Source: Desulfobacteraceae bacterium
Lineage (GTDB): Bacteria; Desulfobacterota; Desulfobacteria; Desulfobacterales; SURF-7
Assembly (NCBI GenBank): GCA_003599865.1
Contig: QZKS01000097.1
Coordinates: 1-57,446 of the forward strand
Direction of reading: 5' to 3'
Length of the DNA stretch: 57,446 nt
Positions 1 through 57,446 of this stretch are shown here, in pieces. How positions within the stretch are numbered: the stretch's first letter is position 1; every line of letters starts with the position of its first letter. The translations under genes were made by a program, and so were the position numbers. Below the pieces are notes generated by a model. It did no database searches, was not told the DNA's origin, and saw only the letters and a program-made list of their open reading frames with translations.

Positions 1-399
1 CTGTTTGGTGCACAGCTGTTCCAGGACAACCAGTCGGAGTTTGATGAGGCATCTGCCCAGGTTGCCTTGAATCATCATGAATGGTGGAATGGTGAGGGGT
101 ATCCGGGCTATATTGATATTCTTACAGGAGAACCGCTTCCCGGTTATGAAGATGAAGACGGAAAACCAAAAGGTAAAAAAGGAGAGGAAATTCCCATTTT
201 CGGGAGGATCGTCTCACTGACCGATGTGTATGACGCCCTTTGTTCCGCAAGGGTATACAAGGAAGCATGGGATGAGGAAAAGGTGCTGACGGTTATTCGG
301 GAAAACTCCGGTAAACAGTTTGATCCGGAATTGGTTGATATTTTGTTTGAAAGCCTTGACATCATACACGCCATTGGAAGGAGATATGCGGAACGATGA
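1..399 (+). CDS. HD-GYP domain protein, C-terminal part (5' end outside window)
   Basis: The reading frame is open from the first base, so only the last 132 residues are visible. They hold the second half of an HD-GYP domain: HHEWWNGEGYPG (the HHE plus GYP signature), GRIVSLTDVYDAL and the late SGKQFDPELVDIL motif. The family is a metal-dependent phosphohydrolase that usually degrades cyclic di-GMP, often controlled by an N-terminal sensor or receiver that lies outside this window. The insert between GYP and the DVYDAL helix is longer than usual and rich in Gly, Lys and Glu, which may change the active-site lid. The stop overlaps the next start (ATGA), so the two genes are translationally coupled. 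Confidence 0.85.
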   Translation: MFGAQLFQDNQSEFDEASAQVALNHHEWWNGEGYPGYIDILTGEPLPGYEDEDGKPKGKKGEEIPIFGRIVSLTDVYDALCSARVYKEAWDEEKVLTVIRENSGKQFDPELVDILFESLDIIHAIGRRYAER

Positions 400-1391
400 G
401 TTTAAAGCGCCGAAGGTCCGATTCCCTGGATTTTCAGCCGACACCGAAAGCTAAAATATGGAAGGAATCCGGGATGGACGAGATATCTCAAAGAGTACAA
501 CAATGGATTGATGAAGGCAAGGACCCGCGCAGCGCGCACTGGCAGGGCGGACTGGAAGCCATATTGGATGTTTTCCGGTCATCCCTTGAGCCGGGAAAGC
601 TGATACCCGTTCATGCCCTGGAAGCGGATGATCTGCCTGTTTTTCTGTCTGCACTGGAAGTCGTTGATCTGAGTCCCAGACTGCTTGCCGCCTTTTTGCC
701 GCCCGTTCTTGCAGATAAAGTGATCCCTCCGGAATCGGCAGAAGAACTGCAGCGTATTGAAAAAGGCAAACCCTCTTATAAAATTCTGATCGCCCGGCCC
801 GGCCGGGAACAGAGAGTCTTGTGCGCGGAAATATCAGCGGCTGCCAAAAAACCCGGAGTGGATATCTTTCAATCCGGTGCGTTGCTGGGAACCTATCTTT
901 TTGAAAACCAGCAAGACTGTTTTGCGGAGTTGCATAAGATCATCCGGAGACATCTCCGGCAAAAGGAAACATGGAATCAGGAAGATTACCGGCGTTACAC
1001 GGTCAACTGGTTTGAAAAAACGGTCGATCTTCGAAAAGGAACGGTCTGTGTGGAAGAGGACTTTTCATTTTTTCACAGTCCGACATTGATCCGAGGCAAT
1101 AAAATCGATGCGATGTTTACCCTGATTGCGGAAATGATTCAAAAGCGGCTGAATGATCCCGGTGATCCCCTGAAAGAGTCTGTTTCCATGGTTCGGACAA
1201 ATACAGATGAAGCGGTTGAAACGGTTCAGCTCAAAGACTTGCTGGATACCGTTGTTTTTGACCTCTTGTCGGTGATGAAGGATTGTGAGCTTTTCCCATT
1301 TGCGGAGATGACGGAGAAAGAAGCAAAACAGTTCAACCAGGAATCGGCCCGAACGATTCAAATGCTGGTACAGTATGCCCGGACATTGTAA
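396..1391 (+). CDS. conserved-looking protein of unknown function
   Basis: A 331-residue soluble protein that I do not recognise. It starts in an ATGA overlap with the HD-GYP gene, so it is probably made together with it. The N-terminus is basic (KRRRSDS) and there is no signal peptide or membrane segment. The middle part alternates helices and short strands, and the C-terminal third looks all-helical. The context suggests a partner or effector of cyclic di-GMP turnover, but nothing in the protein itself shows a binding motif. Codon use matches the chromosomal neighbours. It ends just before a convergent gene, with only 11 bases between the two. Confidence 0.7.
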   Translation: MSLKRRRSDSLDFQPTPKAKIWKESGMDEISQRVQQWIDEGKDPRSAHWQGGLEAILDVFRSSLEPGKLIPVHALEADDLPVFLSALEVVDLSPRLLAAFLPPVLADKVIPPESAEELQRIEKGKPSYKILIARPGREQRVLCAEISAAAKKPGVDIFQSGALLGTYLFENQQDCFAELHKIIRRHLRQKETWNQEDYRRYTVNWFEKTVDLRKGTVCVEEDFSFFHSPTLIRGNKIDAMFTLIAEMIQKRLNDPGDPLKESVSMVRTNTDEAVETVQLKDLLDTVVFDLLSVMKDCELFPFAEMTEKEAKQFNQESARTIQMLVQYARTL

Positions 1392-1402
1392 GAATCGGAT
1401 TT

Positions 1403-1683
1403 TCAGGTTTCGCTGTCTTCTTCTCCCCAGTTTCCCAGGTGTTCTTTCCATGCCCGATAGCCCATACCGATTCCATTCATGATATTATACCGGAAGCAAT
1501 AATGGGTCCGGCAGGCATAGGGGCGGGTTTCATAGATTCCGCATTTCCCGGATGCGTGTAAATAAGGACATGCGTCAACCGACAGGGTGCGGCTGACGGG
1601 CAGACAACCGGTCTGTCCGGTCTGCGCCGGCCGCAGCATTCATGGATTTTGTCATCAATGGTACAATCATCGCAGGGGTTCAT
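1403..1683 (-). pseudogene. YkgJ-type cysteine-cluster protein, broken by a one-base frameshift
   Basis: Two overlapping frames together make one small cysteine-cluster protein. The first frame, from the ATG at 1683, gives MNPCDDCTIDDKIHECCGR. The second, offset by one base and entered near 1630-1640, continues with TGQTGCLPVSR, then VDACPYLHASGKCGIYETRP and ACRTHYC. Joined, this is the usual layout of the CxxCxxCC/YkgJ family, which probably binds zinc or an Fe-S cluster and has no settled role. Moving between the frames needs a -1 step, so one base appears to be missing in the GC-rich stretch coding the CCGR region. It may be a real lesion or a sequencing error; the downstream cysteines are all intact, which favours a recent event. 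Confidence 0.7.
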
Positions 1684-1716
1684 GGGCGCAAATTGTGTCC
1701 GGTAGCTTGAACGGCA

Positions 1717-2145
1717 TTAGAGTCTTTTTATGTTTTGATTTTCCTTGAAGAGCCTTTCCAACTTGTGTATCAATTTTTCCGTATTTTTTGTGTCACATTC
1801 CCACACAATCAATATTTGCCATCCCATTGCTCGTAAATCCCGGTAGTAACGTTTGTCCCTTTCCATATTACCGGCAAGTTTTTTGTTCCAAAATTTTTCA
1901 TTGGTTGTCGGTCGTCGTGATCTTTTGCATCCCTTGTGTCCGTGCCAAAAACATCCATGGACAAAAATAACCTTTTTATATTTCGGTAATGTTATATCCG
2001 GCTTTCCGGGTAAATCAATTCTGTGAAGTCTGAACCTGTATCCCAAATTGTGCAGCAAAGAACGGACGATTAATTCAGGCTTGGTGTTTTTGCCGCTTAT
2101 GCGCGACATAATTTGACTTCGTTTTTCTCTTGAGAAGGTATCCAT
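1717..2145 (-). CDS. vsr: Very short patch repair endonuclease (Vsr)
   Basis: This 142-residue protein has the full Vsr layout. It starts with the SREKRSQIMSRISGKNTKPE helix and carries the active site GKPDITLPKYKKVIFVHGCFWHGH, with Asp50, His63 and His68 matching the catalytic residues of the E. coli enzyme. Cysteines of the structural zinc site (HGC and KGC) are present. Vsr nicks next to T:G mismatches left by deamination of 5-methylcytosine. It overlaps the 3' end of the cytosine methylase by 49 bases, so the two are a unit: the methylase creates the mutational hazard and Vsr repairs it. The DNA here is visibly AT-richer than its flanks, which suggests transfer. Confidence 0.93.
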   Translation of the reverse strand: MDTFSREKRSQIMSRISGKNTKPELIVRSLLHNLGYRFRLHRIDLPGKPDITLPKYKKVIFVHGCFWHGHKGCKRSRRPTTNEKFWNKKLAGNMERDKRYYRDLRAMGWQILIVWECDTKNTEKLIHKLERLFKENQNIKRL

Positions 2146-3359
2146 TGCTTGTGTTTTTGGTCAAGTAATAATCTGACAACATCTGCTACTCGTGCAGCCA
2201 ATAGAGGCGGTACGGCATTGCCGATTTGTTTGGCGATCTCAATTTTCGAGCCGATAAAACGGAAGCTGTCGGGGAAACTTTGGAAACGGGCCGCTTCTCT
2301 ATGGGTAATCGGTCGATGTTGCTCCGGATGTAAATAACGACCCTTTTCCGGCTTGTAAAACTCTGTACGTATCGTAACGCATGGCCTATCCCACCATAGC
2401 CGGCCAAACAAGTCGGTTCCACCGGTTTTTTTTCTGATCCAACATTTTGGTGTTAACTCCGGGGCAATCCTTTGCAGGTCAAATCGATTCATTCCTTCTT
2501 GTGGAATCGCTCTGTATCTTTTTTGGCTAAGTTCGGTTGGGTTTCTTCCGAAATGCAAATCAAATGGTGGAGAAACAGGTCTAATTTCAGTTCCTTCCGG
2601 TGCCGGCAGGTCGCCTATAGCATCTTTAACCGTTTTCCACTTCCTTACCGTAGATAAATAATCTTTTCTATTGAAAGGAATCGTTAGCTGTTTACCATTA
2701 CCATTAGGATTAAAATGCGTTTTACGTGGGGGGAACACAATGGAAGGATCCGTAAATTTGCAACCGATAATGAAGGCTCTTGTACGTACCTGAGGGACGC
2801 CGTAATCGGCAGCTGTTAATTTTTCCTGCCAAATTTTGAATCCAAGGGATTTAGCCGCACCGACAATCTCGCCATGTTCGAAAGTGCCAAGTAGTTGAGG
2901 AACATTTTCCATGACAAAAACAGATGCGCCACATTTTTCCACTACTTCTAAAAAAGGACGCCATAATTCTTTTCGGGGATCATTTTCACGATTTCTGTTC
3001 AGTAGGCTGAAACCTTGACACGGGGGGCCTCCTATTACTACATCGGCCTGAGGAATTTCGATTTGTTTTGTTTCCAATATTTCTACGATATCTCCTGCAA
3101 CGCTATGTGGACCAAAATTTTCATTATATGTGTCCACGCAGAATTGACTAAAATCATTGGCCCAAACCGTTTGAAAGGGTTGACCGAAAGCTTCCGAGAA
3201 GCCTAAAGACATGCCCCCTGCCCCTGAAAATAAATCTATAAGTCGATAACGTTTTGTATCTTTGAGTAATTTTCCAGAGCAACGAGAACCATAGGTTGCT
3301 TCATCTTCTCTTAAGATGAGTGCTCTATCTAGTTTTATTGTATTTTCAAGCTGGTACAC
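2097..3359 (-). CDS. DNA (cytosine-5-)-methyltransferase
   Basis: This 420-residue C5-methylase has its motifs in the standard order: motif I LIDLFSGAGGMSLGF (about 40-54), motif IV GGPPCQGFS with catalytic Cys114, motif VI ENV (151-153), motif VIII QVRTR (190-194), a variable target-recognition region, then motif IX (ITHREAARFQSFP) and motif X (IGNAVPP). The target sequence cannot be read from the protein. No restriction endonuclease gene is next to it; its partner is Vsr, whose start lies inside its 3' end. It is therefore either a solitary Dcm-like methylase or the remnant of a restriction system. An N-terminal extension of about 35 residues precedes motif I, and a later start is possible. 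Confidence 0.92.
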   Translation of the reverse strand: MYQLENTIKLDRALILREDEATYGSRCSGKLLKDTKRYRLIDLFSGAGGMSLGFSEAFGQPFQTVWANDFSQFCVDTYNENFGPHSVAGDIVEILETKQIEIPQADVVIGGPPCQGFSLLNRNRENDPRKELWRPFLEVVEKCGASVFVMENVPQLLGTFEHGEIVGAAKSLGFKIWQEKLTAADYGVPQVRTRAFIIGCKFTDPSIVFPPRKTHFNPNGNGKQLTIPFNRKDYLSTVRKWKTVKDAIGDLPAPEGTEIRPVSPPFDLHFGRNPTELSQKRYRAIPQEGMNRFDLQRIAPELTPKCWIRKKTGGTDLFGRLWWDRPCVTIRTEFYKPEKGRYLHPEQHRPITHREAARFQSFPDSFRFIGSKIEIAKQIGNAVPPLLAARVADVVRLLLDQKHKQWIPSQEKNEVKLCRA

Positions 3360-3410
3360 TGTAAGTGCCTAACTTCAATGAGTTTTTGATTGTTTGGATC
3401 GGCAGCATCA

Positions 3411-4202
3411 TTAATACACTTCCATCAGCGATTTCCATCGCTGAAATTCCGTTTCTGCCGGAAGTCCTTTTTTCTTCAGGATTGCGATCATCTTTTCATC
3501 GTTAAACCGCACATAGGGATTGACCTTCCGTTCGTCGGCCAGGGTGGAATAAACATGAGACGGATCGTATTGTGCAAGAAACCGGTCCAGATCCGGGTTG
3601 TCCGGATCAATGGTTCGGGCGAACTGAACCGCATACCGGACGTAGTCATGCCCGGCATAGACAACCGTTTTTTGGGGGAAATCGAATATCTGCTTGATGG
3701 ATGAAAAGAAGGCGGAAAGATCACCGGTAAAGCAGTTGCCGACCGTTCCGTTAAACAACGTATCCCCGGAGATAATATGGTGATCCGTATGGAAGATCAG
3801 AGAATCCTCGGTATGCCCTGGCGTATGAAAAATTTCGATTTTTTCATCATCCAGGAGAATAATTTTTTTCTTTCGAAGGCGCTGATTGTCCAGAAAATCC
3901 GCATCGGTTCTTTCCAGGATTTCCCGATTTCCGGAAACATGATCCGGATGCATGTGGGTGTTGGTCACATATTGCAGGTGCAGATCGGATTCCTTGATAT
4001 ATGACAGAATGGACTCCACGGCTCCTGCATCAATGGCCATGGCGGATCTTCTGCCGTAAAGAAGATAACTGAAATTATCGGCTGAATATCGAAATTGTCT
4101 GATCTGCATACGCGGCTCCACGCTTGAAACATCAATCCGGCAGATGGGTTGCTTTTTTCCGGTCTGCGGCATGGGGAGTTGAACCGGAGCGTTTTCACTC
4201 AT
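3411..4202 (-). CDS. MBL-fold metallo-hydrolase, glyoxalase II-like
   Basis: This 263-residue metallo-beta-lactamase fold protein has a dinuclear metal site: THMHPDH (His83, His85, Asp87, His88), the FHTPGHTEDS histidine, SGDTLFNGTVG and YAGHDY. The tail VNPYVRFND resembles the substrate-binding end of hydroxyacylglutathione hydrolases, so a thioester such as S-lactoylglutathione or a related persulfide is a plausible substrate. The first 30 residues are an extra N-terminal tail. Its start overlaps the end of the HAMP-like membrane gene by 8 bases, placing it last in the signalling operon that begins at 11493. The link between a hydrolase and that signalling set is not obvious from the sequence. 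Confidence 0.82.
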   Translation of the reverse strand: MSENAPVQLPMPQTGKKQPICRIDVSSVEPRMQIRQFRYSADNFSYLLYGRRSAMAIDAGAVESILSYIKESDLHLQYVTNTHMHPDHVSGNREILERTDADFLDNQRLRKKKIILLDDEKIEIFHTPGHTEDSLIFHTDHHIISGDTLFNGTVGNCFTGDLSAFFSSIKQIFDFPQKTVVYAGHDYVRYAVQFARTIDPDNPDLDRFLAQYDPSHVYSTLADERKVNPYVRFNDEKMIAILKKKGLPAETEFQRWKSLMEVY

Positions 4203-4776
4203 ATTTATAGTCGGAAACGGTTTTTTTCAGTTTCCGGTTCAGGGCAATGGCTTGTTCCAGTGTACTGTTGGACCCTTGAAGTTCTTTTTTCAGGACCAGC
4301 TGCGTTTTTTCGATTTCATCGGATAAAAAAACAATCGACCTGAGGGAAGCGGCAAGGCGTGTATTGAACTGGTTGATTTTTTCAGCCAGCTGCTTTCCTT
4401 CATCATTCTTCCGGAGATGGATTTGAAAGCCGATATCATTTTTGATCATGCGGTCAAGAGATATTTCAAACCGGTAAATCGGTCCGGCAAACCGGTGTGT
4501 AAAGAATGTTGCTAGGCAGATCAGCAGGGCGGAACCGATGATGATGTAAAACCAATAGTTGCCCAGTATTTTGGACAGCAGGGGGATGGATGCGGCCGGA
4601 TCCATGGTGCTTCCATTGCCGATGAAGTATGAAATCAATTTGATGGAGAAGAAGGTGTACAAACCGCTGAGGACGGCTGTCCCAATCCCCACCAGGAGTA
4701 GAAAGCTGAAAATGGATTTGTACAATGATATTTCTTTTTGAAAAAAATACTTTCGTTTGTTGGTTTGATTGGCCAT
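4195..4776 (-). CDS. membrane protein with HAMP-like linker
   Basis: This is a 193-residue protein with two transmembrane helices (about 20-45 and 75-95) separated by a short periplasmic loop. They are followed by a HAMP-like segment starting at THRFAGPIYRFE and a helical cytoplasmic tail that looks like a coiled coil. The HRFAGP motif is typical of short chemoreceptor-like or HAMP-only proteins in Desulfobacterota and gamma-proteobacteria. It has no methyl-accepting signalling tip and no kinase domain, so it may act as an adaptor or a signal-damping partner of the kinases encoded upstream. It lies 134 bases after the receiver gene and overlaps the metallo-hydrolase by 8 bases. Confidence 0.7.
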   Translation of the reverse strand: MANQTNKRKYFFQKEISLYKSIFSFLLLVGIGTAVLSGLYTFFSIKLISYFIGNGSTMDPAASIPLLSKILGNYWFYIIIGSALLICLATFFTHRFAGPIYRFEISLDRMIKNDIGFQIHLRKNDEGKQLAEKINQFNTRLAASLRSIVFLSDEIEKTQLVLKKELQGSNSTLEQAIALNRKLKKTVSDYKYE

Positions 4777-4910
4777 GTTTTCCTCCGGAAAATGATTTGA
4801 ATCCCGCTTTGTTGTGTCAGAACGTCCGAATGGATTATCAGGGTTGTCGGATAATGTAAAGTGTTGTATTGCAATGCTATAAAAGAATACGGCTGCCGGC
4901 TGAAACCGAA

Positions 4911-5291
4911 TTATCCGATGGATCTGGATGCCAGTTTTTCATTTGCCTTGTTCAGCGCATCTTCCAGTGCCTGCCGGTCAATGGGCTTGTGAATGAATCC
5001 GCTGGCATGGAGATCCATGGCTTCCTTTGCCAGTTCCAGATCACCGTGGCCGGTAATGACAATGACTTCCGTTTCCGGGCTGATCTTTTTGATCTGTTTT
5101 AAAACCGCAAGACCGTCAATGCCGGGCATTTTGATATCCGTAAGCACGATAGGAGGAGCTTCCTTTTTAAACAGCTCCATTCCTTCCAGTCCGTTTTCCG
5201 CTGTCAGGACATCATAGCCCAGAGCATTTAAAAACAGACGAAACATGGATAGGGTGGGTTTTTCATCATCAATAATCAATAATTTCGGCAT
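4911..5291 (-). CDS. single-domain response regulator (receiver only)
   Basis: A 126-residue CheY-like receiver. The start chosen gives MPKLLIIDDE, placing the acidic pair at Asp8-Asp9, the phosphoacceptor at Asp52 (VLTDIKMPG), the switch Thr in VITGHGD and Lys in HKPID. An upstream in-frame ATG at 5321 adds ten poor residues and is less likely. There is no output domain, so it must act by protein contact or as a phosphate carrier. It lies directly after the PAS kinase gene (55 bases before the alternative ATG) and is the only receiver in an operon with two kinases, so both may feed it. Confidence 0.9.
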   Translation of the reverse strand: MPKLLIIDDEKPTLSMFRLFLNALGYDVLTAENGLEGMELFKKEAPPIVLTDIKMPGIDGLAVLKQIKKISPETEVIVITGHGDLELAKEAMDLHASGFIHKPIDRQALEDALNKANEKLASRSIG

Positions 5292-5375
5292 GGCGTTTAC
5301 TTCCTCTTTCAAGCTGCTCACGGCTCCAGGATCTGTTTTTACCGGTTGAAAAATCAGTTCATCATAACAAGATAT

Positions 5376-7298
5376 TTATGCAGGTGCAATTGGAAAGGTC
5401 TGCAAAAATGTGGTTCCTGTTCCCAACCGGCTGTCGACAAAAATTTCACCCCCGTAATCCTTTACAATTCCATAAATAATGGAAAGGCCCAGCCCCATGC
5501 CTTTTCCGACTTCTTTGGTGGTAAAAAAGGGCTGGAAAATTTTATTCAGATTTTCTTCCGGAATCCCGGAACCATTATCCGATATGCTTAAGGCAACACG
5601 GGAGTTCTCCATAAACGTCGAGATGGTGATGGTTTTCCGATACGGGGTGTCAGGAAAAACCGTTTTGCTGTTCAAGGCATCACGGGCATTGGTCAGCAGG
5701 TTGAAGATCACCTGTTCCAGCCGGTTGTTGTGCGCAAGAATGGGCGGCAATCCGGTTTCCAGATTCAGTGTTATCCAGATATTTTCCAGCTCCATCTGCT
5801 TTCCGATAATTTGCAGCACCCCCCGGACAGGATCATTGATATTGACGGATTCTTTTGCAAAGCCGGTCTTGTAACCGAATTCTCTCAGGCGGTTGATGAT
5901 TTCGCTCGCTCTCCGAACCTGTTTGCTCACCTCGGTCGCCACCTGATGCAGCTCCTTTTCCGGAATCGGAAGCCCCTGATCGATCATCAGCTCCAGATAT
6001 TCATTTCCGATTTTAATGGCATTGAGGGGCTGGTTGAGCTCATGAGCCACACCGGCGGACATTTCTCCCAGGGTGGTCATTTTGCTCGCCTGGATGAGCT
6101 GGGCGTCTTTCTCAACCATTTCCGTGATATCCGTCACGGCAAGAATCAATGCCTGCCGGTTTTTATAATCAGCCGGACAGGCTCTGACCCGGAGATAAAA
6201 GGGCGATTTGCCGACCGGATAATACCGGACATTGAAGTTCATGATATAGGCTTCCGGCCAGCCGGACTTGGCAACCTGGGCCAGATCCTGGTCTTCATAT
6301 TCAAAGCTGCCGAAATCCGTGAAAAACTGGCCGATCAATTCCGCTCTTGAATACCCGAAAGCTTCTTCCGCGCTGGGGTTGGCATCAAAGATCTGAAGAG
6401 TTTTCCGATCCAGTACAAAAATCGGATTGGGACCGCTGATGAACAGAGAGCGATATTTTCCTTCCGAATCCTTGAGCTCCTGCTGGGAACGGATCAGCTG
6501 TTCCGTCATGTTGTTAAAGGATCGGGCAAGCTGGATGACCTCATCCTGCACCCCTTGGGTATTGTTCTCCCAGTTGAGCGGGTTGAATCCATTGCTGTTC
6601 CCGGAGACGGAGGTGTTTTCGATATCCAGTTTTCCCGTGCTGATCTTGTCAAAAACAGCTGTCAGCTGGGATATGGGATTGGTAATGTATTTGCTCAGCC
6701 AATGACTGATGATGAAAAACAGAATGGTGATGGCGGATAAAAATCCGAGGAAGGTTGTCCGAAGTTTGCCGATCAGGTTGTCGATATGCTCCTTTTTCAG
6801 GCCGACATGAACCGTGCCGAGACGGTATATCCCCTCATTGACCGGCGTGGAAATATTGTAAATTTTATCATTGTTTACCTCCAGGAGCCGGATTTTTTCC
6901 TGGTCATCCATTGAAAACACCTGTTTCAGCGGCAATATATCCGGAATTTGGTCGATGAAGGTGTGGGCCAGGATCTGATCCTGCTTGTCCATGATCAGAA
7001 TATAGGCAATCAGGTATTGCCGCTCCCCCAGCCTTGCCTCAAAAATGAGGCTGGTCAGTTCCGGTATGTTTTTGGTCAGAATGCCGCTCCGGCATCTCTG
7101 GGCAATCCCGTCGGCAATGCCGATTCCCCGCAGCTTCAATTCATCGGTCAGGCTGGTGATCAGGACCCAGCGGGTAAAGAGCGCAATCACCAGGCTGAGC
7201 AGCATGATGACGGCCAGGGAAGAGAAAAACATCTTGTTTTTCAGACTGGTTTCCCTGAATTTTTTGACCAGAAAATTCATTTTCGGCCGGATCCCCAT
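5376..7298 (-). CDS. sensor histidine kinase (periplasmic sensor, HAMP, PAS, HisKA, HATPase)
   Basis: This 640-residue membrane kinase has a helix at about 20-42, a periplasmic sensor of about 130 residues, a second helix near 185-205 and a HAMP linker ([20 protein letters not shown]). A PAS domain begins at [18 protein letters not shown]. The phosphotransfer motif is [12 protein letters not shown] with His419. The ATPase domain shows [23 protein letters not shown] and [10 protein letters not shown]. Its start overlaps the end of the binding-protein gene by 22 bases, so the periplasmic lipoprotein may deliver ligand to its sensor. The kinase core is very similar in its motifs to that fused to the RND protein at 8485-11493, pointing to an old duplication within the operon. 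Confidence 0.93.
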
Positions 7299-8488
7299 TC
7301 TTTCATCAGAACAAATTTGCCTTGCTGAAATTTTGTGAAATAAACCCGGTCCAGTCCCTGATGATCACGGGAACTGAAGGAAACGGTATTCTCGATTCCC
7401 AGATCCAGGTCGGTGATGGATTCAATGGCCTGAATGAATTTTATTCTGGTGATGTCCCTTCCCGCCCGTTTTAGCCCTTCCACCAGGATCATGGCATTGA
7501 TATATCCTTCAAGGCCCACAAAATTCGGTTCATCGTCCGGAAAATACCGCTTCAGCCTCCGGGAATATTCCTTTGTTCCCCAGAGAAGATTCTGTGTTTC
7601 CGGCATTTCCGGAGAGGGAACCACCTGGGTTACGATCACACCATCCCCATGTTCGTCCAGCCTTCGGGCCAGCTCATCCGCTCCGACAAAGGAGAGATTG
7701 TAAAACAGGCCGTTAAAGCCTTTGGATTTCGCCAGTTTGATGAATTTCGCACAGGGCTCGTAGGTTCCGATCATCATGACGGCTTCCGGATCGGTGTCGA
7801 TGATTTTATCCAGTCCCTCTTCGATATCCAGGGTTCCGCGGATATAGGTTGCGGTAGCCGTCGGAACAAGATGATACTCTTTCAGGGCCAGTTCCGTTCC
7901 CTTGAGCCCGTCAAAACCATAGGCATCATATTGATAAAAAACAGCGACTTTTCGGATATGCTTCACCTCGACCATATGCTGGACAGCGGCCTTCGTTTCC
8001 TGGTAATAAGAGGCCCGGATATTGATCAGATAGGGAGAAAAGGGCTCCCGGAGCTCATTGGCGCCGGTAAACATTCCCAGCAGGGGAATTTTTGCCTCAT
8101 TCACCAGCGGGATGATTTTTACGGTGGTCGGTGTTCCCACATAACAGAAAAGGGCAAAAACCCGGTCTTCCAGAATCAGTTTCTGGGTATAGTACACGCA
8201 TTTGGGAGGATCATATTCATCATCATACGCAATTACCTTGATCCTGCGCCCGTGAACGCCCCCTTTCTCGTTGATATGGTTCAGATAGGACAGTGCGCCA
8301 TGAAGGGTCTGCGTGCCCAGGTATCCGGCATGGCCGCCCAGTGCTAGGGATGAGCCGATCAGAATCCGTGTATCGGTGATGCCGTCATTTCTGTCTTCGG
8401 ACGGAATATTCCGGGACGGGTCATTGCATCCAATGATGATGCCGAAAAGCAGCAAGGTGATTGCCATTGAAATGAGCAATGGTTTCAT
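7277..8488 (-). CDS. branched-chain amino acid type periplasmic binding lipoprotein
   Basis: A 403-residue type I periplasmic binding protein of the LivK/AmiC kind. The N-terminus is a lipoprotein signal (IIIGC, Cys21), followed by TRILIGSSLALGGHAGYLG, a classic first strand and ligand loop, then INEKGGVHGRRIKVIAYDD. No ABC permease or ATPase gene accompanies it. It overlaps the RND-kinase fusion upstream by 4 bases (ATGA) and the PAS kinase downstream by 22 bases. By analogy with AmiC-like sensors and LuxP-type partners, it most likely binds a small molecule and presents it to one of the membrane kinases rather than serving transport. The ligand is unknown. Confidence 0.87.
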   Translation of the reverse strand: MKPLLISMAITLLLFGIIIGCNDPSRNIPSEDRNDGITDTRILIGSSLALGGHAGYLGTQTLHGALSYLNHINEKGGVHGRRIKVIAYDDEYDPPKCVYYTQKLILEDRVFALFCYVGTPTTVKIIPLVNEAKIPLLGMFTGANELREPFSPYLINIRASYYQETKAAVQHMVEVKHIRKVAVFYQYDAYGFDGLKGTELALKEYHLVPTATATYIRGTLDIEEGLDKIIDTDPEAVMMIGTYEPCAKFIKLAKSKGFNGLFYNLSFVGADELARRLDEHGDGVIVTQVVPSPEMPETQNLLWGTKEYSRRLKRYFPDDEPNFVGLEGYINAMILVEGLKRAGRDITRIKFIQAIESITDLDLGIENTVSFSSRDHQGLDRVYFTKFQQGKFVLMKEWGSGRK

Positions 8489-11400
8489 GGTGTTCCGGCC
8501 TCCTCTGTTTCCATTTCAGCCGGTGGAAAGCTGATGGTAAAGGTTGTTCCGGTCCCTTTCTTGCTTTGAATCGCAATCCGTCCGTTGATCCCATGAATGA
8601 TTTCATGGGTGATGGACAGCCCCAGGCCTTTTCCTTTTCCGGATTCCTTGGTGGTAAAAAACGGTTCAAATACCCTTTCCCGCAGATGATGGGGAATACC
8701 GCAGCCGGTATCGGAGATGGTGACGGTGGTATATCCGTTTTCCATAAAGGTGCGGATGACAATCAGGCTGGGGTTGTCATCCTGTCCGGTCACCTGGTTT
8801 ATGGCTTCCATGGCATTGACGAGCAGGTTATAAAACATCTGTCCGAGTTGATAGGCATGGCCCAGGATGGGCCGGATATCCTGCGAAAGGCTGAGTTCGA
8901 CATGGATGTTTTCCACCCGAAGCTGGTTTTCCAAAACCGACAGCGTATCCCGTATCGGCTGGTTGATATCGACCTTTTGTTTTAAAAAATCCGGTTTCCG
9001 ACCAAACAGGCTCAATCGCCTGACAATGTCCGATGCCCGGTTTACCTGGCCGTTGATTTCATTGACTACAAGGGAAAGGTCTTCATCCTGAATGGTTTTT
9101 CCTTTTTGAAGCATGGTTTTCAGGTATTCGCTTCCCATTTTAATGGCATTCAGCGGCTGGTTCAGCTCATGGGCAATCCCTGCGGAGATCCCCCCCAGAC
9201 TGGGCATCAGCCGCAGAAGGTCCCAGGCGGTGACCAGTTCCACATGAAGCATCAGGGAAGGAAGGAGGATCATGTCTCCCACCAGCGCGGACAGCATGGT
9301 GATCATCATCAGAACGCCAAAGACGGCGGTGGGTCCGAAATGGGAAAACAGCAGCAGGGAAAATCCGATGCTGATGGTCAGGGAGGTGAATATGATCGGC
9401 TTGCCGACCCCTTCAATGGTATCCCGGAGTGCCCGGTCCTTATCCAGATCTTTTTTAAATTCCCGGTTGTATCGAACCAGATAGTGAATCGTATCATCCA
9501 CCGCAAGCCCGATGGCAATGCTGGCAATCAATCCGGTTGCCATGGAGAGCTCAATCCCGAACCATCCCATGATTCCGAATGTCACCAGCACCGGAAAAAA
9601 GTTTACCAGGATGGCAACCAGACCGACCTTTCCGGATAAAAACAGAATGAACATGGCGGAAAAAACAATTCCCATGGTCAGAAACAGACTTTTGATCTGA
9701 CCCTGCACGAGATGGTGGCTGCTTTCCGAGACCACCATTCCGATTCCGGTAACGTCGATGGCGATGTTTTCAGGAAGGTGCTGCTTTGCATACTCCAGAA
9801 TCCGGCTGCGGGTCGCAAGAAAATCCCTGGAGCTGGAGATATGGGTGAGAAGCATGATATTGGCTTTGGAGTAGGATTCATCCATGAATTGGGTGAGCAT
9901 GTCACGTCCGAGAAGCATTTTGTAGCTGTTGAGCAGCATTCGCAATTCATAGGATTCTTTCGGCAGGACGTAGAATTCCCTCTCATATCGGTTCATGCTG
10001 TAGTTGACCAGTTTCAGATAGTCGGTAAAAGACACGGTCTTGTCTATTTTGGGCAAAGATTCCAGGAATTGCTGTAAATCGGATATCTCCGTCAGGTGTG
10101 CCGGATCTTCAAAATAGTCATCCTCATTTCCCTTCAGCACGACATTGATCGGGAAGGAACCGGACAGATCCTGATAAATATCATGAAAATTTTTGCTAAT
10201 ATCCGTGTGTTCCCGGAAGTAGCCCACAGGATTGGTTTCCACCTGAAGTTGAAGGACCCCCGCGACAGAAAGCAGGCAGACGATACCCGACAGGATAAAG
10301 ACCGGTTTCCGGTATTTCAGATCGATCGTTGCGATGGTCCGGGTGATTCGGGTGAACCGGGAAGACAGAGTGGTCCTTTTTGGTTTTTTCCGGATCAGGG
10401 GCAGGGGAAACAGAACCAGGAGTGCCGGCAGAAAAAATAACAGGACCAATAAAAGGCTGAAAAGTCCAAAACAGGAAAACAGGGCGAATTCCTGTATGGC
10501 GGAAATCCGGTTGATGAAAAGAGACCCAAGACCGGTTGCTGTGGTAAAAACAGCGAGCATGGTCGGCAGGGTCATCTCCTTCCATGTCAGACAGACAGCA
10601 TCATGAACAGATGGGGAGACATCGGCATTTTCCAGAAATGCGGTGAGGAGGTGAAGACAATAAGCGGTACCTACAGCCGTCATAAACACCGGCACGATCA
10701 TGGTCAGCATGGCCAGCGGGATCTTCAGGATGGCCATGAATCCGAACATCCATATGATGGGAACGGCGACACAGAGCAGCGCCAGAACCAGTATCCGGAT
10801 ATTGCCGAACAGGATATACAGGATGACGGCAACCATCAGGAAGGTGAGTGGAAGGATCGTAAACAAATCCTTTTCCGTAAACCTTGCGATGGCTTCGGAC
10901 ACCAGCGGGATTCCGATCTGATAAATGGTCAGCGTATCGGATTCCGTCGCAATGATCCGGTTGACCGCATCAATAACGGCGCTCGGATCTGCATCGGATT
11001 CCAGCAGAAGGGTTAACGCGGTTGTCTTCCGGTCATCGGAAATCAGGTTTTTCCGGAAAAGCGGAACAGGGGATATTTTGGCTGAGAATGTCTCCAGGCT
11101 CCATGTTCCGGAAGGATCCACAGTCTTCTTGATTTCGGGAAGACTGATGACGCGCCTAACCCCTTTAATTCCGGTTGATTGTTCTGCCAGATGTTCCAGT
11201 TTGCTGAAAAACACGGGGTGGAATACATTTTCTCCCTTGACGACAATCCGGATGATATCGTCGGAACCAAACAGTTTTTGAAAGTCCTGATACTGTTTTG
11301 TCACCGGAAGATCCTCAATGACCAGGTCATATATCGAGGTGCTGGTGGTCATGTTCGGGATATTCCATGCAAAAAACAGCGATATCATTCCGAAGCAGAA

Positions 11401-11493
11401 AATCACGGCCCAGGGGCGGCGGGTGACCCATTGCAGCACGCGCTGATAAAGGTTCAATACGGAAACCTGATTTGGGAGATAGTCATTTCTCAT
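8485..11493 (-). CDS. RND/MMPL-type membrane protein fused to a histidine kinase
   Basis: A single 1002-residue frame with two parts. Residues 1 to about 755 are an RND protein of the lipid/hydrophobe-exporter (MMPL, HpnN-like) kind. It has one helix near 25-45, a large periplasmic loop, a five-helix sterol-sensing-type bundle, a second loop and a second bundle with the signature GLIASIAIGLAVDDTIHYL. Straight after the last helix comes a kinase: [16 protein letters not shown] with His775, NLLVNAMEAI, ISDTGCGIPHHL, a TTKESGKGKGLGLSI lid and a GTGTTF end. It has no PAS, HAMP or receiver. The frame is unbroken and there is no internal start with a good ribosome site at the join. It is the first gene of the operon and overlaps the binding protein gene by 4 bases. 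A transporter-shaped input could make it a sensor of membrane lipids, flux or hydrophobic compounds. Confidence 0.93.
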   Translation of the reverse strand: MRNDYLPNQVSVLNLYQRVLQWVTRRPWAVIFCFGMISLFFAWNIPNMTTSTSIYDLVIEDLPVTKQYQDFQKLFGSDDIIRIVVKGENVFHPVFFSKLEHLAEQSTGIKGVRRVISLPEIKKTVDPSGTWSLETFSAKISPVPLFRKNLISDDRKTTALTLLLESDADPSAVIDAVNRIIATESDTLTIYQIGIPLVSEAIARFTEKDLFTILPLTFLMVAVILYILFGNIRILVLALLCVAVPIIWMFGFMAILKIPLAMLTMIVPVFMTAVGTAYCLHLLTAFLENADVSPSVHDAVCLTWKEMTLPTMLAVFTTATGLGSLFINRISAIQEFALFSCFGLFSLLLVLLFFLPALLVLFPLPLIRKKPKRTTLSSRFTRITRTIATIDLKYRKPVFILSGIVCLLSVAGVLQLQVETNPVGYFREHTDISKNFHDIYQDLSGSFPINVVLKGNEDDYFEDPAHLTEISDLQQFLESLPKIDKTVSFTDYLKLVNYSMNRYEREFYVLPKESYELRMLLNSYKMLLGRDMLTQFMDESYSKANIMLLTHISSSRDFLATRSRILEYAKQHLPENIAIDVTGIGMVVSESSHHLVQGQIKSLFLTMGIVFSAMFILFLSGKVGLVAILVNFFPVLVTFGIMGWFGIELSMATGLIASIAIGLAVDDTIHYLVRYNREFKKDLDKDRALRDTIEGVGKPIIFTSLTISIGFSLLLFSHFGPTAVFGVLMMITMLSALVGDMILLPSLMLHVELVTAWDLLRLMPSLGGISAGIAHELNQPLNAIKMGSEYLKTMLQKGKTIQDEDLSLVVNEINGQVNRASDIVRRLSLFGRKPDFLKQKVDINQPIRDTLSVLENQLRVENIHVELSLSQDIRPILGHAYQLGQMFYNLLVNAMEAINQVTGQDDNPSLIVIRTFMENGYTTVTISDTGCGIPHHLRERVFEPFFTTKESGKGKGLGLSITHEIIHGINGRIAIQSKKGTGTTFTISFPPAEMETEEAGTP

Positions 11494-11692
11494 AATGATG
11501 AGGCCAAACCGGATCGGATGAAACCGAAGAAATCCGTTCGGAAGCCGTTCATGATCAAAACGTTAACTGTAAAGATTATTTAGAATATCGGTCGTGACAA
11601 ATCATGTCAATTGAAAATTTGTGACCCGGCGGAGTGACGGCATCGGGAAAACATTTTTTTCCTTCCGGACAGATGGATGATCCTATACCGGC

Positions 11693-12706
11693 TTACGGCT
11701 CTATCGGAAATCCATTGGAAAAATGGTCTGTCAGGCTGCCGTCGGCTGCCATGGTAATGATGAGCCCTTCGACATCCGGCAGCCGGTTGATCAACGCCAG
11801 TCCGGATTGCGGCCCCATGACCATGACGGCGGTGGCAAGACCGTCCGCATAGGTGCAGGTGTCGGCGATAATGGTTACGCTCACCACATGGTTGGAAACC
11901 GGAAACCCGGTTTTGGGATCAATGACATGGGAGTAGATTTTCCCGTCCTGTTCAAAGAAATTCCGGTAATCCCCGCTGGTGGCCAGTGCTTTGTTCTCAA
12001 GGGTTACCACCTTGTAGACCTCGGTATAGGGAGATCCTTTTTCCGGTTTGTTGATGCCGATTCGCCATTTTTCGCCGTCTATCCTCCGGCCGGCAGCCGA
12101 TACCTCACCACCGATTTCAACCAGATAGTTTTGAATGCCGTTTTTTTCAATCACCATCGCAACCTGGTCAACGCCATATCCTTTGGCAATGGAACCCAGA
12201 TTCAGGGAGATGTCCGCGATGCTTTTGGAGATGGAGTTGTCCGGATGAATTTGGATGTGCTGAAAACCGGTTCGCTGCAGCAGCTGATGGATGGTTTCAG
12301 TGGAAGGAATTTGTCGGGTGTTTCCGGTTTTTCCGAAACCCCAGAGGTCCACCAGGGGGCTGACGGTTCCATCCCATGCTCCTTGTGTCTGGTCATGTAA
12401 TGTTTTGGCAGTTTTTAAGACCGTCAGAAAGTCCTGGGAAACCGGCATCAGGGTATAGGCGCCGCTTGCATTGAACCTGCTGATTTCACTGTCCGGTTGA
12501 AAAACAGACATGCTGCGGTTGATCTCATCCAGACGCAGGTCAATTTTTTTCTCCAGTCCTGACAAGTCATCAAAATATCCGATGAGGACTTTTATATGGT
12601 AGGTCGTTCCCATGGTCCGGCCGGATAAGGTGGCTTCTTTTTTTGCATTGCATCCGGAAACAGGGATGATCCATGTGAGAAGAAGTAAAATGGCAATTTT
12701 TTTCAT
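11693..12706 (-). CDS. apbE: FAD:protein FMN transferase ApbE (lipoprotein)
   Basis: ApbE attaches FMN covalently to threonine in target proteins such as NqrB/RnfG subunits. The start at 12706 gives MKKIAILLLLTWIIPVSGC, a lipoprotein signal with Cys19; an upstream ATG at 12751 would bury it. Family motifs are visible: RTMGTTYHIKV, SVFQPDSEISRFN, VDLWGFGK, DISLNLGSIAKGYGVD, YLVEIGGEV, and SHVIDPKTGFPV near the C-terminus with the metal-binding TCTYADGLATA region. The start lies one base past the hypE stop, so it is the last gene of the hydrogenase maturation operon. No flavinylation target is in the window. The placement suggests a link between H2 oxidation and an Rnf- or Nqr-type flavoprotein elsewhere. 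Confidence 0.93.
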   Translation of the reverse strand: MKKIAILLLLTWIIPVSGCNAKKEATLSGRTMGTTYHIKVLIGYFDDLSGLEKKIDLRLDEINRSMSVFQPDSEISRFNASGAYTLMPVSQDFLTVLKTAKTLHDQTQGAWDGTVSPLVDLWGFGKTGNTRQIPSTETIHQLLQRTGFQHIQIHPDNSISKSIADISLNLGSIAKGYGVDQVAMVIEKNGIQNYLVEIGGEVSAAGRRIDGEKWRIGINKPEKGSPYTEVYKVVTLENKALATSGDYRNFFEQDGKIYSHVIDPKTGFPVSNHVVSVTIIADTCTYADGLATAVMVMGPQSGLALINRLPDVEGLIITMAADGSLTDHFSNGFPIEP

Positions 12707-12707
12707 A

Positions 12708-13718
12708 TCAGCATATCCTTGGCAGTTGTTCGCCGGTTTGCATGTCCACAATTCGTTCCCCGCCGATTCGGGTTTCCATAATGACCCGTTTGGGCGCGGT
12801 TTCCGTAACCATACCGATCACACAGGCATCTTTGCCGGCCGGATCGTTTTGAATGGCGGCAAGGACAGCGTCCGCATCAGACGGCGGGACAAAGACCAGC
12901 AGCTTTCCTTCATTGGCCACATAAAGCGGATCAAACCCGAGCAGTTCACAGATTCCGGCCACATCCTTTTTGACCGGTATTCTGTCTTCATATATCCGGA
13001 TGCCCAGGTTGGACTGAATGGCGATCTCATTGAGTGTCGTTCCCACGCCGCCCCTTGTGGGGTCACGCAGCACATGGACATTTTTGCCGGCCGACAGGAT
13101 GGCTTGAACCATGTGGTTTAGCGGAGCGGAATCGCTTCGGATTTCGGTGTCAAAGGAAAGGCCTTCCCGCTGGGTGAGGATGGTCATGCCGTGGTCGGCA
13201 ATGGTTCCGCTTAAGATGATATGATCCCCGACACATGCTCTTTCACCGCCGACGTTTACCCCGTCGGGAATCAGCCCGATGCCGGAGGTATTGATGAAAA
13301 TTTTATCCGCAGCGCCTCTGGGTACAACCTTGGTATCCCCGGTTACGATAAGGACATCGGCCAGCCTGGCGGCTTTTCCCATATCATCGAGAATCCGCCG
13401 CAGATCTTCGATGGGAAAGCCCTCTTCGATAATCAGTCCGACACTCAGGTACAGGGGTCGGGCTCCGCACATGGCAACGTCATTGACCGTTCCGTTAATC
13501 GCCAGATCGCCGATGCTTCCGCCCGGAAAAAATAACGGAGAAACCGTGTACGTATCGGTGGAAAAAGCCAGACGGGCACCGCCGACCTCAAGACTTGCAC
13601 CATCATTGAGCATGGAAAGGATCGGGTTGTCAAATGCCGGCAGCATGATGTCCCGGATCATGGCGCTTGAAATTTTACCGCCGCTGCCATGGTCCAGCAG
13701 GATATGATCGGTAGTCAT
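12708..13718 (-). CDS. hypE: Hydrogenase maturation protein HypE (carbamoyl dehydratase)
   Basis: A 336-residue HypE. It begins with DHGSGGKISSAMIRD, carries the PurM-like ATP site (NDGASLEVGG, STDTYTVSPLFFPGG, GDLAINGTVNDVAM) and ends in PRIC. The C-terminal cysteine (Cys336) is the residue that receives the carbamoyl group from HypF and is dehydrated to a thiocyanate, the source of the cyanide ligands of the active-site iron. It works with HypF, HypC and HypD, all encoded just upstream in the same direction. The gap to hypD is 68 bases, the widest among these maturation genes. Confidence 0.97.
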   Translation of the reverse strand: MTTDHILLDHGSGGKISSAMIRDIMLPAFDNPILSMLNDGASLEVGGARLAFSTDTYTVSPLFFPGGSIGDLAINGTVNDVAMCGARPLYLSVGLIIEEGFPIEDLRRILDDMGKAARLADVLIVTGDTKVVPRGAADKIFINTSGIGLIPDGVNVGGERACVGDHIILSGTIADHGMTILTQREGLSFDTEIRSDSAPLNHMVQAILSAGKNVHVLRDPTRGGVGTTLNEIAIQSNLGIRIYEDRIPVKKDVAGICELLGFDPLYVANEGKLLVFVPPSDADAVLAAIQNDPAGKDACVIGMVTETAPKRVIMETRIGGERIVDMQTGEQLPRIC

Positions 13719-13786
13719 TCTATCAACCTCAGTGTTTTTTAAAATGCAAAGCCAACGATCTCATTACCGGCCAACCGGCCGACGGC

Positions 13787-14878
13787 TCAACCGCCATGAT
13801 ATTTATAGTAAGCCGCACAGGTACCTTCACTGGAAACCATGCAGGGGCCGATTGGATGAAGCGGCGTGCAGGTTTTCTTATACAAGGCACAATCCGGCGG
13901 TATTTTGACGCCGGTCAGGATTTCACCGCAGGCGCATCCCCTGGGTTCGGGCGTCTGCCGGTAACTGATCCGAAACCGTTTGGCCGCATCAAAATTTTCA
14001 AATGCCTGCTGAAAAAACAATCCGCTGTCCGGGATCGATCCAATGCCTCGCCAGACAGTATCACCGGATTGAAAAACCGTTTTCAGAAGGGCTTTGGCCT
14101 TCGCATTTCCGGTTTCGGATACCGCCCGGGGATAGGCATTCTCCAGAATGTTCCGGCCGGTATCAATCTGTCTGACCAGCATATGGATCCCACTTAATAT
14201 ATCAACAGGCTCAAATCCGGTAATCACACAGGGGATCGGATGGTGGCGGATAAAATCACGATAGGCGCCGGCCCCGATGATCACGGAAACATGCCCGGGA
14301 AGAAGAAAACCGTCTATCCTGACTTCCCTGGTTTGCATGAGTGCGTTCAAGGCCGGTACAACCTGCTTGTGGGCGGAAATCACGGAAAGGTTTTTCAGGT
14401 TCATGGCCTGTGCGGAAAGCACGGAAGCGGCAATGGTTGGAGCCGTGGTTTCAAAACCCACACCCAGAAACACCACTTCTCGATCCGGGTGGTTCCGGGC
14501 AATTTCCAGAGCATCAAAGGCGGAATAGACAATCCGGATATCCCGGCCGTTTGCCCGTTCTTTCTGCAGGGAGGAGTCGGAACCCGGAATCCGCATGAGA
14601 TCTCCAAAGGTGGTGATGATGACGTTTTTTTCCCGTGACAATTCAATAAACGCATCGATTTCTCCCTGTGCCGTCACACAAACCGGACAACCCGGACCGG
14701 AAAGAAGGGAAACGGTTTCGGGAAGAATGGAACGGATGCCGTTTTTGAATATGGAAACCGTATGGGTGCCGCAAACCTCCATCAGTCGCAGAGGCCGGTG
14801 GCTGTTTTGATGAATTTTTTGAATCAGGCTTTTGGACAATTCCCGGTCCCGGTATTCTTCCGCGTGTTTTATGGACAT
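13787..14878 (-). CDS. hypD: Hydrogenase maturation protein HypD
   Basis: A 363-residue HypD, the scaffold that, with HypC, assembles the Fe(CN)2CO group. Conserved pieces are RLMEVCGTHT (Cys36, His39), SGPGCPVCVT (Cys64 and Cys67, the redox pair), the GFETTAPTIA loop and FLLPGHVSVIIG. The C-terminal cysteine set that holds a [4Fe-4S] cluster is present (RGCACGEIL, CALYKKTCTP, GPCMVSSEGTCAAYY). It overlaps the hypF 3' end by 10 bases, so it is probably coupled to it in translation. The length fits the family. Confidence 0.97.
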   Translation of the reverse strand: MSIKHAEEYRDRELSKSLIQKIHQNSHRPLRLMEVCGTHTVSIFKNGIRSILPETVSLLSGPGCPVCVTAQGEIDAFIELSREKNVIITTFGDLMRIPGSDSSLQKERANGRDIRIVYSAFDALEIARNHPDREVVFLGVGFETTAPTIAASVLSAQAMNLKNLSVISAHKQVVPALNALMQTREVRIDGFLLPGHVSVIIGAGAYRDFIRHHPIPCVITGFEPVDILSGIHMLVRQIDTGRNILENAYPRAVSETGNAKAKALLKTVFQSGDTVWRGIGSIPDSGLFFQQAFENFDAAKRFRISYRQTPEPRGCACGEILTGVKIPPDCALYKKTCTPLHPIGPCMVSSEGTCAAYYKYHGG

Positions 14879-17175
14879 GTTGATGGATCTCCCATTCGGG
14901 CGGATGCAATAACGGCCTGTCCCAATGAGATTCCGCCGTCATTGCAGGGAACCAGGGAATGGCTCAGCACCGTAAAGCCTTTTTTCGAAAGAGCCCGGAA
15001 CAGCCCCTGGAAAAGAATCCGGTTCTGGAATACGCCGCCGGTGAGCGCAACCCGGTTCAGTCCGGTTGTTTTTCCGATGGTTTCCGTAAGCTCCGCAAAC
15101 AGTTGAATCAGGGTGTTATGGAATTTTCCGCAGATGACCGACTGGTCGACATGGTGGATCACATCCCGCACCACTCCCTGCACAATGGATTTTACACTGA
15201 TTTGAATGGGAGTACCCTCCTGCCAGGCATAATCATAGATCCCTTCCGTGGTATGGTCTGCCGCCATTTCCAGTTCCATGGCAGCCTGTCCTTCAAAGGA
15301 AACCCGGTATCGCAGGCCGACAATGGCCGCAATGCCGTCAAACAAACGTCCGAGACTGGAGGTCATGGGGGAATTGATTCCGCCGTTCACCATTTGCACG
15401 ATCGTATCGATTTTCGAATGATCAATGGCCTGGAACATCGGAAGATTGAATTCCCGGCAGGTTTCCCCGAAACTGTCCAGAAGGTAACTCATTCCCATGC
15501 GCCATGGCTCTCGGACAGCGGCAGCGCTTCCCGGCATGGGAATATAGGATAAATGGGCTGTCCGGTCAAACTGTTTAAAATCCGCCAGCAGGATTTCTCC
15601 TCCCCAGACCGTGTGATCCGGACCATATCCGGTGCCGTCAAACGCCAGACCGATGACCGTTTCCCGGGTGTGGTTTTCCGCCATGCAGGCGGCAACATGG
15701 GCGTGGTGGTGCTGGACACCGATCCGGATCTTGTCCGTCCGGGCGGTTGCATATGCCGTGCTCAGATAGCCGGGATGAAGATCATGAGCGATCACGGCAG
15801 GGTGGATATCCAGGATCCGTTCCATGTGCTGGATGGTCTGCTGAAAAAACGCTTCTGTGGAAGGATTTTCCAGATCGCCGATATGCTGGCTGAGAAAGGC
15901 CTGGTCCTCACGGGTCAGACATATGGTATTCTTGAGTTCCGCACCGCATGCCAGCACTTCTGCCGCTGGGGTGCCGAGAAAAATCGGAACCGGAACATAC
16001 CCTCGCGATCTGCGGACCTGCCGGGCGGTGCGATGGATTACCCGGACAATGCTGTCATCGCTTCTCAGGTAAATCTCCCGATTGTGGATCAGGAAATAGT
16101 CGGCAATCCCTCCCAGCCTTTGAAATGCATCCTGATTGTTGATACAGATGGGTTCCTCGCTTTGGTTACCGCTGGTCATGACCAGGGCCGAAAAATGATG
16201 GGAAAGGAGGAGATGATGAAGCGGCGTGTAGGGCAGCATCACGCCCAGATACCGGTTTCCGGGCGCCGTCAGCCGGGCAATGGAAGAATGTCTTTTTTTC
16301 TGCACAATGACAATGGGGCGGGCAGGGGACAGGAGCGCCTTTTCCTCGTCAACGTCCAGTTCGGCAAATTCACGGATTTTTTCAAGATCACGAGCCATGA
16401 GGGCAAAGGGTTTTTCCTCGCGATTTTTTTTTTTGCGCAGGTTGGCAACGGCATGGTTGTTTTCCGCATCTACTGCCAGGTGAAAACCGCCCAGACCTTT
16501 AACGGCAACAATCTTTCCGGCCCTTAACAGCGCGACGGTTTTTTCGATCGGGTGATCGGTCTCTACAGGTTTCCCCTGATCTGTGTAGAGGGATACCATT
16601 GGGCCGCACCGGAAGCAGGCATTGGGCTGGGCATGGAAGCGCCGGTCCAGCGGATTATCATATTCCGCCTGACACTCCGGGCACATCTGAAAGTTTTTCA
16701 TGGAGGTACAGGCGCGGTCATAGGGAAGGTCGTCGATAATCGTGTATCGTGGACCGCAATTGGTGCAGTTGATGAAGGGATAGTGAAAACGCCGATTTGC
16801 CGGATCAAACAGCTCGGACAGGCAGTCCCCGCAAATGGAGACATCCGGTGAAATCAAAGCTGATTTCAGATCCCCATGCCCCTTGCTGGAGGCAATGGAA
16901 AAACCGGAATAACCCTTTACGATTTCTTCCGTAATCGCCATATGTGTAATTTGGGCAAGGGGCGGTTTTTTCATGGGGATGGTTTGGTAAAACAGCGCAA
17001 TGTCCTGAGGAGCGCCTTCCACAAAAATGGAAACGCCGTCGGCCGTGTTGGCAATTTCACCGCACAGTCTGTTTTCTTTTGCCAGTTGAAAAACAAAAGG
17101 CCGAAATCCGACGCCCTGAACAATGCCGCTGATTTCCAGCCTTTTTGCCGTAAGATCTGATTTTCTGTCCCGCAT
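14869..17175 (-). CDS. hypF: Hydrogenase maturation protein HypF (carbamoyltransferase)
   Basis: This 768-residue protein makes carbamoyl-AMP from carbamoyl phosphate and loads it on HypE. The domains come in order: N-terminal acylphosphatase (GIVQGVGFRPFVF, about 17-29), two zinc fingers (CGDCLSELFDP with INCTNCGPRYT; CPECQAEYDNP with ACFRCGP), a YrdC-like domain (KIVAVKGLGGFHLAVDA) and a Kae1-like domain (VQHHHAHVAACMAE, AFDGTGYGPD, LTGGVFQN). The start overlaps the hypC stop by one base (TAATG), and the end overlaps hypD. All key residues that I can check are present. Confidence 0.97.
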   Translation of the reverse strand: MRDRKSDLTAKRLEISGIVQGVGFRPFVFQLAKENRLCGEIANTADGVSIFVEGAPQDIALFYQTIPMKKPPLAQITHMAITEEIVKGYSGFSIASSKGHGDLKSALISPDVSICGDCLSELFDPANRRFHYPFINCTNCGPRYTIIDDLPYDRACTSMKNFQMCPECQAEYDNPLDRRFHAQPNACFRCGPMVSLYTDQGKPVETDHPIEKTVALLRAGKIVAVKGLGGFHLAVDAENNHAVANLRKKKNREEKPFALMARDLEKIREFAELDVDEEKALLSPARPIVIVQKKRHSSIARLTAPGNRYLGVMLPYTPLHHLLLSHHFSALVMTSGNQSEEPICINNQDAFQRLGGIADYFLIHNREIYLRSDDSIVRVIHRTARQVRRSRGYVPVPIFLGTPAAEVLACGAELKNTICLTREDQAFLSQHIGDLENPSTEAFFQQTIQHMERILDIHPAVIAHDLHPGYLSTAYATARTDKIRIGVQHHHAHVAACMAENHTRETVIGLAFDGTGYGPDHTVWGGEILLADFKQFDRTAHLSYIPMPGSAAAVREPWRMGMSYLLDSFGETCREFNLPMFQAIDHSKIDTIVQMVNGGINSPMTSSLGRLFDGIAAIVGLRYRVSFEGQAAMELEMAADHTTEGIYDYAWQEGTPIQISVKSIVQGVVRDVIHHVDQSVICGKFHNTLIQLFAELTETIGKTTGLNRVALTGGVFQNRILFQGLFRALSKKGFTVLSHSLVPCNDGGISLGQAVIASARMGDPSTCP

Positions 17176-17414
17176 TAATTTGAAATGTCATCCTTTTCTA
17201 CAAATGCGAGGGTTTCCTTGAGAATCTGAAGGGATTCCTTGGCGACAGTCTCATCGATTTTATGAATGGCAAAGCCGGCATGAACAATTACATAATCGCC
17301 GAGCTGCGGTTCTTCAATCATTAGAAGACTGACATCTCTTTTGACTCCGTCAACATCAACCGTTCCCATGTCCCCGTCAATTCGGATAATTTTAGATGGA
17401 ATGGCGAGGCACAT
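17175..17414 (-). CDS. hypC: Hydrogenase assembly chaperone HypC
   Basis: A 79-residue HypC. The start at 17414 is decided by the family rule that Cys2 must follow the initiator: MCLAIPSKIIRIDG. A longer frame reaching 17489 exists but would hide this cysteine. HypC carries the iron precursor between HypD and the large subunit precursor and binds through Cys2 and the conserved His in GDYVIVHAGFAI. Its start lies inside the 3' end of the protease gene (23-base overlap), and its stop shares a base with the hypF start. Confidence 0.95.
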   Translation of the reverse strand: MCLAIPSKIIRIDGDMGTVDVDGVKRDVSLLMIEEPQLGDYVIVHAGFAIHKIDETVAKESLQILKETLAFVEKDDISN

Positions 17415-17907
17415 GATCAACGCTCCTTTTTTGCCATGAAATACCATGCCTGGTGAGTTCTTGCAGCACCATTTCAATGGTCGGGTCAATTTTTGATCGG
17501 GTTGTTTCGCTCAGTTCAATGCTCACGGTTTCGATATCCTCCGGTTCCACACCGATAATCACGGTTTCAGGAACTTTATCCAATGCCCGGCACAGGGTAA
17601 GCGCCTCCAGGAAATCGATTTGGTGCAGGGAATTCTTGGCCCGGATTCGTTCCGGAATCGCTTCTCCTTCCAGCCGGTATAAGGAGCCCGGTTCGCATTT
17701 GTTCCGGATCGCATCCACCACAATCAGTTGATCCGCTTCTGAAATGACGCCCAGAAGATTCATTCCCAGAACACCGCCGTCCACCAGGGATACGTTGTCC
17801 GGAAATGTAAACCGTTTGTCCATTTCTTCCACGACACGCACACCAAACCCTTCATCTTTATATAAAATACATCCCACTCCCAGGATCATGATATGGTTAG
17901 GCTTCAT
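17392..17907 (-). CDS. [NiFe] hydrogenase maturation protease (HyaD/HybD family)
   Basis: A 171-residue endopeptidase that trims the C-terminal tail of the large subunit after nickel insertion. The start at 17907 gives MKPNHIMILGVGCILYKDEG and is preceded by an AAAGGAGC ribosome site; an upstream ATG at 17940 would lie in the hairpin region. The nickel-binding acid of the DEGFGVRV loop and the later VVDAIR aspartate are present; the family's usual GN is GVG here (ILGVGCI). It follows the large subunit gene after a strong hairpin and overlaps hypC. Its likely substrate, the large subunit, has a 15-residue tail after His531. Confidence 0.93.
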   Translation of the reverse strand: MKPNHIMILGVGCILYKDEGFGVRVVEEMDKRFTFPDNVSLVDGGVLGMNLLGVISEADQLIVVDAIRNKCEPGSLYRLEGEAIPERIRAKNSLHQIDFLEALTLCRALDKVPETVIIGVEPEDIETVSIELSETTRSKIDPTIEMVLQELTRHGISWQKRSVDHVPRHSI

Positions 17908-17926
17908 GCCGCTCCTTTGCAGAAAA

Positions 17927-17962
17927 ATCCCCGTCATCATGGGTAGGGATGATGACGGGGAT
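17927..17962 (-). terminator. perfect 14-bp hairpin with T-tract between large subunit and protease genes
   Basis: The arms at 17927-17940 and 17949-17962 are exact complements (ATCCCCGTCATCAT / ATGATGACGGGGAT) around an 8-base loop. On the minus strand the second arm runs into TTTTT, so it looks like an intrinsic terminator. It lies between the structural hydrogenase gene and the maturation genes, all on one strand, and probably lowers expression of the latter or protects the 3' end of the structural mRNA. Confidence 0.8.
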
Positions 17963-17974
17963 GGTATGAAATGA

Positions 17975-19615
17975 TCAGGTTACCCTGATTTTGTACACCT
18001 CATTGGAATCCGGGTCGATGATATGAACCCCGCATGCGACACAGGGATCAAAAGAGTGTACGGTTCGCAATACTTCCAGAGGCTGTTTGGGATCTTCCAC
18101 CGGTGTCCCGATCAATGCCTGTTCCACCGGGCCCGGTTTTCCGTTCCCGCACCGGGGACCCAGGTTCCAGGTGGAGGGAACCACGTACTGATAGTTTTTG
18201 ATCACCTTTTTTTCAATCTGGATCCAATGTCCGAGAGCACCTCGGGGCACATCGTTCAGGCCCACGCCCATGCCGTTGTTCGGCATTTCCCAGGACTGGT
18301 AGGTTTTGGTTTTGCCGTTTTTCACATTATCCATCAACTGCATATACCATTTTTCCATGCGATCGCCGATGGCAACGGTTTCCAGTCCCCTTGCCGCGGT
18401 CCTGCCCAGGGTTGAAAACAGGGCGGTGACCGGGATATCCAGTTTTTTCAGGGTGCCGTCCACCAGTGTTTTGATTTCCGGATGCCCTTTTGCATAAGCC
18501 ACCAGAACCCGTGCCAGCGGTCCCACCTCGCAGGATTCATCCATATACCGGGGTGCCTTGAACCAGGAATATTTTTCTCCCGGACGGTAGTCCCCGTGCT
18601 TGGGTTTGGTTTCTCCCTGGAAGGGGTGAAGGGCTTTTCCATCTTCATACCAGGCGTGGGAGACATGTTCCGTAACCTTTTTCTGGTCTGCCGGTTTGAT
18701 GTCTGCAATATTTTTTTTCTGAATAAATCCTCCCGGCATGAACAGGCTGTCCGGTTCCTGATCGCTCTCCGGAAATTCTCCCCAGGCCAGGAAGTTATCC
18801 GTACCGCCGATGGCGCCCCAGTCCTTATAGAAGGATGCAACCGCCAGAAGATCCGGGATGTAGACATTTTTAATAAAATCCTGGGTTTCTTTCCAGATAA
18901 ACAGGAACTGGGCCAGACGATCCGGATTCAGATCACGGATCGATGTGATCCCGCCGACCACAAGACTCTGCGGATGGGGATTTTTACCGCCCAGGATGGC
19001 ATGATTTTTTGCCGCTTTTGCCTGAAGCTTCAAGGCTTCCAGGTAATGGGAGGTTGCCATCAGGTTGGCTTCCGGCGGCAGCTTGTATGCCTTGTGGCCC
19101 CAGTATGCATTGGCAAAGGGTCCGAGCTGCCCGCTGTCCACAAAGGTCTGGACCCGGTTCTGGACACTTTTGAAATAAGCGGTTCCGCCCCAGGGGGCAT
19201 TGCTGACCTGGTCGGACAGGGCCGCGGTCTTGGCCGGATCGGCCTTTAAGGCACTTACGATATCCACCCAGTCCAGGGCATGGAGATGATAAAAATGAAC
19301 AATATGATCGTGCTGGAATTGTGTGCCGTGAAGAAGGTTCCTCATCAGGCGGGCATTGTCCGGTATTTTGACGCCGACAGCATCTTCGACTGCCCTCACC
19401 GAGGACAGAGCATGGGTGTAGGTTCAAACCCCGCAGGAGCGCTGCACAAAATGATGGGCATCCCTCGGATCGCGTCCCTGAAGGATGAGTTCAATACCGC
19501 GGAACATCTGGCCGGAGCTCCAGGCATTCACGACCTTGCCGCCGGACACCTCCACTTCGATTCGAAGGTGTCCTTCGATTCGGGTAATCGGATCAATGGT
19601 AATTCGTTTGGCCAT
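17975..19615 (-). CDS. [NiFe] hydrogenase large subunit with in-frame TGA (probable selenocysteine at residue 64)
   Basis: Group 1 periplasmic-type uptake hydrogenase large subunit, 546 residues if the TGA at 19424-19426 is read through. The N-terminus [20 protein letters not shown] is typical. Motif L1 reads R59-S-C61-G-V-[TGA 64]-T-Y-T-H, where every ordinary family member has a cysteine at position 64. The frame continues without break into [12 protein letters not shown]. Motif L2 is DPCVAC (Cys525, Cys528), followed by GVH531 and a 15-residue tail for the protease. Known [NiFeSe] enzymes have selenocysteine at the first position of L2, not here. A SECIS-like hairpin follows the TGA. The alternatives are a nonsense mutation or a base error. 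Small subunit upstream (50-base gap), maturation genes downstream. Confidence 0.85.
19390..19408 (-). promoter_or_regulatory. bacterial SECIS-like hairpin downstream of the TGA codon
   Basis: RNA from +16 to +34 after the UGA reads CUGUCCUCGGUGAGGGCAG. It folds into an 8-bp stem (one G-U pair) closed by the three-base loop GGU at +24 to +26. Published descriptions of bacterial SECIS elements ask for a stem-loop with a small apical loop starting about 16 to 37 bases after the UGA and a G among the first two loop bases; this meets all of them. The hairpin lies inside coding sequence, as bacterial SECIS must. Such a hairpin can occur by chance. Confidence 0.65.
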
Positions 19616-19665
19616 ATATCGTCCTCCCTTTTCTTAAGGAATATCGTCTATTTTATTTCCGTTGG

Positions 19666-20601
19666 TTACATCTCTTTATAGAATGGTGTCATTTGATCCC
19701 AGAAATTCGGTTGACTGCATCCGATGCACGGATGTCCGGCTTGAACCGGCCAGCTGGTACCGCCATTGAATTTGGCCGTGGGGCAGTTGTTGTATGTTTC
19801 CGGTCCGCGACAGCCGACTTTGTAAAGACAATATCCCAAAGCCGCTTCTTCCGACCCGAATTCCAGGACAAATTCCTCGTTTTCAAAATGGGAACGTCTG
19901 TCACACTGATCATGAACGGTTTTTCCATAGGCAAAGAGGGGACGGCCCAGGTTGTCCAGTGCCGGCAGCTTGCCGAGCAGGATATAGTTCACAACCGTTC
20001 CGATCAGGTTGACCGGATTGGGCGGGCAGCCCGGCAGGTTCAGGGTTTTTACCCCCAGGGCATCTCCGACTCCCTTGTATCCGCCCGGGTTGGGTTTGGC
20101 CGCCTGAATGCCGCCAAAACAGGCGCAGGTTCCCATGCAGACAACCGCCGCTGCCTGGGGGATGATTTCTTTTCCGATCTGCAGGAAGGTTTTACCGCCG
20201 ATCTTGCCGTAAGCCCCGTCATATTTGGTGGCAATTGCGCCTTCCACCACACAAACAAACTTGCCTTTGTATTTTTTGGCGGAAGCATACAGGATTTCTT
20301 CCGCCTGGTGCCCGGCTGCCGCCATGATGGTTTCATGATACTCTATGGAAAGAAGATCGACAACCAGCTCATCAACCCATGGATACATGGTTCGAAGCAT
20401 GGCTTCCGAACAGCCCGTGCATTCCCCGAAGTTAAGCCAGATGATCGGCGGCCGCTCTTTGGGAGCTGCAAAAACCTCGGCTACCTTGGGAACCATGGAT
20501 GAGGACAATCCCATGGTGGCTGTGAGGTAGGTACAAAATTTCATGAAATCCCTTCGAGAGACCCCTTTTTTTTCAAGCCGATTGTAAAATTCGTTTTCCA
20601 T
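19666..20601 (-). CDS. [NiFe] hydrogenase small subunit (Tat-exported)
   Basis: A 311-residue electron-transfer subunit with three Fe-S clusters. The start at 20601 has an AAGGAGG ribosome site; the frame stays open far upstream but without a coding character. The signal SRRDFMKF (residues 15-22) and a hydrophobic stretch ending near VFAA mark Tat export with the large subunit riding along. Cluster ligands are visible: GECTGCSEAM (Cys61, Cys64), MGTCACFGG, PGCPPNP, HDQCDRRSHF, GYCLYKVGCRGP, NNCPTAKFN and HPCIGCSQPNFWD. There is no C-terminal membrane anchor and no cytochrome b gene nearby, so it is a soluble periplasmic enzyme that probably passes electrons to a cytochrome c. Confidence 0.95.
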   Translation of the reverse strand: MENEFYNRLEKKGVSRRDFMKFCTYLTATMGLSSSMVPKVAEVFAAPKERPPIIWLNFGECTGCSEAMLRTMYPWVDELVVDLLSIEYHETIMAAAGHQAEEILYASAKKYKGKFVCVVEGAIATKYDGAYGKIGGKTFLQIGKEIIPQAAAVVCMGTCACFGGIQAAKPNPGGYKGVGDALGVKTLNLPGCPPNPVNLIGTVVNYILLGKLPALDNLGRPLFAYGKTVHDQCDRRSHFENEEFVLEFGSEEAALGYCLYKVGCRGPETYNNCPTAKFNGGTSWPVQAGHPCIGCSQPNFWDQMTPFYKEM

Positions 20602-20805
20602 CAGCACCTCCTTGATGCGATTAAAGGAATTAACCGGATTTCTTGCGTATGGGACAGGCTGCAAGAATGATTTTGATGGGTGGCACAAAAAACACTTGTG
20701 TAGCAAGATAAACGATGTTTTAGTTACTAACATAAATATGAATTCTTTCCAACCCCAAAAATAGTCAATAATCAGAATAATGAATTTCGACAAAAGGAAA
20801 ACCAT

Positions 20806-21096
20806 ATGAGCCTGGAACAAAATGTTGTCCATCGAAAGGTTTTTACCCCCTGGTATGATACCGATGCGATGTGTGCCGCCACCATGTTTTTTTCCGTTCT
20901 GATTTTTCTGTTCTGCCTTACCGGCATTTCCGTGTGCGAGGGAGAGAGAGCGTTTCAGGGTTATATATGGATTCCCATTCTTTTGCTGACCCTGAGTGGC
21001 GGTCTTGGGGTTTCGATTGGTATCCGTCTGGTGAAAAGAGTGGTCATTCGCTATCAAAACAGATATTTAAAAAGTTTTTCCCGTACCGGTCTGTAA
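20806..21096 (+). CDS. small membrane protein of unknown function
   Basis: A 96-residue protein with two predicted membrane helices (about 22-44 and 51-73) and a basic C-terminal tail (KRVVIRYQNRYLKS). The start has AAGGAA eight bases upstream. It is divergent from the hydrogenase operon, with about 200 bases of AT-rich regulatory DNA between them, and convergent with the Nudix gene. I do not recognise a family. Confidence 0.55.
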   Translation: MSLEQNVVHRKVFTPWYDTDAMCAATMFFSVLIFLFCLTGISVCEGERAFQGYIWIPILLLTLSGGLGVSIGIRLVKRVVIRYQNRYLKSFSRTGL

Positions 21097-21117
21097 TGCC
21101 GTCTATCCGATTGAAGG

Positions 21118-21714
21118 CTATTTTAAGGAAAAGCCTTCCGTTGTAAAACAGGGAAGTGTTGTTTCGATGAAAAAATGAAAGATTTTGGCGGTTAATCCCC
21201 AGACCGTTACATCATCATAGGGATAGAGAAGTTCAAACACATCCGGCTGTCTTCCGGAAAAATTTCCTTCCTGATGGGTTTTGATAAGATGTTCAATGGG
21301 GATGGCAACCATTTTCGATATTTCGGATGCGTCAAACCGGATATCGCTTCTCCCGTTCCATAACCCGATAAAAACCTCCACATCCCGATGGAATATGGTT
21401 TGAAAATGTCCCATTGAACCGATGAGTTCCACATGATCATGGGGGATGTTTACTTCTTCCTTCAGTTCACGATAGGCGGCGTTCAATGGATTTTCATCCC
21501 GGTCTTCCAGGTGTCCCCCGGGAAGTGCCACCTGATTACGCCAGGGATAGCCCTCGTTGTCCGCTTTTTGAATGGCCATAATTTGCGGGTTGCGATCCAG
21601 ATCAAACAGAAGCAGAAACACACAGGCAGGCTTGTAGCCTTCATCTTCCGGTGCCTGGGGAAGCATGGCCCGCTCCAGGTTATGTTTCAGGCAGGACAGG
21701 GAGATTTTCATCAT
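21118..21714 (-). CDS. Nudix hydrolase, CoA pyrophosphatase-like
   Basis: A 198-residue Nudix protein. The box spans GGHLEDRDENPLNAAYRELK followed by EEVNI, with the metal-binding glutamates in place. The upstream part, around VFLLLFDLDRNPQIMAIQK, and the late FELLYPYDDVTVWGLTAKI resemble the CoA-pyrophosphatase subgroup (NudL/YeaB), where the region WGLTA is typical. Substrates of that group are CoA and its derivatives. The start overlaps the end of the thioredoxin-like gene by 4 bases (ATGA), so it is co-transcribed with the thiol genes. Confidence 0.85.
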   Translation of the reverse strand: MMKISLSCLKHNLERAMLPQAPEDEGYKPACVFLLLFDLDRNPQIMAIQKADNEGYPWRNQVALPGGHLEDRDENPLNAAYRELKEEVNIPHDHVELIGSMGHFQTIFHRDVEVFIGLWNGRSDIRFDASEISKMVAIPIEHLIKTHQEGNFSGRQPDVFELLYPYDDVTVWGLTAKIFHFFIETTLPCFTTEGFSLK

Positions 21715-22187
21715 TGTTTCCGATTTTGCAGGAATTCATTGATATTCATTTTTTTATAGCTGTCCGTATGAATGAACCGGAGAAAATCAATCATCTGCTC
21801 CGGTGAAATATAACCGGGACGGTTGGCGATTTTTTCACCATCCGTCTGTAAAAACCAGTTGGAGGGAAGGCCTCTGACCTGGTATTGCACGGTCAGTTCC
21901 TTCTGTTGATCGGAATCCACCCGGATCGGGATAAAATTTTCATTCAGATACTGTATGACGGAAACATCCTTGAATGTTTTCTGATCCATGGTTTTACAAT
22001 ATCCGCACCAGGATGCGTAAAAATGCAGAAAAATTTTTTTCCCTTCGGCTTTGGCGGAAGTCATGCCGTTTTGATAGGATGCCCACTTGATTTCACTGGA
22101 TAACACGTTGTTTGCGGTCGAAATATGAATCAACCCCAAAAAAAGAAAAACGATCAGACAATTTTTAATCAAAAAATGTTTCATCAT
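21711..22187 (-). CDS. periplasmic thioredoxin-fold protein
   Basis: The start at 22187 (158 residues) has an AGGTGA ribosome site and puts a signal peptide (FLIKNCLIVFLFLGLIHI) at the N-terminus; the longer frame from 22250 is coupled to the ccdA stop but adds a long odd leader. The active site is ASWCGYCKTMD, and the fold ends with the cis-proline loop VRGLPSNWFL. This is the DUF255/thioredoxin_7-like group of exported thiol reductases. Next to CcdA, which moves electrons across the membrane, it is most likely the periplasmic acceptor that keeps cytochrome c or other cysteines reduced. Confidence 0.85.
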   Translation of the reverse strand: MMKHFLIKNCLIVFLFLGLIHISTANNVLSSEIKWASYQNGMTSAKAEGKKIFLHFYASWCGYCKTMDQKTFKDVSVIQYLNENFIPIRVDSDQQKELTVQYQVRGLPSNWFLQTDGEKIANRPGYISPEQMIDFLRFIHTDSYKKMNINEFLQNRKQ

Positions 22188-22249
22188 GTCACCTGTACGT
22201 CCTGTTTGGAACCCCTTTTGTGTAAACTGGTTTTTTCGGCAAAGCGGCA

Positions 22250-22954
22250 TTACACCCCTGTGATTAAAAAAAGCTTGTCAAAGAATAGTAGAAGACCAAG
22301 TATAATCAGTAGGATGCCGGCTGCCAGATGGATATGCCGAATCATGCCCGTGGCCTTTTTGATGAATATAAGGATGAAATTGATAAAAATCGACAGCAAA
22401 ATAAAAGGAATCGCCAGGCCGGCGGAATATACGGCAAGAAGAGACATGCCCTTATAGACCGTATCCTGGCTTCCCGCCAGGATCAGGATCGAGCCCAGCA
22501 GCGGTCCGACGCAAGGGCTCCAGCCGGCGCCAAAGGCCATTCCGATCATAAAGGCGCCCAGAAAATGAAGGGGTTTTTTTTCCAGACGCAGTTTTTTTTC
22601 AAACAGAAGGACTCGAATCGGTAACCATCCGGTCAGGTGGATTCCAAACAGGATAATGACGGCCCCTCCGACCTTGGTGATCATATTCCGATATTCAAAA
22701 ATCAGTCCGCTCAAATAGGATGCAGACGCACCCAGCAGGATAAAGATCAGTGAAAAACCCAAAACATATGACAACGTGGATGCAACAATCCGGATATGGA
22801 CGGCGGATGTTCTTTTTTTTTCCGTGAGCTCTTCCAGAGAAAGCCCTGTAATAAAAGTAAAATATGCTGGAATCAAGGGCAGTACGCAGGGAGAGAAAAA
22901 GGATGCCAGCCCGGCAAACAGGGCAAGGTGATATGGTACGCTTTCAGGGTTCAT
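22250..22954 (-). CDS. ccdA: CcdA/DsbD-type thiol electron transporter
   Basis: A 234-residue membrane protein with six helices. The paired redox cysteines are in FFSPCVLPLIPAYF (Cys23) and GWSPCVGPLLG, the signature of CcdA. It takes electrons from cytoplasmic thioredoxin and gives them to a periplasmic thioredoxin-like partner, here encoded directly downstream. In anaerobes with many c-type cytochromes this supports haem attachment. The proC gene ends 3 bases upstream, so the row proC-ccdA-trx-nudix reads as one transcript. Confidence 0.93.
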   Translation of the reverse strand: MNPESVPYHLALFAGLASFFSPCVLPLIPAYFTFITGLSLEELTEKKRTSAVHIRIVASTLSYVLGFSLIFILLGASASYLSGLIFEYRNMITKVGGAVIILFGIHLTGWLPIRVLLFEKKLRLEKKPLHFLGAFMIGMAFGAGWSPCVGPLLGSILILAGSQDTVYKGMSLLAVYSAGLAIPFILLSIFINFILIFIKKATGMIRHIHLAAGILLIILGLLLFFDKLFLITGV

Positions 22955-22957
22955 GGT

Positions 22958-23815
22958 TTAGTTTCCGCTTAATTCCCGGGAACGCTCTGCGGCTCTTGAA
23001 ATCGCCTCAACCATAACCGCTTTTACACGGTTTGCCGAAAGAACCTGAAATGCCGCTTCTGTTGTACCGCCCGGAGAAGTGACTTTTTTTCGGAGTGTTT
23101 CCGGCGTGTCCGTGCTTTCCTGCATTAATTTCAATGCGCCCTCAATGGTTTTCATTGTCAGGGTGACGGCTGTATCCGGATCAAATCCAAGCGCTATCCC
23201 TGCTTCGATCATGGATTCCGCCAGAAAAAATACATAGGCCGGCCCGGAGCCGGAAACCGCGGTGACGGCATCCATGTCCTCTTCTTTCACCTCAACCACC
23301 GATCCCATGGCTTCCAGAATGACCCGTGCGGTCTTCCGATCCGCAGGTGAGGCATATTGATTGCCGCTCATCCCGGACATTCCGGAAAGAACCATCGCCG
23401 GCGTATTCGGCATGACACGAATGATGGGTTTTTTTTCCGGAGCGCAATTTCCGGAGGGGAGGTAAAAAAGGGCTTCCAGCTTTTGGATCGTTACGCCTGC
23501 GGCAATGGAAATCATCAGTTTGTTATCGGAAACAGATTGATATTCCGGGGCTTCCGTGATTTCGCGTACAACCGGTTCCATTGCCTGGGGTTTGACGGCA
23601 AGAATAACAATCTCACTTTGGAGAAAAAGGTCAAGATTGTTTTGCGCGATACCGACGGCATACTTGTTTTGAAGATGGGCGAGCCTTTCCCGGCTAGGAT
23701 CGCTGATCAGAATTTCCTCCGGAAGGCTGATTTCAGAACGAAGCAGCGCGCCGATAATGGCCTCTCCCATATTCCCCGCACCGATAAAACCGATTTTTTT
23801 ATGTAATTTTTTCAA
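22958..23815 (-). CDS. proC: Pyrroline-5-carboxylate reductase
   Basis: A 285-residue ProC that reduces pyrroline-5-carboxylate to proline with NAD(P)H. The N-terminal dinucleotide site is KIGFIGAGNMGEAIIGALL; ILAVKPQAM and RVMPNTPAMVLSGMSGM follow, and the dimer domain ends in VSGSGPAYVFFLAE and KKVTSPGGTTEAAF. Length and motifs are standard. It is the first gene of the minus-strand row leading into ccdA, and is divergent from yggT across about 220 bases. Confidence 0.97.
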   Translation of the reverse strand: MKKLHKKIGFIGAGNMGEAIIGALLRSEISLPEEILISDPSRERLAHLQNKYAVGIAQNNLDLFLQSEIVILAVKPQAMEPVVREITEAPEYQSVSDNKLMISIAAGVTIQKLEALFYLPSGNCAPEKKPIIRVMPNTPAMVLSGMSGMSGNQYASPADRKTARVILEAMGSVVEVKEEDMDAVTAVSGSGPAYVFFLAESMIEAGIALGFDPDTAVTLTMKTIEGALKLMQESTDTPETLRKKVTSPGGTTEAAFQVLSANRVKAVMVEAISRAAERSRELSGN

Positions 23816-24035
23816 AATAATACTCCGGAAGCCAAGGGCAATTAAAGAGAATGGTTTTCTTTATCCCAATTGGCCGGGTTCTACAATTCTTTTTTTGGGT
23901 CATTCCGGAGCCGGTTCCGGATGTTTGTGTGAAATCTCTTGACTTATGGAGGAGATATCATTAGTTTTTCGCCATAGGCTGCCGGATATTTTATTGATTT
24001 ACAGTCTCATCCTATAAATTAAAGGTTTTACAGGT

Positions 24036-24341
24036 ATGTTTTTCATCGGCAATTTTCTGGAAGCAGCAGCAACAGTCATTCATTATATTCTGACTTTTTT
24101 TATGTGGATCGTGATTGCCAGGGCGATACTGTCATGGGTAAGCCCTGATCCGTTCAATCCGATTGTCCGGTTCATCCATAATGCAACCGAACCGGTTCTT
24201 TCCCGCATTCGCGCCACCATTCCGGCCGTGGCAGGAGGGATCGATTTTTCACCGATCATCGTATTTCTGGCCGTTGTTTTTCTGGACAAATTTATTGTGG
24301 GAAATCTTCTGGGTATGGCAAGACGGCTGCTTGTGGAATGA
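24036..24341 (+). CDS. YggT family membrane protein
   Basis: A 101-residue protein with two hydrophobic segments and the family hallmarks: ILTFFMWIVIARAILSWV, then SPDPFNPIVRFIHNATEP and the SPIIVFLAVVFLDKF second helix. YggT proteins are linked to envelope stress and cell division, with no enzyme activity known. It stands upstream of a DivIVA-like gene and divergent from proC, echoing the proC/yggT/divIVA neighbourhood known from Gram-positive bacteria and many Desulfobacterota. Confidence 0.9.
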   Translation: MFFIGNFLEAAATVIHYILTFFMWIVIARAILSWVSPDPFNPIVRFIHNATEPVLSRIRATIPAVAGGIDFSPIIVFLAVVFLDKFIVGNLLGMARRLLVE

Positions 24342-24400
24342 CAAGACGTTTACCGTTTGTCTGAGGATGGATCGAGGCATAGAAGAAGGGAGGCTATAAG

Positions 24401-24904
24401 ATGGGAAAAATTACGCCAAACGATATTCAGCAACAGCAGTTCAAGATCAAATTCAGAGGGTTTGATATCCGGGAAGTGGATATTTATCTGGAGAAGCTTT
24501 CGGAAGCCTTTGAATCCCTGACCATTGAAAACAGCAAACTCCGGGACAAGATCGACCGGTTGAATCTGGAGAGTGAAGGCTATAAAAAACGGGAAGAAAT
24601 ATTTAAACGCGCCATCCTGAATTCTCAGAAAGTTCTGGAGCAGATGAAACAGAATGCCCAGAAATCGGCTGAGCTGATTGTTGCCGAAGCAGAAGTCAAT
24701 GCGGAAAAAATATTAAACCGGGCTCACAATCGGCTGGCCCAGCTGCATGAGGATATCGCGGAACTCAAACGTCAGCGGATGCAGATTGAAGTGCAGATCC
24801 GCTCCATACTGGAGTCGCATTCCAAGCTGCTGGATATTGAGAAAGAGGATGCCAAGGTATCGGATGAGGCGGATAATAAGGTAAAAGTATTCAACCGGTC
24901 CTGA
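24401..24904 (+). CDS. DivIVA-domain coiled-coil protein
   Basis: A 167-residue protein whose first 60 residues match the DivIVA head: TPNDIQQQQFKIKFRGFDIR, then EVDIYLEKLSEAFESL. A long coiled coil rich in Glu, Lys and Ala follows to about residue 150. DivIVA homologues bind curved membranes and organise poles or septa. It is preceded 59 bases upstream by yggT and has a GGAGG ribosome site. The function in this organism is inferred only from the family. Confidence 0.87.
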   Translation: MGKITPNDIQQQQFKIKFRGFDIREVDIYLEKLSEAFESLTIENSKLRDKIDRLNLESEGYKKREEIFKRAILNSQKVLEQMKQNAQKSAELIVAEAEVNAEKILNRAHNRLAQLHEDIAELKRQRMQIEVQIRSILESHSKLLDIEKEDAKVSDEADNKVKVFNRS

Positions 24905-25120
24905 TGTCCCATTCCCATAGGTCACCCGGATCAGGGGGTACCTGTTTCAGAATTGAGTTGCGTATCAAACCATTTTTTCATATATATTGAAATTATTTTT
25001 TGCTTTAGTGTATTGGACAGGCACCATCATAACGCTTTTCCGAATTCAGCATGAACTTGCGAATGATAATTCGATTCCCATAAAATCCGAAAACATATAT
25101 CAGGAAATCAGGAGCATTCG

Positions 25121-26203
25121 ATGGCCAAAATAGATGCGTTTTTTAAGCTGATGCATGAGCAGGGCGCTTCAGACCTTCATCTCGTGGCCGGCCAACAGCC
25201 GGCGCTGCGGGTAAGAGGTGAAATTGAAAGGGTAAAGTACAAGGTTCTGGATAATGATCATTTGCGGAGCATGCTGTATGAAATCACGCCGGAAGAAAAG
25301 ATAAAACTGTTTGAAGAAACGGGTGATGTGGATTTCGGATATGAAATTCACGGTCTTGCTCGTTACCGTGTGAATTTTTTCATGCATCGGAATGGCGTCG
25401 GGGCGGTGTTCCGGGAAATTCCGAGCGTGATCGCCACGCTGGAGCAGCTTGGCCTTCCTTCCGTGATTGGAAAACTGGCCACCCTTCCCCGGGGTATGGT
25501 GGTGGTTACCGGACCCACCGGCAGCGGAAAGTCCACCACGCTCGCCGCGATCATTGATGTCGCAAACCGTACCAGAAAAGATCATATCATTACGATTGAA
25601 GACCCCATCGAGTTTGTACACCAGAGTCACAGCTGTATCGTCAATCACCGTGAGGTCGGGATTCATACCAGAAATTTTTCCGCTGCCTTGCGGGGCGCCC
25701 TTCGTGAGGACCCGGATATTATTCTGGTTGGTGAAATGCGCGATCTGGAAACCATTTCACTGGCAATTGAAGCAGCCTCCACCGGCCATCTTGTTTTTGC
25801 AACCCTTCATACCACCAGCGCAGCCAAGACAGTGGATCGTATTATCGAGGTTTTCCCGGGAGAGCAGCAGGCCCAGATCCGGTCGACCCTTGCGGATGGA
25901 ATTCGGGCGGTTATCGCACAGGTCCTGTTTAAACGGGTGGATATCAAAGCCCGGTGTGTTGCCCCTGAAATTCTGATTGCAACCCCGGCGGTGCGGAACC
26001 TGATACGGGAATCCAAAACCCATCAGCTTCCCTCCATGATGCAGACCGGGAAAAAATATGGAATGCAGCTTCTGGACGATGCCATCATGAACCTGTATCA
26101 AAAGGGATGGATCAGTGCGGATGAGGCGTATGCAAAGGCAAATGACAAAGAACAGTTCAGGCCGTTCCTGAAAACACAGCCAACTGATTTTACTGAAATT
26201 TAA
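25121..26203 (+). CDS. pilT: Type IV pilus retraction ATPase PilT
   Basis: A 360-residue GspE/PilT ATPase. Domains: an N-terminal part opening with ASDLHLVAGQQPALRVRGE, Walker A GPTGSGKST (131-139), the Asp box ITIEDPIEFVH, Walker B DPDIILVGEMRD and the His box STGHLVFATLHTTSA. The AIxNLIRE-type C-terminal motif needed for retraction is here as AVRNLIRE. It powers pilus depolymerisation and twitching. A paralogue follows 59 bases later. No pilin or assembly genes are in the window. Confidence 0.95.
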   Translation: MAKIDAFFKLMHEQGASDLHLVAGQQPALRVRGEIERVKYKVLDNDHLRSMLYEITPEEKIKLFEETGDVDFGYEIHGLARYRVNFFMHRNGVGAVFREIPSVIATLEQLGLPSVIGKLATLPRGMVVVTGPTGSGKSTTLAAIIDVANRTRKDHIITIEDPIEFVHQSHSCIVNHREVGIHTRNFSAALRGALREDPDIILVGEMRDLETISLAIEAASTGHLVFATLHTTSAAKTVDRIIEVFPGEQQAQIRSTLADGIRAVIAQVLFKRVDIKARCVAPEILIATPAVRNLIRESKTHQLPSMMQTGKKYGMQLLDDAIMNLYQKGWISADEAYAKANDKEQFRPFLKTQPTDFTEI

Positions 26204-26262
26204 TTTCAAGATACCCGTTTTTTGAAATGAAAGGCCTGTAATTTTGCCCTAAGGAGTGTACA

Positions 26263-27429
26263 ATGAAAAAACAGGAACTGGATCATATTCTTGCCCGGAT
26301 GCTGGATTCCTATGAAAATGTATCGGATTTGAATCTGACGGTGGGAAAACCAATGCAGGTGGAAAGTTCCGGCGAACTGCTTCCAGTGGAGATGAAGCCG
26401 GTGTTTGAGGAACTGACACCATTTCAGACGGAAATTCTGGCCCTGAATCTGATCAATCATGATCCCCGTTTAACGGAAAATCTGATCAAAGAAGGTTCCT
26501 GTGACCTGTCCTACAGCCTGCCGGGAAAAGCGCGTTTCCGCGTCAATATCTTTTCCCGTTCCGGAGATTATTCCATTGTGCTGAGACGCCTGGAATCAAC
26601 GGTTCCAACCATTTCCAACCTGAATCTGCCGGATGTTTTTTATAAACTCTCAGAAGAAAAAAACGGCATTATTTTTGTCACAGGAGCTACAGGGACCGGA
26701 AAATCCACATCACTGGCAGCGGTTCTGGAGCATATCAACGAAAACCGGTCTGTTCATATTGTCGCGCTGGAAGACCCCATCGAATACCAGCATCCCCACA
26801 AGAAGGCAACCTTCAATCAAAGAGAACTCGGGAAGGATTTTAGCGAGTTTTCCAGTGGTCTCCGTGCCGCACTTCGCCAGGCGCCGAAGGTCATTCTTGT
26901 CGGTGAGATGAGGGATCGGGAAACCGTGGAAATCGGCCTGCGGGCAGCGGAAACAGGCCATCTTGTATTGACCACACTGCATACCGTGGATGCGGGAAAA
27001 ACCATTAACCGTATTCTGGGAATGTTCAATACCGATGAAGAAAGTCAGGTCCGGGTAAGACTTGCGGAAACCGTGCGATGGATTGTATGCCAGAGGCTGT
27101 TGCCCAAGGTTATCGGCGGCAGAATTGCCGCATTTGAAATCCTGGGAACCAACCTGAGGGTAAAGGATGCCATCCTGAACGGCGAGTCGGAAGGAAAAAC
27201 GTTTTATGACATCATGGAAGCCAACCGGGCTTTTGGCATGACTACCTTTGATGATCACATCATCAAGTTGTTCGAACAGGGTTTTATTTCCCAGGAAACC
27301 GCTCTTGGGTTCGCTTCTCGAAAGGGAATTGTCGCCCGGGGTATTGATGTGGTCAAAAGCTCCCGGGGAGAGGCCACAACCGATATTGAAAATCTCGAAA
27401 TAGACAGCACTTACGGCAAATTCCGGTAG
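26263..27429 (+). CDS. PilT/PilU-type ATPase (second copy)
   Basis: A 388-residue paralogue of the upstream PilT, with Walker A GATGTGKST (141-149), LEDPIEYQHP, VILVGEMRDRET and the His box TGHLVLTTLHTVDA. The AIRNLIRE signature is degenerate (RVKDAILNGE), as in PilU and other accessory retraction motors. It has a longer C-terminal tail. PilU proteins usually help a PilT motor under load. The start has AAGGAG. The next gene, a zinc-ribbon receiver protein, follows in the same direction after 39 bases. Confidence 0.9.
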   Translation: MKKQELDHILARMLDSYENVSDLNLTVGKPMQVESSGELLPVEMKPVFEELTPFQTEILALNLINHDPRLTENLIKEGSCDLSYSLPGKARFRVNIFSRSGDYSIVLRRLESTVPTISNLNLPDVFYKLSEEKNGIIFVTGATGTGKSTSLAAVLEHINENRSVHIVALEDPIEYQHPHKKATFNQRELGKDFSEFSSGLRAALRQAPKVILVGEMRDRETVEIGLRAAETGHLVLTTLHTVDAGKTINRILGMFNTDEESQVRVRLAETVRWIVCQRLLPKVIGGRIAAFEILGTNLRVKDAILNGESEGKTFYDIMEANRAFGMTTFDDHIIKLFEQGFISQETALGFASRKGIVARGIDVVKSSRGEATTDIENLEIDSTYGKFR

Positions 27430-27468
27430 CGATCAAGGAAATATAAAAAGGAGGCCTTTGGACCGACC

Positions 27469-28164
27469 ATGGAAATAATCTGCGATCAGTGTAATCGAAA
27501 ATTGAATATTCCGGATGAGAAACTTCCGGAAGGCCGGAAAGTAACCGTTAAATGTCCGGGATGCAAAAACAAATTATCAGTGGAACGAAAACCGGAGACG
27601 GGTGAGGATGAATCCTCTTTTGGATTTGCTGCTGGAGATGGCGAGGAAAAAGCAGAGAACCATTCGGATTTCGGATTCGGGCTTTCCGATGATTATGACA
27701 CCCCGGATCGAACCTTTGAGTTTATTGAAGATGAAGGAAAAACAGCGCTGATCTGTGAAGAGGACAGCGCCATCAAAGAAATCATCAAACCGGTTCTCGA
27801 TTTTATGGAATATCATATTGTTGAAACGGACAATGCCAGAGATGCGATCAAAAAGATGAGGTATAATGCGTTCAACCTGATGATCATTAACGAAGAGTTT
27901 GATACCCGCGATCCGGATGCAAACGGAGTGATGATATACCTGTCCCGCATGCAGATGCTGGAAAGAAGGAGAATGTTTGTCGCCTTGCTGAGCCGCCGTT
28001 TTTATACCATGGACCACATGATGGAACTCAACAAGAGTGTGAATCTGATTATCAATCTGAAGAATCTGAATGACATTGAAAAAATATTGAAACGGAGTTT
28101 ATCGGATAACGATATGTTTTACCGGCTGTATATGGAAAATCTGAAAAGTATTGGACGTTTTTAA
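27469..28164 (+). CDS. zinc-ribbon protein with degenerate receiver domain
   Basis: A 231-residue protein. The N-terminus is a MJ0042/FrzZ-like zinc ribbon (CDQCNRKLNIP and KCPGCKNKL). An acidic linker of about 50 residues leads to a receiver-like fold starting at TALICEEDSAIKEIIK. The acidic pair is kept, but the usual phospho-Asp strand reads LMIINEEFD and the switch Thr/Lys positions are not evident, so it is probably a pseudo-receiver that works without phosphorylation. Directly after two pilus motors, it may be a regulator or adaptor of pilus activity; this is inferred from position only. It has an AAAGGAGG ribosome site. Confidence 0.75.
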   Translation: MEIICDQCNRKLNIPDEKLPEGRKVTVKCPGCKNKLSVERKPETGEDESSFGFAAGDGEEKAENHSDFGFGLSDDYDTPDRTFEFIEDEGKTALICEEDSAIKEIIKPVLDFMEYHIVETDNARDAIKKMRYNAFNLMIINEEFDTRDPDANGVMIYLSRMQMLERRRMFVALLSRRFYTMDHMMELNKSVNLIINLKNLNDIEKILKRSLSDNDMFYRLYMENLKSIGRF

Positions 28165-28175
28165 AGAGTTTAAAA

Positions 28176-28337
28176 ATGAAATCAAGTCGTCAACAGTATA
28201 CGTGCAATGAATATCGAGTCGAGATGATCCTTCTCGGATTAAACAACAGACTGCGTCAGGAAAATCTTACCCAAGAGGAAAGACGGAAAATCAAGGAAGA
28301 AATCGCGCGTCTTGAGTCGGATATGGGCATGTCGTAA
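28176..28337 (+). CDS. small charged helical protein
   Basis: A 53-residue gene, MKSSRQQYTCNEYRVEMILL followed by a basic and acidic amphipathic helix (NLTQEERRKIKEEIARLE) ending at MGMS. The stop shares its last A with the next ATG (TAATG), so it is tightly coupled to the metallo-hydrolase, and it follows the receiver gene by 11 bases. Codon pattern and coupling make it a real gene. I do not recognise a family; it could be a small partner of the hydrolase. Confidence 0.7.
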   Translation: MKSSRQQYTCNEYRVEMILLGLNNRLRQENLTQEERRKIKEEIARLESDMGMS

Positions 28338-29272
28338 TGGGGATGCCTGCCCAACCAAATCCCGGTATCCGCCAGGTTTCGGAAAAATTGTATCTGATTA
28401 CCCTGGTTCCTCCCATTCCCGGTTTTGCCGATTTTATCAGTGTCTGGCTGTATATGGGGCCTCCCTGTTTTATTGTGGATGTCGGTCCGTCGGTTACGGT
28501 CCCGCAACTGGTTTCGGCACTGCAGCAATTGAATGTCCTTCGGATTGAGTATCTGTTTTTAACCCATATCCATATCGATCATGCCGGCGGAGCAGGGGAG
28601 TTCCTTCGCTTTTACCCGGAAACCCCGGTCATTGTCCATCCGGAAGCCATTCCACACCTGGTTGAGCCTTCCCGGCTGTGGAAAGGGAGCCTCGACGTAT
28701 TGGGAGACATCGCAAAAGCCTATCAACCGATCCAACCGGTTCCGGAAGACCGGTTGATGGATGTTTATGCCTGCTCATTTTGTCCGGTTGAACCGATCCT
28801 GACTCCGGGCCACTCTGCCCATCATGTCAGTTATCGGTTTGAAGATATCCTGTTTGCAGGAGAAGCAGGGGGTGTCAATCTGTCTGCGGCTGCCGGGCAG
28901 GAATATCTGCGGCCGGCAACCCCGCCGAGATTCTTTCTGGAAACCTTTGTGCAGAGTCTGGACCGTCTGCTTGACCGGAAAATGGATTTTATCTGTTACG
29001 GCCATTGGGGTGAGACGGAATCCGGCCGCAACTTGCTGGAAAAGCATCGGAACCAGCTGTATCTTTGGAGCCGGATCATCGGAGAGGAAATGGACAAGTG
29101 GAATCAGGAGCGTTTCTTTTCCGACTGCATGAACCGGCTTTTTTCCGAAGACAAACGGTTGTCCGGGTTTTTTACCCTGGATGCAGCAACCCGAAAACGG
29201 GAAGAATATTTTATTTCAAACAGCATCCGAGGGTTTGGGTTATTTCTGAAGGCTGCTGCTGATAATGCGTAA
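28337..29272 (+). CDS. MBL-fold metallo-hydrolase
   Basis: A 311-residue metallo-beta-lactamase fold protein with the metal motif THIHIDHAGG, the later TPGHSAHH histidines and a final ICYGHWG histidine. The third-metal aspartate position (FAGEAGG) has Glu instead of Asp, which hints at a changed metal site. The C-terminal 100 residues form an extra helical part. Its role is not clear; the family includes hydrolases of lactones, phosphodiesters and thioesters. It overlaps the convergent coaX gene by 33 bases at its 3' end. Confidence 0.8.
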   Translation: MGMPAQPNPGIRQVSEKLYLITLVPPIPGFADFISVWLYMGPPCFIVDVGPSVTVPQLVSALQQLNVLRIEYLFLTHIHIDHAGGAGEFLRFYPETPVIVHPEAIPHLVEPSRLWKGSLDVLGDIAKAYQPIQPVPEDRLMDVYACSFCPVEPILTPGHSAHHVSYRFEDILFAGEAGGVNLSAAAGQEYLRPATPPRFFLETFVQSLDRLLDRKMDFICYGHWGETESGRNLLEKHRNQLYLWSRIIGEEMDKWNQERFFSDCMNRLFSEDKRLSGFFTLDAATRKREEYFISNSIRGFGLFLKAAADNA

Positions 29273-30010
29273 TCCGTCCAGCGTGAGCGCCGGTTCAACA
29301 GACTCGATGGTATCGGATACATCCGCGATCAGCCGGGCCAGACCGCCGGTTGCGATCACCTTGGGATGGGAACCCATTTCCCGTTCCATACGGTGGACAA
29401 TTCCATCAACCAGTCCGGCATACCCGTAAATAATTCCGGACTTGATGCTTTCCGCCGTGTCTTTGCCAATGACCGCTTTCGGCCGTTCAAACAGTTCAAC
29501 CCGCGGCAGTTTGGAGGCTTTTTGAAAAAGAGCCTCGGATGAGATCATCATGCCGGGCGAAATGGCGCCTCCCAGATACTCTCCTTTTTCCGAAATGGCA
29601 TCAAAGGTCGTGGCTGTCCCGAAATCAATGACAATCAGGCTGCGCTGATACTTGTCGTATGCGGCCACGGCATTCACAATCCGGTCTGCACCAACCTCGG
29701 ACGGATTGTTGTACAGGATCGGCATGGTGGTAACCGCTTTGGCGTCAACCCATATGGGAGCATGGTTCAGGTATTTTTTGCAGAAGGATTCATAAATCAT
29801 GACGACCGGCGGGACAACACATGAAATAATGGTCCGCTTGATCTCATCAAACCGGATATTACTGCCGAGAAAGAGATTGGATGCCAGAATAAAGAATTCA
29901 TCTTCGGTGGCATTTCTTTCGGTTCGTATGCGCCAGTCCTTTACCAGCCGCTTGCCGTTATAAATCCCCAAAACCGTATTGGTATTGCCCACATCGATCA
30001 CGAGAAGCAT
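29240..30010 (-). CDS. coaX: Type III pantothenate kinase
   Basis: A 256-residue CoaX, the first committed enzyme of CoA synthesis in organisms lacking CoaA. Motifs are LLVIDVGNTNTVLGIY (phosphate binding), GADRIVNAVAAYDKY and VIDFGTATTFDAIS, and the YGYAGLVDGIVHRM and VIATGGLARLI parts of the ASKHA fold. The 3' end runs 33 bases into the convergent metallo-hydrolase gene. The folP gene is 33 bases upstream on the same strand. Confidence 0.96.
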   Translation of the reverse strand: MLLVIDVGNTNTVLGIYNGKRLVKDWRIRTERNATEDEFFILASNLFLGSNIRFDEIKRTIISCVVPPVVMIYESFCKKYLNHAPIWVDAKAVTTMPILYNNPSEVGADRIVNAVAAYDKYQRSLIVIDFGTATTFDAISEKGEYLGGAISPGMMISSEALFQKASKLPRVELFERPKAVIGKDTAESIKSGIIYGYAGLVDGIVHRMEREMGSHPKVIATGGLARLIADVSDTIESVEPALTLDGLRIISSSLQK

Positions 30011-30043
30011 GGAAAAAAATCCTTTTCAGGTTCAAGTTTTGAT

Positions 30044-30925
30044 TTATGCATTTCGAATGGCATCGATGATCTTCAATGTCGCACAGGTGTTTGCCACATG
30101 ATGACACCGTACAATATGGACACCGCTCAGCGCACAGGCAGCGATTGCCGCCTGTGTCCCGGTTTCCACGACCGGTGAATCCGGGGCCGGTTCCTTGTTT
30201 TTCAGTTCCCCCAGCTTGTTCCGGATAAAGGCTTTTCGCGAAGGTCCCACCAGAATGGGAACCTTCAGGTTTTGAAATTCATGAATATGCTTGAGGAGCT
30301 GGAAATTGTGATCAAATGTCTTTCCAAATCCAATGCCCGGATCAATGATGATTTTCGATTCATCAATCCCGTTGTCCATGGCAGACTGGACGGCATGGTG
30401 AAGAAAGTCCCGGATTTCTTTTACAAGATCTTGATAAACAGGCGTTTTCTGCATGGTTTTGGGCGTACCCAGCATATGCATTAGAATGACAGGAACTTTT
30501 GCTTCGGCCGCGACTTGAACCATGTCCGGATCCTGTCTCATGGCACTGACATCATTGATCATGCTTGCGCCTGCCTCCAGTGCCTTCCGGGCGACTTCCG
30601 CCTTGGTCGTATCAATGGAAACAGGAACGGCAATATGTCCGGCAAGGGCTTTAATGACCGGAACAACGCGTTTTATTTCTTCCGCTGCCGGAACCGGATC
30701 GGAAAACGGCCTGGTGGATTCCCCTCCGATATCAATGATATCCGCGCCATCTTGGACCATCTGTTCGGCATGGGAAAGCGCGGTTTCATACCGGATGAAT
30801 TTTCCGCCGTCGGAAAAAGAGTCCGGTGTAATGTTCAGAATCCCCATCACCAGGGTTTTCGGCCCCATGGACAAGGTGTGGTTTCCCCAGTTGATCTGAA
30901 AAAACGAGTGGCTGGTCATGGTCAC
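30044..30925 (-). CDS. folP: Dihydropteroate synthase
   Basis: A 293-residue TIM-barrel enzyme of folate synthesis that joins p-aminobenzoate and the pterin. Recognised by [18 protein letters not shown] (pterin and phosphate loop), [42 protein letters not shown] and a late LVGPSRKAF, with RCHH near the end. It overlaps the ftsH stop by 4 bases (ATGA), the common ftsH-folP order in many proteobacteria. Confidence 0.97.
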
Positions 30926-32772
30926 ACGGTTTCTGTTCCAACGGCTTTTTCATCTTCATCGCCGGGAGAACTCAGTGACATTCCCGGGCGCAGGGACAGG
31001 ATCAGGGCATCCAGTTCCGCTCCCAATACCGTTTCCTTTTCCAGCAGGAGGTCGGCAAGCTTGTGAAGGATGTCCATGTTTTCCTGGAGAACCGTTTTGG
31101 CCCTTTTGTAGCTATCCTTTATCAACCGACTGATTTCATTGTCAATCATTCTTGCCGTTTCATCGGAATAGTCTTTATGCTGGGCGATTTCCCGGCCAAG
31201 GAAGATCTGTTCTTCACCCTGCGCATAGGAGAGCGGACCAAGAAGCTCGCTCATTCCCCAGCTGCGAACCATTTTCTGGGCAAGTTCGGTCGCCTGCTTG
31301 ATATCATTGGAAGCGCCGGTGCTGATTCTCTTGAAGACCAGCTCTTCCGCCACCCGTCCGCCAAATGCAACGGACAGTTCGCTCTCCAGCTGATCCTTGT
31401 ATTTAAAATCACGCTCTTCCGGTAAAAACCAGGTGACTCCTGCGGCACGACCCCTTGGGATAATGGTGATCTTGTTAACCTTGTCGGTTTCCGGAAGGAA
31501 ACGGGCCACCAGGGCATGACCGCCTTCATGATAAGCGGTTGTTTTTCGATCTTCTTCCTTAATCACCTTGGATTTCCGTTCCAGTCCCATGTATATCTTG
31601 TCTTTGGAGTCTTCAAAGTCAACCATCTGAAGCTTTTCCTTGTTTCGTTTTGCCGCCAGAAGCGCAGCTTCATTGACAAGATTCTCCAGATCAGCACCGG
31701 AAAATCCCGGCGTGCCTTTGGCAATGGTCTTGATATTCACATCGGAATCAATCGGTGTTTTGCTGGTATGGACTAGAAGGATTCCTTCCCGGCCTTTGAT
31801 GTCCGGCAGAGGTACCACAACCTGACGGTCAAAACGGCCCGGTCTCATCAGGGCCGGGTCCAGCACATCCGGGCGGTTTGTTGCGGAAATCAGGATAACC
31901 CCTTCATTGGATTCAAACCCGTCCATCTCAACCAGAAGCTGGTTCAGGGTCTGTTCTCTTTCATCATGCCCGCCGCCGAGCCCTGCGCCACGGTGTCTGC
32001 CCACGGCATCGATTTCATCGATAAAGATAATGCACGGGGCGTTTTTCTTTCCCTGGACAAAGAGGTCGCGGACCCTGGATGCTCCGACGCCGACAAACAT
32101 CTCGACAAAATCCGATCCGCTGATGCTGAAGAACGGTACGCCGGCCTCACCGGCAATGGCTCGGGCAAGAAGGGTTTTGCCGGTTCCCGGCGAACCCATC
32201 AGCAACACTCCTTTGGGAATCCGGCCGCCAAGGCGGGTAAACTTTTTGGGATCTTTCAGAAATTCTATGATCTCAGCCAGTTCTTCTTTTGCCTCTTCAA
32301 TTCCGGCAACATCCTTGAAGGTGACCTTTTCCGCATGGTCGGAAAGCAGCCGGGCACGGCTTTTTCCAAAAGAAAGCGCCTTTCCGCCGCCCCCCTGCAT
32401 CTGGCGCATAAAGAAGATCCATACGCCGATAAGGATGATCATGGGAAACCAGGATACCAGGATGGACATGAACCAGGGCGTTTCCGCAGGCGGTTTGGCA
32501 TCAATGGCAACATTCCGCTGTCTCAGGGTGGATATCAGATCGGTATCTTGCGGTGCGAAAACCTTAAACCTTCCATTGTTGGTATCGGTGACATACAGTT
32601 CCTGACCCTGGATCACAACATTTGCAACCCTGTCTTCATCGACCATCGCGAGAAAATCGGAGTAACCGATCTGGGTTTCGGCAACATGCTGCTGGTTAAA
32701 AATATTCACCAGCATAACTACCATCAAAATAATGACGATCCATAAAGACAGATTTTTATAAAATGGATTCAA
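30922..32772 (-). CDS. ftsH: ATP-dependent zinc metalloprotease FtsH
   Basis: A 616-residue membrane AAA protease. Two N-terminal helices (about 10-27 and 103-122) flank a periplasmic domain. The AAA module has GSPGTGKT (193-200; the more common form is GPPGTGKT), [11 protein letters not shown] and the pore loop FVGVG, then the SRH. The zinc site is HEGGH (His415, Glu416, His419). It removes damaged membrane proteins and regulates factors such as LpxC in Gram-negatives. It is the second gene of the tilS-ftsH-folP-coaX row. Confidence 0.97.
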
Positions 32773-32983
32773 ATGGTCAACCCTCCTGATTCAGACTGGA
32801 ATGCATGATCTCGTATCGATCAAACAAGCTTCCATTGCTTTTACATTCCGGTTGTATAAAAGACATTATAAACATTTTTTTGTGACAGAAAACAAATAAA
32901 AATTATAGTTTTTTCAGATTATCCGGCACGGATATTTTTTGATATCCATACACCGGAAACAAAAACTAATCATCATTCACCGA

Positions 32984-34459
32984 TTAAGCAAGGAAAAGTT
33001 CAGCTTTCAGTATTGTATTTGTTGCCGGTGTAATTTTGATCGAGTCGTCAATCTGATGACCCGCCAGCCAGATGATCCGGTCCTGGCTGAGAAGAACCGG
33101 ACATTTTAAGCGGTTTTTTTGCGGCACTTTTCGGTCCATGAAAAATTTTCCGACCTTTTTCGTTCCGGTCATGCCGAGCGGCGTGAATCGATCACCGGGA
33201 ACCCAATTGCGGATGGTCAGCGGACAGCGGATTTGATCCCTATCCATCAAAGCGGTATTTTTATGCTGCTGATCCGGCTCAGGCAAATCCGCAAAGTCCG
33301 GAACGGAAAATCGAATGGATGCTCCGGCTTCCGGTATGATCATGATTTTGGGCAGGTCATTCAGGTCCGGTATGCGGTAACAGAAGGCAATGGGAGTTTT
33401 CGATTGGGGGTCATTTTTCAGGGGCCTTGCCATTCTTTTCCGGATCATGAAACAGGCCTGGTGATCGGATATATTGACCAGAAGATCGTCCGGCAGATGA
33501 AGCTCTCTGTTGTCAATGGACCTTGCAATGAGCAGAAGTATATTGTCAATATGTCTCAGGGTGATTTTTTTTACATCCCCCTTTACCTTTTTTATAATAT
33601 ATCTTGCGATTCTTCTCCTCAGCGGAAACGGTTTGTCCAGAAAATCCGGAATGGAAATCCGGATGGATTGATCGGTTTCCGACAGGATCAGGCCTCCGGT
33701 TTCCCGTTCTACCAGATGGTCCAGCCATTCCTCTTCGGATTGAATGATGGACGCTGTCCGGTTTAATGCTTCCATGATCCGGGGATTATAAAAGGATTGG
33801 AGTTCCGGGATCAGATGGTGCCGGATTCTGTTTCGGGTAAAGCGTTCATCCTGGTTGGTGGAATCCAGATGGTACGGCAATCCGTTTTCGGATAAAAAGG
33901 CCAGAATTTCTTTTTTGGAAACCTGAATCAGGGGACGAATGATGATTTTCCGGCGAATGGGAGGAATGCCGGATATCCCGGACTTGCCGCTTCCTCTGAA
34001 AAGATTCATCAGAATGAGTTCTGCGTTGTCATCCAGATGATGTGCGGTGGCGATCCTGGAATAACCATGTTGGCCGGCGGACAGATCCAGAAAGAAATCA
34101 TACCGTACTTTCCGTGCCGCATCCTCTAAAGACATCCGGTTTTCCCTGGCATATTGACGAACATTACAACGTTTGACATGAAAGGGGATCCTCATTTCCC
34201 CTGCAAGGGATGCGACAAATTTTTCATCCCGGTCCGAATCTTCCGCCCGCAGCCGGTGATTGACATGCGCAACCCCCAGGGTCATAGACAAACCGGACGA
34301 AAGGCGTTGCAGGGCATGAAGCAGGGCCGTGGAGTCCGGTCCGCCGGAAACGCAGACCAGAACGGAATCAAGCTCCCGGATCATACAAAAGTCATGTATG
34401 GTACGTTCGACCTTTTTCAGAAAATCACATCGAACGGATTTTTCGGGCAGTCTTGGCAT
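32984..34459 (-). CDS. tilS: tRNA(Ile)-lysidine synthetase
   Basis: A 491-residue TilS that converts C34 of tRNA-Ile(CAU) to lysidine with ATP and lysine. The N-terminal PP-loop is VCVSGGPDSTALLHAL, followed by AHVNHRLR, TAHHLDDNAEL and the RGSGKSGISGIPP segment. The C-terminal end holds the TilS substrate domain (RSIDNRELHLP, then NWVPGDRFTPLGM). It is at the long end for the family. The 211-base gap to ftsH is AT-rich and has no gene. Confidence 0.95.
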   Translation of the reverse strand: MPRLPEKSVRCDFLKKVERTIHDFCMIRELDSVLVCVSGGPDSTALLHALQRLSSGLSMTLGVAHVNHRLRAEDSDRDEKFVASLAGEMRIPFHVKRCNVRQYARENRMSLEDAARKVRYDFFLDLSAGQHGYSRIATAHHLDDNAELILMNLFRGSGKSGISGIPPIRRKIIIRPLIQVSKKEILAFLSENGLPYHLDSTNQDERFTRNRIRHHLIPELQSFYNPRIMEALNRTASIIQSEEEWLDHLVERETGGLILSETDQSIRISIPDFLDKPFPLRRRIARYIIKKVKGDVKKITLRHIDNILLLIARSIDNRELHLPDDLLVNISDHQACFMIRKRMARPLKNDPQSKTPIAFCYRIPDLNDLPKIMIIPEAGASIRFSVPDFADLPEPDQQHKNTALMDRDQIRCPLTIRNWVPGDRFTPLGMTGTKKVGKFFMDRKVPQKNRLKCPVLLSQDRIIWLAGHQIDDSIKITPATNTILKAELFLA

Positions 34460-34570
34460 GAATGGATTCGGGAGTCATAAGGTTGTTAAATGTACATCAT
34501 TAACAGGCGACTGACACAGTAGGGCAACGGGCGTGCTTTGTCAATATGGTTTGCTCCTCAAGTTTTTCTC

Positions 34571-34599
34571 TTGATAAAATGTTTGTTTGGAACTATAGA
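34571..34599 (+). promoter_or_regulatory. sigma-70 promoter of the SRP RNA gene
   Basis: TTGATA at 34571-34576 and TATAGA at 34594-34599 are separated by exactly 17 bases, with the RNA expected to begin about 6 bases later. This matches the housekeeping promoter consensus well and sits in the correct place for ffs. Confidence 0.75.
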
Positions 34600-34604
34600 G
34601 TGTG

Positions 34605-34860
34605 GACCTGGTTGTGCTAGGCGGGGCTATAGCGGCGCCCTTTACCCGAAATCCGCTTTACGCGGGGCTGAATTCTTTCTGGAGGATTTCTCCTGAGATG
34701 TAAATTGTTCTGACCGGTCGCCACGCAACAGACCCCCACGAACCTCGTCAGGTCCGGAAGGAAGCAGCGATAAGTGATGTGGTTTGTGTCGTGGATCGAT
34801 CCCGGTCATGTTATGATTCTGCCTTTCCGGAGAATTCGATAGCGAGTGCACAACCAGGCC
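34605..34860 (+). ncRNA. ffs: signal recognition particle RNA, long form with Alu-like domain
   Basis: The strongly conserved helix 8 core GTCAGGTCCGGAAGGAAGCA, with its GGAA tetraloop, is near 34749-34768. The 5' part, from GTGCTAGGCGGGGCTATAGC through the later CGGGGCTGAATTC, matches the Alu-like domain of the long Bacillus-type RNA rather than the short E. coli 4.5S RNA. The ends pair: CCTGGTTGTGC (34607-34617) with GCACAACCAGG (34848-34858). Together with FtsY and Ffh (not in the window) it targets membrane proteins. A promoter lies just upstream and grpE follows on the same strand. The exact ends are estimated. Confidence 0.9.
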
Positions 34861-34900
34861 TTACCGCCATGAAGTTTTTTCATTTCATGATACCCAACCC

Positions 34901-34928
34901 TTGACATTGGATGATCCCGTCTTATTTT
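34901..34928 (+). promoter_or_regulatory. candidate promoter for grpE-dnaK
   Basis: TTGACA at 34901-34906 and TATTTT at 34923-34928 with 16 bases between. The preceding CC and the CCCGTCT before the -10 also partly resemble a heat-shock sigma site, so either reading is possible. No CIRCE inverted repeat is seen. Confidence 0.4.
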
Positions 34929-35034
34929 TCTGTTGCATTTTTATGGATTTGAATTGGCAACGGATCCGGTATTCGTCCGGGTCATTTCTTTTGAGTTTGA
35001 TAAACCGTAAAATAGTGAAAATCAGGAGATTCTT

Positions 35035-35643
35035 TTGAACACGCAGGAATTCAATACCGAAATTCAGGAAGAGACGGAAAAACCGGATGATGGAGACGCG
35101 ACCGGGGAGGAAACGGCAAAAGAAATGTCTGAAGACACTCATCCGGAAGAATCTTCGGATGATTCGGTTACGGCGATTGAATCGGCAAGGAAGGAAGCCA
35201 AGGATAATTATGACCGGTTTTTGCGGCTTTCCGCAGAGTTTGATAATTTCAAAAAGCGGACCGCAAGGGAGATGAATGAGTTTCGAAAATTTGCCAACGA
35301 GACCATCATCAAGGAACTGCTGCCGGTGGTGGACAATCTGGAGCGGGCCATAGAATCATCCGGTGATGATGATCGTTCCCATTCCTGTGTCGTCGAAGGT
35401 GTCGAGATGACATTGAAATCCATTCTGAAGGTGTTCGAACAGTTTCAGGTAAAACAGATTGAGTCCATGAAAAAACCGTTTGATCCGATTTTTCATCAAG
35501 CCATGATGCGTGAGGAGTCTGACGAGTATCCGGAGAATACCGTTATCCGGGAACTACAGAAAGGGTATTTGCTGCACGAGCGTCTGATCCGCCCGGCCAT
35601 GGTCGTTGTGTCATCGGCAAAGACGGATGAACAAAAGTCATAA
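35035..35643 (+). CDS. grpE: Nucleotide exchange factor GrpE
   Basis: A 202-residue GrpE starting with TTG (AGGAG 10 bases upstream). It has an acidic disordered N-terminus, the long helix around NYDRFLRLSAEFDNFKKRT and the beta domain with HQAMMREESDEYPENTV. It releases ADP from DnaK and is encoded just before it. hrcA and dnaJ are absent on either side, so the chaperone operon is a two-gene one here. Confidence 0.95.
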   Translation: MNTQEFNTEIQEETEKPDDGDATGEETAKEMSEDTHPEESSDDSVTAIESARKEAKDNYDRFLRLSAEFDNFKKRTAREMNEFRKFANETIIKELLPVVDNLERAIESSGDDDRSHSCVVEGVEMTLKSILKVFEQFQVKQIESMKKPFDPIFHQAMMREESDEYPENTVIRELQKGYLLHERLIRPAMVVVSSAKTDEQKS

Positions 35644-35724
35644 GAAAATCAGAACCAACCAAAATATAATATCAGATTATAAGAACCGGTATCCAGAACA
35701 GGGAATAATGAAGGAGGAAATAAA

Positions 35725-37638
35725 ATGGGCAAGGTAATCGGAATTGACCTGGGGACAACAAATTCTTGTGTTGCGATTATGGAGGGTGGTGATGCAAAGG
35801 TCATCACCAATCCGGAAGGCGGGCGAACGACGCCTTCCATTGTTGCGATTACGGAAAGCGGGGAGCGTCTTGTCGGGCAGATCGCCAAAAGACAGGCCAT
35901 CACGAACCCGGAAAATACGGTTTTTGGCGTGAAACGGCTGATCGGCCGGAAATTCAGTTCTCCCGAGGTCCAGAAAGACAAAAGCATCCTTCCCTATAAG
36001 GTGGAGGGGGCCGCCAACGGTGACACCAGGATCAATATCCGCGGAAAACAATACAGCCCGGCTGAGGTATCCTCCTTTATTCTTGCCAATATCAAAAATA
36101 CGGCGGAACAATATCTGGGGGAACCGGTTACCGATGCTGTCATCACGGTACCTGCCTATTTTAATGACAGCCAGCGTCAGGCCACGAAAGACGCGGGAAA
36201 AATTGCGGGACTGAATGTACTCAGAATTATTAATGAACCGACTGCCGCATCCCTGGCATATGGTCTGGACAAAAAGAAAGAGGAGATCATCGCTGTTTTT
36301 GATCTGGGCGGGGGAACCTTTGATATTTCGATTTTGGAGATCGGAGAGGGTGTTTTCGAGGTAAAAGCCACAAACGGGGATACACATCTCGGCGGCGAAG
36401 ATTTTGACCTGCGCCTGATCGATTATCTGGCCGGCGAATTTAAACGGGATCAGGGGATCGATATCCGGACGGATAAAATGGCTCTCCAGCGCCTCAAGGA
36501 AGGTGCGGAAAAAGCCAAAATGGAGTTGTCCACATCCATGGAAACCGATGTCAATCTTCCGTTTATCACGGCCGATGCCAGCGGTCCCAAACATCTGAAC
36601 GTCAAGATCACCAGAGCAAAGCTGGAATCCCTGATCAGCGATCTGCTGGATAACCTGGAAAAACCGTGCCGGACCGCCATGAAGGATGCCAATCTGACTC
36701 CCAGTGAGATTGATGAGGTCATTCTGGTGGGCGGTATGACCCGTATGCCCGCAGTCGAGGCCCGGGTTAAGAAGCTTTTCGGCAAAGAACCGCACAAAGG
36801 CGTGAATCCGGACGAGGTTGTCGCTCTGGGAGCGGCCATACAAGGCGGTGTTTTAAAAGGGGATGTAAAGGATGTTCTCCTGCTGGATGTGACGCCGCTG
36901 TCCCTTGGAATCGAAACCCTGGGCGGTGTCATGACCCGGCTTATTGAAAAAAATACCACCATCCCCACCAAAAAGAGTCAGGTATTCTCCACGGCGGCTG
37001 ACAGTCAGCCGGCGGTTTCCATCCATGTCCTGCAGGGAGAGCGGGAGATGGCGCAATATAACAAAACACTGGGACGATTTGAGCTGGTAGGAATTCCGCC
37101 CGCACCCCGTGGCGTTCCCCAGATTGAGGTTACCTTTGATATCGATGCCAATGGTATTGTCAATGTTTCCGCCAAAGATCAGGCCACCGGCAAACAGCAG
37201 TCCATACAGATTACGGCATCTTCCGGATTATCGGACGCAGAGATCGAGAGACTGGTAAAAGATGCGGAACTGCATGCGGAAGAGGACAAAAAGAAAAGAG
37301 AACTGGTTGAGGCGAGAAACACAGCCGATTCCCTGATCTACCAGACCGAAAAATCCATCAAGGAACTTGGCGACAAGGTTGAAGCCAATATCAAGAGCAA
37401 GATCGATGATGTGATCGGCAGACTGAGAAAGGCGATAGAAGGCGAGGATACGGAACTGATCAAGCAGTTGAGTGAAGAGCTGACCCAGTCTTCCCACAAG
37501 CTTGCCGAAGCCATGTACCAGCAGGCATCCCAGGCAGGACAGGATCATGCCGGCAATCCGGGTGAAGGATCAAAGGGCGCCGCCCAACCGGAAGATGATG
37601 TGGTGGATGCCGACTTTGAAGAAGTAAAAGACAAATAA
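35725..37638 (+). CDS. dnaK: Chaperone DnaK (Hsp70)
   Basis: A 637-residue Hsp70. The ATPase begins [20 protein letters not shown], with [20 protein letters not shown] and [13 protein letters not shown]; the linker is [18 protein letters not shown], the substrate domain follows and the C-terminal end is [14 protein letters not shown], the common EEVK-like tail. It has an AAGGAGG ribosome site and lies 81 bases after grpE. A strong bidirectional terminator follows 26 bases after the stop. Confidence 0.98.
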
Positions 37639-37664
37639 AACCATTTACAACCATTGCCATATCA

Positions 37665-37700
37665 AAAACCCCCGTTGTGATTTCTCACAGCGGGGGTTTT
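37665..37700. terminator. bidirectional intrinsic terminator
   Basis: The arms AAAACCCCCGTTGTGA and TCACAGCGGGGGTTTT flank a four-base loop, giving a 16-bp stem with one wobble pair and T-tracts on both strands. It lies between the converging dnaK and acyl-CoA ligase genes and can end both transcripts. Confidence 0.9.
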
Positions 37701-37712
37701 GTTTTTACGGGC

Positions 37713-39290
37713 TCATGATATTTTGAAACTTTCCGTAGCGCCGGCATACTGTTTCCGGAGTTTGGGCTTTTCAATTTTTCCGGTCGGATTCCGGGGAACA
37801 TCACCAAAGATGATTTTTCTGGGGCGTTTGTACCGGGGAAGTTCCAGGCAAAAATCCTCCACCTCTTTTGCCGACATTTCCTGGCCTGGTTTGACCTGGA
37901 TAATGGCAGCAGCGATCTCTCCCAGCCGGAGGCTGGGAAGGCCGATGACCGCCACATCTTTGATCTTGGGATGCGCCTGTAGAAAATCTTCAATATCCAC
38001 CGGATAGATATTCTCACCGCCTGTGATAATCACATCTTTTTTGCGATCCACCAGCCAGATAAATCCGTCTTCATCCAGTCTGGCCATGTCTCCGGTCAAG
38101 AGCCAGCCATTGAAAATCGTTTCAGACGTGGCCTCGGGGTTTTTGTAGTATTCCCTCATGACCCCCGGCCCCTTGAGCATCAGTTCACCGATTTTTCCCT
38201 GCGGAAGCGGTTGTCTCTTGTCATCGACGATTTTGAATTCCCAGTCAAATCCGGGTACGCCGATGGCACCGACCTTGTGCATGTTTTCAATACCCAGATG
38301 CACGCAGCCCGGACCGGTGGTCTCCGTGAGTCCGTAATTGGTGTCATACTGGTGGTCCGGGAATATTTTTTTCCACTCCTTGATCAGGCTCGGCGGAACC
38401 GGCTGTGCACCGATGTGCATCAGCCGCCATTGATCCAGTTGATAGTTTTCCAGCTTGACCTCACGGTTTTCAACGGCAAACAGAATGTCAAGCGCCCAGG
38501 GAACCAGCAGCCAGACCACGGTGATTTTCTCCTCGGAGATGGCTTCGAGGACCCATCGGGGTTCAATGCCCTTGAGTATAACGGCTTTGGCTCCCACAAT
38601 GAAGTTGCCGAACCAGTGCATTTTGGCACCGGTGTGATACAGGGGCGGAATGCAGAGAAAGTTGTCGTTATGGGTCTGATTGTGATGACGGTTTTCCACA
38701 AAACAGGCAAACTCCAGGTTGCGATGGGTCAACAGGGTGGCCTTGGGTGTTCCGGTGGTTCCCGAGGTAAAGTACAGTGCGGCACTGTCGGATAGTTGAA
38801 TGGGTACATCCGGCAAAACGGGAGGTTCATCCCGTATGACCTTTTCAAATGGTTCCGCATATGCCGGGCAACGTTCTTCCGGGCCCACAAAAATAAAATG
38901 TTCAACGGTTTTGCTGATTTCCGGCTGAATGGAATCCACCCGTTCAATGAATTCCTCCCCAAAAATAAACGCTTTGGCTTCAGCGGTCTGGGTACATTTT
39001 TGAATGGTCTTGGCGACAAAACGGAAGTTCAGCGGAACGGCCCAGGCACCGGTTCGGAGAATGCCGAAGTAGATCGGAAGCCACTCAATACAGTTCATCA
39101 TGAGGTGAACCACACAGTCGCCTTTTTGAATTCCTTTTCTCAGCAAAGCCTGTGCAACTTTGTTGGCCAGATCGTCAAAGGTTTTCCAGGAAATTTCAAC
39201 ACGCCGGTTGATCGCGGGGTTTCTTTCCACGAGAGCGATTTCCGAGCCGTACATGCGGGCGTTTCTTTCCAGTATTTCCGTAATTAACAT
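37713..39290 (-). CDS. acyl-CoA synthetase (AMP-forming)
   Basis: A 525-residue member of the ANL superfamily. The P-loop is YFTSGTTGTPKATLLTHRN, the A5 motif YGLTETTGPG, A7 LLTGDMARLDEDGFIWLVDR, A8 KKDVIITGGENIYP and the A10 lysine NPTGKIEKPK. It joins a carboxylic acid to CoA through an acyl-AMP. The substrate could be a fatty or aromatic acid; the sequence does not decide. It precedes a lysophospholipid acyltransferase-like gene, but the order is reversed (the acyltransferase gene is upstream by 6 bases), so the two likely share a transcript and a lipid role. Confidence 0.92.
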   Translation of the reverse strand: MLITEILERNARMYGSEIALVERNPAINRRVEISWKTFDDLANKVAQALLRKGIQKGDCVVHLMMNCIEWLPIYFGILRTGAWAVPLNFRFVAKTIQKCTQTAEAKAFIFGEEFIERVDSIQPEISKTVEHFIFVGPEERCPAYAEPFEKVIRDEPPVLPDVPIQLSDSAALYFTSGTTGTPKATLLTHRNLEFACFVENRHHNQTHNDNFLCIPPLYHTGAKMHWFGNFIVGAKAVILKGIEPRWVLEAISEEKITVVWLLVPWALDILFAVENREVKLENYQLDQWRLMHIGAQPVPPSLIKEWKKIFPDHQYDTNYGLTETTGPGCVHLGIENMHKVGAIGVPGFDWEFKIVDDKRQPLPQGKIGELMLKGPGVMREYYKNPEATSETIFNGWLLTGDMARLDEDGFIWLVDRKKDVIITGGENIYPVDIEDFLQAHPKIKDVAVIGLPSLRLGEIAAAIIQVKPGQEMSAKEVEDFCLELPRYKRPRKIIFGDVPRNPTGKIEKPKLRKQYAGATESFKIS

Positions 39291-39296
39291 CTTGGA

Positions 39297-40034
39297 TCAA
39301 TCCTTTATTTTTGTTTCCGTCATCGGCACCGGTTCCGGTACCTCAATGTCACGAGGATCGGCAACCCCGGGAAGATGAAAAAAATGATCGGTCTGATACA
39401 TCATCCGGCAGAGTCTCCGGTCCAGTTCTTTTCGCAACTCCTCACACGCTTCATCGGATGCATCTGCAGGAACGTGAAGAAGCTCGCTCCCATACAGAAA
39501 GACGATTCTGGAAAACGGCTTGGGAATGATGGACCGGTCCCAGCTTCTGATCCGCCAGCTCCGATCTGCATTCCACATGACCGGAAGAATCGGAAGACCG
39601 GTTCTTTTGGCCAGGATGATGATGCCGATTTTGGAAACACAGGGAGGACCGGTCGGCGCATCCACCACCAGGCCGCCGCGGTGTCCCTTTTCAAACAGCA
39701 CCTGCATTTCCTGAAGCGCCTGGGAACCTCTCCGGGAGGATGATCCCCGGACCGGAATCCAGCCGAATCGTCTGGTGGCCTGGGTTGCCAGTTCTCCATC
39801 TTTGCTGGCGCTGGCCATGACGATAAATTTGAGATTTCGGTAAAAATACACAAAAAAGAACAGGCCCCGGTGCCAGGAAGCATACAGAAGACCTTTTCCC
39901 TTGTGGTTTTCAAGATACTTTTTTTCAATTTCCTGTCCGAAGACCCGGACCCGGCAGGTCAGAAACAACAGAGACGTGACCATTTTGATCATCCATCCAA
40001 ACAGCCAGAACAAAATATATTTCCACATACTCAT
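39297..40034 (-). CDS. DUF374/lysophospholipid acyltransferase-like protein
   Basis: A 245-residue protein from MSMWKYILFW, with an N-terminal membrane helix. The active-site block is LLYASWHRGLFFFVYFY (H(X)4D variant: HR), followed by ASASKDGELATQATRRFGW, IPVRGSSSRRGS and VVDAPTGPPC, typical of the DUF374 group used for lipid A or phospholipid acylation. The open frame extends to 40376, but that part is made of a repeat element (40170-40280) and is not coding. A start at 40028 is also possible. Confidence 0.85.
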   Translation of the reverse strand: MSMWKYILFWLFGWMIKMVTSLLFLTCRVRVFGQEIEKKYLENHKGKGLLYASWHRGLFFFVYFYRNLKFIVMASASKDGELATQATRRFGWIPVRGSSSRRGSQALQEMQVLFEKGHRGGLVVDAPTGPPCVSKIGIIILAKRTGLPILPVMWNADRSWRIRSWDRSIIPKPFSRIVFLYGSELLHVPADASDEACEELRKELDRRLCRMMYQTDHFFHLPGVADPRDIEVPEPVPMTETKIKD

Positions 40035-40169
40035 GAGTTCAATATCCCGCAGATATAAAGGGTTCGTCCGAGGACGCCTGATCCGTTTTTCAACTGACCT
40101 TTTATAGTGAAGATGCAATGTCGTGTCAAGCAATTGGGAATCCTTCTTCTTGCAAGCTTCCCGATTAAT

Positions 40170-40280
40170 AATTCCCCCCTTGAGAGGGGCGAAGGGGGGT
40201 GTTCGGGGTATAATAAAAACAAGTTGTACGCGTTGGTCGGTATTGACACCCCCCTTAAATCCCCCCTTCAGGGGGGAATT
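40170..40280. repeat. C-rich palindromic repeat element, copy 1
   Basis: The element starts AATTCCCCCCTTGAG and ends with CCCTTCAGGGGGGAATT, so its ends are inverted repeats, like a small mobile element of about 110 bases. It lies between the divergent acyltransferase and thioredoxin genes. A related sequence is at 42650-42716: ACACCCCCCTTAAATCCC (40246 onward) corresponds to ACACCCCCCCTTGATCCC (42650 onward), and both run on to GGGGGGAATT. Confidence 0.8.
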
Positions 40281-40434
40281 ACAAAAGAAATAGATTTCAA
40301 ATACAGTCTGTTTCAGCTGTGTTGCAAAAACAGGATCAATTGCGGTATAGATCATGAATAAAAATGACAAATTCATCAGGAGTGACTATATTTCCGGTAA
40401 TGAGCCTGGTTGACTTGAACGGAGGTAAAACACC

Positions 40435-40887
40435 ATGAAAAAAAACAGCTATCTGTTTCGATGTCCGGAATGCGCAACCCGTAATAAGATTCCCGCGGAA
40501 AAAGTCGGTGACAGGGCCGTGTGCGGAAAATGCAAGGCCGCCCTGGATACGGCCCAGCTCCTGGAAGATCGGGCGGTTATTGTAACGGACGGGGATTTCC
40601 AGGCAAAAGTTCTGCGGTCTCCTCTGCCGGTATTGCTGGATTGCTGGGCTCCCTGGTGCGGGCCGTGCAAGATGATGGGTCCTGTGCTGGATGAACTGGC
40701 GCGGGAATGGAAAGGCCGGGTGCGGGTCTGTAAAATCAATATTGATGAGAACCAGATAACGGCCAACCGTTTTCAGGTTCAGAGCATTCCCACCTTGCTG
40801 GTATTTGACCGGGGCATCCAAAAGGATTCGATGAACGGAGCCTTGCCGAAACATCAGATTGCTACCAGAATGGCTTCCTATTTATGA
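40435..40887 (+). CDS. trxC: Thioredoxin 2 with N-terminal zinc ribbon
   Basis: A 150-residue thioredoxin. It opens with a zinc-binding cysteine set (Cys10, Cys13, Cys30, Cys33) as in E. coli TrxC, then the active site LDCWAPWCGPCKMM (Cys75, Cys78), DELAREWKGRV and the cis-Pro loop VQSIPTLLVF. It reduces disulfides in the cytoplasm and is linked to oxidative stress. The next gene starts in an ATGA overlap. Confidence 0.95.
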   Translation: MKKNSYLFRCPECATRNKIPAEKVGDRAVCGKCKAALDTAQLLEDRAVIVTDGDFQAKVLRSPLPVLLDCWAPWCGPCKMMGPVLDELAREWKGRVRVCKINIDENQITANRFQVQSIPTLLVFDRGIQKDSMNGALPKHQIATRMASYL

Positions 40888-41789
40888 TCGCCATGGACAA
40901 AGAGAGCCGCCTCGCATCCGCTATTTCGGAGATCTTGTCACGCGGCCTTGCCCTCAGCGATTCCACCCTGGAATTCATGGAGGTCACCTTTGGTGAGGCA
41001 TCTCCGGAAATCCTGATGGCCGTGAGCCGGGATCAGGAGAACTGTGAAAAAGACGCCCTTCTGGAACTTGTTTTTTTCCCGGATGAGAGCTGCCGGATTC
41101 AGCTTGAGGATTTTCTGATCAAGGCACGGATTACCGATCCGGAAAGGGTGGTTCAGCATCTGGAACACATGATCGGTCATGTCGAGATCCGTTTTCCCCA
41201 TGACACGGGCACGGTGGATGTTGTTTTTACCCGAAATCTTGCGGAAAAATTCGTCTCCCGGCTCCGGGTATGGAAACATCCGGATCCGGAACTGGAACAG
41301 GCGGTCAGAGAAAATGTGCAGCCGGAACAGATTGGCCCGATACTGGTCCGGCTGCGTGATGCGGATTTCCCGGCATCATCTCACGTGATTCGATTTTTTT
41401 GCCGTTTTTTTGCCAAAATGGACACCCGTGAGAGGGATTTTTTGCAGGATGTTGATTTCCTCCTCCGGTTTTCCAGCACGCTGCATGGGACCCTTGATAT
41501 TTTCAAAGCCCTTATGGAAAGAAAAAGAAGATGTCTGGAAGCCATTGAGAAAGCTATGGCATATGAAAAAGAACTGAGGATGCATAATATGGAAGTGATG
41601 ATCTTGAAGGGAGCCAGAAATCCGTGTATAAGCGTTACGGAAGCGGAAAGGATCGTTACCATCATCAACCGGATTGCATTGGCCTTGTTCGGGAGAAGCG
41701 ATGATCCAAAAGATTTCCATCAGCAGGTCGATCTTGGTGCCTGCCGGGATGGTGATGATTTGAAAAGGGTGGTCCGGCTGCTGTCGTAA
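40884..41789 (+). CDS. unknown soluble protein
   Basis: A 301-residue protein that I do not recognise. The start overlaps the trxC stop (ATGA). It is helical, with many charged residues, and has no signal peptide, membrane segment or clear metal site. Translational coupling to thioredoxin 2 suggests a redox or protein-repair role, but no motif supports it. It ends in a 131-base gap before lolA. Confidence 0.7.
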   Translation: MIAMDKESRLASAISEILSRGLALSDSTLEFMEVTFGEASPEILMAVSRDQENCEKDALLELVFFPDESCRIQLEDFLIKARITDPERVVQHLEHMIGHVEIRFPHDTGTVDVVFTRNLAEKFVSRLRVWKHPDPELEQAVRENVQPEQIGPILVRLRDADFPASSHVIRFFCRFFAKMDTRERDFLQDVDFLLRFSSTLHGTLDIFKALMERKRRCLEAIEKAMAYEKELRMHNMEVMILKGARNPCISVTEAERIVTIINRIALALFGRSDDPKDFHQQVDLGACRDGDDLKRVVRLLS

Positions 41790-41920
41790 TGGATGCCTGT
41801 CCGGATTGAATCCTGTTTTGAGTTGAGAAACAGGTTGGTCAAGATTGATACATTGTAGTAGGTGACTTTTCATTTCACGGAATGGTTCCGTGATTCTCTT
41901 TTTTACACAAAAGGTATTTT

Positions 41921-42619
41921 ATGATGATTCGAAAGACAGTGTTTTTTTTGGTGGTACTGCTCATGCTGCCGGTTCCATCCTTGTTTTGCCGGGATTCAGG
42001 CAGGCCGGCAGATGCCGAACCAAACCGGGAGCAGGACAGGATCGTGGATGAAATCCTCCGCTGCGTGGAAAAACGGTACAGCGGCAGCGGCTTTTCCGCG
42101 CGTTTTTTTCAGGCATCCGTTCTCAAGGCCATGAAGATTACGGATACGGCCAATGGCCGTGCTTTTTTCAAGAAACCGGGAATGATGCGGTGGGAATATA
42201 CCGTGCCGGATCGTCAGCAGATCATCACGGACGGCACCATGCTCTGGATTTATCGTCCGGATGACAAGCAGGTCACGGTCGGTGTTTTTCCTTCCTTTTT
42301 CGGTGACGGCAAAGGAGCGGGATTCTTGTCCGATATCAGCCTGATCCGGAAAAAGTTTATCGTATCCATTGGCGACAGCCTTGCAGACAGTGAACAGGTT
42401 CTGAAATTGTGGCCGAAGGAAAAAAATATCGATATCGCGGTTATCCATCTGGCCATCTCCCGGGAAACCTGCGAGGTCATTCGTATCGTTACCATCAATG
42501 CCTATGGTGACGAAACCCGTATTGAGCTGACGGATATTGATTTTTCAGACCATTCGCCGGACAGCATTTTCCATTTCGTCATTCCGCCGGGTACGGATAT
42601 CGTTCGGATGGATCAGTAA
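41921..42619 (+). CDS. lolA: Outer-membrane lipoprotein carrier protein LolA
   Basis: A 232-residue periplasmic protein with a signal peptide (RKTVFFLVVLLMLPVPSLFC). The body has the LolA half-barrel motifs: FSARFFQASVLKAMK, GRAFFKKPGMMRWEY, QQIITDGTMLWIYRPDDKQV and the ending DHSPDSIFHFVIPPGTDIV. It ferries lipoproteins from the LolCDE transporter to the outer membrane, so it confirms a Gram-negative envelope. The short C-rich repeat element follows before nadA. Confidence 0.9.
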   Translation: MMIRKTVFFLVVLLMLPVPSLFCRDSGRPADAEPNREQDRIVDEILRCVEKRYSGSGFSARFFQASVLKAMKITDTANGRAFFKKPGMMRWEYTVPDRQQIITDGTMLWIYRPDDKQVTVGVFPSFFGDGKGAGFLSDISLIRKKFIVSIGDSLADSEQVLKLWPKEKNIDIAVIHLAISRETCEVIRIVTINAYGDETRIELTDIDFSDHSPDSIFHFVIPPGTDIVRMDQ

Positions 42620-42649
42620 TTGCGGGTTTCGTACCGTTTAAAACAATAA

Positions 42650-42716
42650 ACACCCCCCCTTGATCCCCCCTCAAGGGGGGAATTGTCCGGCTTATTAATC
42701 CCCCTTAAGGGGGAAT
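42650..42716. repeat. C-rich palindromic repeat element, copy 2
   Basis: Two tandem palindromes: CCCCCCTCAAGGGGGG (42665-42680) and CCCCCTTAAGGGGG (42700-42713). The left half (ACACCCCCCCTTGATCCC and onward) resembles the right end of the 40170-40280 element. The hairpins could act as a terminator after lolA or stabilise mRNA. Confidence 0.75.
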
Positions 42717-42768
42717 GCCATATGGAATAATTGCAGAAGGGGGCAGGATATTTCGTACAGGGAAAATA

Positions 42769-43662
42769 ATGAAAGATACAATCAGGCAACTGGCCAGGGA
42801 AAAAAACGCTATCATTCTGTCGCACAATTATCAGCCGCCGGAGATTCAGGATATTGCCGATCTTTGCGGCGATTCTCTTGAGCTGAGCATCAAGGCTGCC
42901 GGCACCGCTGCCGATATCATTGTGTTCTGCGGTGTTCATTTCATGGCGGAAACCGCGTCCATACTGTCACCGGAAAAGACCGTTCTCCTTCCGAACAAAG
43001 ACGCGGGCTGTCCCATGGCGGACATGATCAATCCGGCGTCGCTGGCGGCAAAATTGAAAAGCCTGCCGCCTATGCCGGTGGTGACCTATGTCAATTCGAC
43101 GGCAGCGGTAAAAGCCCTGTCAACGGTCTGCTGCACATCCGCCAATGTCATCAAAGTGGTCAACAGCCTGGATGCGGATCAGGTGCTGATGACGCCGGAC
43201 AGAAATCTGGCGGCGTATGCGGCAGCACATACCACAAAAAAGATCCATTTCTGGGATGGATGCTGTCCGTTCCATGATCGTCTCCGGGCTTCCGATATTC
43301 AACAGGCAAGACAGACGCACCCGGATGCCATTGTCATGGCGCATCCGGAATGCAGAACAGAAGTATTGGAGATCGCGGATGTTGTGGTGAGTACATCCGG
43401 CATGATCCGGTATGCCAAAACATCGGATCACCGATCGTTTATCGTGGGCACGGAGATCGGACTGATTTACCCGCTGCAGAAAGAAAATCCGGACAAACGC
43501 TTTTATCCCGCCTCCATCGATTTGATGTGTCCGGATATGAAGAAGATAACCCTGGCGGATGTTCTGGACAGCCTGGAAAATCTGACCGGCCGGGTCAAGG
43601 TTCCGGAGGAAATCCGCATCCCGGCGTTAAAGGCGGTCCAGGACATGGTTGCTCTCCGATAA
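42769..43662 (+). CDS. nadA: Quinolinate synthase
   Basis: A 297-residue NadA, which condenses iminoaspartate with dihydroxyacetone phosphate to quinolinate for NAD synthesis, using a [4Fe-4S] cluster. The start at 42769 (MKDTIRQLAREK) follows AGGGAAA; an earlier ATG at 42715 lies in the repeat element. Signatures are ILSHNYQPPEIQDIADLCGD, VFCGVHFMAETASIL, LLPNKDAGCPMADMI and VMAHPECRTEV, with the cluster cysteines in conserved places. Confidence 0.96.
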   Translation: MKDTIRQLAREKNAIILSHNYQPPEIQDIADLCGDSLELSIKAAGTAADIIVFCGVHFMAETASILSPEKTVLLPNKDAGCPMADMINPASLAAKLKSLPPMPVVTYVNSTAAVKALSTVCCTSANVIKVVNSLDADQVLMTPDRNLAAYAAAHTTKKIHFWDGCCPFHDRLRASDIQQARQTHPDAIVMAHPECRTEVLEIADVVVSTSGMIRYAKTSDHRSFIVGTEIGLIYPLQKENPDKRFYPASIDLMCPDMKKITLADVLDSLENLTGRVKVPEEIRIPALKAVQDMVALR

Positions 43663-43671
43663 AAAAACGGA

Positions 43672-43714
43672 AGCCCCTCCTGAATCCGATCATCAGAAAA
43701 ATTCAGAAGGGGCT
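43672..43714. terminator. bidirectional intrinsic terminator
   Basis: The arms AGCCCCTCCTGAAT and ATTCAGAAGGGGCT pair at 13 of 14 positions around a 15-base loop, with a T-rich tract on both sides (CTTTTT on plus, TTTTTTT on minus). It separates the convergent nadA and yebC genes. Confidence 0.85.
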
Positions 43715-43724
43715 CGTGTCTTTT

Positions 43725-44468
43725 TCAGCCGGCATCCATGATGTCTTCCGGAATATCCGCATTGGTATACACCTTCTGCACATCCTCACACTCATCTAGC
43801 ATGTCCATGAGTCGCATCATCTGCTCCGCTTCCTTTCCGGCAAGGTCTGCGTAGGTTTGCGGCAGCATGGTAATTTCCGCGACCGACGTGGGAATCCCGG
43901 CATTGTCAATCGCCGCTTTCACCGTTTCGAAATCTCCGGGAGCCGTGATCACCTCAAAGCTGTCGTCTTCTTCCCGGATATCTTCCGCTCCGGCTTCCAG
44001 AGCGGTTTCCATAAGTTTTTCTTCCGCCACGTCTTTTTTTTCAACCACAATATATCCTTTGTTGTCGAACATCCAGGATACACAGCCGTTTTCCCCGAGG
44101 TTTCCCGCACATTTGTTGAAAATATGCCGGATGTCCGCAACCGCTCGGTTTTTGTTGTCGGTCAGGGATTCAATCAACACGGCTGCGCCGCCGGGACCGT
44201 AGCCTTCATAGGTGATTTCTTCATAGTTGGCCCCTTCCAGCTCTCCGGTGCCTTTTTTGATGGCCCGTTCCAGCTTGTCCTTGGGCAGGTTCACACCTTT
44301 TGCGGAAATGATGGCCCCGCGGAGCCTCGGATTGGCATCCGGATCACCTCCCCCCATTCGGGCGGCGACGGTGATCTCTTTAATGATTTTGGTAAAGATT
44401 TTTCCGCGCTTCGCATCCACGGCAGCTTTTTTATGTTTTATGGATGACCACTTACTGTGTCCGGACAT
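43725..44468 (-). CDS. YebC/PmpR family protein
   Basis: A 247-residue protein starting [20 protein letters not shown], the signature of the YebC group. Members bind DNA as transcriptional regulators or, as shown for related proteins, act on translating ribosomes at proline stretches. The body holds [20 protein letters not shown] and the acidic end PEDIMDAG. Its start overlaps the rlmE 3' end by 31 bases. Confidence 0.93.
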
Positions 44469-45085
44469 ATTTCCTCCTGTTTTTTATCGATTCCGATAAC
44501 GTATATTTCCTTGCTGGCCTTTCGGCAGCTTTTGGGCTTAAAAATTTTCGATATGGTAAAACGGGTTTTTATTAAATCGGAAAACGGCTTGAAATCTTCT
44601 CCCTGAAAAATTTTACAGATAAACGATCCACCCGTTTTGAGATGCCGGCCGGCAACGGCCAGGGCCTCTTCACAGAGAGCGAGGGAGCGTGCGGCATCGA
44701 CCGTTTTATTGCCGGTGGTGTCCGGGGCCATGTCACTGAGCACAACATCAAAAGGCCGGCGCAGTTCCTCGGTCATGACGGCTTGGATGGAAAAAATATC
44801 ACCGGTATAAACCGTAACATGAGAGGGCAGTTTCAGGGAAACAGCCTTCTTGTCGATCCCGGCAACCCTGCCGCTTCCGCCAACCAGTGTTGCCGTATAT
44901 TGCAGCCATGATCCGGGTGAACAACCCAGGTCAAGAACCGAATTTCCCTGCTGGATAAGGCGGTATTTTTCCTGTATTTCCTGTAGTTTGTATACCGATC
45001 GGGCGGAAAAGTTTTCTTTCCGGGCTTTGCGGGAATAGTGGTCTTCCCATTTGTTTTTTTGTGAGGATTTCTGTTTTGTTTTCAT
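44438..45085 (-). CDS. rlmE: 23S rRNA (uridine-2'-O-) methyltransferase RlmE
   Basis: A 215-residue RlmE/FtsJ methylase. The N-terminus is basic ([10 protein letters not shown]), then [23 protein letters not shown] motif [35 protein letters not shown] and the late [14 protein letters not shown] with the catalytic lysine. It methylates U2552 of 23S rRNA in late ribosome assembly. It runs into yebC with a 31-base overlap, and is separated from radA by about 130 bases. Confidence 0.93.
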
Positions 45086-45212
45086 GGGAAAAGCCTGCTG
45101 CTGTTTGGATATTGTTCCCGGAAGAAATCAATATCTTTTTTGAGCCCGGACATGCCGTATCATATTTTTCATTGACTGTATTTAGCAGGATAAACCGCTG
45201 TCCGTCAAATGG

Positions 45213-46589
45213 TTAAAACAAATTTTCCATGGCCTGGGATATATTTTGAATTCCAACCACTTCAATCCCTTTTACCGGGTTCATCCGTTTCAGGTTGGAA
45301 GCCGGAACCAGGCAGCGGGTGAATCCCATCTTCCTGATCTCGGAAACCCGAATTTCCGTATGGCTGATCGCCCGAACCTCACCGGTCAATCCCACCTCTC
45401 CGATCACAACCGTACCGCTGTCAATGGAACGGTCCAGAAAACTGGATGCAATGGCCGCAACGATTCCCATATCCACGGCCGGTTCATCCACTCTCACGCC
45501 GCCGGCCACATTCATGAAAATGTCCTGTCCCATCAACTGAAAACCCAGTTTTCGTTCCATCACGGCAACCAGGAGCGATACCCGGTTCTGGTCCAGGCCG
45601 AGAATGGTTCTTCTGGGCGTTCCCAGGGTGCTGCTGCTCGCAAGGCCCTGGATCTCGACGAGAATGGGCCTTGTCCCCTCCACGCTGGCCGTGACAATGG
45701 AGCCGGGGGTGTTTTCCGGACGCTCGGAAAGAAAAACCGCCGACGGATTGACCACCTCATCCAGGCCCTTGTCTTTCATTTCAAACACGCCGATTTCATT
45801 GGTGGACCCAAACCGGTTTTTGACCGCCCGCAGGATTCTGAATACATGGTTCCGGTCCCCTTCAAAATACAGCACCGTATCCACCATATGCTCCATGATC
45901 CTGGGTCCGGCAATGGCCCCATCCTTGGTTACATGCCCCACCAGGAAGGTCGGGATACCTGTTTTCTTGGCCATCAGCATCAGGTGCATGGTGGATTCCC
46001 GGACCTGGCTCACGCTTCCCGGTGCAGAACTCAGGTCCCCGTTGAACATGGTTTGAATGGAATCGATCACCAGCACATCCGGTTTATGGGTTTCCACCAT
46101 GGCCAGAATTGCTTCGAGATCGATTTCCGAAACCACCAGCATTTCCGAAGACGCGGTGGAAAGCCGTTCGCTCCGGATCTTGAGCTGTTTGATGGACTCC
46201 TCGCCGGACACATACAGCACCTTGCGCCCCTTGATGGCCAGACCATGCAGGGCTTGCAGCATCAGGGTGGATTTCCCGATACCCGGATCACCGCCGATCA
46301 GCACCAGGCTTCCGGAAACCAGACCGCCGCCCAGCACCCGGTCAAATTCGTTGATCCCGGTGAGAAGCCGGTGCTCTTTTACCAGTTCAATGGTGTTGAT
46401 GGGGATTGGTTCCCGGATCCGGGAAATGCTGCCCGATCGTGCAAAGGACCCGGATTCCTTTTTTTGCGCTTCCTCGACAAAGGTCTGCCATTCGTTGCAG
46501 TCCGGACATTTTCCCATCCATTTGGCTGTCTGATATCCGCAGGATTGACAGACAAAGACAGCCTTTTCATTTTTTTTCACGGTTCGCAT
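45213..46589 (-). CDS. radA: DNA repair protein RadA
   Basis: A 458-residue RadA/Sms. The start at 46589 gives MRTVKKNEKAVFVCQSCGYQ with an AAGGAGA site; a longer frame reaching 46640 is less likely. The zinc finger has Cys14, Cys17, Cys28 and Cys31, Walker A is LIGGDPGIGKST, the RadA-specific KNRFGSTNEIG motif is present, and the Lon-like C-terminal domain begins near RRTILGLDQNRVSLLVAV. It works in recombination and fork repair as a helicase-like loader. Confidence 0.96.
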   Translation of the reverse strand: MRTVKKNEKAVFVCQSCGYQTAKWMGKCPDCNEWQTFVEEAQKKESGSFARSGSISRIREPIPINTIELVKEHRLLTGINEFDRVLGGGLVSGSLVLIGGDPGIGKSTLMLQALHGLAIKGRKVLYVSGEESIKQLKIRSERLSTASSEMLVVSEIDLEAILAMVETHKPDVLVIDSIQTMFNGDLSSAPGSVSQVRESTMHLMLMAKKTGIPTFLVGHVTKDGAIAGPRIMEHMVDTVLYFEGDRNHVFRILRAVKNRFGSTNEIGVFEMKDKGLDEVVNPSAVFLSERPENTPGSIVTASVEGTRPILVEIQGLASSSTLGTPRRTILGLDQNRVSLLVAVMERKLGFQLMGQDIFMNVAGGVRVDEPAVDMGIVAAIASSFLDRSIDSGTVVIGEVGLTGEVRAISHTEIRVSEIRKMGFTRCLVPASNLKRMNPVKGIEVVGIQNISQAMENLF

Positions 46590-46682
46590 CCGTTCTCCTT
46601 GTCCGGGTGAAATAAGTCGGATCGGAATTGACAATGGCACCTATACCATGTCATCCTTGGCCTATCAATAAGACAGTATTGC

Positions 46683-47531
46683 ATGTCATGTTTCCCGAGC
46701 CAAATGGATAAAGATAAAATCGTGATTGATTACCACATCCACACCAGCCTTTGCAATCATGCGAAAAAAAATATGGAAGCCTATGTTCAACAGGCGGTTG
46801 CGATCGGGCTTCGGGAAATCTGTTTTCTGGATCATCTGACGGTCAGCGGGGATGGCCGGAAAAATTCCATGCACCCGGAGGAAGTGGGGCTGTATTTCCA
46901 GGCCGTACAAAAACTGAAATACCGCTACCAAAAACAGATCCGGGTTCGGGCCGGTCTTGAAGTCGAATTTTCACCCCACCATGTGGACATGATCCATAAA
47001 ATCATCCGGCCCTTTTCCTTTGACGCCATCGGGAGCTCGGTTCATTTTGCCGGTGGAAAGAATATTGTCAGCAAAAAGGAACAGGCCGGCCTTTCGGAAA
47101 CGGATTTCCGGAAACGCTGCATGCAGTATATTGAAGCAATGGAGCAGATGCTGGCCTGTGATTATTTTGATATCATCTGCCATCTGGATGTGGTGAAAAA
47201 ATTTCATGGAAGGCTTCCGGAAGATATCGTTCATAAATTTGATGAAATATTATCCAAAATCAGGTATAAGAACCTGACCGTGGAAGTGAATACAAGCGGA
47301 AAAAATCATCCGGCACAAGAGATCTATCCTGGTGTTGACCTGCTGCAAAAGTGCCTCCATAAGGGGATTGAAATCACTCTTGCATCGGATGCGCATCATC
47401 CGGACCAGGTCGGGCAGTATGGCGATCAGATGATAACGGACCTGGCTGCCGACGGATTTACACATCTGGCAGGATTTTGTCGTCGAAAGCGATACCGGAT
47501 TCCCATAGAGATGAAAGAGAGGTGTTCCTGA
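46683..47531 (+). CDS. PHP-domain phosphoesterase, histidinol-phosphatase HisJ-like
   Basis: A 282-residue PHP protein with the metal motifs DYHIHTSLCNHA, FLDHLT, GLEVEF, IGSSVHF, IICHLDVVK and SDAHHP, arranged as in histidinol-phosphatase (HisJ/HisK). It probably removes phosphate in histidine synthesis, but the family also has other sugar-phosphate substrates. No his genes are nearby. A start at 46707 (MDKDKIVI) is equally possible. The next gene starts right after the stop. Confidence 0.85.
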   Translation: MSCFPSQMDKDKIVIDYHIHTSLCNHAKKNMEAYVQQAVAIGLREICFLDHLTVSGDGRKNSMHPEEVGLYFQAVQKLKYRYQKQIRVRAGLEVEFSPHHVDMIHKIIRPFSFDAIGSSVHFAGGKNIVSKKEQAGLSETDFRKRCMQYIEAMEQMLACDYFDIICHLDVVKKFHGRLPEDIVHKFDEILSKIRYKNLTVEVNTSGKNHPAQEIYPGVDLLQKCLHKGIEITLASDAHHPDQVGQYGDQMITDLAADGFTHLAGFCRRKRYRIPIEMKERCS

Positions 47532-47532
47532 A

Positions 47533-48423
47533 ATGACCGGTTGTGATGCAGCAACAAAAATGAACCGTATCGTATGCAGTTTCTGTATTGTCCTGTGCTT
47601 TTTGATCATGCCGGCAGATTCCTTTTGTGAATCGAAATCGGAAAAGGAATATCTGGAAATCATTGTCAAACGGCTGGTCAGGGATGGTTTTGAGGAAAAG
47701 CAGATTCGGGCATTGTTTCACCGCCCGGAAGTTCAATTTGAAACCAGGGGAATATCCCTGTTTTCCGTACACCGGGAAGCCAAGCTGAATTACGATCAGT
47801 TTCTCTCCCGGGCCAATCTGCGAAAAGCCAGGATGTATATGGAAAAGCATCAGGATACCTTTCAAAAAACCGAGAAAGAATATGGCGTGGAAAAAGAAAT
47901 CATCACCGCCATCATGCTGGTGGAGACCAGGTTGGGAACATACCTGGGCGGCAGTTCAACCCTGAATATCCTGTCCACCATGGCGATCCTTTCCGATCCT
48001 CCATCCCGGGATTTTATCTGGCAAAACATGTCCAAAACAAAGGAACACAACAGAAAAGAGTTCAACAACTGGTCTGACCGGAAAGCCGACTGGGCATACA
48101 CGGAATTAAAGGCACTGCTGACATACACCCGGCAACAGAAAATCGATCCGGTATCGATTGCCGGTTCTTATGCCGGAGCCATCGGAATCTGCCAGTTCAT
48201 GCCCAGCAATGTTGTCAAACTGGCCAAAGACGGAAATCAGGATGGACATATCAATCTGTTCGATCATGCCGATGCCATTGCCAGCATCGCAAATTTTCTC
48301 AAGGCCCATGGATGGCGCATGGGAATGCAGCGTCAGCAGCAATATCCGGTATTGCTGAAATACAATTACAGCAAACCCTATGCAAACACGCTGATGGATA
48401 TCGCGCAGAAACTGAAAGGCTGA
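47533..48423 (+). CDS. lytic murein transglycosylase, MltB-like
   Basis: A 296-residue protein with a signal-like N-terminus (RIVCSFCIVLCFLIMPADSF) and the lytic transglycosylase layout: TAIMLVETRLGTYLGGSSTL with catalytic Glu, then SYAGAIGICQFMPSNVVK and LFDHADAIASIANFLKAHGW. It cleaves peptidoglycan to anhydro-muropeptides. It begins two bases after the PHP gene with an AGAGG site; a start at 47560 is also possible. Confidence 0.88.
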   Translation: MTGCDAATKMNRIVCSFCIVLCFLIMPADSFCESKSEKEYLEIIVKRLVRDGFEEKQIRALFHRPEVQFETRGISLFSVHREAKLNYDQFLSRANLRKARMYMEKHQDTFQKTEKEYGVEKEIITAIMLVETRLGTYLGGSSTLNILSTMAILSDPPSRDFIWQNMSKTKEHNRKEFNNWSDRKADWAYTELKALLTYTRQQKIDPVSIAGSYAGAIGICQFMPSNVVKLAKDGNQDGHINLFDHADAIASIANFLKAHGWRMGMQRQQQYPVLLKYNYSKPYANTLMDIAQKLKG

Positions 48424-48425
48424 AG

Positions 48426-48635
48426 ATGAATACGGCACATATCATTATTGTTATCGGAATCGCATTTTACCTGTTTGCCTGCATCGCATTTATTGATATC
48501 GCCCGCAAGGATTTCGGGTCCATCGGTAAAAAAGCGCTCTGGGCCTTTATTGCCTTTCTGCCGTTCATCGGGCCGGTTCTGTACTTTGCCCTGGGATACA
48601 GAACCGGAAAATCGCCGGAAAGCGCCAATCCGTAA
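48426..48635 (+). CDS. small two-helix membrane protein (PLDc_N-like)
   Basis: A 69-residue protein with two membrane helices. The second part reads RKDFGSIGKKALWAFIAFLP and then a FIGPVLYFALGYR stretch, similar to the N-terminal domain of cardiolipin synthase-like proteins (PLDc_N), which often occurs alone. It starts two bases after the transglycosylase stop. The role is not known. Confidence 0.75.
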   Translation: MNTAHIIIVIGIAFYLFACIAFIDIARKDFGSIGKKALWAFIAFLPFIGPVLYFALGYRTGKSPESANP

Positions 48636-48651
48636 GCTTTTGAAAATGATA

Positions 48652-48680
48652 TTGACAAAATACATGCATTCCTATATCAA
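48652..48680 (+). promoter_or_regulatory. promoter of the tRNA-Glu gene
   Basis: TTGACA at 48652-48657 and TATCAA at 48675-48680 are separated by 17 bases; an overlapping TATATC at 48673 is an alternative -10. The tRNA begins about 14 bases downstream. Confidence 0.6.
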
Positions 48681-48693
48681 AAGCAGGTTCTAT

Positions 48694-48765
48694 GGTCCCA
48701 TCGTCTAGCGGTCAGGACGCTGGCCTCTCACGCCGGTAACACGGGTTCGAATCCCGTTGGGATCA
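48694..48765 (+). tRNA. tRNA-Glu (anticodon CTC)
   Basis: A 72-base cloverleaf: acceptor GGTCCCA pairs with TGGGATC (one G-U), D-arm around TCTAGCGGTCAGGA, anticodon stem CTGGC/GCCGG with loop CTCTCAC (anticodon CTC, read as GAG) and T-arm ACGGG-TTCGAAT-CCCGT. The discriminator is A and CCA is not encoded. AT-rich foreign DNA starts right after it, so its 3' end is the probable integration site of the element to the right. Confidence 0.95.
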
Positions 48766-48793
48766 TACCAGAATGAAATCAATGAGTTGAATT

Positions 48794-48816
48794 GAGTCTG
48801 AAAGGGCTCTTTTTTA
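48794..48816 (+). terminator. intrinsic terminator after tRNA-Glu
   Basis: GAGTCT and GGGCTC form a 6-bp stem with a GAAA tetraloop, followed by seven T. The hairpin is close to the tRNA 3' end and would end its transcript, and it may be chromosomal or the first part of the element. Confidence 0.6.
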
Positions 48817-49266
48817 TTGGTAGATTTTCAATACCCAACAGCATACCCAACACCTCGCCTGAAAACAGACAAAAATCAAGTTGAATTTTTCTCGAAGAAT
48901 GAGACTTTCAAAGGGTGAAAATTGGCTTTTCCGGATTTAGGGACGGTTGGGTTAATATGTTCGCGTGAAGACGTTTGAAATTGACAGTTGCATGTCCAGG
49001 ATGGGTTTAAACAAGTTTTTTAGTGATAGCATGCCTCAAGATAGTATAAATATGTAGGAAGTATAAGATGTTGACCTTGCTATGTATAAATGATAAATCT
49101 TTTTGTACGTTAAACTGTCATTGAATTCTCACGGAATAAATATTAAGAAGTTAGAATAGGGTTCGATAAATAATATAGCTATTTGGGATCAAATTTGTAT
49201 ATATGTTTAAAATAAAGGATGATTTTAAAAACGATAATTATAGATTTTTGTGTGTTGTTTGTAACT
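48817..49266. other. gene-free AT-rich stretch at the element's left end
   Basis: I see no ORF with coding character here and no clear RNA gene. There is a near-repeat ATACCCAACAGC / ATACCCAACACC at 48830-48854. It may hold the left attachment site, integrase-binding arms or regulatory DNA. Confidence 0.5.
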
Positions 49267-49272
49267 TTTTTG

Positions 49273-49301
49273 TTGACAGTATAAAAGTCAATTGCTATCT
49301 T
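49273..49301 (+). promoter_or_regulatory. strong sigma-70 promoter for the Abi gene
   Basis: TTGACA at 49273-49278 and TATCTT at 49296-49301 are separated by exactly 17 bases. The Abi start is at 49381, leaving a leader of about 75 bases. Confidence 0.65.
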
Positions 49302-49380
49302 AGCACCAATAGCGCCCATCCCTCTGATATCAACTTGTTTGATATTACGTTTGGGCCTTCTTGTTTTTAGGGCCTACGGA

Positions 49381-50382
49381 ATGAACGAAAACGCCCACAC
49401 CCACCTCACAAAACCGCATAAAAGTTATTCTGAATTAATAGATATACTAATAAGCCGAGGAATGATAGTCCCAGATATAGAAAGAGCTAAAAGGAAAATA
49501 TCCCAAATAGGTTATTATCGTTTAAGCGGGTTTTGGTATCCCTGTAGAAAATTTAAGGTCGACCGTAACTGTGATAATGTTAAACATCCTGTTACCAATG
49601 AACAAATAAGAGATGATTGTTTTCAGGAGAATGTGAATTTCAATGATATCATAAGCTTGTATTTGTTTGATAAAAATCTTAGGTTATTGATGCTGGATGC
49701 TATCGAAAGAATTGAGATACAAATTCGATCTATCATAGCACATGAGATAGGTTATCATGATCCCTTGGGATATTTGAATAAAGATTTTATAAAGCCCGAG
49801 AAATGCAATTCTTGGCAGGATCGAAATGGAATACAAAGAAATATATGGGAAGAATGGAAGGCTCGCCACGATAAACAAATATCACGCAGTTGCGAAGACT
49901 GTATAGTTTGGCATAAAAAAAAATCAAAGCCTCTTCCTTTTTGGGTGGTCGTTGAGGCTTGGGATTTTGGTACGGTTTCAATATATTTTAATATTCTTCA
50001 AAAAAAGTATCAAAATAGAATAGCCAACAGATTAAATATAAATAATTCAAAAATACTCACAAGCTGGCTAAAGGAAATAAATACGCTTCGAAATAGATGC
50101 GCTCATCATACCAGAATCTGGAATCAAGAATTCAATCACCCATTACCGACATTGGATGATCCTTATTTTATAGATTTAAATTTAGATGAAATTGCTAGAA
50201 AACGAATGTTCGGTTTAATTTGTGTGCTTTGGTTTTTAGTAAAAAAGATTGGCCCGAGCTCTAACTGGATCGAATCGGTTGCAAAAACTTTGGATAGAAA
50301 GCCCGCAATCGATAGTTGCCCAAAAACAGCCATGGGCTTTCCAAACAATAAAGGAAATATGCTGAAAGATCTTTTTTTGTAA
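49381..50382 (+). CDS. Abi family protein (AbiD/AbiF-like, HEPN)
   Basis: A 333-residue protein of the Abi_2 family of phage-abortive-infection proteins. Family blocks are seen: SQIGYYRLSGFWYPCRK early, then LYLFDKNLRLLMLDAIERIEI, the long HEIGYHDPLGYLNKDF segment and LPFWVVVEAWDFGTVS, ending with RNRCAHHTRIWN. The last carries an RxxxxH pattern (R-NRCA-H) like HEPN ribonucleases, so it could cut RNA when triggered. The start at 49381 is preferred over 49339 because family similarity begins near HLTKPHKSY. A strong promoter precedes it. It is the left-most cargo gene and stands alone; no antitoxin is visible next to it. Confidence 0.85.
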   Translation: MNENAHTHLTKPHKSYSELIDILISRGMIVPDIERAKRKISQIGYYRLSGFWYPCRKFKVDRNCDNVKHPVTNEQIRDDCFQENVNFNDIISLYLFDKNLRLLMLDAIERIEIQIRSIIAHEIGYHDPLGYLNKDFIKPEKCNSWQDRNGIQRNIWEEWKARHDKQISRSCEDCIVWHKKKSKPLPFWVVVEAWDFGTVSIYFNILQKKYQNRIANRLNINNSKILTSWLKEINTLRNRCAHHTRIWNQEFNHPLPTLDDPYFIDLNLDEIARKRMFGLICVLWFLVKKIGPSSNWIESVAKTLDRKPAIDSCPKTAMGFPNNKGNMLKDLFL

Positions 50383-50429
50383 CAATAAGTAAAATCGGAA
50401 ACGAATTCTTACATCACACAATTAAATTT

Positions 50430-50451
50430 AACCCGGCCATGTGACCGGGTT
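50430..50451. terminator. hairpin between converging genes
   Basis: AACCCGG and CCGGGTT form a 7-bp stem with an 8-base loop between the convergent Abi gene and the minus-strand small gene. The flanks are A/T-rich rather than pure T, so termination strength is uncertain. Confidence 0.5.
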
Positions 50452-50473
50452 CAGGGTGTAGGTTTGTACTCGT

Positions 50474-50707
50474 TTAAGCTGCTATCGTTTTATCTCTCGT
50501 CAACTCATGGTATTCCCTGCCGTATTCTACAATGCAATCACAAGCCTTTTCGGCAGTCTCTCTGAGCATACACACAAGGCCGTCTTTCTCGCTGTAACCA
50601 AGGATTAGATTATCCTCATTCGGCTGGTCAATGAGCTTTGCCAGTAATCGCAACCGACATGCAATATCCTGTAAGCCCTCTTCAATGTCAAATTTTTCAG
50701 TTGTCAT
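50474..50707 (-). CDS. small acidic helical protein
   Basis: A 77-residue protein (MTTEKFDIEEGLQDIACRLR and onward) that looks helical, with several cysteines and acidic patches. It overlaps the upstream gene by 11 bases, so it is the last of a three-gene minus-strand row of small proteins. I recognise no family; helix lengths suggest an accessory protein of the element. Confidence 0.55.
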   Translation of the reverse strand: MTTEKFDIEEGLQDIACRLRLLAKLIDQPNEDNLILGYSEKDGLVCMLRETAEKACDCIVEYGREYHELTRDKTIAA

Positions 50708-50882
50708 GATTCACCCCCGTGTCATATTCATCAGCAATATTTTCCAAATCTTCCCGGATTCCCTGAACGATTTCTTGTAACCCGATCGTCTCATCCGGTG
50801 AAACTTGATCCCCATCCAAAAATTTTTCAATCACTATTAAACGGTTGCGGCAACTGTTAATTTCTGCATTAATGTCCATCAT
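50697..50882 (-). CDS. small acidic helical protein
   Basis: A 61-residue acidic protein (MMDINAEINSCRNRLIVIEK and onward), mostly helical, the middle gene of the row. Its start overlaps the restored end of the upstream gene by 14 bases and its stop overlaps the next gene by 11. The pattern of two helices with a Cys near the start also occurs in its neighbour, so the three may have arisen by duplication. No function is known. Confidence 0.55.
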   Translation of the reverse strand: MMDINAEINSCRNRLIVIEKFLDGDQVSPDETIGLQEIVQGIREDLENIADEYDTGVNHDN

Positions 50883-51179
50883 TCACCCCCTTTTCAATTT
50901 TTTCCTTTGTCTGAGAGAGTACCTCAACGGCTGCAACAACCATATCCCGCGCCCTTTGAAATTCTTCGTTCTCATCCAGGTTATAGTCGTCTGTTCCGGT
51001 TTGGCTTTTTCTGCATCCAGTTCAGCAATATTCTGTTGAAGGTGGTTCCGGGTTTCCTGCACCGCTTTTGTCAAAAACTCGGTTCCTTCCAGCAAGTGCG
51101 GAAACCATTCATTTATTTTTTGGATTACCTCAAGTCTTTGAACCGTGTTTCTGATTTCACAATCGAATATTTTTGTCAT
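50869..51179 (-). pseudogene. small helical protein, frame broken by a missing base
   Basis: From MTKIFDCEIRNTVQRLEVIQ the frame runs into an odd basic tail (WMRTKNFKGRGIWLLQ). Shifting by -1 in the A5 run at about 50995 (coding AEKA) restores an acidic end like its neighbours: NLDENEEFQRARDMVVAAVE, then VLSQTKEKIEKGVNDGH, which stops at 50869 and overlaps the next start by 14 bases. This is a much better fit, so one A is likely missing from the sequence or lost by mutation. The unshifted frame would end at 50883. Confidence 0.6.
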
Positions 51180-51204
51180 GTGGCGTACCCCCTATAAAAA
51201 TAAA

Positions 51205-51272
51205 AGGCTTGAGACGTCCCACAGTCCACAGCAGACTGCCTTCAGCATCGCTGCTAAAAGTATCTCAAGCCT
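51205..51272. repeat. inverted repeat / structured leader
   Basis: AGGCTTGAGA (51205-51214) and TCTCAAGCCT (51263-51272) are perfect complements; inside lies a smaller AGCAG/CTGCT pair. The 68-base unit precedes the minus-strand small-gene row by about 25 bases, so it may be a leader hairpin, an operator array or a small RNA. It has no T-tract typical of a terminator. Confidence 0.6.
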
Positions 51273-51406
51273 AAATTGGTTTTCGGTTCCGGCTGCTGTG
51301 GTTTCGGGTTTAATAATTTAATTGGTTAAGAACCTATTAAATAATATGAAATAATAAGTCAATATTTTTTATTGATTATCTTTTTTATTTGATTTATTTG
51401 AACCCT

Positions 51407-51568
51407 ATGCCAACCGATAAGCCCATATTGAATTTTGCTGTTGATAATGAGTTGATGAAGCGCCTTGATGATTTTCGTTTTGAAAACCGGATCAATACAC
51501 GTTCGGAAGCTATACGCAGGTTATTGGATGAAGCTCTTAAAAAACATGAGAAAAAGTCAAAAAAGTAG
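51407..51568 (+). CDS. ribbon-helix-helix protein
   Basis: A 53-residue protein: a beta strand ILNFAVDNELMKRLDDFRF, then NRINTRSEAIRRLLDEALKK, the usual CopG/MetJ layout for a dimeric DNA-binding protein. Such proteins are repressors of mobile-element genes or antitoxins. No toxin partner is clearly adjacent; the next gene is a membrane protein 50 bases downstream. The region 5' is very AT-rich. Confidence 0.85.
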   Translation: MPTDKPILNFAVDNELMKRLDDFRFENRINTRSEAIRRLLDEALKKHEKKSKK

Positions 51569-51618
51569 AACACAACCATAGAATATTGTCACCACATAAA
51601 GAACAATGGAGGGATAAA

Positions 51619-51948
51619 ATGAATACCTTTATAACTGTTGTCGCTTGTTTAGTTGGTATAATGCTTGGATGGGCTTGCTTTTGGATGGCTAGAAGAATGG
51701 ACAAATTGACAATTAAATTTGGAACTTTTCTACTAACTATTTTATCGGGGGGGGCTCTTCTCTATTTGGGAAATGCTGATCAGCCAACATATTGGTCTCA
51801 TATTTTCGGTATTTTTTTAGGATGGTGTCTATGGCTTTATCTCGCACATAAGCATGGTGCAAAACCTGATCTTTTTTACTCAAAAACTGGAAATAATAAT
51901 GAGGAGACTTTATCTTCTTCGGAGAAAAGGGAACAGAAGTATTATTAA
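51619..51948 (+). CDS. small membrane protein
   Basis: A 109-residue protein with three hydrophobic helices (about 3-22, 33-50 and 60-78) and a hydrophilic C-terminal tail. The start at 51619 has a strong GGAGGG site; a longer frame begins at 51586. It is convergent with the large C39-like gene, overlapping it by 4 bases. It follows the ribbon-helix-helix gene on the same strand and may be regulated by it. No family is recognised. Confidence 0.6.
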   Translation: MNTFITVVACLVGIMLGWACFWMARRMDKLTIKFGTFLLTILSGGALLYLGNADQPTYWSHIFGIFLGWCLWLYLAHKHGAKPDLFYSKTGNNNEETLSSSEKREQKYY

Positions 51949-53879
51949 ATAAAACACTTATTACACTCTGGAGAAACTAATGGATATCGGCTATCTCTTT
52001 CCTTGAAGGAATCCCTCTCAATGGTGAAATCTTCGAAGAAAAAACAGTAGTGGGAGGGGATTCGGATGAATTTAACTAATTGTTTTTTTTGCTCTGGGAA
52101 TTTATAAGGTTCACATACAATATCACCTATTTTTTTCTTGTTTACCCAAAATAATTCAGGCACACTTATTTCTGTCAACCATATATATTCACTTTTTAAA
52201 TGTATTTCTAATGAAGTTAGGATTTCCTCCATATTTTCATTGCGATATGCTTCACCAAAATAATCTATATATTCACATTTTCTAATTGCGAAAGTTCTCG
52301 CAACAAGCATCTTTTCATTCATGAAATAGATTAAAAGTTCAGAGAATTGTCTATTCCAAGTCGGTTCATATATTGTCGATAGTACACTTTTATTAATATA
52401 TTGAAACAAATGTTCAAGGGCATAATTTTCAATTTGAATACAATTCCTCAAATCAACCGATTTGGCAGGGCTCATGATTAATGCGTATACCGGCCAATAT
52501 GAAAAGGGGATTATATACCTAAGAAAATCTTTCTTTATGGCTTTAACCGCTAATTTTGCCCAAGGTGGAAATTTTGATGATATATTTGTAACTCTAAGGG
52601 AGCTTACTGGTATCCGGTAATACGGCCCCATGTTATCATCTTGGATAACAAAATTATCACACCAGAGTACACTTGGAAGATATTTAAAGGTAGGTTTCAA
52701 TGAGCTAAAATATGATATCCAGCCATAACTCCACCAGTTACTATTGTTAAAGGTGTGACCAATTAATGCCGTTGCATGGCCCTCAATTTTCCATTTATCG
52801 GGGTTGCCTTTTTTTTCTTTTGGGTGTGAAAAGAGTAAAATTACTGGGAATCTTGATTCTACAGCATGATAAATGATCTTTGCGAATTCCCATGGACCAA
52901 TCATTAAACCATCAAAAACTTCTACCTCAATTTTTTCTAACTTTGAAATAGCTGATTTGAACTCCGTTGGATTTAATCCGCGGTTCCCTTTATTCTTTTT
53001 ATGATCATTCCCAATTAATTTATTTATCTGCTCCGCGGTTAATTCCCTATAAAAACCCCTCAAGGCCATTTTTATTGAAGCTTGTGAGCAGCAATTTGTT
53101 ATATCGTTTTGTTGTGAGAAATAGTGGCCCTTAATTTGAAAATTTTTTCCAGCTATAGTAGCATTGGTTATTTGATTGCCTGATAAATAAAAATTTCTCC
53201 TCCTCTCTCTGACACTTATTGTGCTTTCAGTAACATACTGGTTCCTTTTTACCTCTTCACCCTTCCTGTATTTGTCTCTATGCAGGATACAGTACGCCAA
53301 CAAATTGCTATCCGTCTTATTACACAAGCTCTTTTCATCTGTTATTATTTCATTGAAAAATGATATCCTATAGCATTTTTTTGATATAAATAAGCATTCG
53401 TAATGTTGCTCTAATAAACGAATATAATCTTTGCAGCTTTCAAAACGCTTTCCACATGTATTTTCAACACAAGGAGTGATTATTTTATTATCACCGCTAT
53501 GGTTTTTATGACATTCAGTAAACTCAACAAATATCGTCTCGAAACCGAACTCTCTCATTAATGAGAAAGTTCTCCTTAACGGTAATGGACATTCCATATG
53601 GTTTGTTAATTCGTTGGCAACCATGATTAGGCTGTCGCTCTTATAGAAAAATTTCGTTTCACCGTTAACCATAGGGCAAAGACCTTTAGTTAGATAATAT
53701 CTTATAATGGGAAAAATTGTATTATGTATAACAAAAAAAAGGGATTCTATATTATTATCTAATACAGAATCCCCAAAAAATAAATAGCTATAATTTATCC
53801 CATTATTCCCATGGGAGCGGTTTTCCGCCAAACTTTTTTTCTTCGTTTTTATATGACGTTGTAGTTTTAGAAATAACAA
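51945..53879 (-). CDS. large protein with C39-like cysteine peptidase signature
   Basis: A 644-residue frame. The middle carries a papain-like/C39 pattern: QQNDITNCCSQASIKMAL (Gln256/257, Cys263/264), GHATALIGH (His368), then FVIQDDNMGPY (Asp414/415, Asn416). This matches the Gln, Cys, His, Asp order of C39-like peptidases, used for leader removal or protein processing. The N-terminal 240 residues contain many cysteines and the C-terminal 220 residues match nothing I know. The only start codons upstream are poor (TTG at 53879 or 53831) and have no ribosome site. An A7 run at 53834-53840 sits where the small upstream gene would fuse in frame if one A were removed. The DNA is AT-rich. Confidence 0.65.
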   Translation of the reverse strand: MLFLKLQRHIKTKKKSLAENRSHGNNGINYSYLFFGDSVLDNNIESLFFVIHNTIFPIIRYYLTKGLCPMVNGETKFFYKSDSLIMVANELTNHMECPLPLRRTFSLMREFGFETIFVEFTECHKNHSGDNKIITPCVENTCGKRFESCKDYIRLLEQHYECLFISKKCYRISFFNEIITDEKSLCNKTDSNLLAYCILHRDKYRKGEEVKRNQYVTESTISVRERRRNFYLSGNQITNATIAGKNFQIKGHYFSQQNDITNCCSQASIKMALRGFYRELTAEQINKLIGNDHKKNKGNRGLNPTEFKSAISKLEKIEVEVFDGLMIGPWEFAKIIYHAVESRFPVILLFSHPKEKKGNPDKWKIEGHATALIGHTFNNSNWWSYGWISYFSSLKPTFKYLPSVLWCDNFVIQDDNMGPYYRIPVSSLRVTNISSKFPPWAKLAVKAIKKDFLRYIIPFSYWPVYALIMSPAKSVDLRNCIQIENYALEHLFQYINKSVLSTIYEPTWNRQFSELLIYFMNEKMLVARTFAIRKCEYIDYFGEAYRNENMEEILTSLEIHLKSEYIWLTEISVPELFWVNKKKIGDIVCEPYKFPEQKKQLVKFIRIPSHYCFFFEDFTIERDSFKERDSRYPLVSPECNKCFI

Positions 53880-54015
53880 CTGTCAATTTATCAGAAGAAC
53901 TTTGCAATTTGGAGGAAAACTGTGGCTCGAAACGATCAGAATCAGTCCTAATTGTTCTACTCACCCGCTCAAGAATTGTTGGGGGATTATTTTGTTTGCC
54001 ATTCGAATTTTCCAT
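53803..54015 (-). CDS. small acidic N-terminal gene, probably the 5' part of the C39-like protein
   Basis: A 70-residue frame from ATG 54015 (AGAGGG ribosome site), disordered and rich in Ser, Thr and Asn, ending in PLPWE. It overlaps the large frame by 77 bases. Reading GAAGAAAAAAAG with one A less carries EEK directly into SLAENRS of the large frame, giving one protein of about 689 residues. So it is likely the true N-terminus, made full-length by transcriptional slippage on A7, or broken by an indel or a base-calling error. Confidence 0.6.
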   Translation of the reverse strand: MENSNGKQNNPPTILERVSRTIRTDSDRFEPQFSSKLQSSSDKLTVVISKTTTSYKNEEKKFGGKPLPWE

Positions 54016-54165
54016 ATTTCCCTCTTCTGTTCCAAAAACCTTTTCAAAATTCAATAGGCTTTTGTAATATTATCGACAGATTTTTCAAAAAGTTAAGCAA
54101 AAACCAAGCCACGCGTGTGGCTAATCTTCGCTCGCTCTTGTTGCCCTATGCAAAAAACTAATTTA

Positions 54166-54171
54166 ATTATA
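54166..54171 (-). promoter_or_regulatory. -10 box for the C39-like gene pair
   Basis: On the minus strand TATAAT lies about 150 bases before the ATG at 54015. A TTTACA-like -35 overlaps the direct repeats upstream with a 20-base spacing, so it may need an activator or be controlled by a repressor. Confidence 0.45.
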
Positions 54172-54191
54172 AGGATTGTCAATGCGTGGTG

Positions 54192-54256
54192 TGTAAAAAT
54201 TTTCATATTTTTTTTAGAATATTCAAAAAAATTATGTAAAAATTTTCACATTTTTT
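54192..54256. repeat. pair of palindromic direct repeats (candidate operators)
   Basis: Two 22-base copies begin at 54192 and 54235 and differ at a single base. Each contains TGTAAAAATTTTCA, a near-perfect palindrome of the form TGT-N-AAAATTTT-N-ACA. Their period of 43 bases is close to four helix turns. They lie just upstream of the -10 of the minus-strand gene pair, so they look like operators. Apart from these repeats and the promoter, the 54055-54392 gap holds no gene that I can see. Confidence 0.65.
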
Positions 54257-54392
54257 ACCACATTTCTCATAAAAAACACTAAATGTCAATGATTATTAAT
54301 TCTTATGTTCAAGCTATCATCTCTTTTGAGGGCAACCTTAATATCGTTGTTTTGAATTTACAAGACTTTTTTTAAAAAATAAAAATATTATT

Positions 54393-54662
54393 TTACTGCC
54401 CCCTTGCCCTCGCCATCTTTTCAATAATATCGCTTGCAGTCTCTTTCTTTTTCTGCCGTTTCCTTGGCGGTCTGATTCCCAGCGTCTCTTTGACACTATC
54501 CCGCACCAGCCTTCCAACAATGGCGTAGTCTTCATAGTCGGTACCATCATAGAGACCATCGGATATATCTTTATCGATCTGCTGACTAACCGTTTTCATC
54601 AATGATTCATTTTCCGCAATTTCCGGGAAATCATGTTCAAATTGTTGTCTGATTTCATTCAT
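54393..54662 (-). CDS. unknown small element protein
   Basis: An 89-residue protein, acidic at the N-terminus (MNEIRQQFEHDFPEIAENES) and basic near its C-terminus (PPRKRQKKKE). It is the last of the small-gene row 55906 to 54393, 12 bases after the coiled-coil gene. Its ends suggest a nucleic-acid- or protein-binding tail. No family is recognised. Confidence 0.6.
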   Translation of the reverse strand: MNEIRQQFEHDFPEIAENESLMKTVSQQIDKDISDGLYDGTDYEDYAIVGRLVRDSVKETLGIRPPRKRQKKKETASDIIEKMARARGQ

Positions 54663-54674
54663 ATCAAACCCTCC

Positions 54675-55154
54675 TTATTTTGTGAGCCTGTTAAATTCCG
54701 ACATATGGCCCGTTCGTTTTGAAATTTTTTGGAAAGTATCCAGGAGTTCGCGCCGTTTCTTATCGCCAAGCGGGATACTTTCAAATTCCTGTTTTACTCT
54801 TTCGTATTCCCGTTCTAAATTATATTCGTGATTTTTTTCAGCAGCGTGTTTTGCATCTTCTTGTTTGGTCTTTAAACGATCCTGTAACCCTTTAGTAATC
54901 AAGGGTGCATCACCGATAAATGATTCAACCGCTACAATCCGGGTTTTGATTTTTGATACTTCGGAATCCGGCATTTCTTGCAGGAAGGCAGCGGAAAGTA
55001 TTTCCGGCAGACGGTTTTTAAGTTCTTCAAGTTGGCCCAGGGAATCTTTTCTCTGCTCCTCAATGGTATTCATAGCCTCTTTGATTCGGTCCGTGTCCTT
55101 TGCGAGTTGTTCAAGGTTTTTGATTTTCTGTTGATAATCTTTTTCACTAATCAT
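54675..55154 (-). CDS. coiled-coil protein of unknown function
   Basis: A 159-residue protein that is almost wholly coiled coil (KIKNLEQLAKDTDRIKEAMN; KTKQEDAKHAAEKNHEYNLE), with a C-terminal KKRRELLDTFQKISKRTGH. Such proteins serve as structural or scaffolding parts in mobile elements. The start overlaps the end of the upstream gene by 8 bases, so it is coupled to it. I see no enzyme motif. Confidence 0.65.
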   Translation of the reverse strand: MISEKDYQQKIKNLEQLAKDTDRIKEAMNTIEEQRKDSLGQLEELKNRLPEILSAAFLQEMPDSEVSKIKTRIVAVESFIGDAPLITKGLQDRLKTKQEDAKHAAEKNHEYNLEREYERVKQEFESIPLGDKKRRELLDTFQKISKRTGHMSEFNRLTK

Positions 55155-55479
55155 TGTTTTTTGCCTCCATAATTACTTGTTTCAATTTATCAATATTCAT
55201 TGCTGGTCTGTTTTCGTGAAAATCTTCCAAACTCGAATAATCGGCTGCAAGCTCTTTCGACAGTTCAGATACACTCTTTCCGGCATAGGGGGATTCTTTG
55301 ATTTCTTCAGGGTTTCCATCTTCACGCTGTATTGCCTCATTCAGATTTTTGAGTGAATCGATCCGCCATTTGTCGGGACTGATCAAATTCTCTGCCAGTT
55401 TCACGGCCCAATCCGGGATGCCGTCACCAAGGCCCAATTGATTTTCAAGATTCTCAATCCGTCTCGTTACTGTTTTCAT
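55147..55479 (-). CDS. unknown small element protein
   Basis: A 110-residue protein beginning with a short coiled coil (VTRRIENLENQLG), followed by a helical acidic part with SPYAGKSVSELSKELAADYS. It overlaps the gene upstream by 4 bases and the next one by 8. Its opening matches a pattern repeated in the two genes before it, R-hydrophobic-E-x-LE. No family is known to me. Confidence 0.65.
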   Translation of the reverse strand: MKTVTRRIENLENQLGLGDGIPDWAVKLAENLISPDKWRIDSLKNLNEAIQREDGNPEEIKESPYAGKSVSELSKELAADYSSLEDFHENRPAMNIDKLKQVIMEAKNND

Positions 55480-55688
55480 ATCTTTTCTCCTTCGCCTTCA
55501 TTTTTTTGTTTATCAACCCGGTGATCGAGTTGCACAATTATAGGGGTCGGTGCATGGGGGTATTTGGTTCTGAACTCCTCAAGCTTTTTATCTATTTCGT
55601 CTTTTGTGTATCCGATGATTACCTCTGGTTCATCTGGGATGACCGTTTTTTCAAGCTTCTCAACCCTTTTACCTATTGAACTTGTCAT
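55476..55688 (-). CDS. unknown small element protein
   Basis: A 70-residue protein with an N-terminal heptad-like stretch (IGKRVEKLEKT), then VIIGYTKDEIDKKLEEFRT, resembling a short alpha-beta unit. It overlaps both neighbours by 4 bases. Small size and coupling point to an operon of structural or regulatory proteins. No function can be assigned. Confidence 0.6.
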   Translation of the reverse strand: MTSSIGKRVEKLEKTVIPDEPEVIIGYTKDEIDKKLEEFRTKYPHAPTPIIVQLDHRVDKQKNEGEGEKI

Positions 55689-55906
55689 TTCTTTTTTCCT
55701 TTCTGGTTAATGGTTTTTTCCAATTCTTGAACCCGGCTTTCTAAATCCGAACCTTCTATTACCCTTGCCAAGATTTGTAATAGATAGCCCAGCTTTGACG
55801 CCTTGTTTGCCTCTATCTCATCACGATTAAATTGATTAACGGTGTCAGCAAGAAAACGTCTGACATCTTCCATGGTCCTCAACCTGCGCTTAATCTGCTT
55901 TCCCAT
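55685..55906 (-). CDS. unknown small helical protein
   Basis: A 73-residue protein with the segment RRLRTMEDVRRFLADTVNQF, then KASKLGYLLQILARVIEGSD and a short coiled coil (ESRVQELEKTI). Similar proteins with a KLGYLLQIL-type helix occur near phage packaging genes in my memory, but I cannot confirm this. It is the first gene of the five-gene row and has a GGGGG-rich upstream site (CCCCC on plus at 55907). Confidence 0.6.
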   Translation of the reverse strand: MGKQIKRRLRTMEDVRRFLADTVNQFNRDEIEANKASKLGYLLQILARVIEGSDLESRVQELEKTINQKGKKK

Positions 55907-56057
55907 AGGGGGTATTCCTCCGAATATTTATCTGCTTTGTGTTTGCTGTGGTTTATGCCTACAAATCCTCGCCGGTTTTTCGTGCTGTTGGTTCGGTTTT
56001 GTGCGGTTTTTGTTCAAGGGGAAGCGAAGCAAGCATGGTAATACATGAATACGCAGT

Positions 56058-56219
56058 CGTTTATGACCCCCTAAACACCGGTTTTGATATTTCTTAAAAA
56101 CCATACTCAATCCCTTATCCTACAAGGCTAAACCTGAGTTTTCCTTGGGTGCGGTTATGACCCCCTAAATGCTGTTCTATGGGTGCGTTTATGACTGTGT
56201 GTATGGGTGCGTTTATGAC
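56058..56219. repeat. iteron-like direct repeats at the 3' end of the replication-like gene
   Basis: TGGGTGCGTTTATGAC occurs exactly at 56180-56195 and 56204-56219 and with one change at 56146-56161. A shorter form CGTTTATGAC is at 56058-56067, and TTATGACCCCCTAAA appears at both 56061 and 56155. Their spacing (24, 34 and about 88 bases) fits repeats bound by a plasmid Rep protein. Nearby at 55970-56020 the string CGGTTTT occurs three times. Part of the set encodes the tail of the protein. Confidence 0.7.
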
Positions 56220-56657
56220 TGTTACTTTTTCTTTTTTCGGCTTTCTGAACCCACGGCTGACAGTTTCCTTTGTCCTTGATCCGGATACAATTCCAGGTTT
56301 CCACCAAGTCCACTTATCGGATAAGCCGTATTGTGTTTTATCCTGCTTAAATGCACCGCCTTGATGAACGATGGAAATAAACCCTTTCTCAAGTAGCTGA
56401 TCGATCCCACGGGTGAATCGTTTCTTGCCGATCCCGTATTTTTCTTTTGCCTCTATATAAGTGAAAATTAGACTGTCAGCATTTTTCAAAAACCGTTTTT
56501 CTTTTTTGCCGGTAGAAATTTTTTCAAATTGTCTTTTGCTCAGGAAAATAATCAAAAGCTGTAACGCGCACCCGGTTAATGCCATGAATGCTCTTGATTC
56601 AAACATCTCTCTTTCGATCCATGTTCCTGCTGGTAATTTATAATTTTTCCCCATCAT
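56115..56657 (-). CDS. winged-helix replication-like protein
   Basis: A 180-residue protein. The central part (DSLIFTYIEAKEKYGIGKKR, then FTRGIDQLLEKGFISIVHQG) is a winged-helix-like domain; a QDKTQYGLSDKWTWWKPG stretch follows. The C-terminal tail is repetitive (VINAPIHTVINAPIEQH) because it is encoded by the direct repeats. Similar proteins are common in integrated elements of Desulfobacterota and are often unannotated. Winged helix plus iterons suggests an initiator, but no known Rep motif is seen. The start overlaps the zinc-motif gene by 20 bases. Confidence 0.6.
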   Translation of the reverse strand: MMGKNYKLPAGTWIEREMFESRAFMALTGCALQLLIIFLSKRQFEKISTGKKEKRFLKNADSLIFTYIEAKEKYGIGKKRFTRGIDQLLEKGFISIVHQGGAFKQDKTQYGLSDKWTWWKPGIVSGSRTKETVSRGFRKPKKEKVTVINAPIHTVINAPIEQHLGGHNRTQGKLRFSLVG

Positions 56658-57141
56658 ATCTCCCGAATAGTACTTTGGCCGGATCTATGCCGGGAGAACA
56701 TAGATTCTTTTCGCAGGTTCCCACACCTACGCCGACCAAATTTATTAGTTTGTCCATATCTGAGTATTCGTTTTCTTTTTTAGCTTCTTGAGATGCCTCT
56801 ATATGATCTTTTTTCGGCATAGAATTGATTTCTGCCGTTCGGTCTGTGACAGTTTTCCGATATGCGAATAACGGACAATCAGAATTGTGACATCTGGAGA
56901 CTTTAAGAAGCTGACCATTGCAGCACCATAAACAATAGTCACGAATGGCCTTTGAACGCGCTTTTGCTTCCTGTTTGCCGATACCTGAAAGAAATGGATA
57001 CAGTGGGCAATCGCTGAATTGACAGTTTTTCACTTCTTTCAAGTTCCATCCTGCACAATTCAAGCATCTTTCGCGGATGGATTTCCGCCGATTCAGATCG
57101 ACCGTTTTCATTCCGTGTTTACTTTGAATGAGTGACTTCAT
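56638..57141 (-). CDS. duplicated zinc-motif protein
   Basis: A 167-residue protein with two copies of one cysteine motif: RERCLNCAGWNLKEVKNCQF with SDCPLYPF, and RDYCLWCCNGQLLKVSRCHN with SDCPLFAY. Each has CxxC and two further cysteines, enough for a zinc site. The motif is seen in phage and island proteins of Desulfobacterota. The C-terminal half is acidic and helical, with a GVGVGTCEKNLC patch. It shares a base with the AlpA-like stop and overlaps the Rep-like gene by 20. Confidence 0.65.
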   Translation of the reverse strand: MKSLIQSKHGMKTVDLNRRKSIRERCLNCAGWNLKEVKNCQFSDCPLYPFLSGIGKQEAKARSKAIRDYCLWCCNGQLLKVSRCHNSDCPLFAYRKTVTDRTAEINSMPKKDHIEASQEAKKENEYSDMDKLINLVGVGVGTCEKNLCSPGIDPAKVLFGRYDGEKL

Positions 57142-57326
57142 CAGCTTGCCATCCTATTTGGTTCAATCCGGTTGGAGTCTTCAAATATTTGGAGATCTTC
57201 CTCACGGTAAATTATCCTTCTCCCAAGGCGGATGTATGCAGGCCCTTTACAGAGGTGTCTCCAGTTTCTCAAGGTTTGTACCGACAATCCTAATCGATTA
57301 GCTGCATGGTGTTCGTTCAAATTCAT
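57141..57326 (-). CDS. AlpA/excisionase-like helix-turn-helix protein
   Basis: A 61-residue DNA-binding protein: HHAANRLGLSVQTLRNWRHL, then GPAYIRLGRRIIYREEDLQI, the MerR/AlpA winged-helix pattern common to excisionases. It controls excision or element genes and starts the row that leads into the zinc-motif and Rep-like genes. The ribosome site is a strong AGGAGG. Its upstream region contains a hairpin with T-tract. Confidence 0.85.
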   Translation of the reverse strand: MNLNEHHAANRLGLSVQTLRNWRHLCKGPAYIRLGRRIIYREEDLQIFEDSNRIEPNRMAS

Positions 57327-57342
57327 TGATTTCCTCCTGTTT

Positions 57343-57400
57343 GTGTTACTGAAAATAAAAAACCTGTAGTATTGGCTATTATTGCCAACATCTACAGGTT
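57343..57400 (-). terminator. intrinsic terminator or leader attenuator before the AlpA-like gene
   Basis: AACCTGTAG (57361-57369) pairs with CTACAGGTT (57392-57400), and inside TTGGC pairs with GCCAA around a 7-base loop. On the minus strand the hairpin runs into TTTTTTATTTT. It would end a gene to the right of the window, or regulate the AlpA-like leader. Confidence 0.75.
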
Positions 57401-57446
57401 AATATAATTTTACTTTGTTTTACGTCTCGACTAGAAATTAAACTTG

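Follow-up and report, generated by a model that had tools for sequence, protein, structure and literature searches.

Probable natural selenocysteine at a bridging ligand position of a [NiFe] hydrogenase from Desulfobacterales

Results and Discussion

An in-frame TGA in a hydrogenase large-subunit gene

The window (the whole stretch of 57,446 nt that was analysed) carries a hydrogenase gene cluster in which the small-subunit gene lies directly upstream of the large-subunit gene, and the genes for HupD, HypC, HypF, HypD and HypE follow downstream on the same strand (Table 1). In a genome profile search the large subunit was matched by PF00374 over its full length (733.9 bits, with one TGA inside), which is the sole match to this model above the cut-off in the source genome; the other covers 66 positions at 22.5 bits, below the cut-off. 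Its top match among solved structures was the periplasmic [NiFe] enzyme 1h2a (726 bits). The features by which a group 1 [NiFe] hydrogenase is recognised were all found, namely a large subunit that matches PF00374 and has both L1 and L2, and a small subunit as its partner.

The first-pass annotation had placed a TGA exactly where the second cysteine of RxCGxC belongs, in a frame otherwise intact and with both L2 cysteines, and each of these points was borne out: codon 64 is a TGA in the context RSCGV-TGA-TYTHA, the following 482 codons (65-546) are open, the L2 motif is complete, and no other stop lies inside the large-subunit frame. We take residue 84 of 1h2a_L, the counterpart of codon 64, to bridge Ni and Fe, and residue 81, the counterpart of codon 61, is presumably a terminal ligand. 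Two of the four hydrogenase cysteines bridge, according to the accessible part of PMC9961374. Judged from the gene alone, one L1 ligand of a group-1-type hydrogenase would be selenocysteine (Sec).

Table 1. Coordinates of the hydrogenase genes and motifs in the window, and of the second UCA tRNA and selB* in the source genome
Feature	Position	Strand	Remarks
HypE	12708..13718	minus	TIGR02124 above cut-off
HypD	13787..14878	minus	TIGR00075 above cut-off
HypF	14869..17175	minus	TIGR00143 above cut-off
HypC	17175..17414	minus	PF01455 96.6 bits (cut-off 28.5); start MCLAIPSK is a frame reading
HupD/HyaD-type maturation endopeptidase	17392..17940	minus	TIGR00140 168.4 bits (cut-off 151.8)
[NiFe] hydrogenase large subunit	17975..19615	minus	546 codons, from ATG to a TGA stop; TGA at codon 64, probably read as Sec
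L2 cysteines, codons 525 (TGT) and 528 (TGC), DPCVAC	18032..18043	minus	Sec absent here
SECIS-like hairpin, 8-bp stem, GGU triloop, CUGUCCUC-GGU-GAGGGCAG	19390..19408	minus	19 nt; 15 nt past TGA
In-frame TGA, codon 64, second L1 cysteine position	19424..19426	minus	aligns to residue 84 of chain 1h2a_L
Codon 61 (TGC), first L1 cysteine	19433..19435	minus	aligns to residue 81 of 1h2a_L
Hydrogenase small subunit, twin-arginine signal SRRDFMKF	19666..20601	minus	TIGR00391 391.5 bits (cut-off 179.5); TIGR01409 27.5 (cut-off 16.7)
Second UCA tRNA (contig C38)	near 7737-7828		within G000:C38:16000-34000 (L019)
selB* (contig C38)	7857-9770		within G000:C38:16000-34000 (L019)

Recurrence of TGA at codon 64

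Large-subunit matches were obtained in 243 of the 389 genomes of the order. Codon 64 was read in 110 loci, comprising all 57 flagged with one TGA and 53 flagged with none among the matches listed; further listed matches flagged with none, and matches outside the listing, lie beyond this reading. Among the matches listed, TGA stands exactly at codon 64 in 57 of 57 one-TGA loci, which come from 56 of the 389 genomes, and every one of these loci has Cys at codon 61 and no second stop; the 53 other orthologues have TGC (35) or TGT (18) at codon 64. Both L2 sites are Cys codons in all 109 loci that reach L2, among them 56 TGA loci, the TGA locus of G056 ending early. Homologues thus share the TGA and the hairpin described below and offer Cys alternates (57 TGA and 53 Cys loci among the matches listed), as the first-pass prediction implied.

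A survey of the phylum gave matches in 167 of 395 genomes; among rows L294-L314, L320 and those flagged with TGA, it yielded two further close TGA orthologues (G469 and G519). TGA also occupies the same codon in a separate branch of about 52% identity, represented by one family (G479, G507 and G603). The gene of G603 (L315, C106) has TGA at both codons 61 and 64, reading I-U-G-V-U-T, in a single genome bin where a base error is possible; in the closely related G479 and G507, codon 61 is TGC and codon 64 is TGA. The hairpin after the TGA is a different one in this branch, and it is kept in the Cys relative G534, 88% identical to G603, so that it does not discriminate between TGA and Cys there.

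When GTDB r220 was searched with a DNA pattern that includes the TGA, 86 stretches were found; the 80 covered here come, by title, mostly from deltaproteobacterial or Desulfobacterota bins. Those 80 include Eth-SRB1, Candidatus Desulfaltia, the Olavius Delta 1, 3 and 4 symbionts, Desulfococcaceae HSG9 and two Nitrospirae bins. Since the pattern itself requires it, TGA stands at codon 64 in all 80 loci, which also overlap with the surveyed genomes; they count toward range and not as proof. By record title, three loci with the same TGA and hairpin fall outside Desulfobacterales, two in the Nitrospirae bins (L200 and L228) and one in a Desulfobacca bin (L170). The Nitrospirae large subunits are 72-74% identical to the Desulfobacca one, and horizontal transfer of the TGA hydrogenase of these bins is possible.

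A hairpin conserved only where codon 64 is TGA

The SECIS-like hairpin reported in the first-pass annotation was recovered with its 8-bp stem and GGU loop, the first hairpin base being the 16th after the TGA. Folded alone, the 61-nt stretch 19430-19370 showed no unusual stability (z -0.13, with 85 of 200 shuffles equally good); stability therefore proves nothing here, and the evidence for the hairpin is its conservation. The window contains a single instance of the combined TGA and hairpin pattern, and 0 of 100 shuffles contain one. An Rfam search at E up to 10 returned five matches far below their gathering scores, with no SECIS model among them.

All eight hairpin pairs form in 56 of 59 TGA sequences versus 0 of 53 Cys sequences, and the element folds with a mean energy of -11.0 kcal/mol in the former and -4.7 kcal/mol in the latter. 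The sequences are related rather than independent, so the p-value for pairing is not to be taken at face value, and it is the contrast between TGA and Cys sequences that constitutes the evidence. Because the hairpin hardly varies it shows little covariation; in the TGA sequence of G071, one pair is G-U where most have U-G.

Constraint was measured along the gene as same-codon identity, computed over sequences that share the residue. The gene-wide mean is equal in the two groups (0.475 and 0.474). At codons 69-77 the value is 0.89 in the TGA group, with codons 71-74 at 1.00, versus 0.398 in the Cys group; in 513 windows elsewhere, the TGA group has a mean of 0.468 (sd 0.053) and a maximum of 0.611. 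The hairpin is thus frozen at synonymous sites in the TGA group only. Purifying selection acts on the gene past the TGA: the median dN/dS there is 0.133 (346 of 1596 TGA pairs usable), compared with 0.174 in the Cys group (431 of 1378 pairs).

At least 13 TGA/Cys changes are needed on a quickly built tree of 110 rows that left out the codon-64 and hairpin columns; nine of them are forced by starred branches, and gains, losses and transfers are not distinguished. Since a single base turns TGA into TGC or TGT, our preferred reading is that these changes would represent repeated loss from an ancestral Sec state.

Selenocysteine machinery in the source genome and its relatives

The source genome (5.01 Mb, 97.1% complete, 2.75% contamination) encodes selA on contig C4 (638.8 bits), a canonical selB on C23 (381 bits), tRNA-Sec (selC) with G73 on C11 (74 bits), and selD on C17 (372.8 bits), the last with its own in-frame TGA followed by a GGU-loop hairpin. 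The first-pass annotation had made its prediction depend on selB and selC and had named selA and selD as a further check; both pairs are present. G73 is essential for tRNA-Sec function, according to the accessible part of PMC5330540. TGA was also found in 5 of the 15 FlpD/MvhD matches of the source genome.

selB and tRNA-Sec were surveyed in 80 genomes, made up of the 56 TGA genomes and, from the 53 Cys genomes, the 24 that scored best. A canonical selB match was obtained in 49 of the 56 TGA genomes, those of G007 and G183 being partial and that of G007 under the cut-off. The seven TGA genomes with no such match are G037, G075, G079, G101, G116, G164 and G198, of which G101 is rated 97% complete; four of the seven have tRNA-Sec, and G075, G079 and G164 (83, 71 and 81% complete, respectively) gave neither a selB nor a tRNA-Sec match.

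Of the 56 TGA genomes, 40 yielded a canonical tRNA-Sec, one of these (in G200) being an odd tRNA without CCA; of the 24 Cys genomes, 23 did. The search, run with stricter filters and partly on draft genomes, returned no canonical tRNA-Sec for 16 of 56 TGA genomes, as against 1 of the 24 Cys genomes (p 0.016 if kinship is disregarded). At E 1e-8 there was no tRNA-Sec match in 12 of the 56 TGA genomes, and G128, G153, G189 and G242 had only the selC* type considered below. Some TGA genomes without a canonical tRNA-Sec match (G003, G128, G153, G189 and G199) are rated 95-99% complete. In all three TGA genomes of genus g12 (G003, G199 and G232) canonical selB was found but canonical tRNA-Sec was not, and of the 16 TGA genomes with no canonical tRNA-Sec match, 12 have selB. 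ARAGORN detected no tRNA-Sec around selB in those 12 genomes nor in the controls, G172 and the source genome G000 (14 in total); tRNA-Sec does not lie near selB in this group, and the surroundings of selB therefore cannot settle the matter. The gap in tRNA-Sec counts against the Sec reading, or is at least unexplained. The machinery is also common in Cys genomes and therefore permits TGA at codon 64 but does not predict it.

A weak match to the tRNA-Sec model (50.5 bits) was seen at G071:C114:28733-28818, on the same contig as the TGA hydrogenase of that genome (12294-13934); ARAGORN found no Sec tRNA in the G071 stretch examined.

A second opal decoder in the source genome

Contig C38 of the source genome carries a second tRNA with UCA, which has U73, a bulged A in the T-stem and an acceptor stem readable as 8 bp, and which sits 42 nt upstream of a second selB match (selB*; Table 1). 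As reviewed in PMC7609411, in the part accessible to us, a tRNA of this kind beside selB* is the selC* tRNA-Cys, and selC*/selB*, in some cases with cysS*, form a system with a UGA-reading tRNA in Desulfobacterales and Syntrophobacterales; this system is co-resident with the TGA hydrogenase in the source genome. The C38 tRNA fits the selC* definition in its U73, UCA, bulged A and adjoining selB*, and departs from the Desulfobacterales form (A1:U72, with cysS* downstream) in its first base, which is G (G1:C72); the first base is A in 9 of the 11 selC* tRNAs read. U73 was found in 11 of 11 tRNAs typed beside selB*, that of the source genome included, and G73 in 32 of 32 distinct canonical-type tRNA-Sec genes typed (the 30 best tRNA-Sec loci, L001 and that of G172).

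The gene neighbours of selB* include what we read as a metF-like gene and an Fe-S biosynthesis-like gene, the latter just under the Pfam cut-off; immediately next to selB* is a gene for a putative selenium transporter of the YedE type, with a gene resembling a Se/S carrier close by. By our own reading, SelB* has LSRTYLVD where canonical SelB has LTKNDLVD, an altered nucleotide-binding motif. A tandem copy of the pair lies at G215:C40:940029-944342, where two tRNA matches of selC* type and two frames resembling selB* follow one another.

Decoding of codon 64

Both decoders might act on codon 64 in the minority of genomes that have both, with Sec inserted when selenium is available and Cys inserted through selC*/SelB* when it is scarce, a possibility that overlaps with the reading preferred here and that we consider unlikely. 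It draws on the proposal, in the accessible part of PMC9437257, that CysRS*/SelC* offer a second way to make selenoproteins under selenium shortage, and on the source genome having both sets, with selB* close to the transporter and carrier-like genes. It also requires SelB* to bind the hairpin, which is only supposed; moreover, no cysS* was found among frames of at least 150 aa in the 18 kb around selB*, and with its G1:C72 the C38 tRNA would depend on ordinary CysRS.

Reading of the UGA as Cys by the selC* tRNA-Cys(UCA) with SelB*, which would make the enzyme an ordinary [NiFe] hydrogenase, is decidedly improbable. The source genome does carry a UCA/U73 tRNA directly upstream of its second selB, selB* is commoner in TGA genomes (at least 11 of 56) than in Cys genomes (at least 2 of 53; p 0.016, kinship ignored), these counts being lower limits with at most three candidates scored per genome, and four TGA genomes with selB* (G128, G153, G189 and G242) had only a selC*-type tRNA. 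However, all four have canonical selB as well, a selB* match at E below 1e-100 is absent in 45 of the 56 TGA genomes (up to three candidates scored in each), and 22 of the at least 33 selB* genomes lie outside the TGA set. Furthermore, the single contig of G172 holds a TGA hydrogenase, canonical selB and a G73 tRNA-Sec with no selB* match, and the hairpin is alike in TGA genomes with and without selB*. As a general rule, selC*/selB* as a dedicated Cys decoder of codon 64 is contradicted by the survey of 389 genomes; Cys may be inserted there in the four genomes named.

A sequencing error, a pseudogene or programmed termination after 63 residues, any of which could look like this if a lone TGA were seen in one draft genome, is hardly credible given the same codon in 57 loci among the matches listed, with no other stop, a downstream dN/dS of 0.13 and, in the TGA group alone, frozen synonymous sites past the TGA.

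Our preferred reading is that codon 64 encodes Sec, inserted by the ordinary machinery at a bridging Ni-Fe ligand of an exported group-1-type [NiFe] hydrogenase, to which we assign a probability of roughly 85%. Support for the first-pass prediction of Sec as the second L1 ligand comes from the recurrence of the TGA, from the constraint on the hairpin in the TGA group only, from the low dN/dS downstream and from the presence of selA, selB, selC and selD.

Proposed route to the mature enzyme

In the proposed mechanism, SelB would recognise the 19-nt hairpin starting 15 nt downstream of the UGA at codon 64 and bring in canonical Sec-tRNA (selC, G73) to decode that codon. The chain would then be completed and its C-terminal tail cut by the neighbouring HupD-type protease, the Hyp proteins would install the metal centre, and the enzyme would probably be exported by the twin-arginine route, as its neighbouring genes suggest. 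Since residue 64 is by homology one of the two bridging thiolates, a single Ni-Se-Fe bridge would be expected in the mature centre of what is presumably an active enzyme.

A bridging Se would be expected to affect Ni-Fe coupling and oxidative inactivation rather than the proton relay, which should be little affected because it uses a non-bridging ligand. More tentatively, the TGA genes may form a natural class of hydrogenases with a selenolate Ni-Fe bridge and many TGA/Cys exchanges, in which the G603 enzyme would have two seleniums on nickel and Sec and Cys would be switched by selenium supply where selC*/SelB* coexists; we regard this wider picture as possible but doubtful.

Relation to known hydrogenases

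In its full-length homology, twin-arginine small subunit and HupD and Hyp genes, the enzyme resembles the standard periplasmic [NiFe] hydrogenase represented by 1h2a, whereas here Sec would take the place of one metal-binding cysteine. The [NiFeSe] enzymes (HysAB; archaeal VhuU/FrhA) likewise have Sec as one of four Ni ligands and occur in anaerobes including sulfate reducers, but their Sec is the first L2 cysteine (UxxC) and non-bridging, whereas L2 is Cys-Cys here and Sec would be the second L1 residue. The NCBIfam HysA model NF045518 scored 419.1 bits, short of its cut-off of 780.

Cys-to-Sec variants of E. coli Hyd-1 have reportedly been engineered, in a 2021 paper. For E. coli Hyd-2, the accessible part of PMC11212049 describes enzymes with Sec forced at cysteine 61, 64, 546 or 549 that were active below native levels; in C64U, one of these active enzymes, Sec occupies the position that corresponds to codon 64 here. 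These are laboratory products obtained through TAG recoding, whereas a natural UGA and hairpin are found here.

In the accessible part of a 2026 table of 119 selenoprotein families (PMC13188914), Sec in the hydrogenase alpha subunit is listed only as UxxC, and CxxU only for the delta subunit. No natural L1 Sec appeared in the accessible parts of work on Asgard recoding, D. autotrophicum, [NiFeSe] evolution and marine deltaproteobacterial code expansion, nor in those of a 2022 review and of deep-Sep, serpentinite lithotroph and voltammetry work. Nor was one seen elsewhere in the literature surveyed, as far as accessible, which leaves aside the 2007 O. algarvensis selenoproteome, 2017 tRNA and 2021 Hyd-1 papers, preprints and RefSeq. 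Within the literature covered, a natural L1 Sec in a [NiFe] hydrogenase therefore appears to be new.

Within the same literature, Sec as a natural metal ligand of [NiFe] hydrogenases is otherwise known only at the non-bridging L2 position, where it serves the proton relay. Since a bridging Se cannot act like the L2 Sec, a widespread natural case would allow the role of the bridge to be tested directly, on hydride position, CO and O2 sensitivity and catalytic bias, and the repeated TGA/Cys changes would supply natural matched pairs. Gene finders that stop at TGA would truncate the enzyme, so that H2 metabolism may be underestimated among sulfate reducers living in sediments, at seeps and as symbionts.

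Other features of the window

Comparison with viral contigs gave no match. Upstream of the hydrogenase, thioredoxin-like and DsbD-like genes were observed at 21711-22954, whose NCBIfam matches include the selenoprotein TsoB, far below its cut-off; no stop was found inside their listed frames, the interior of each frame being what was covered. A tRNA-Glu (CTC) lies at 48693-48766.
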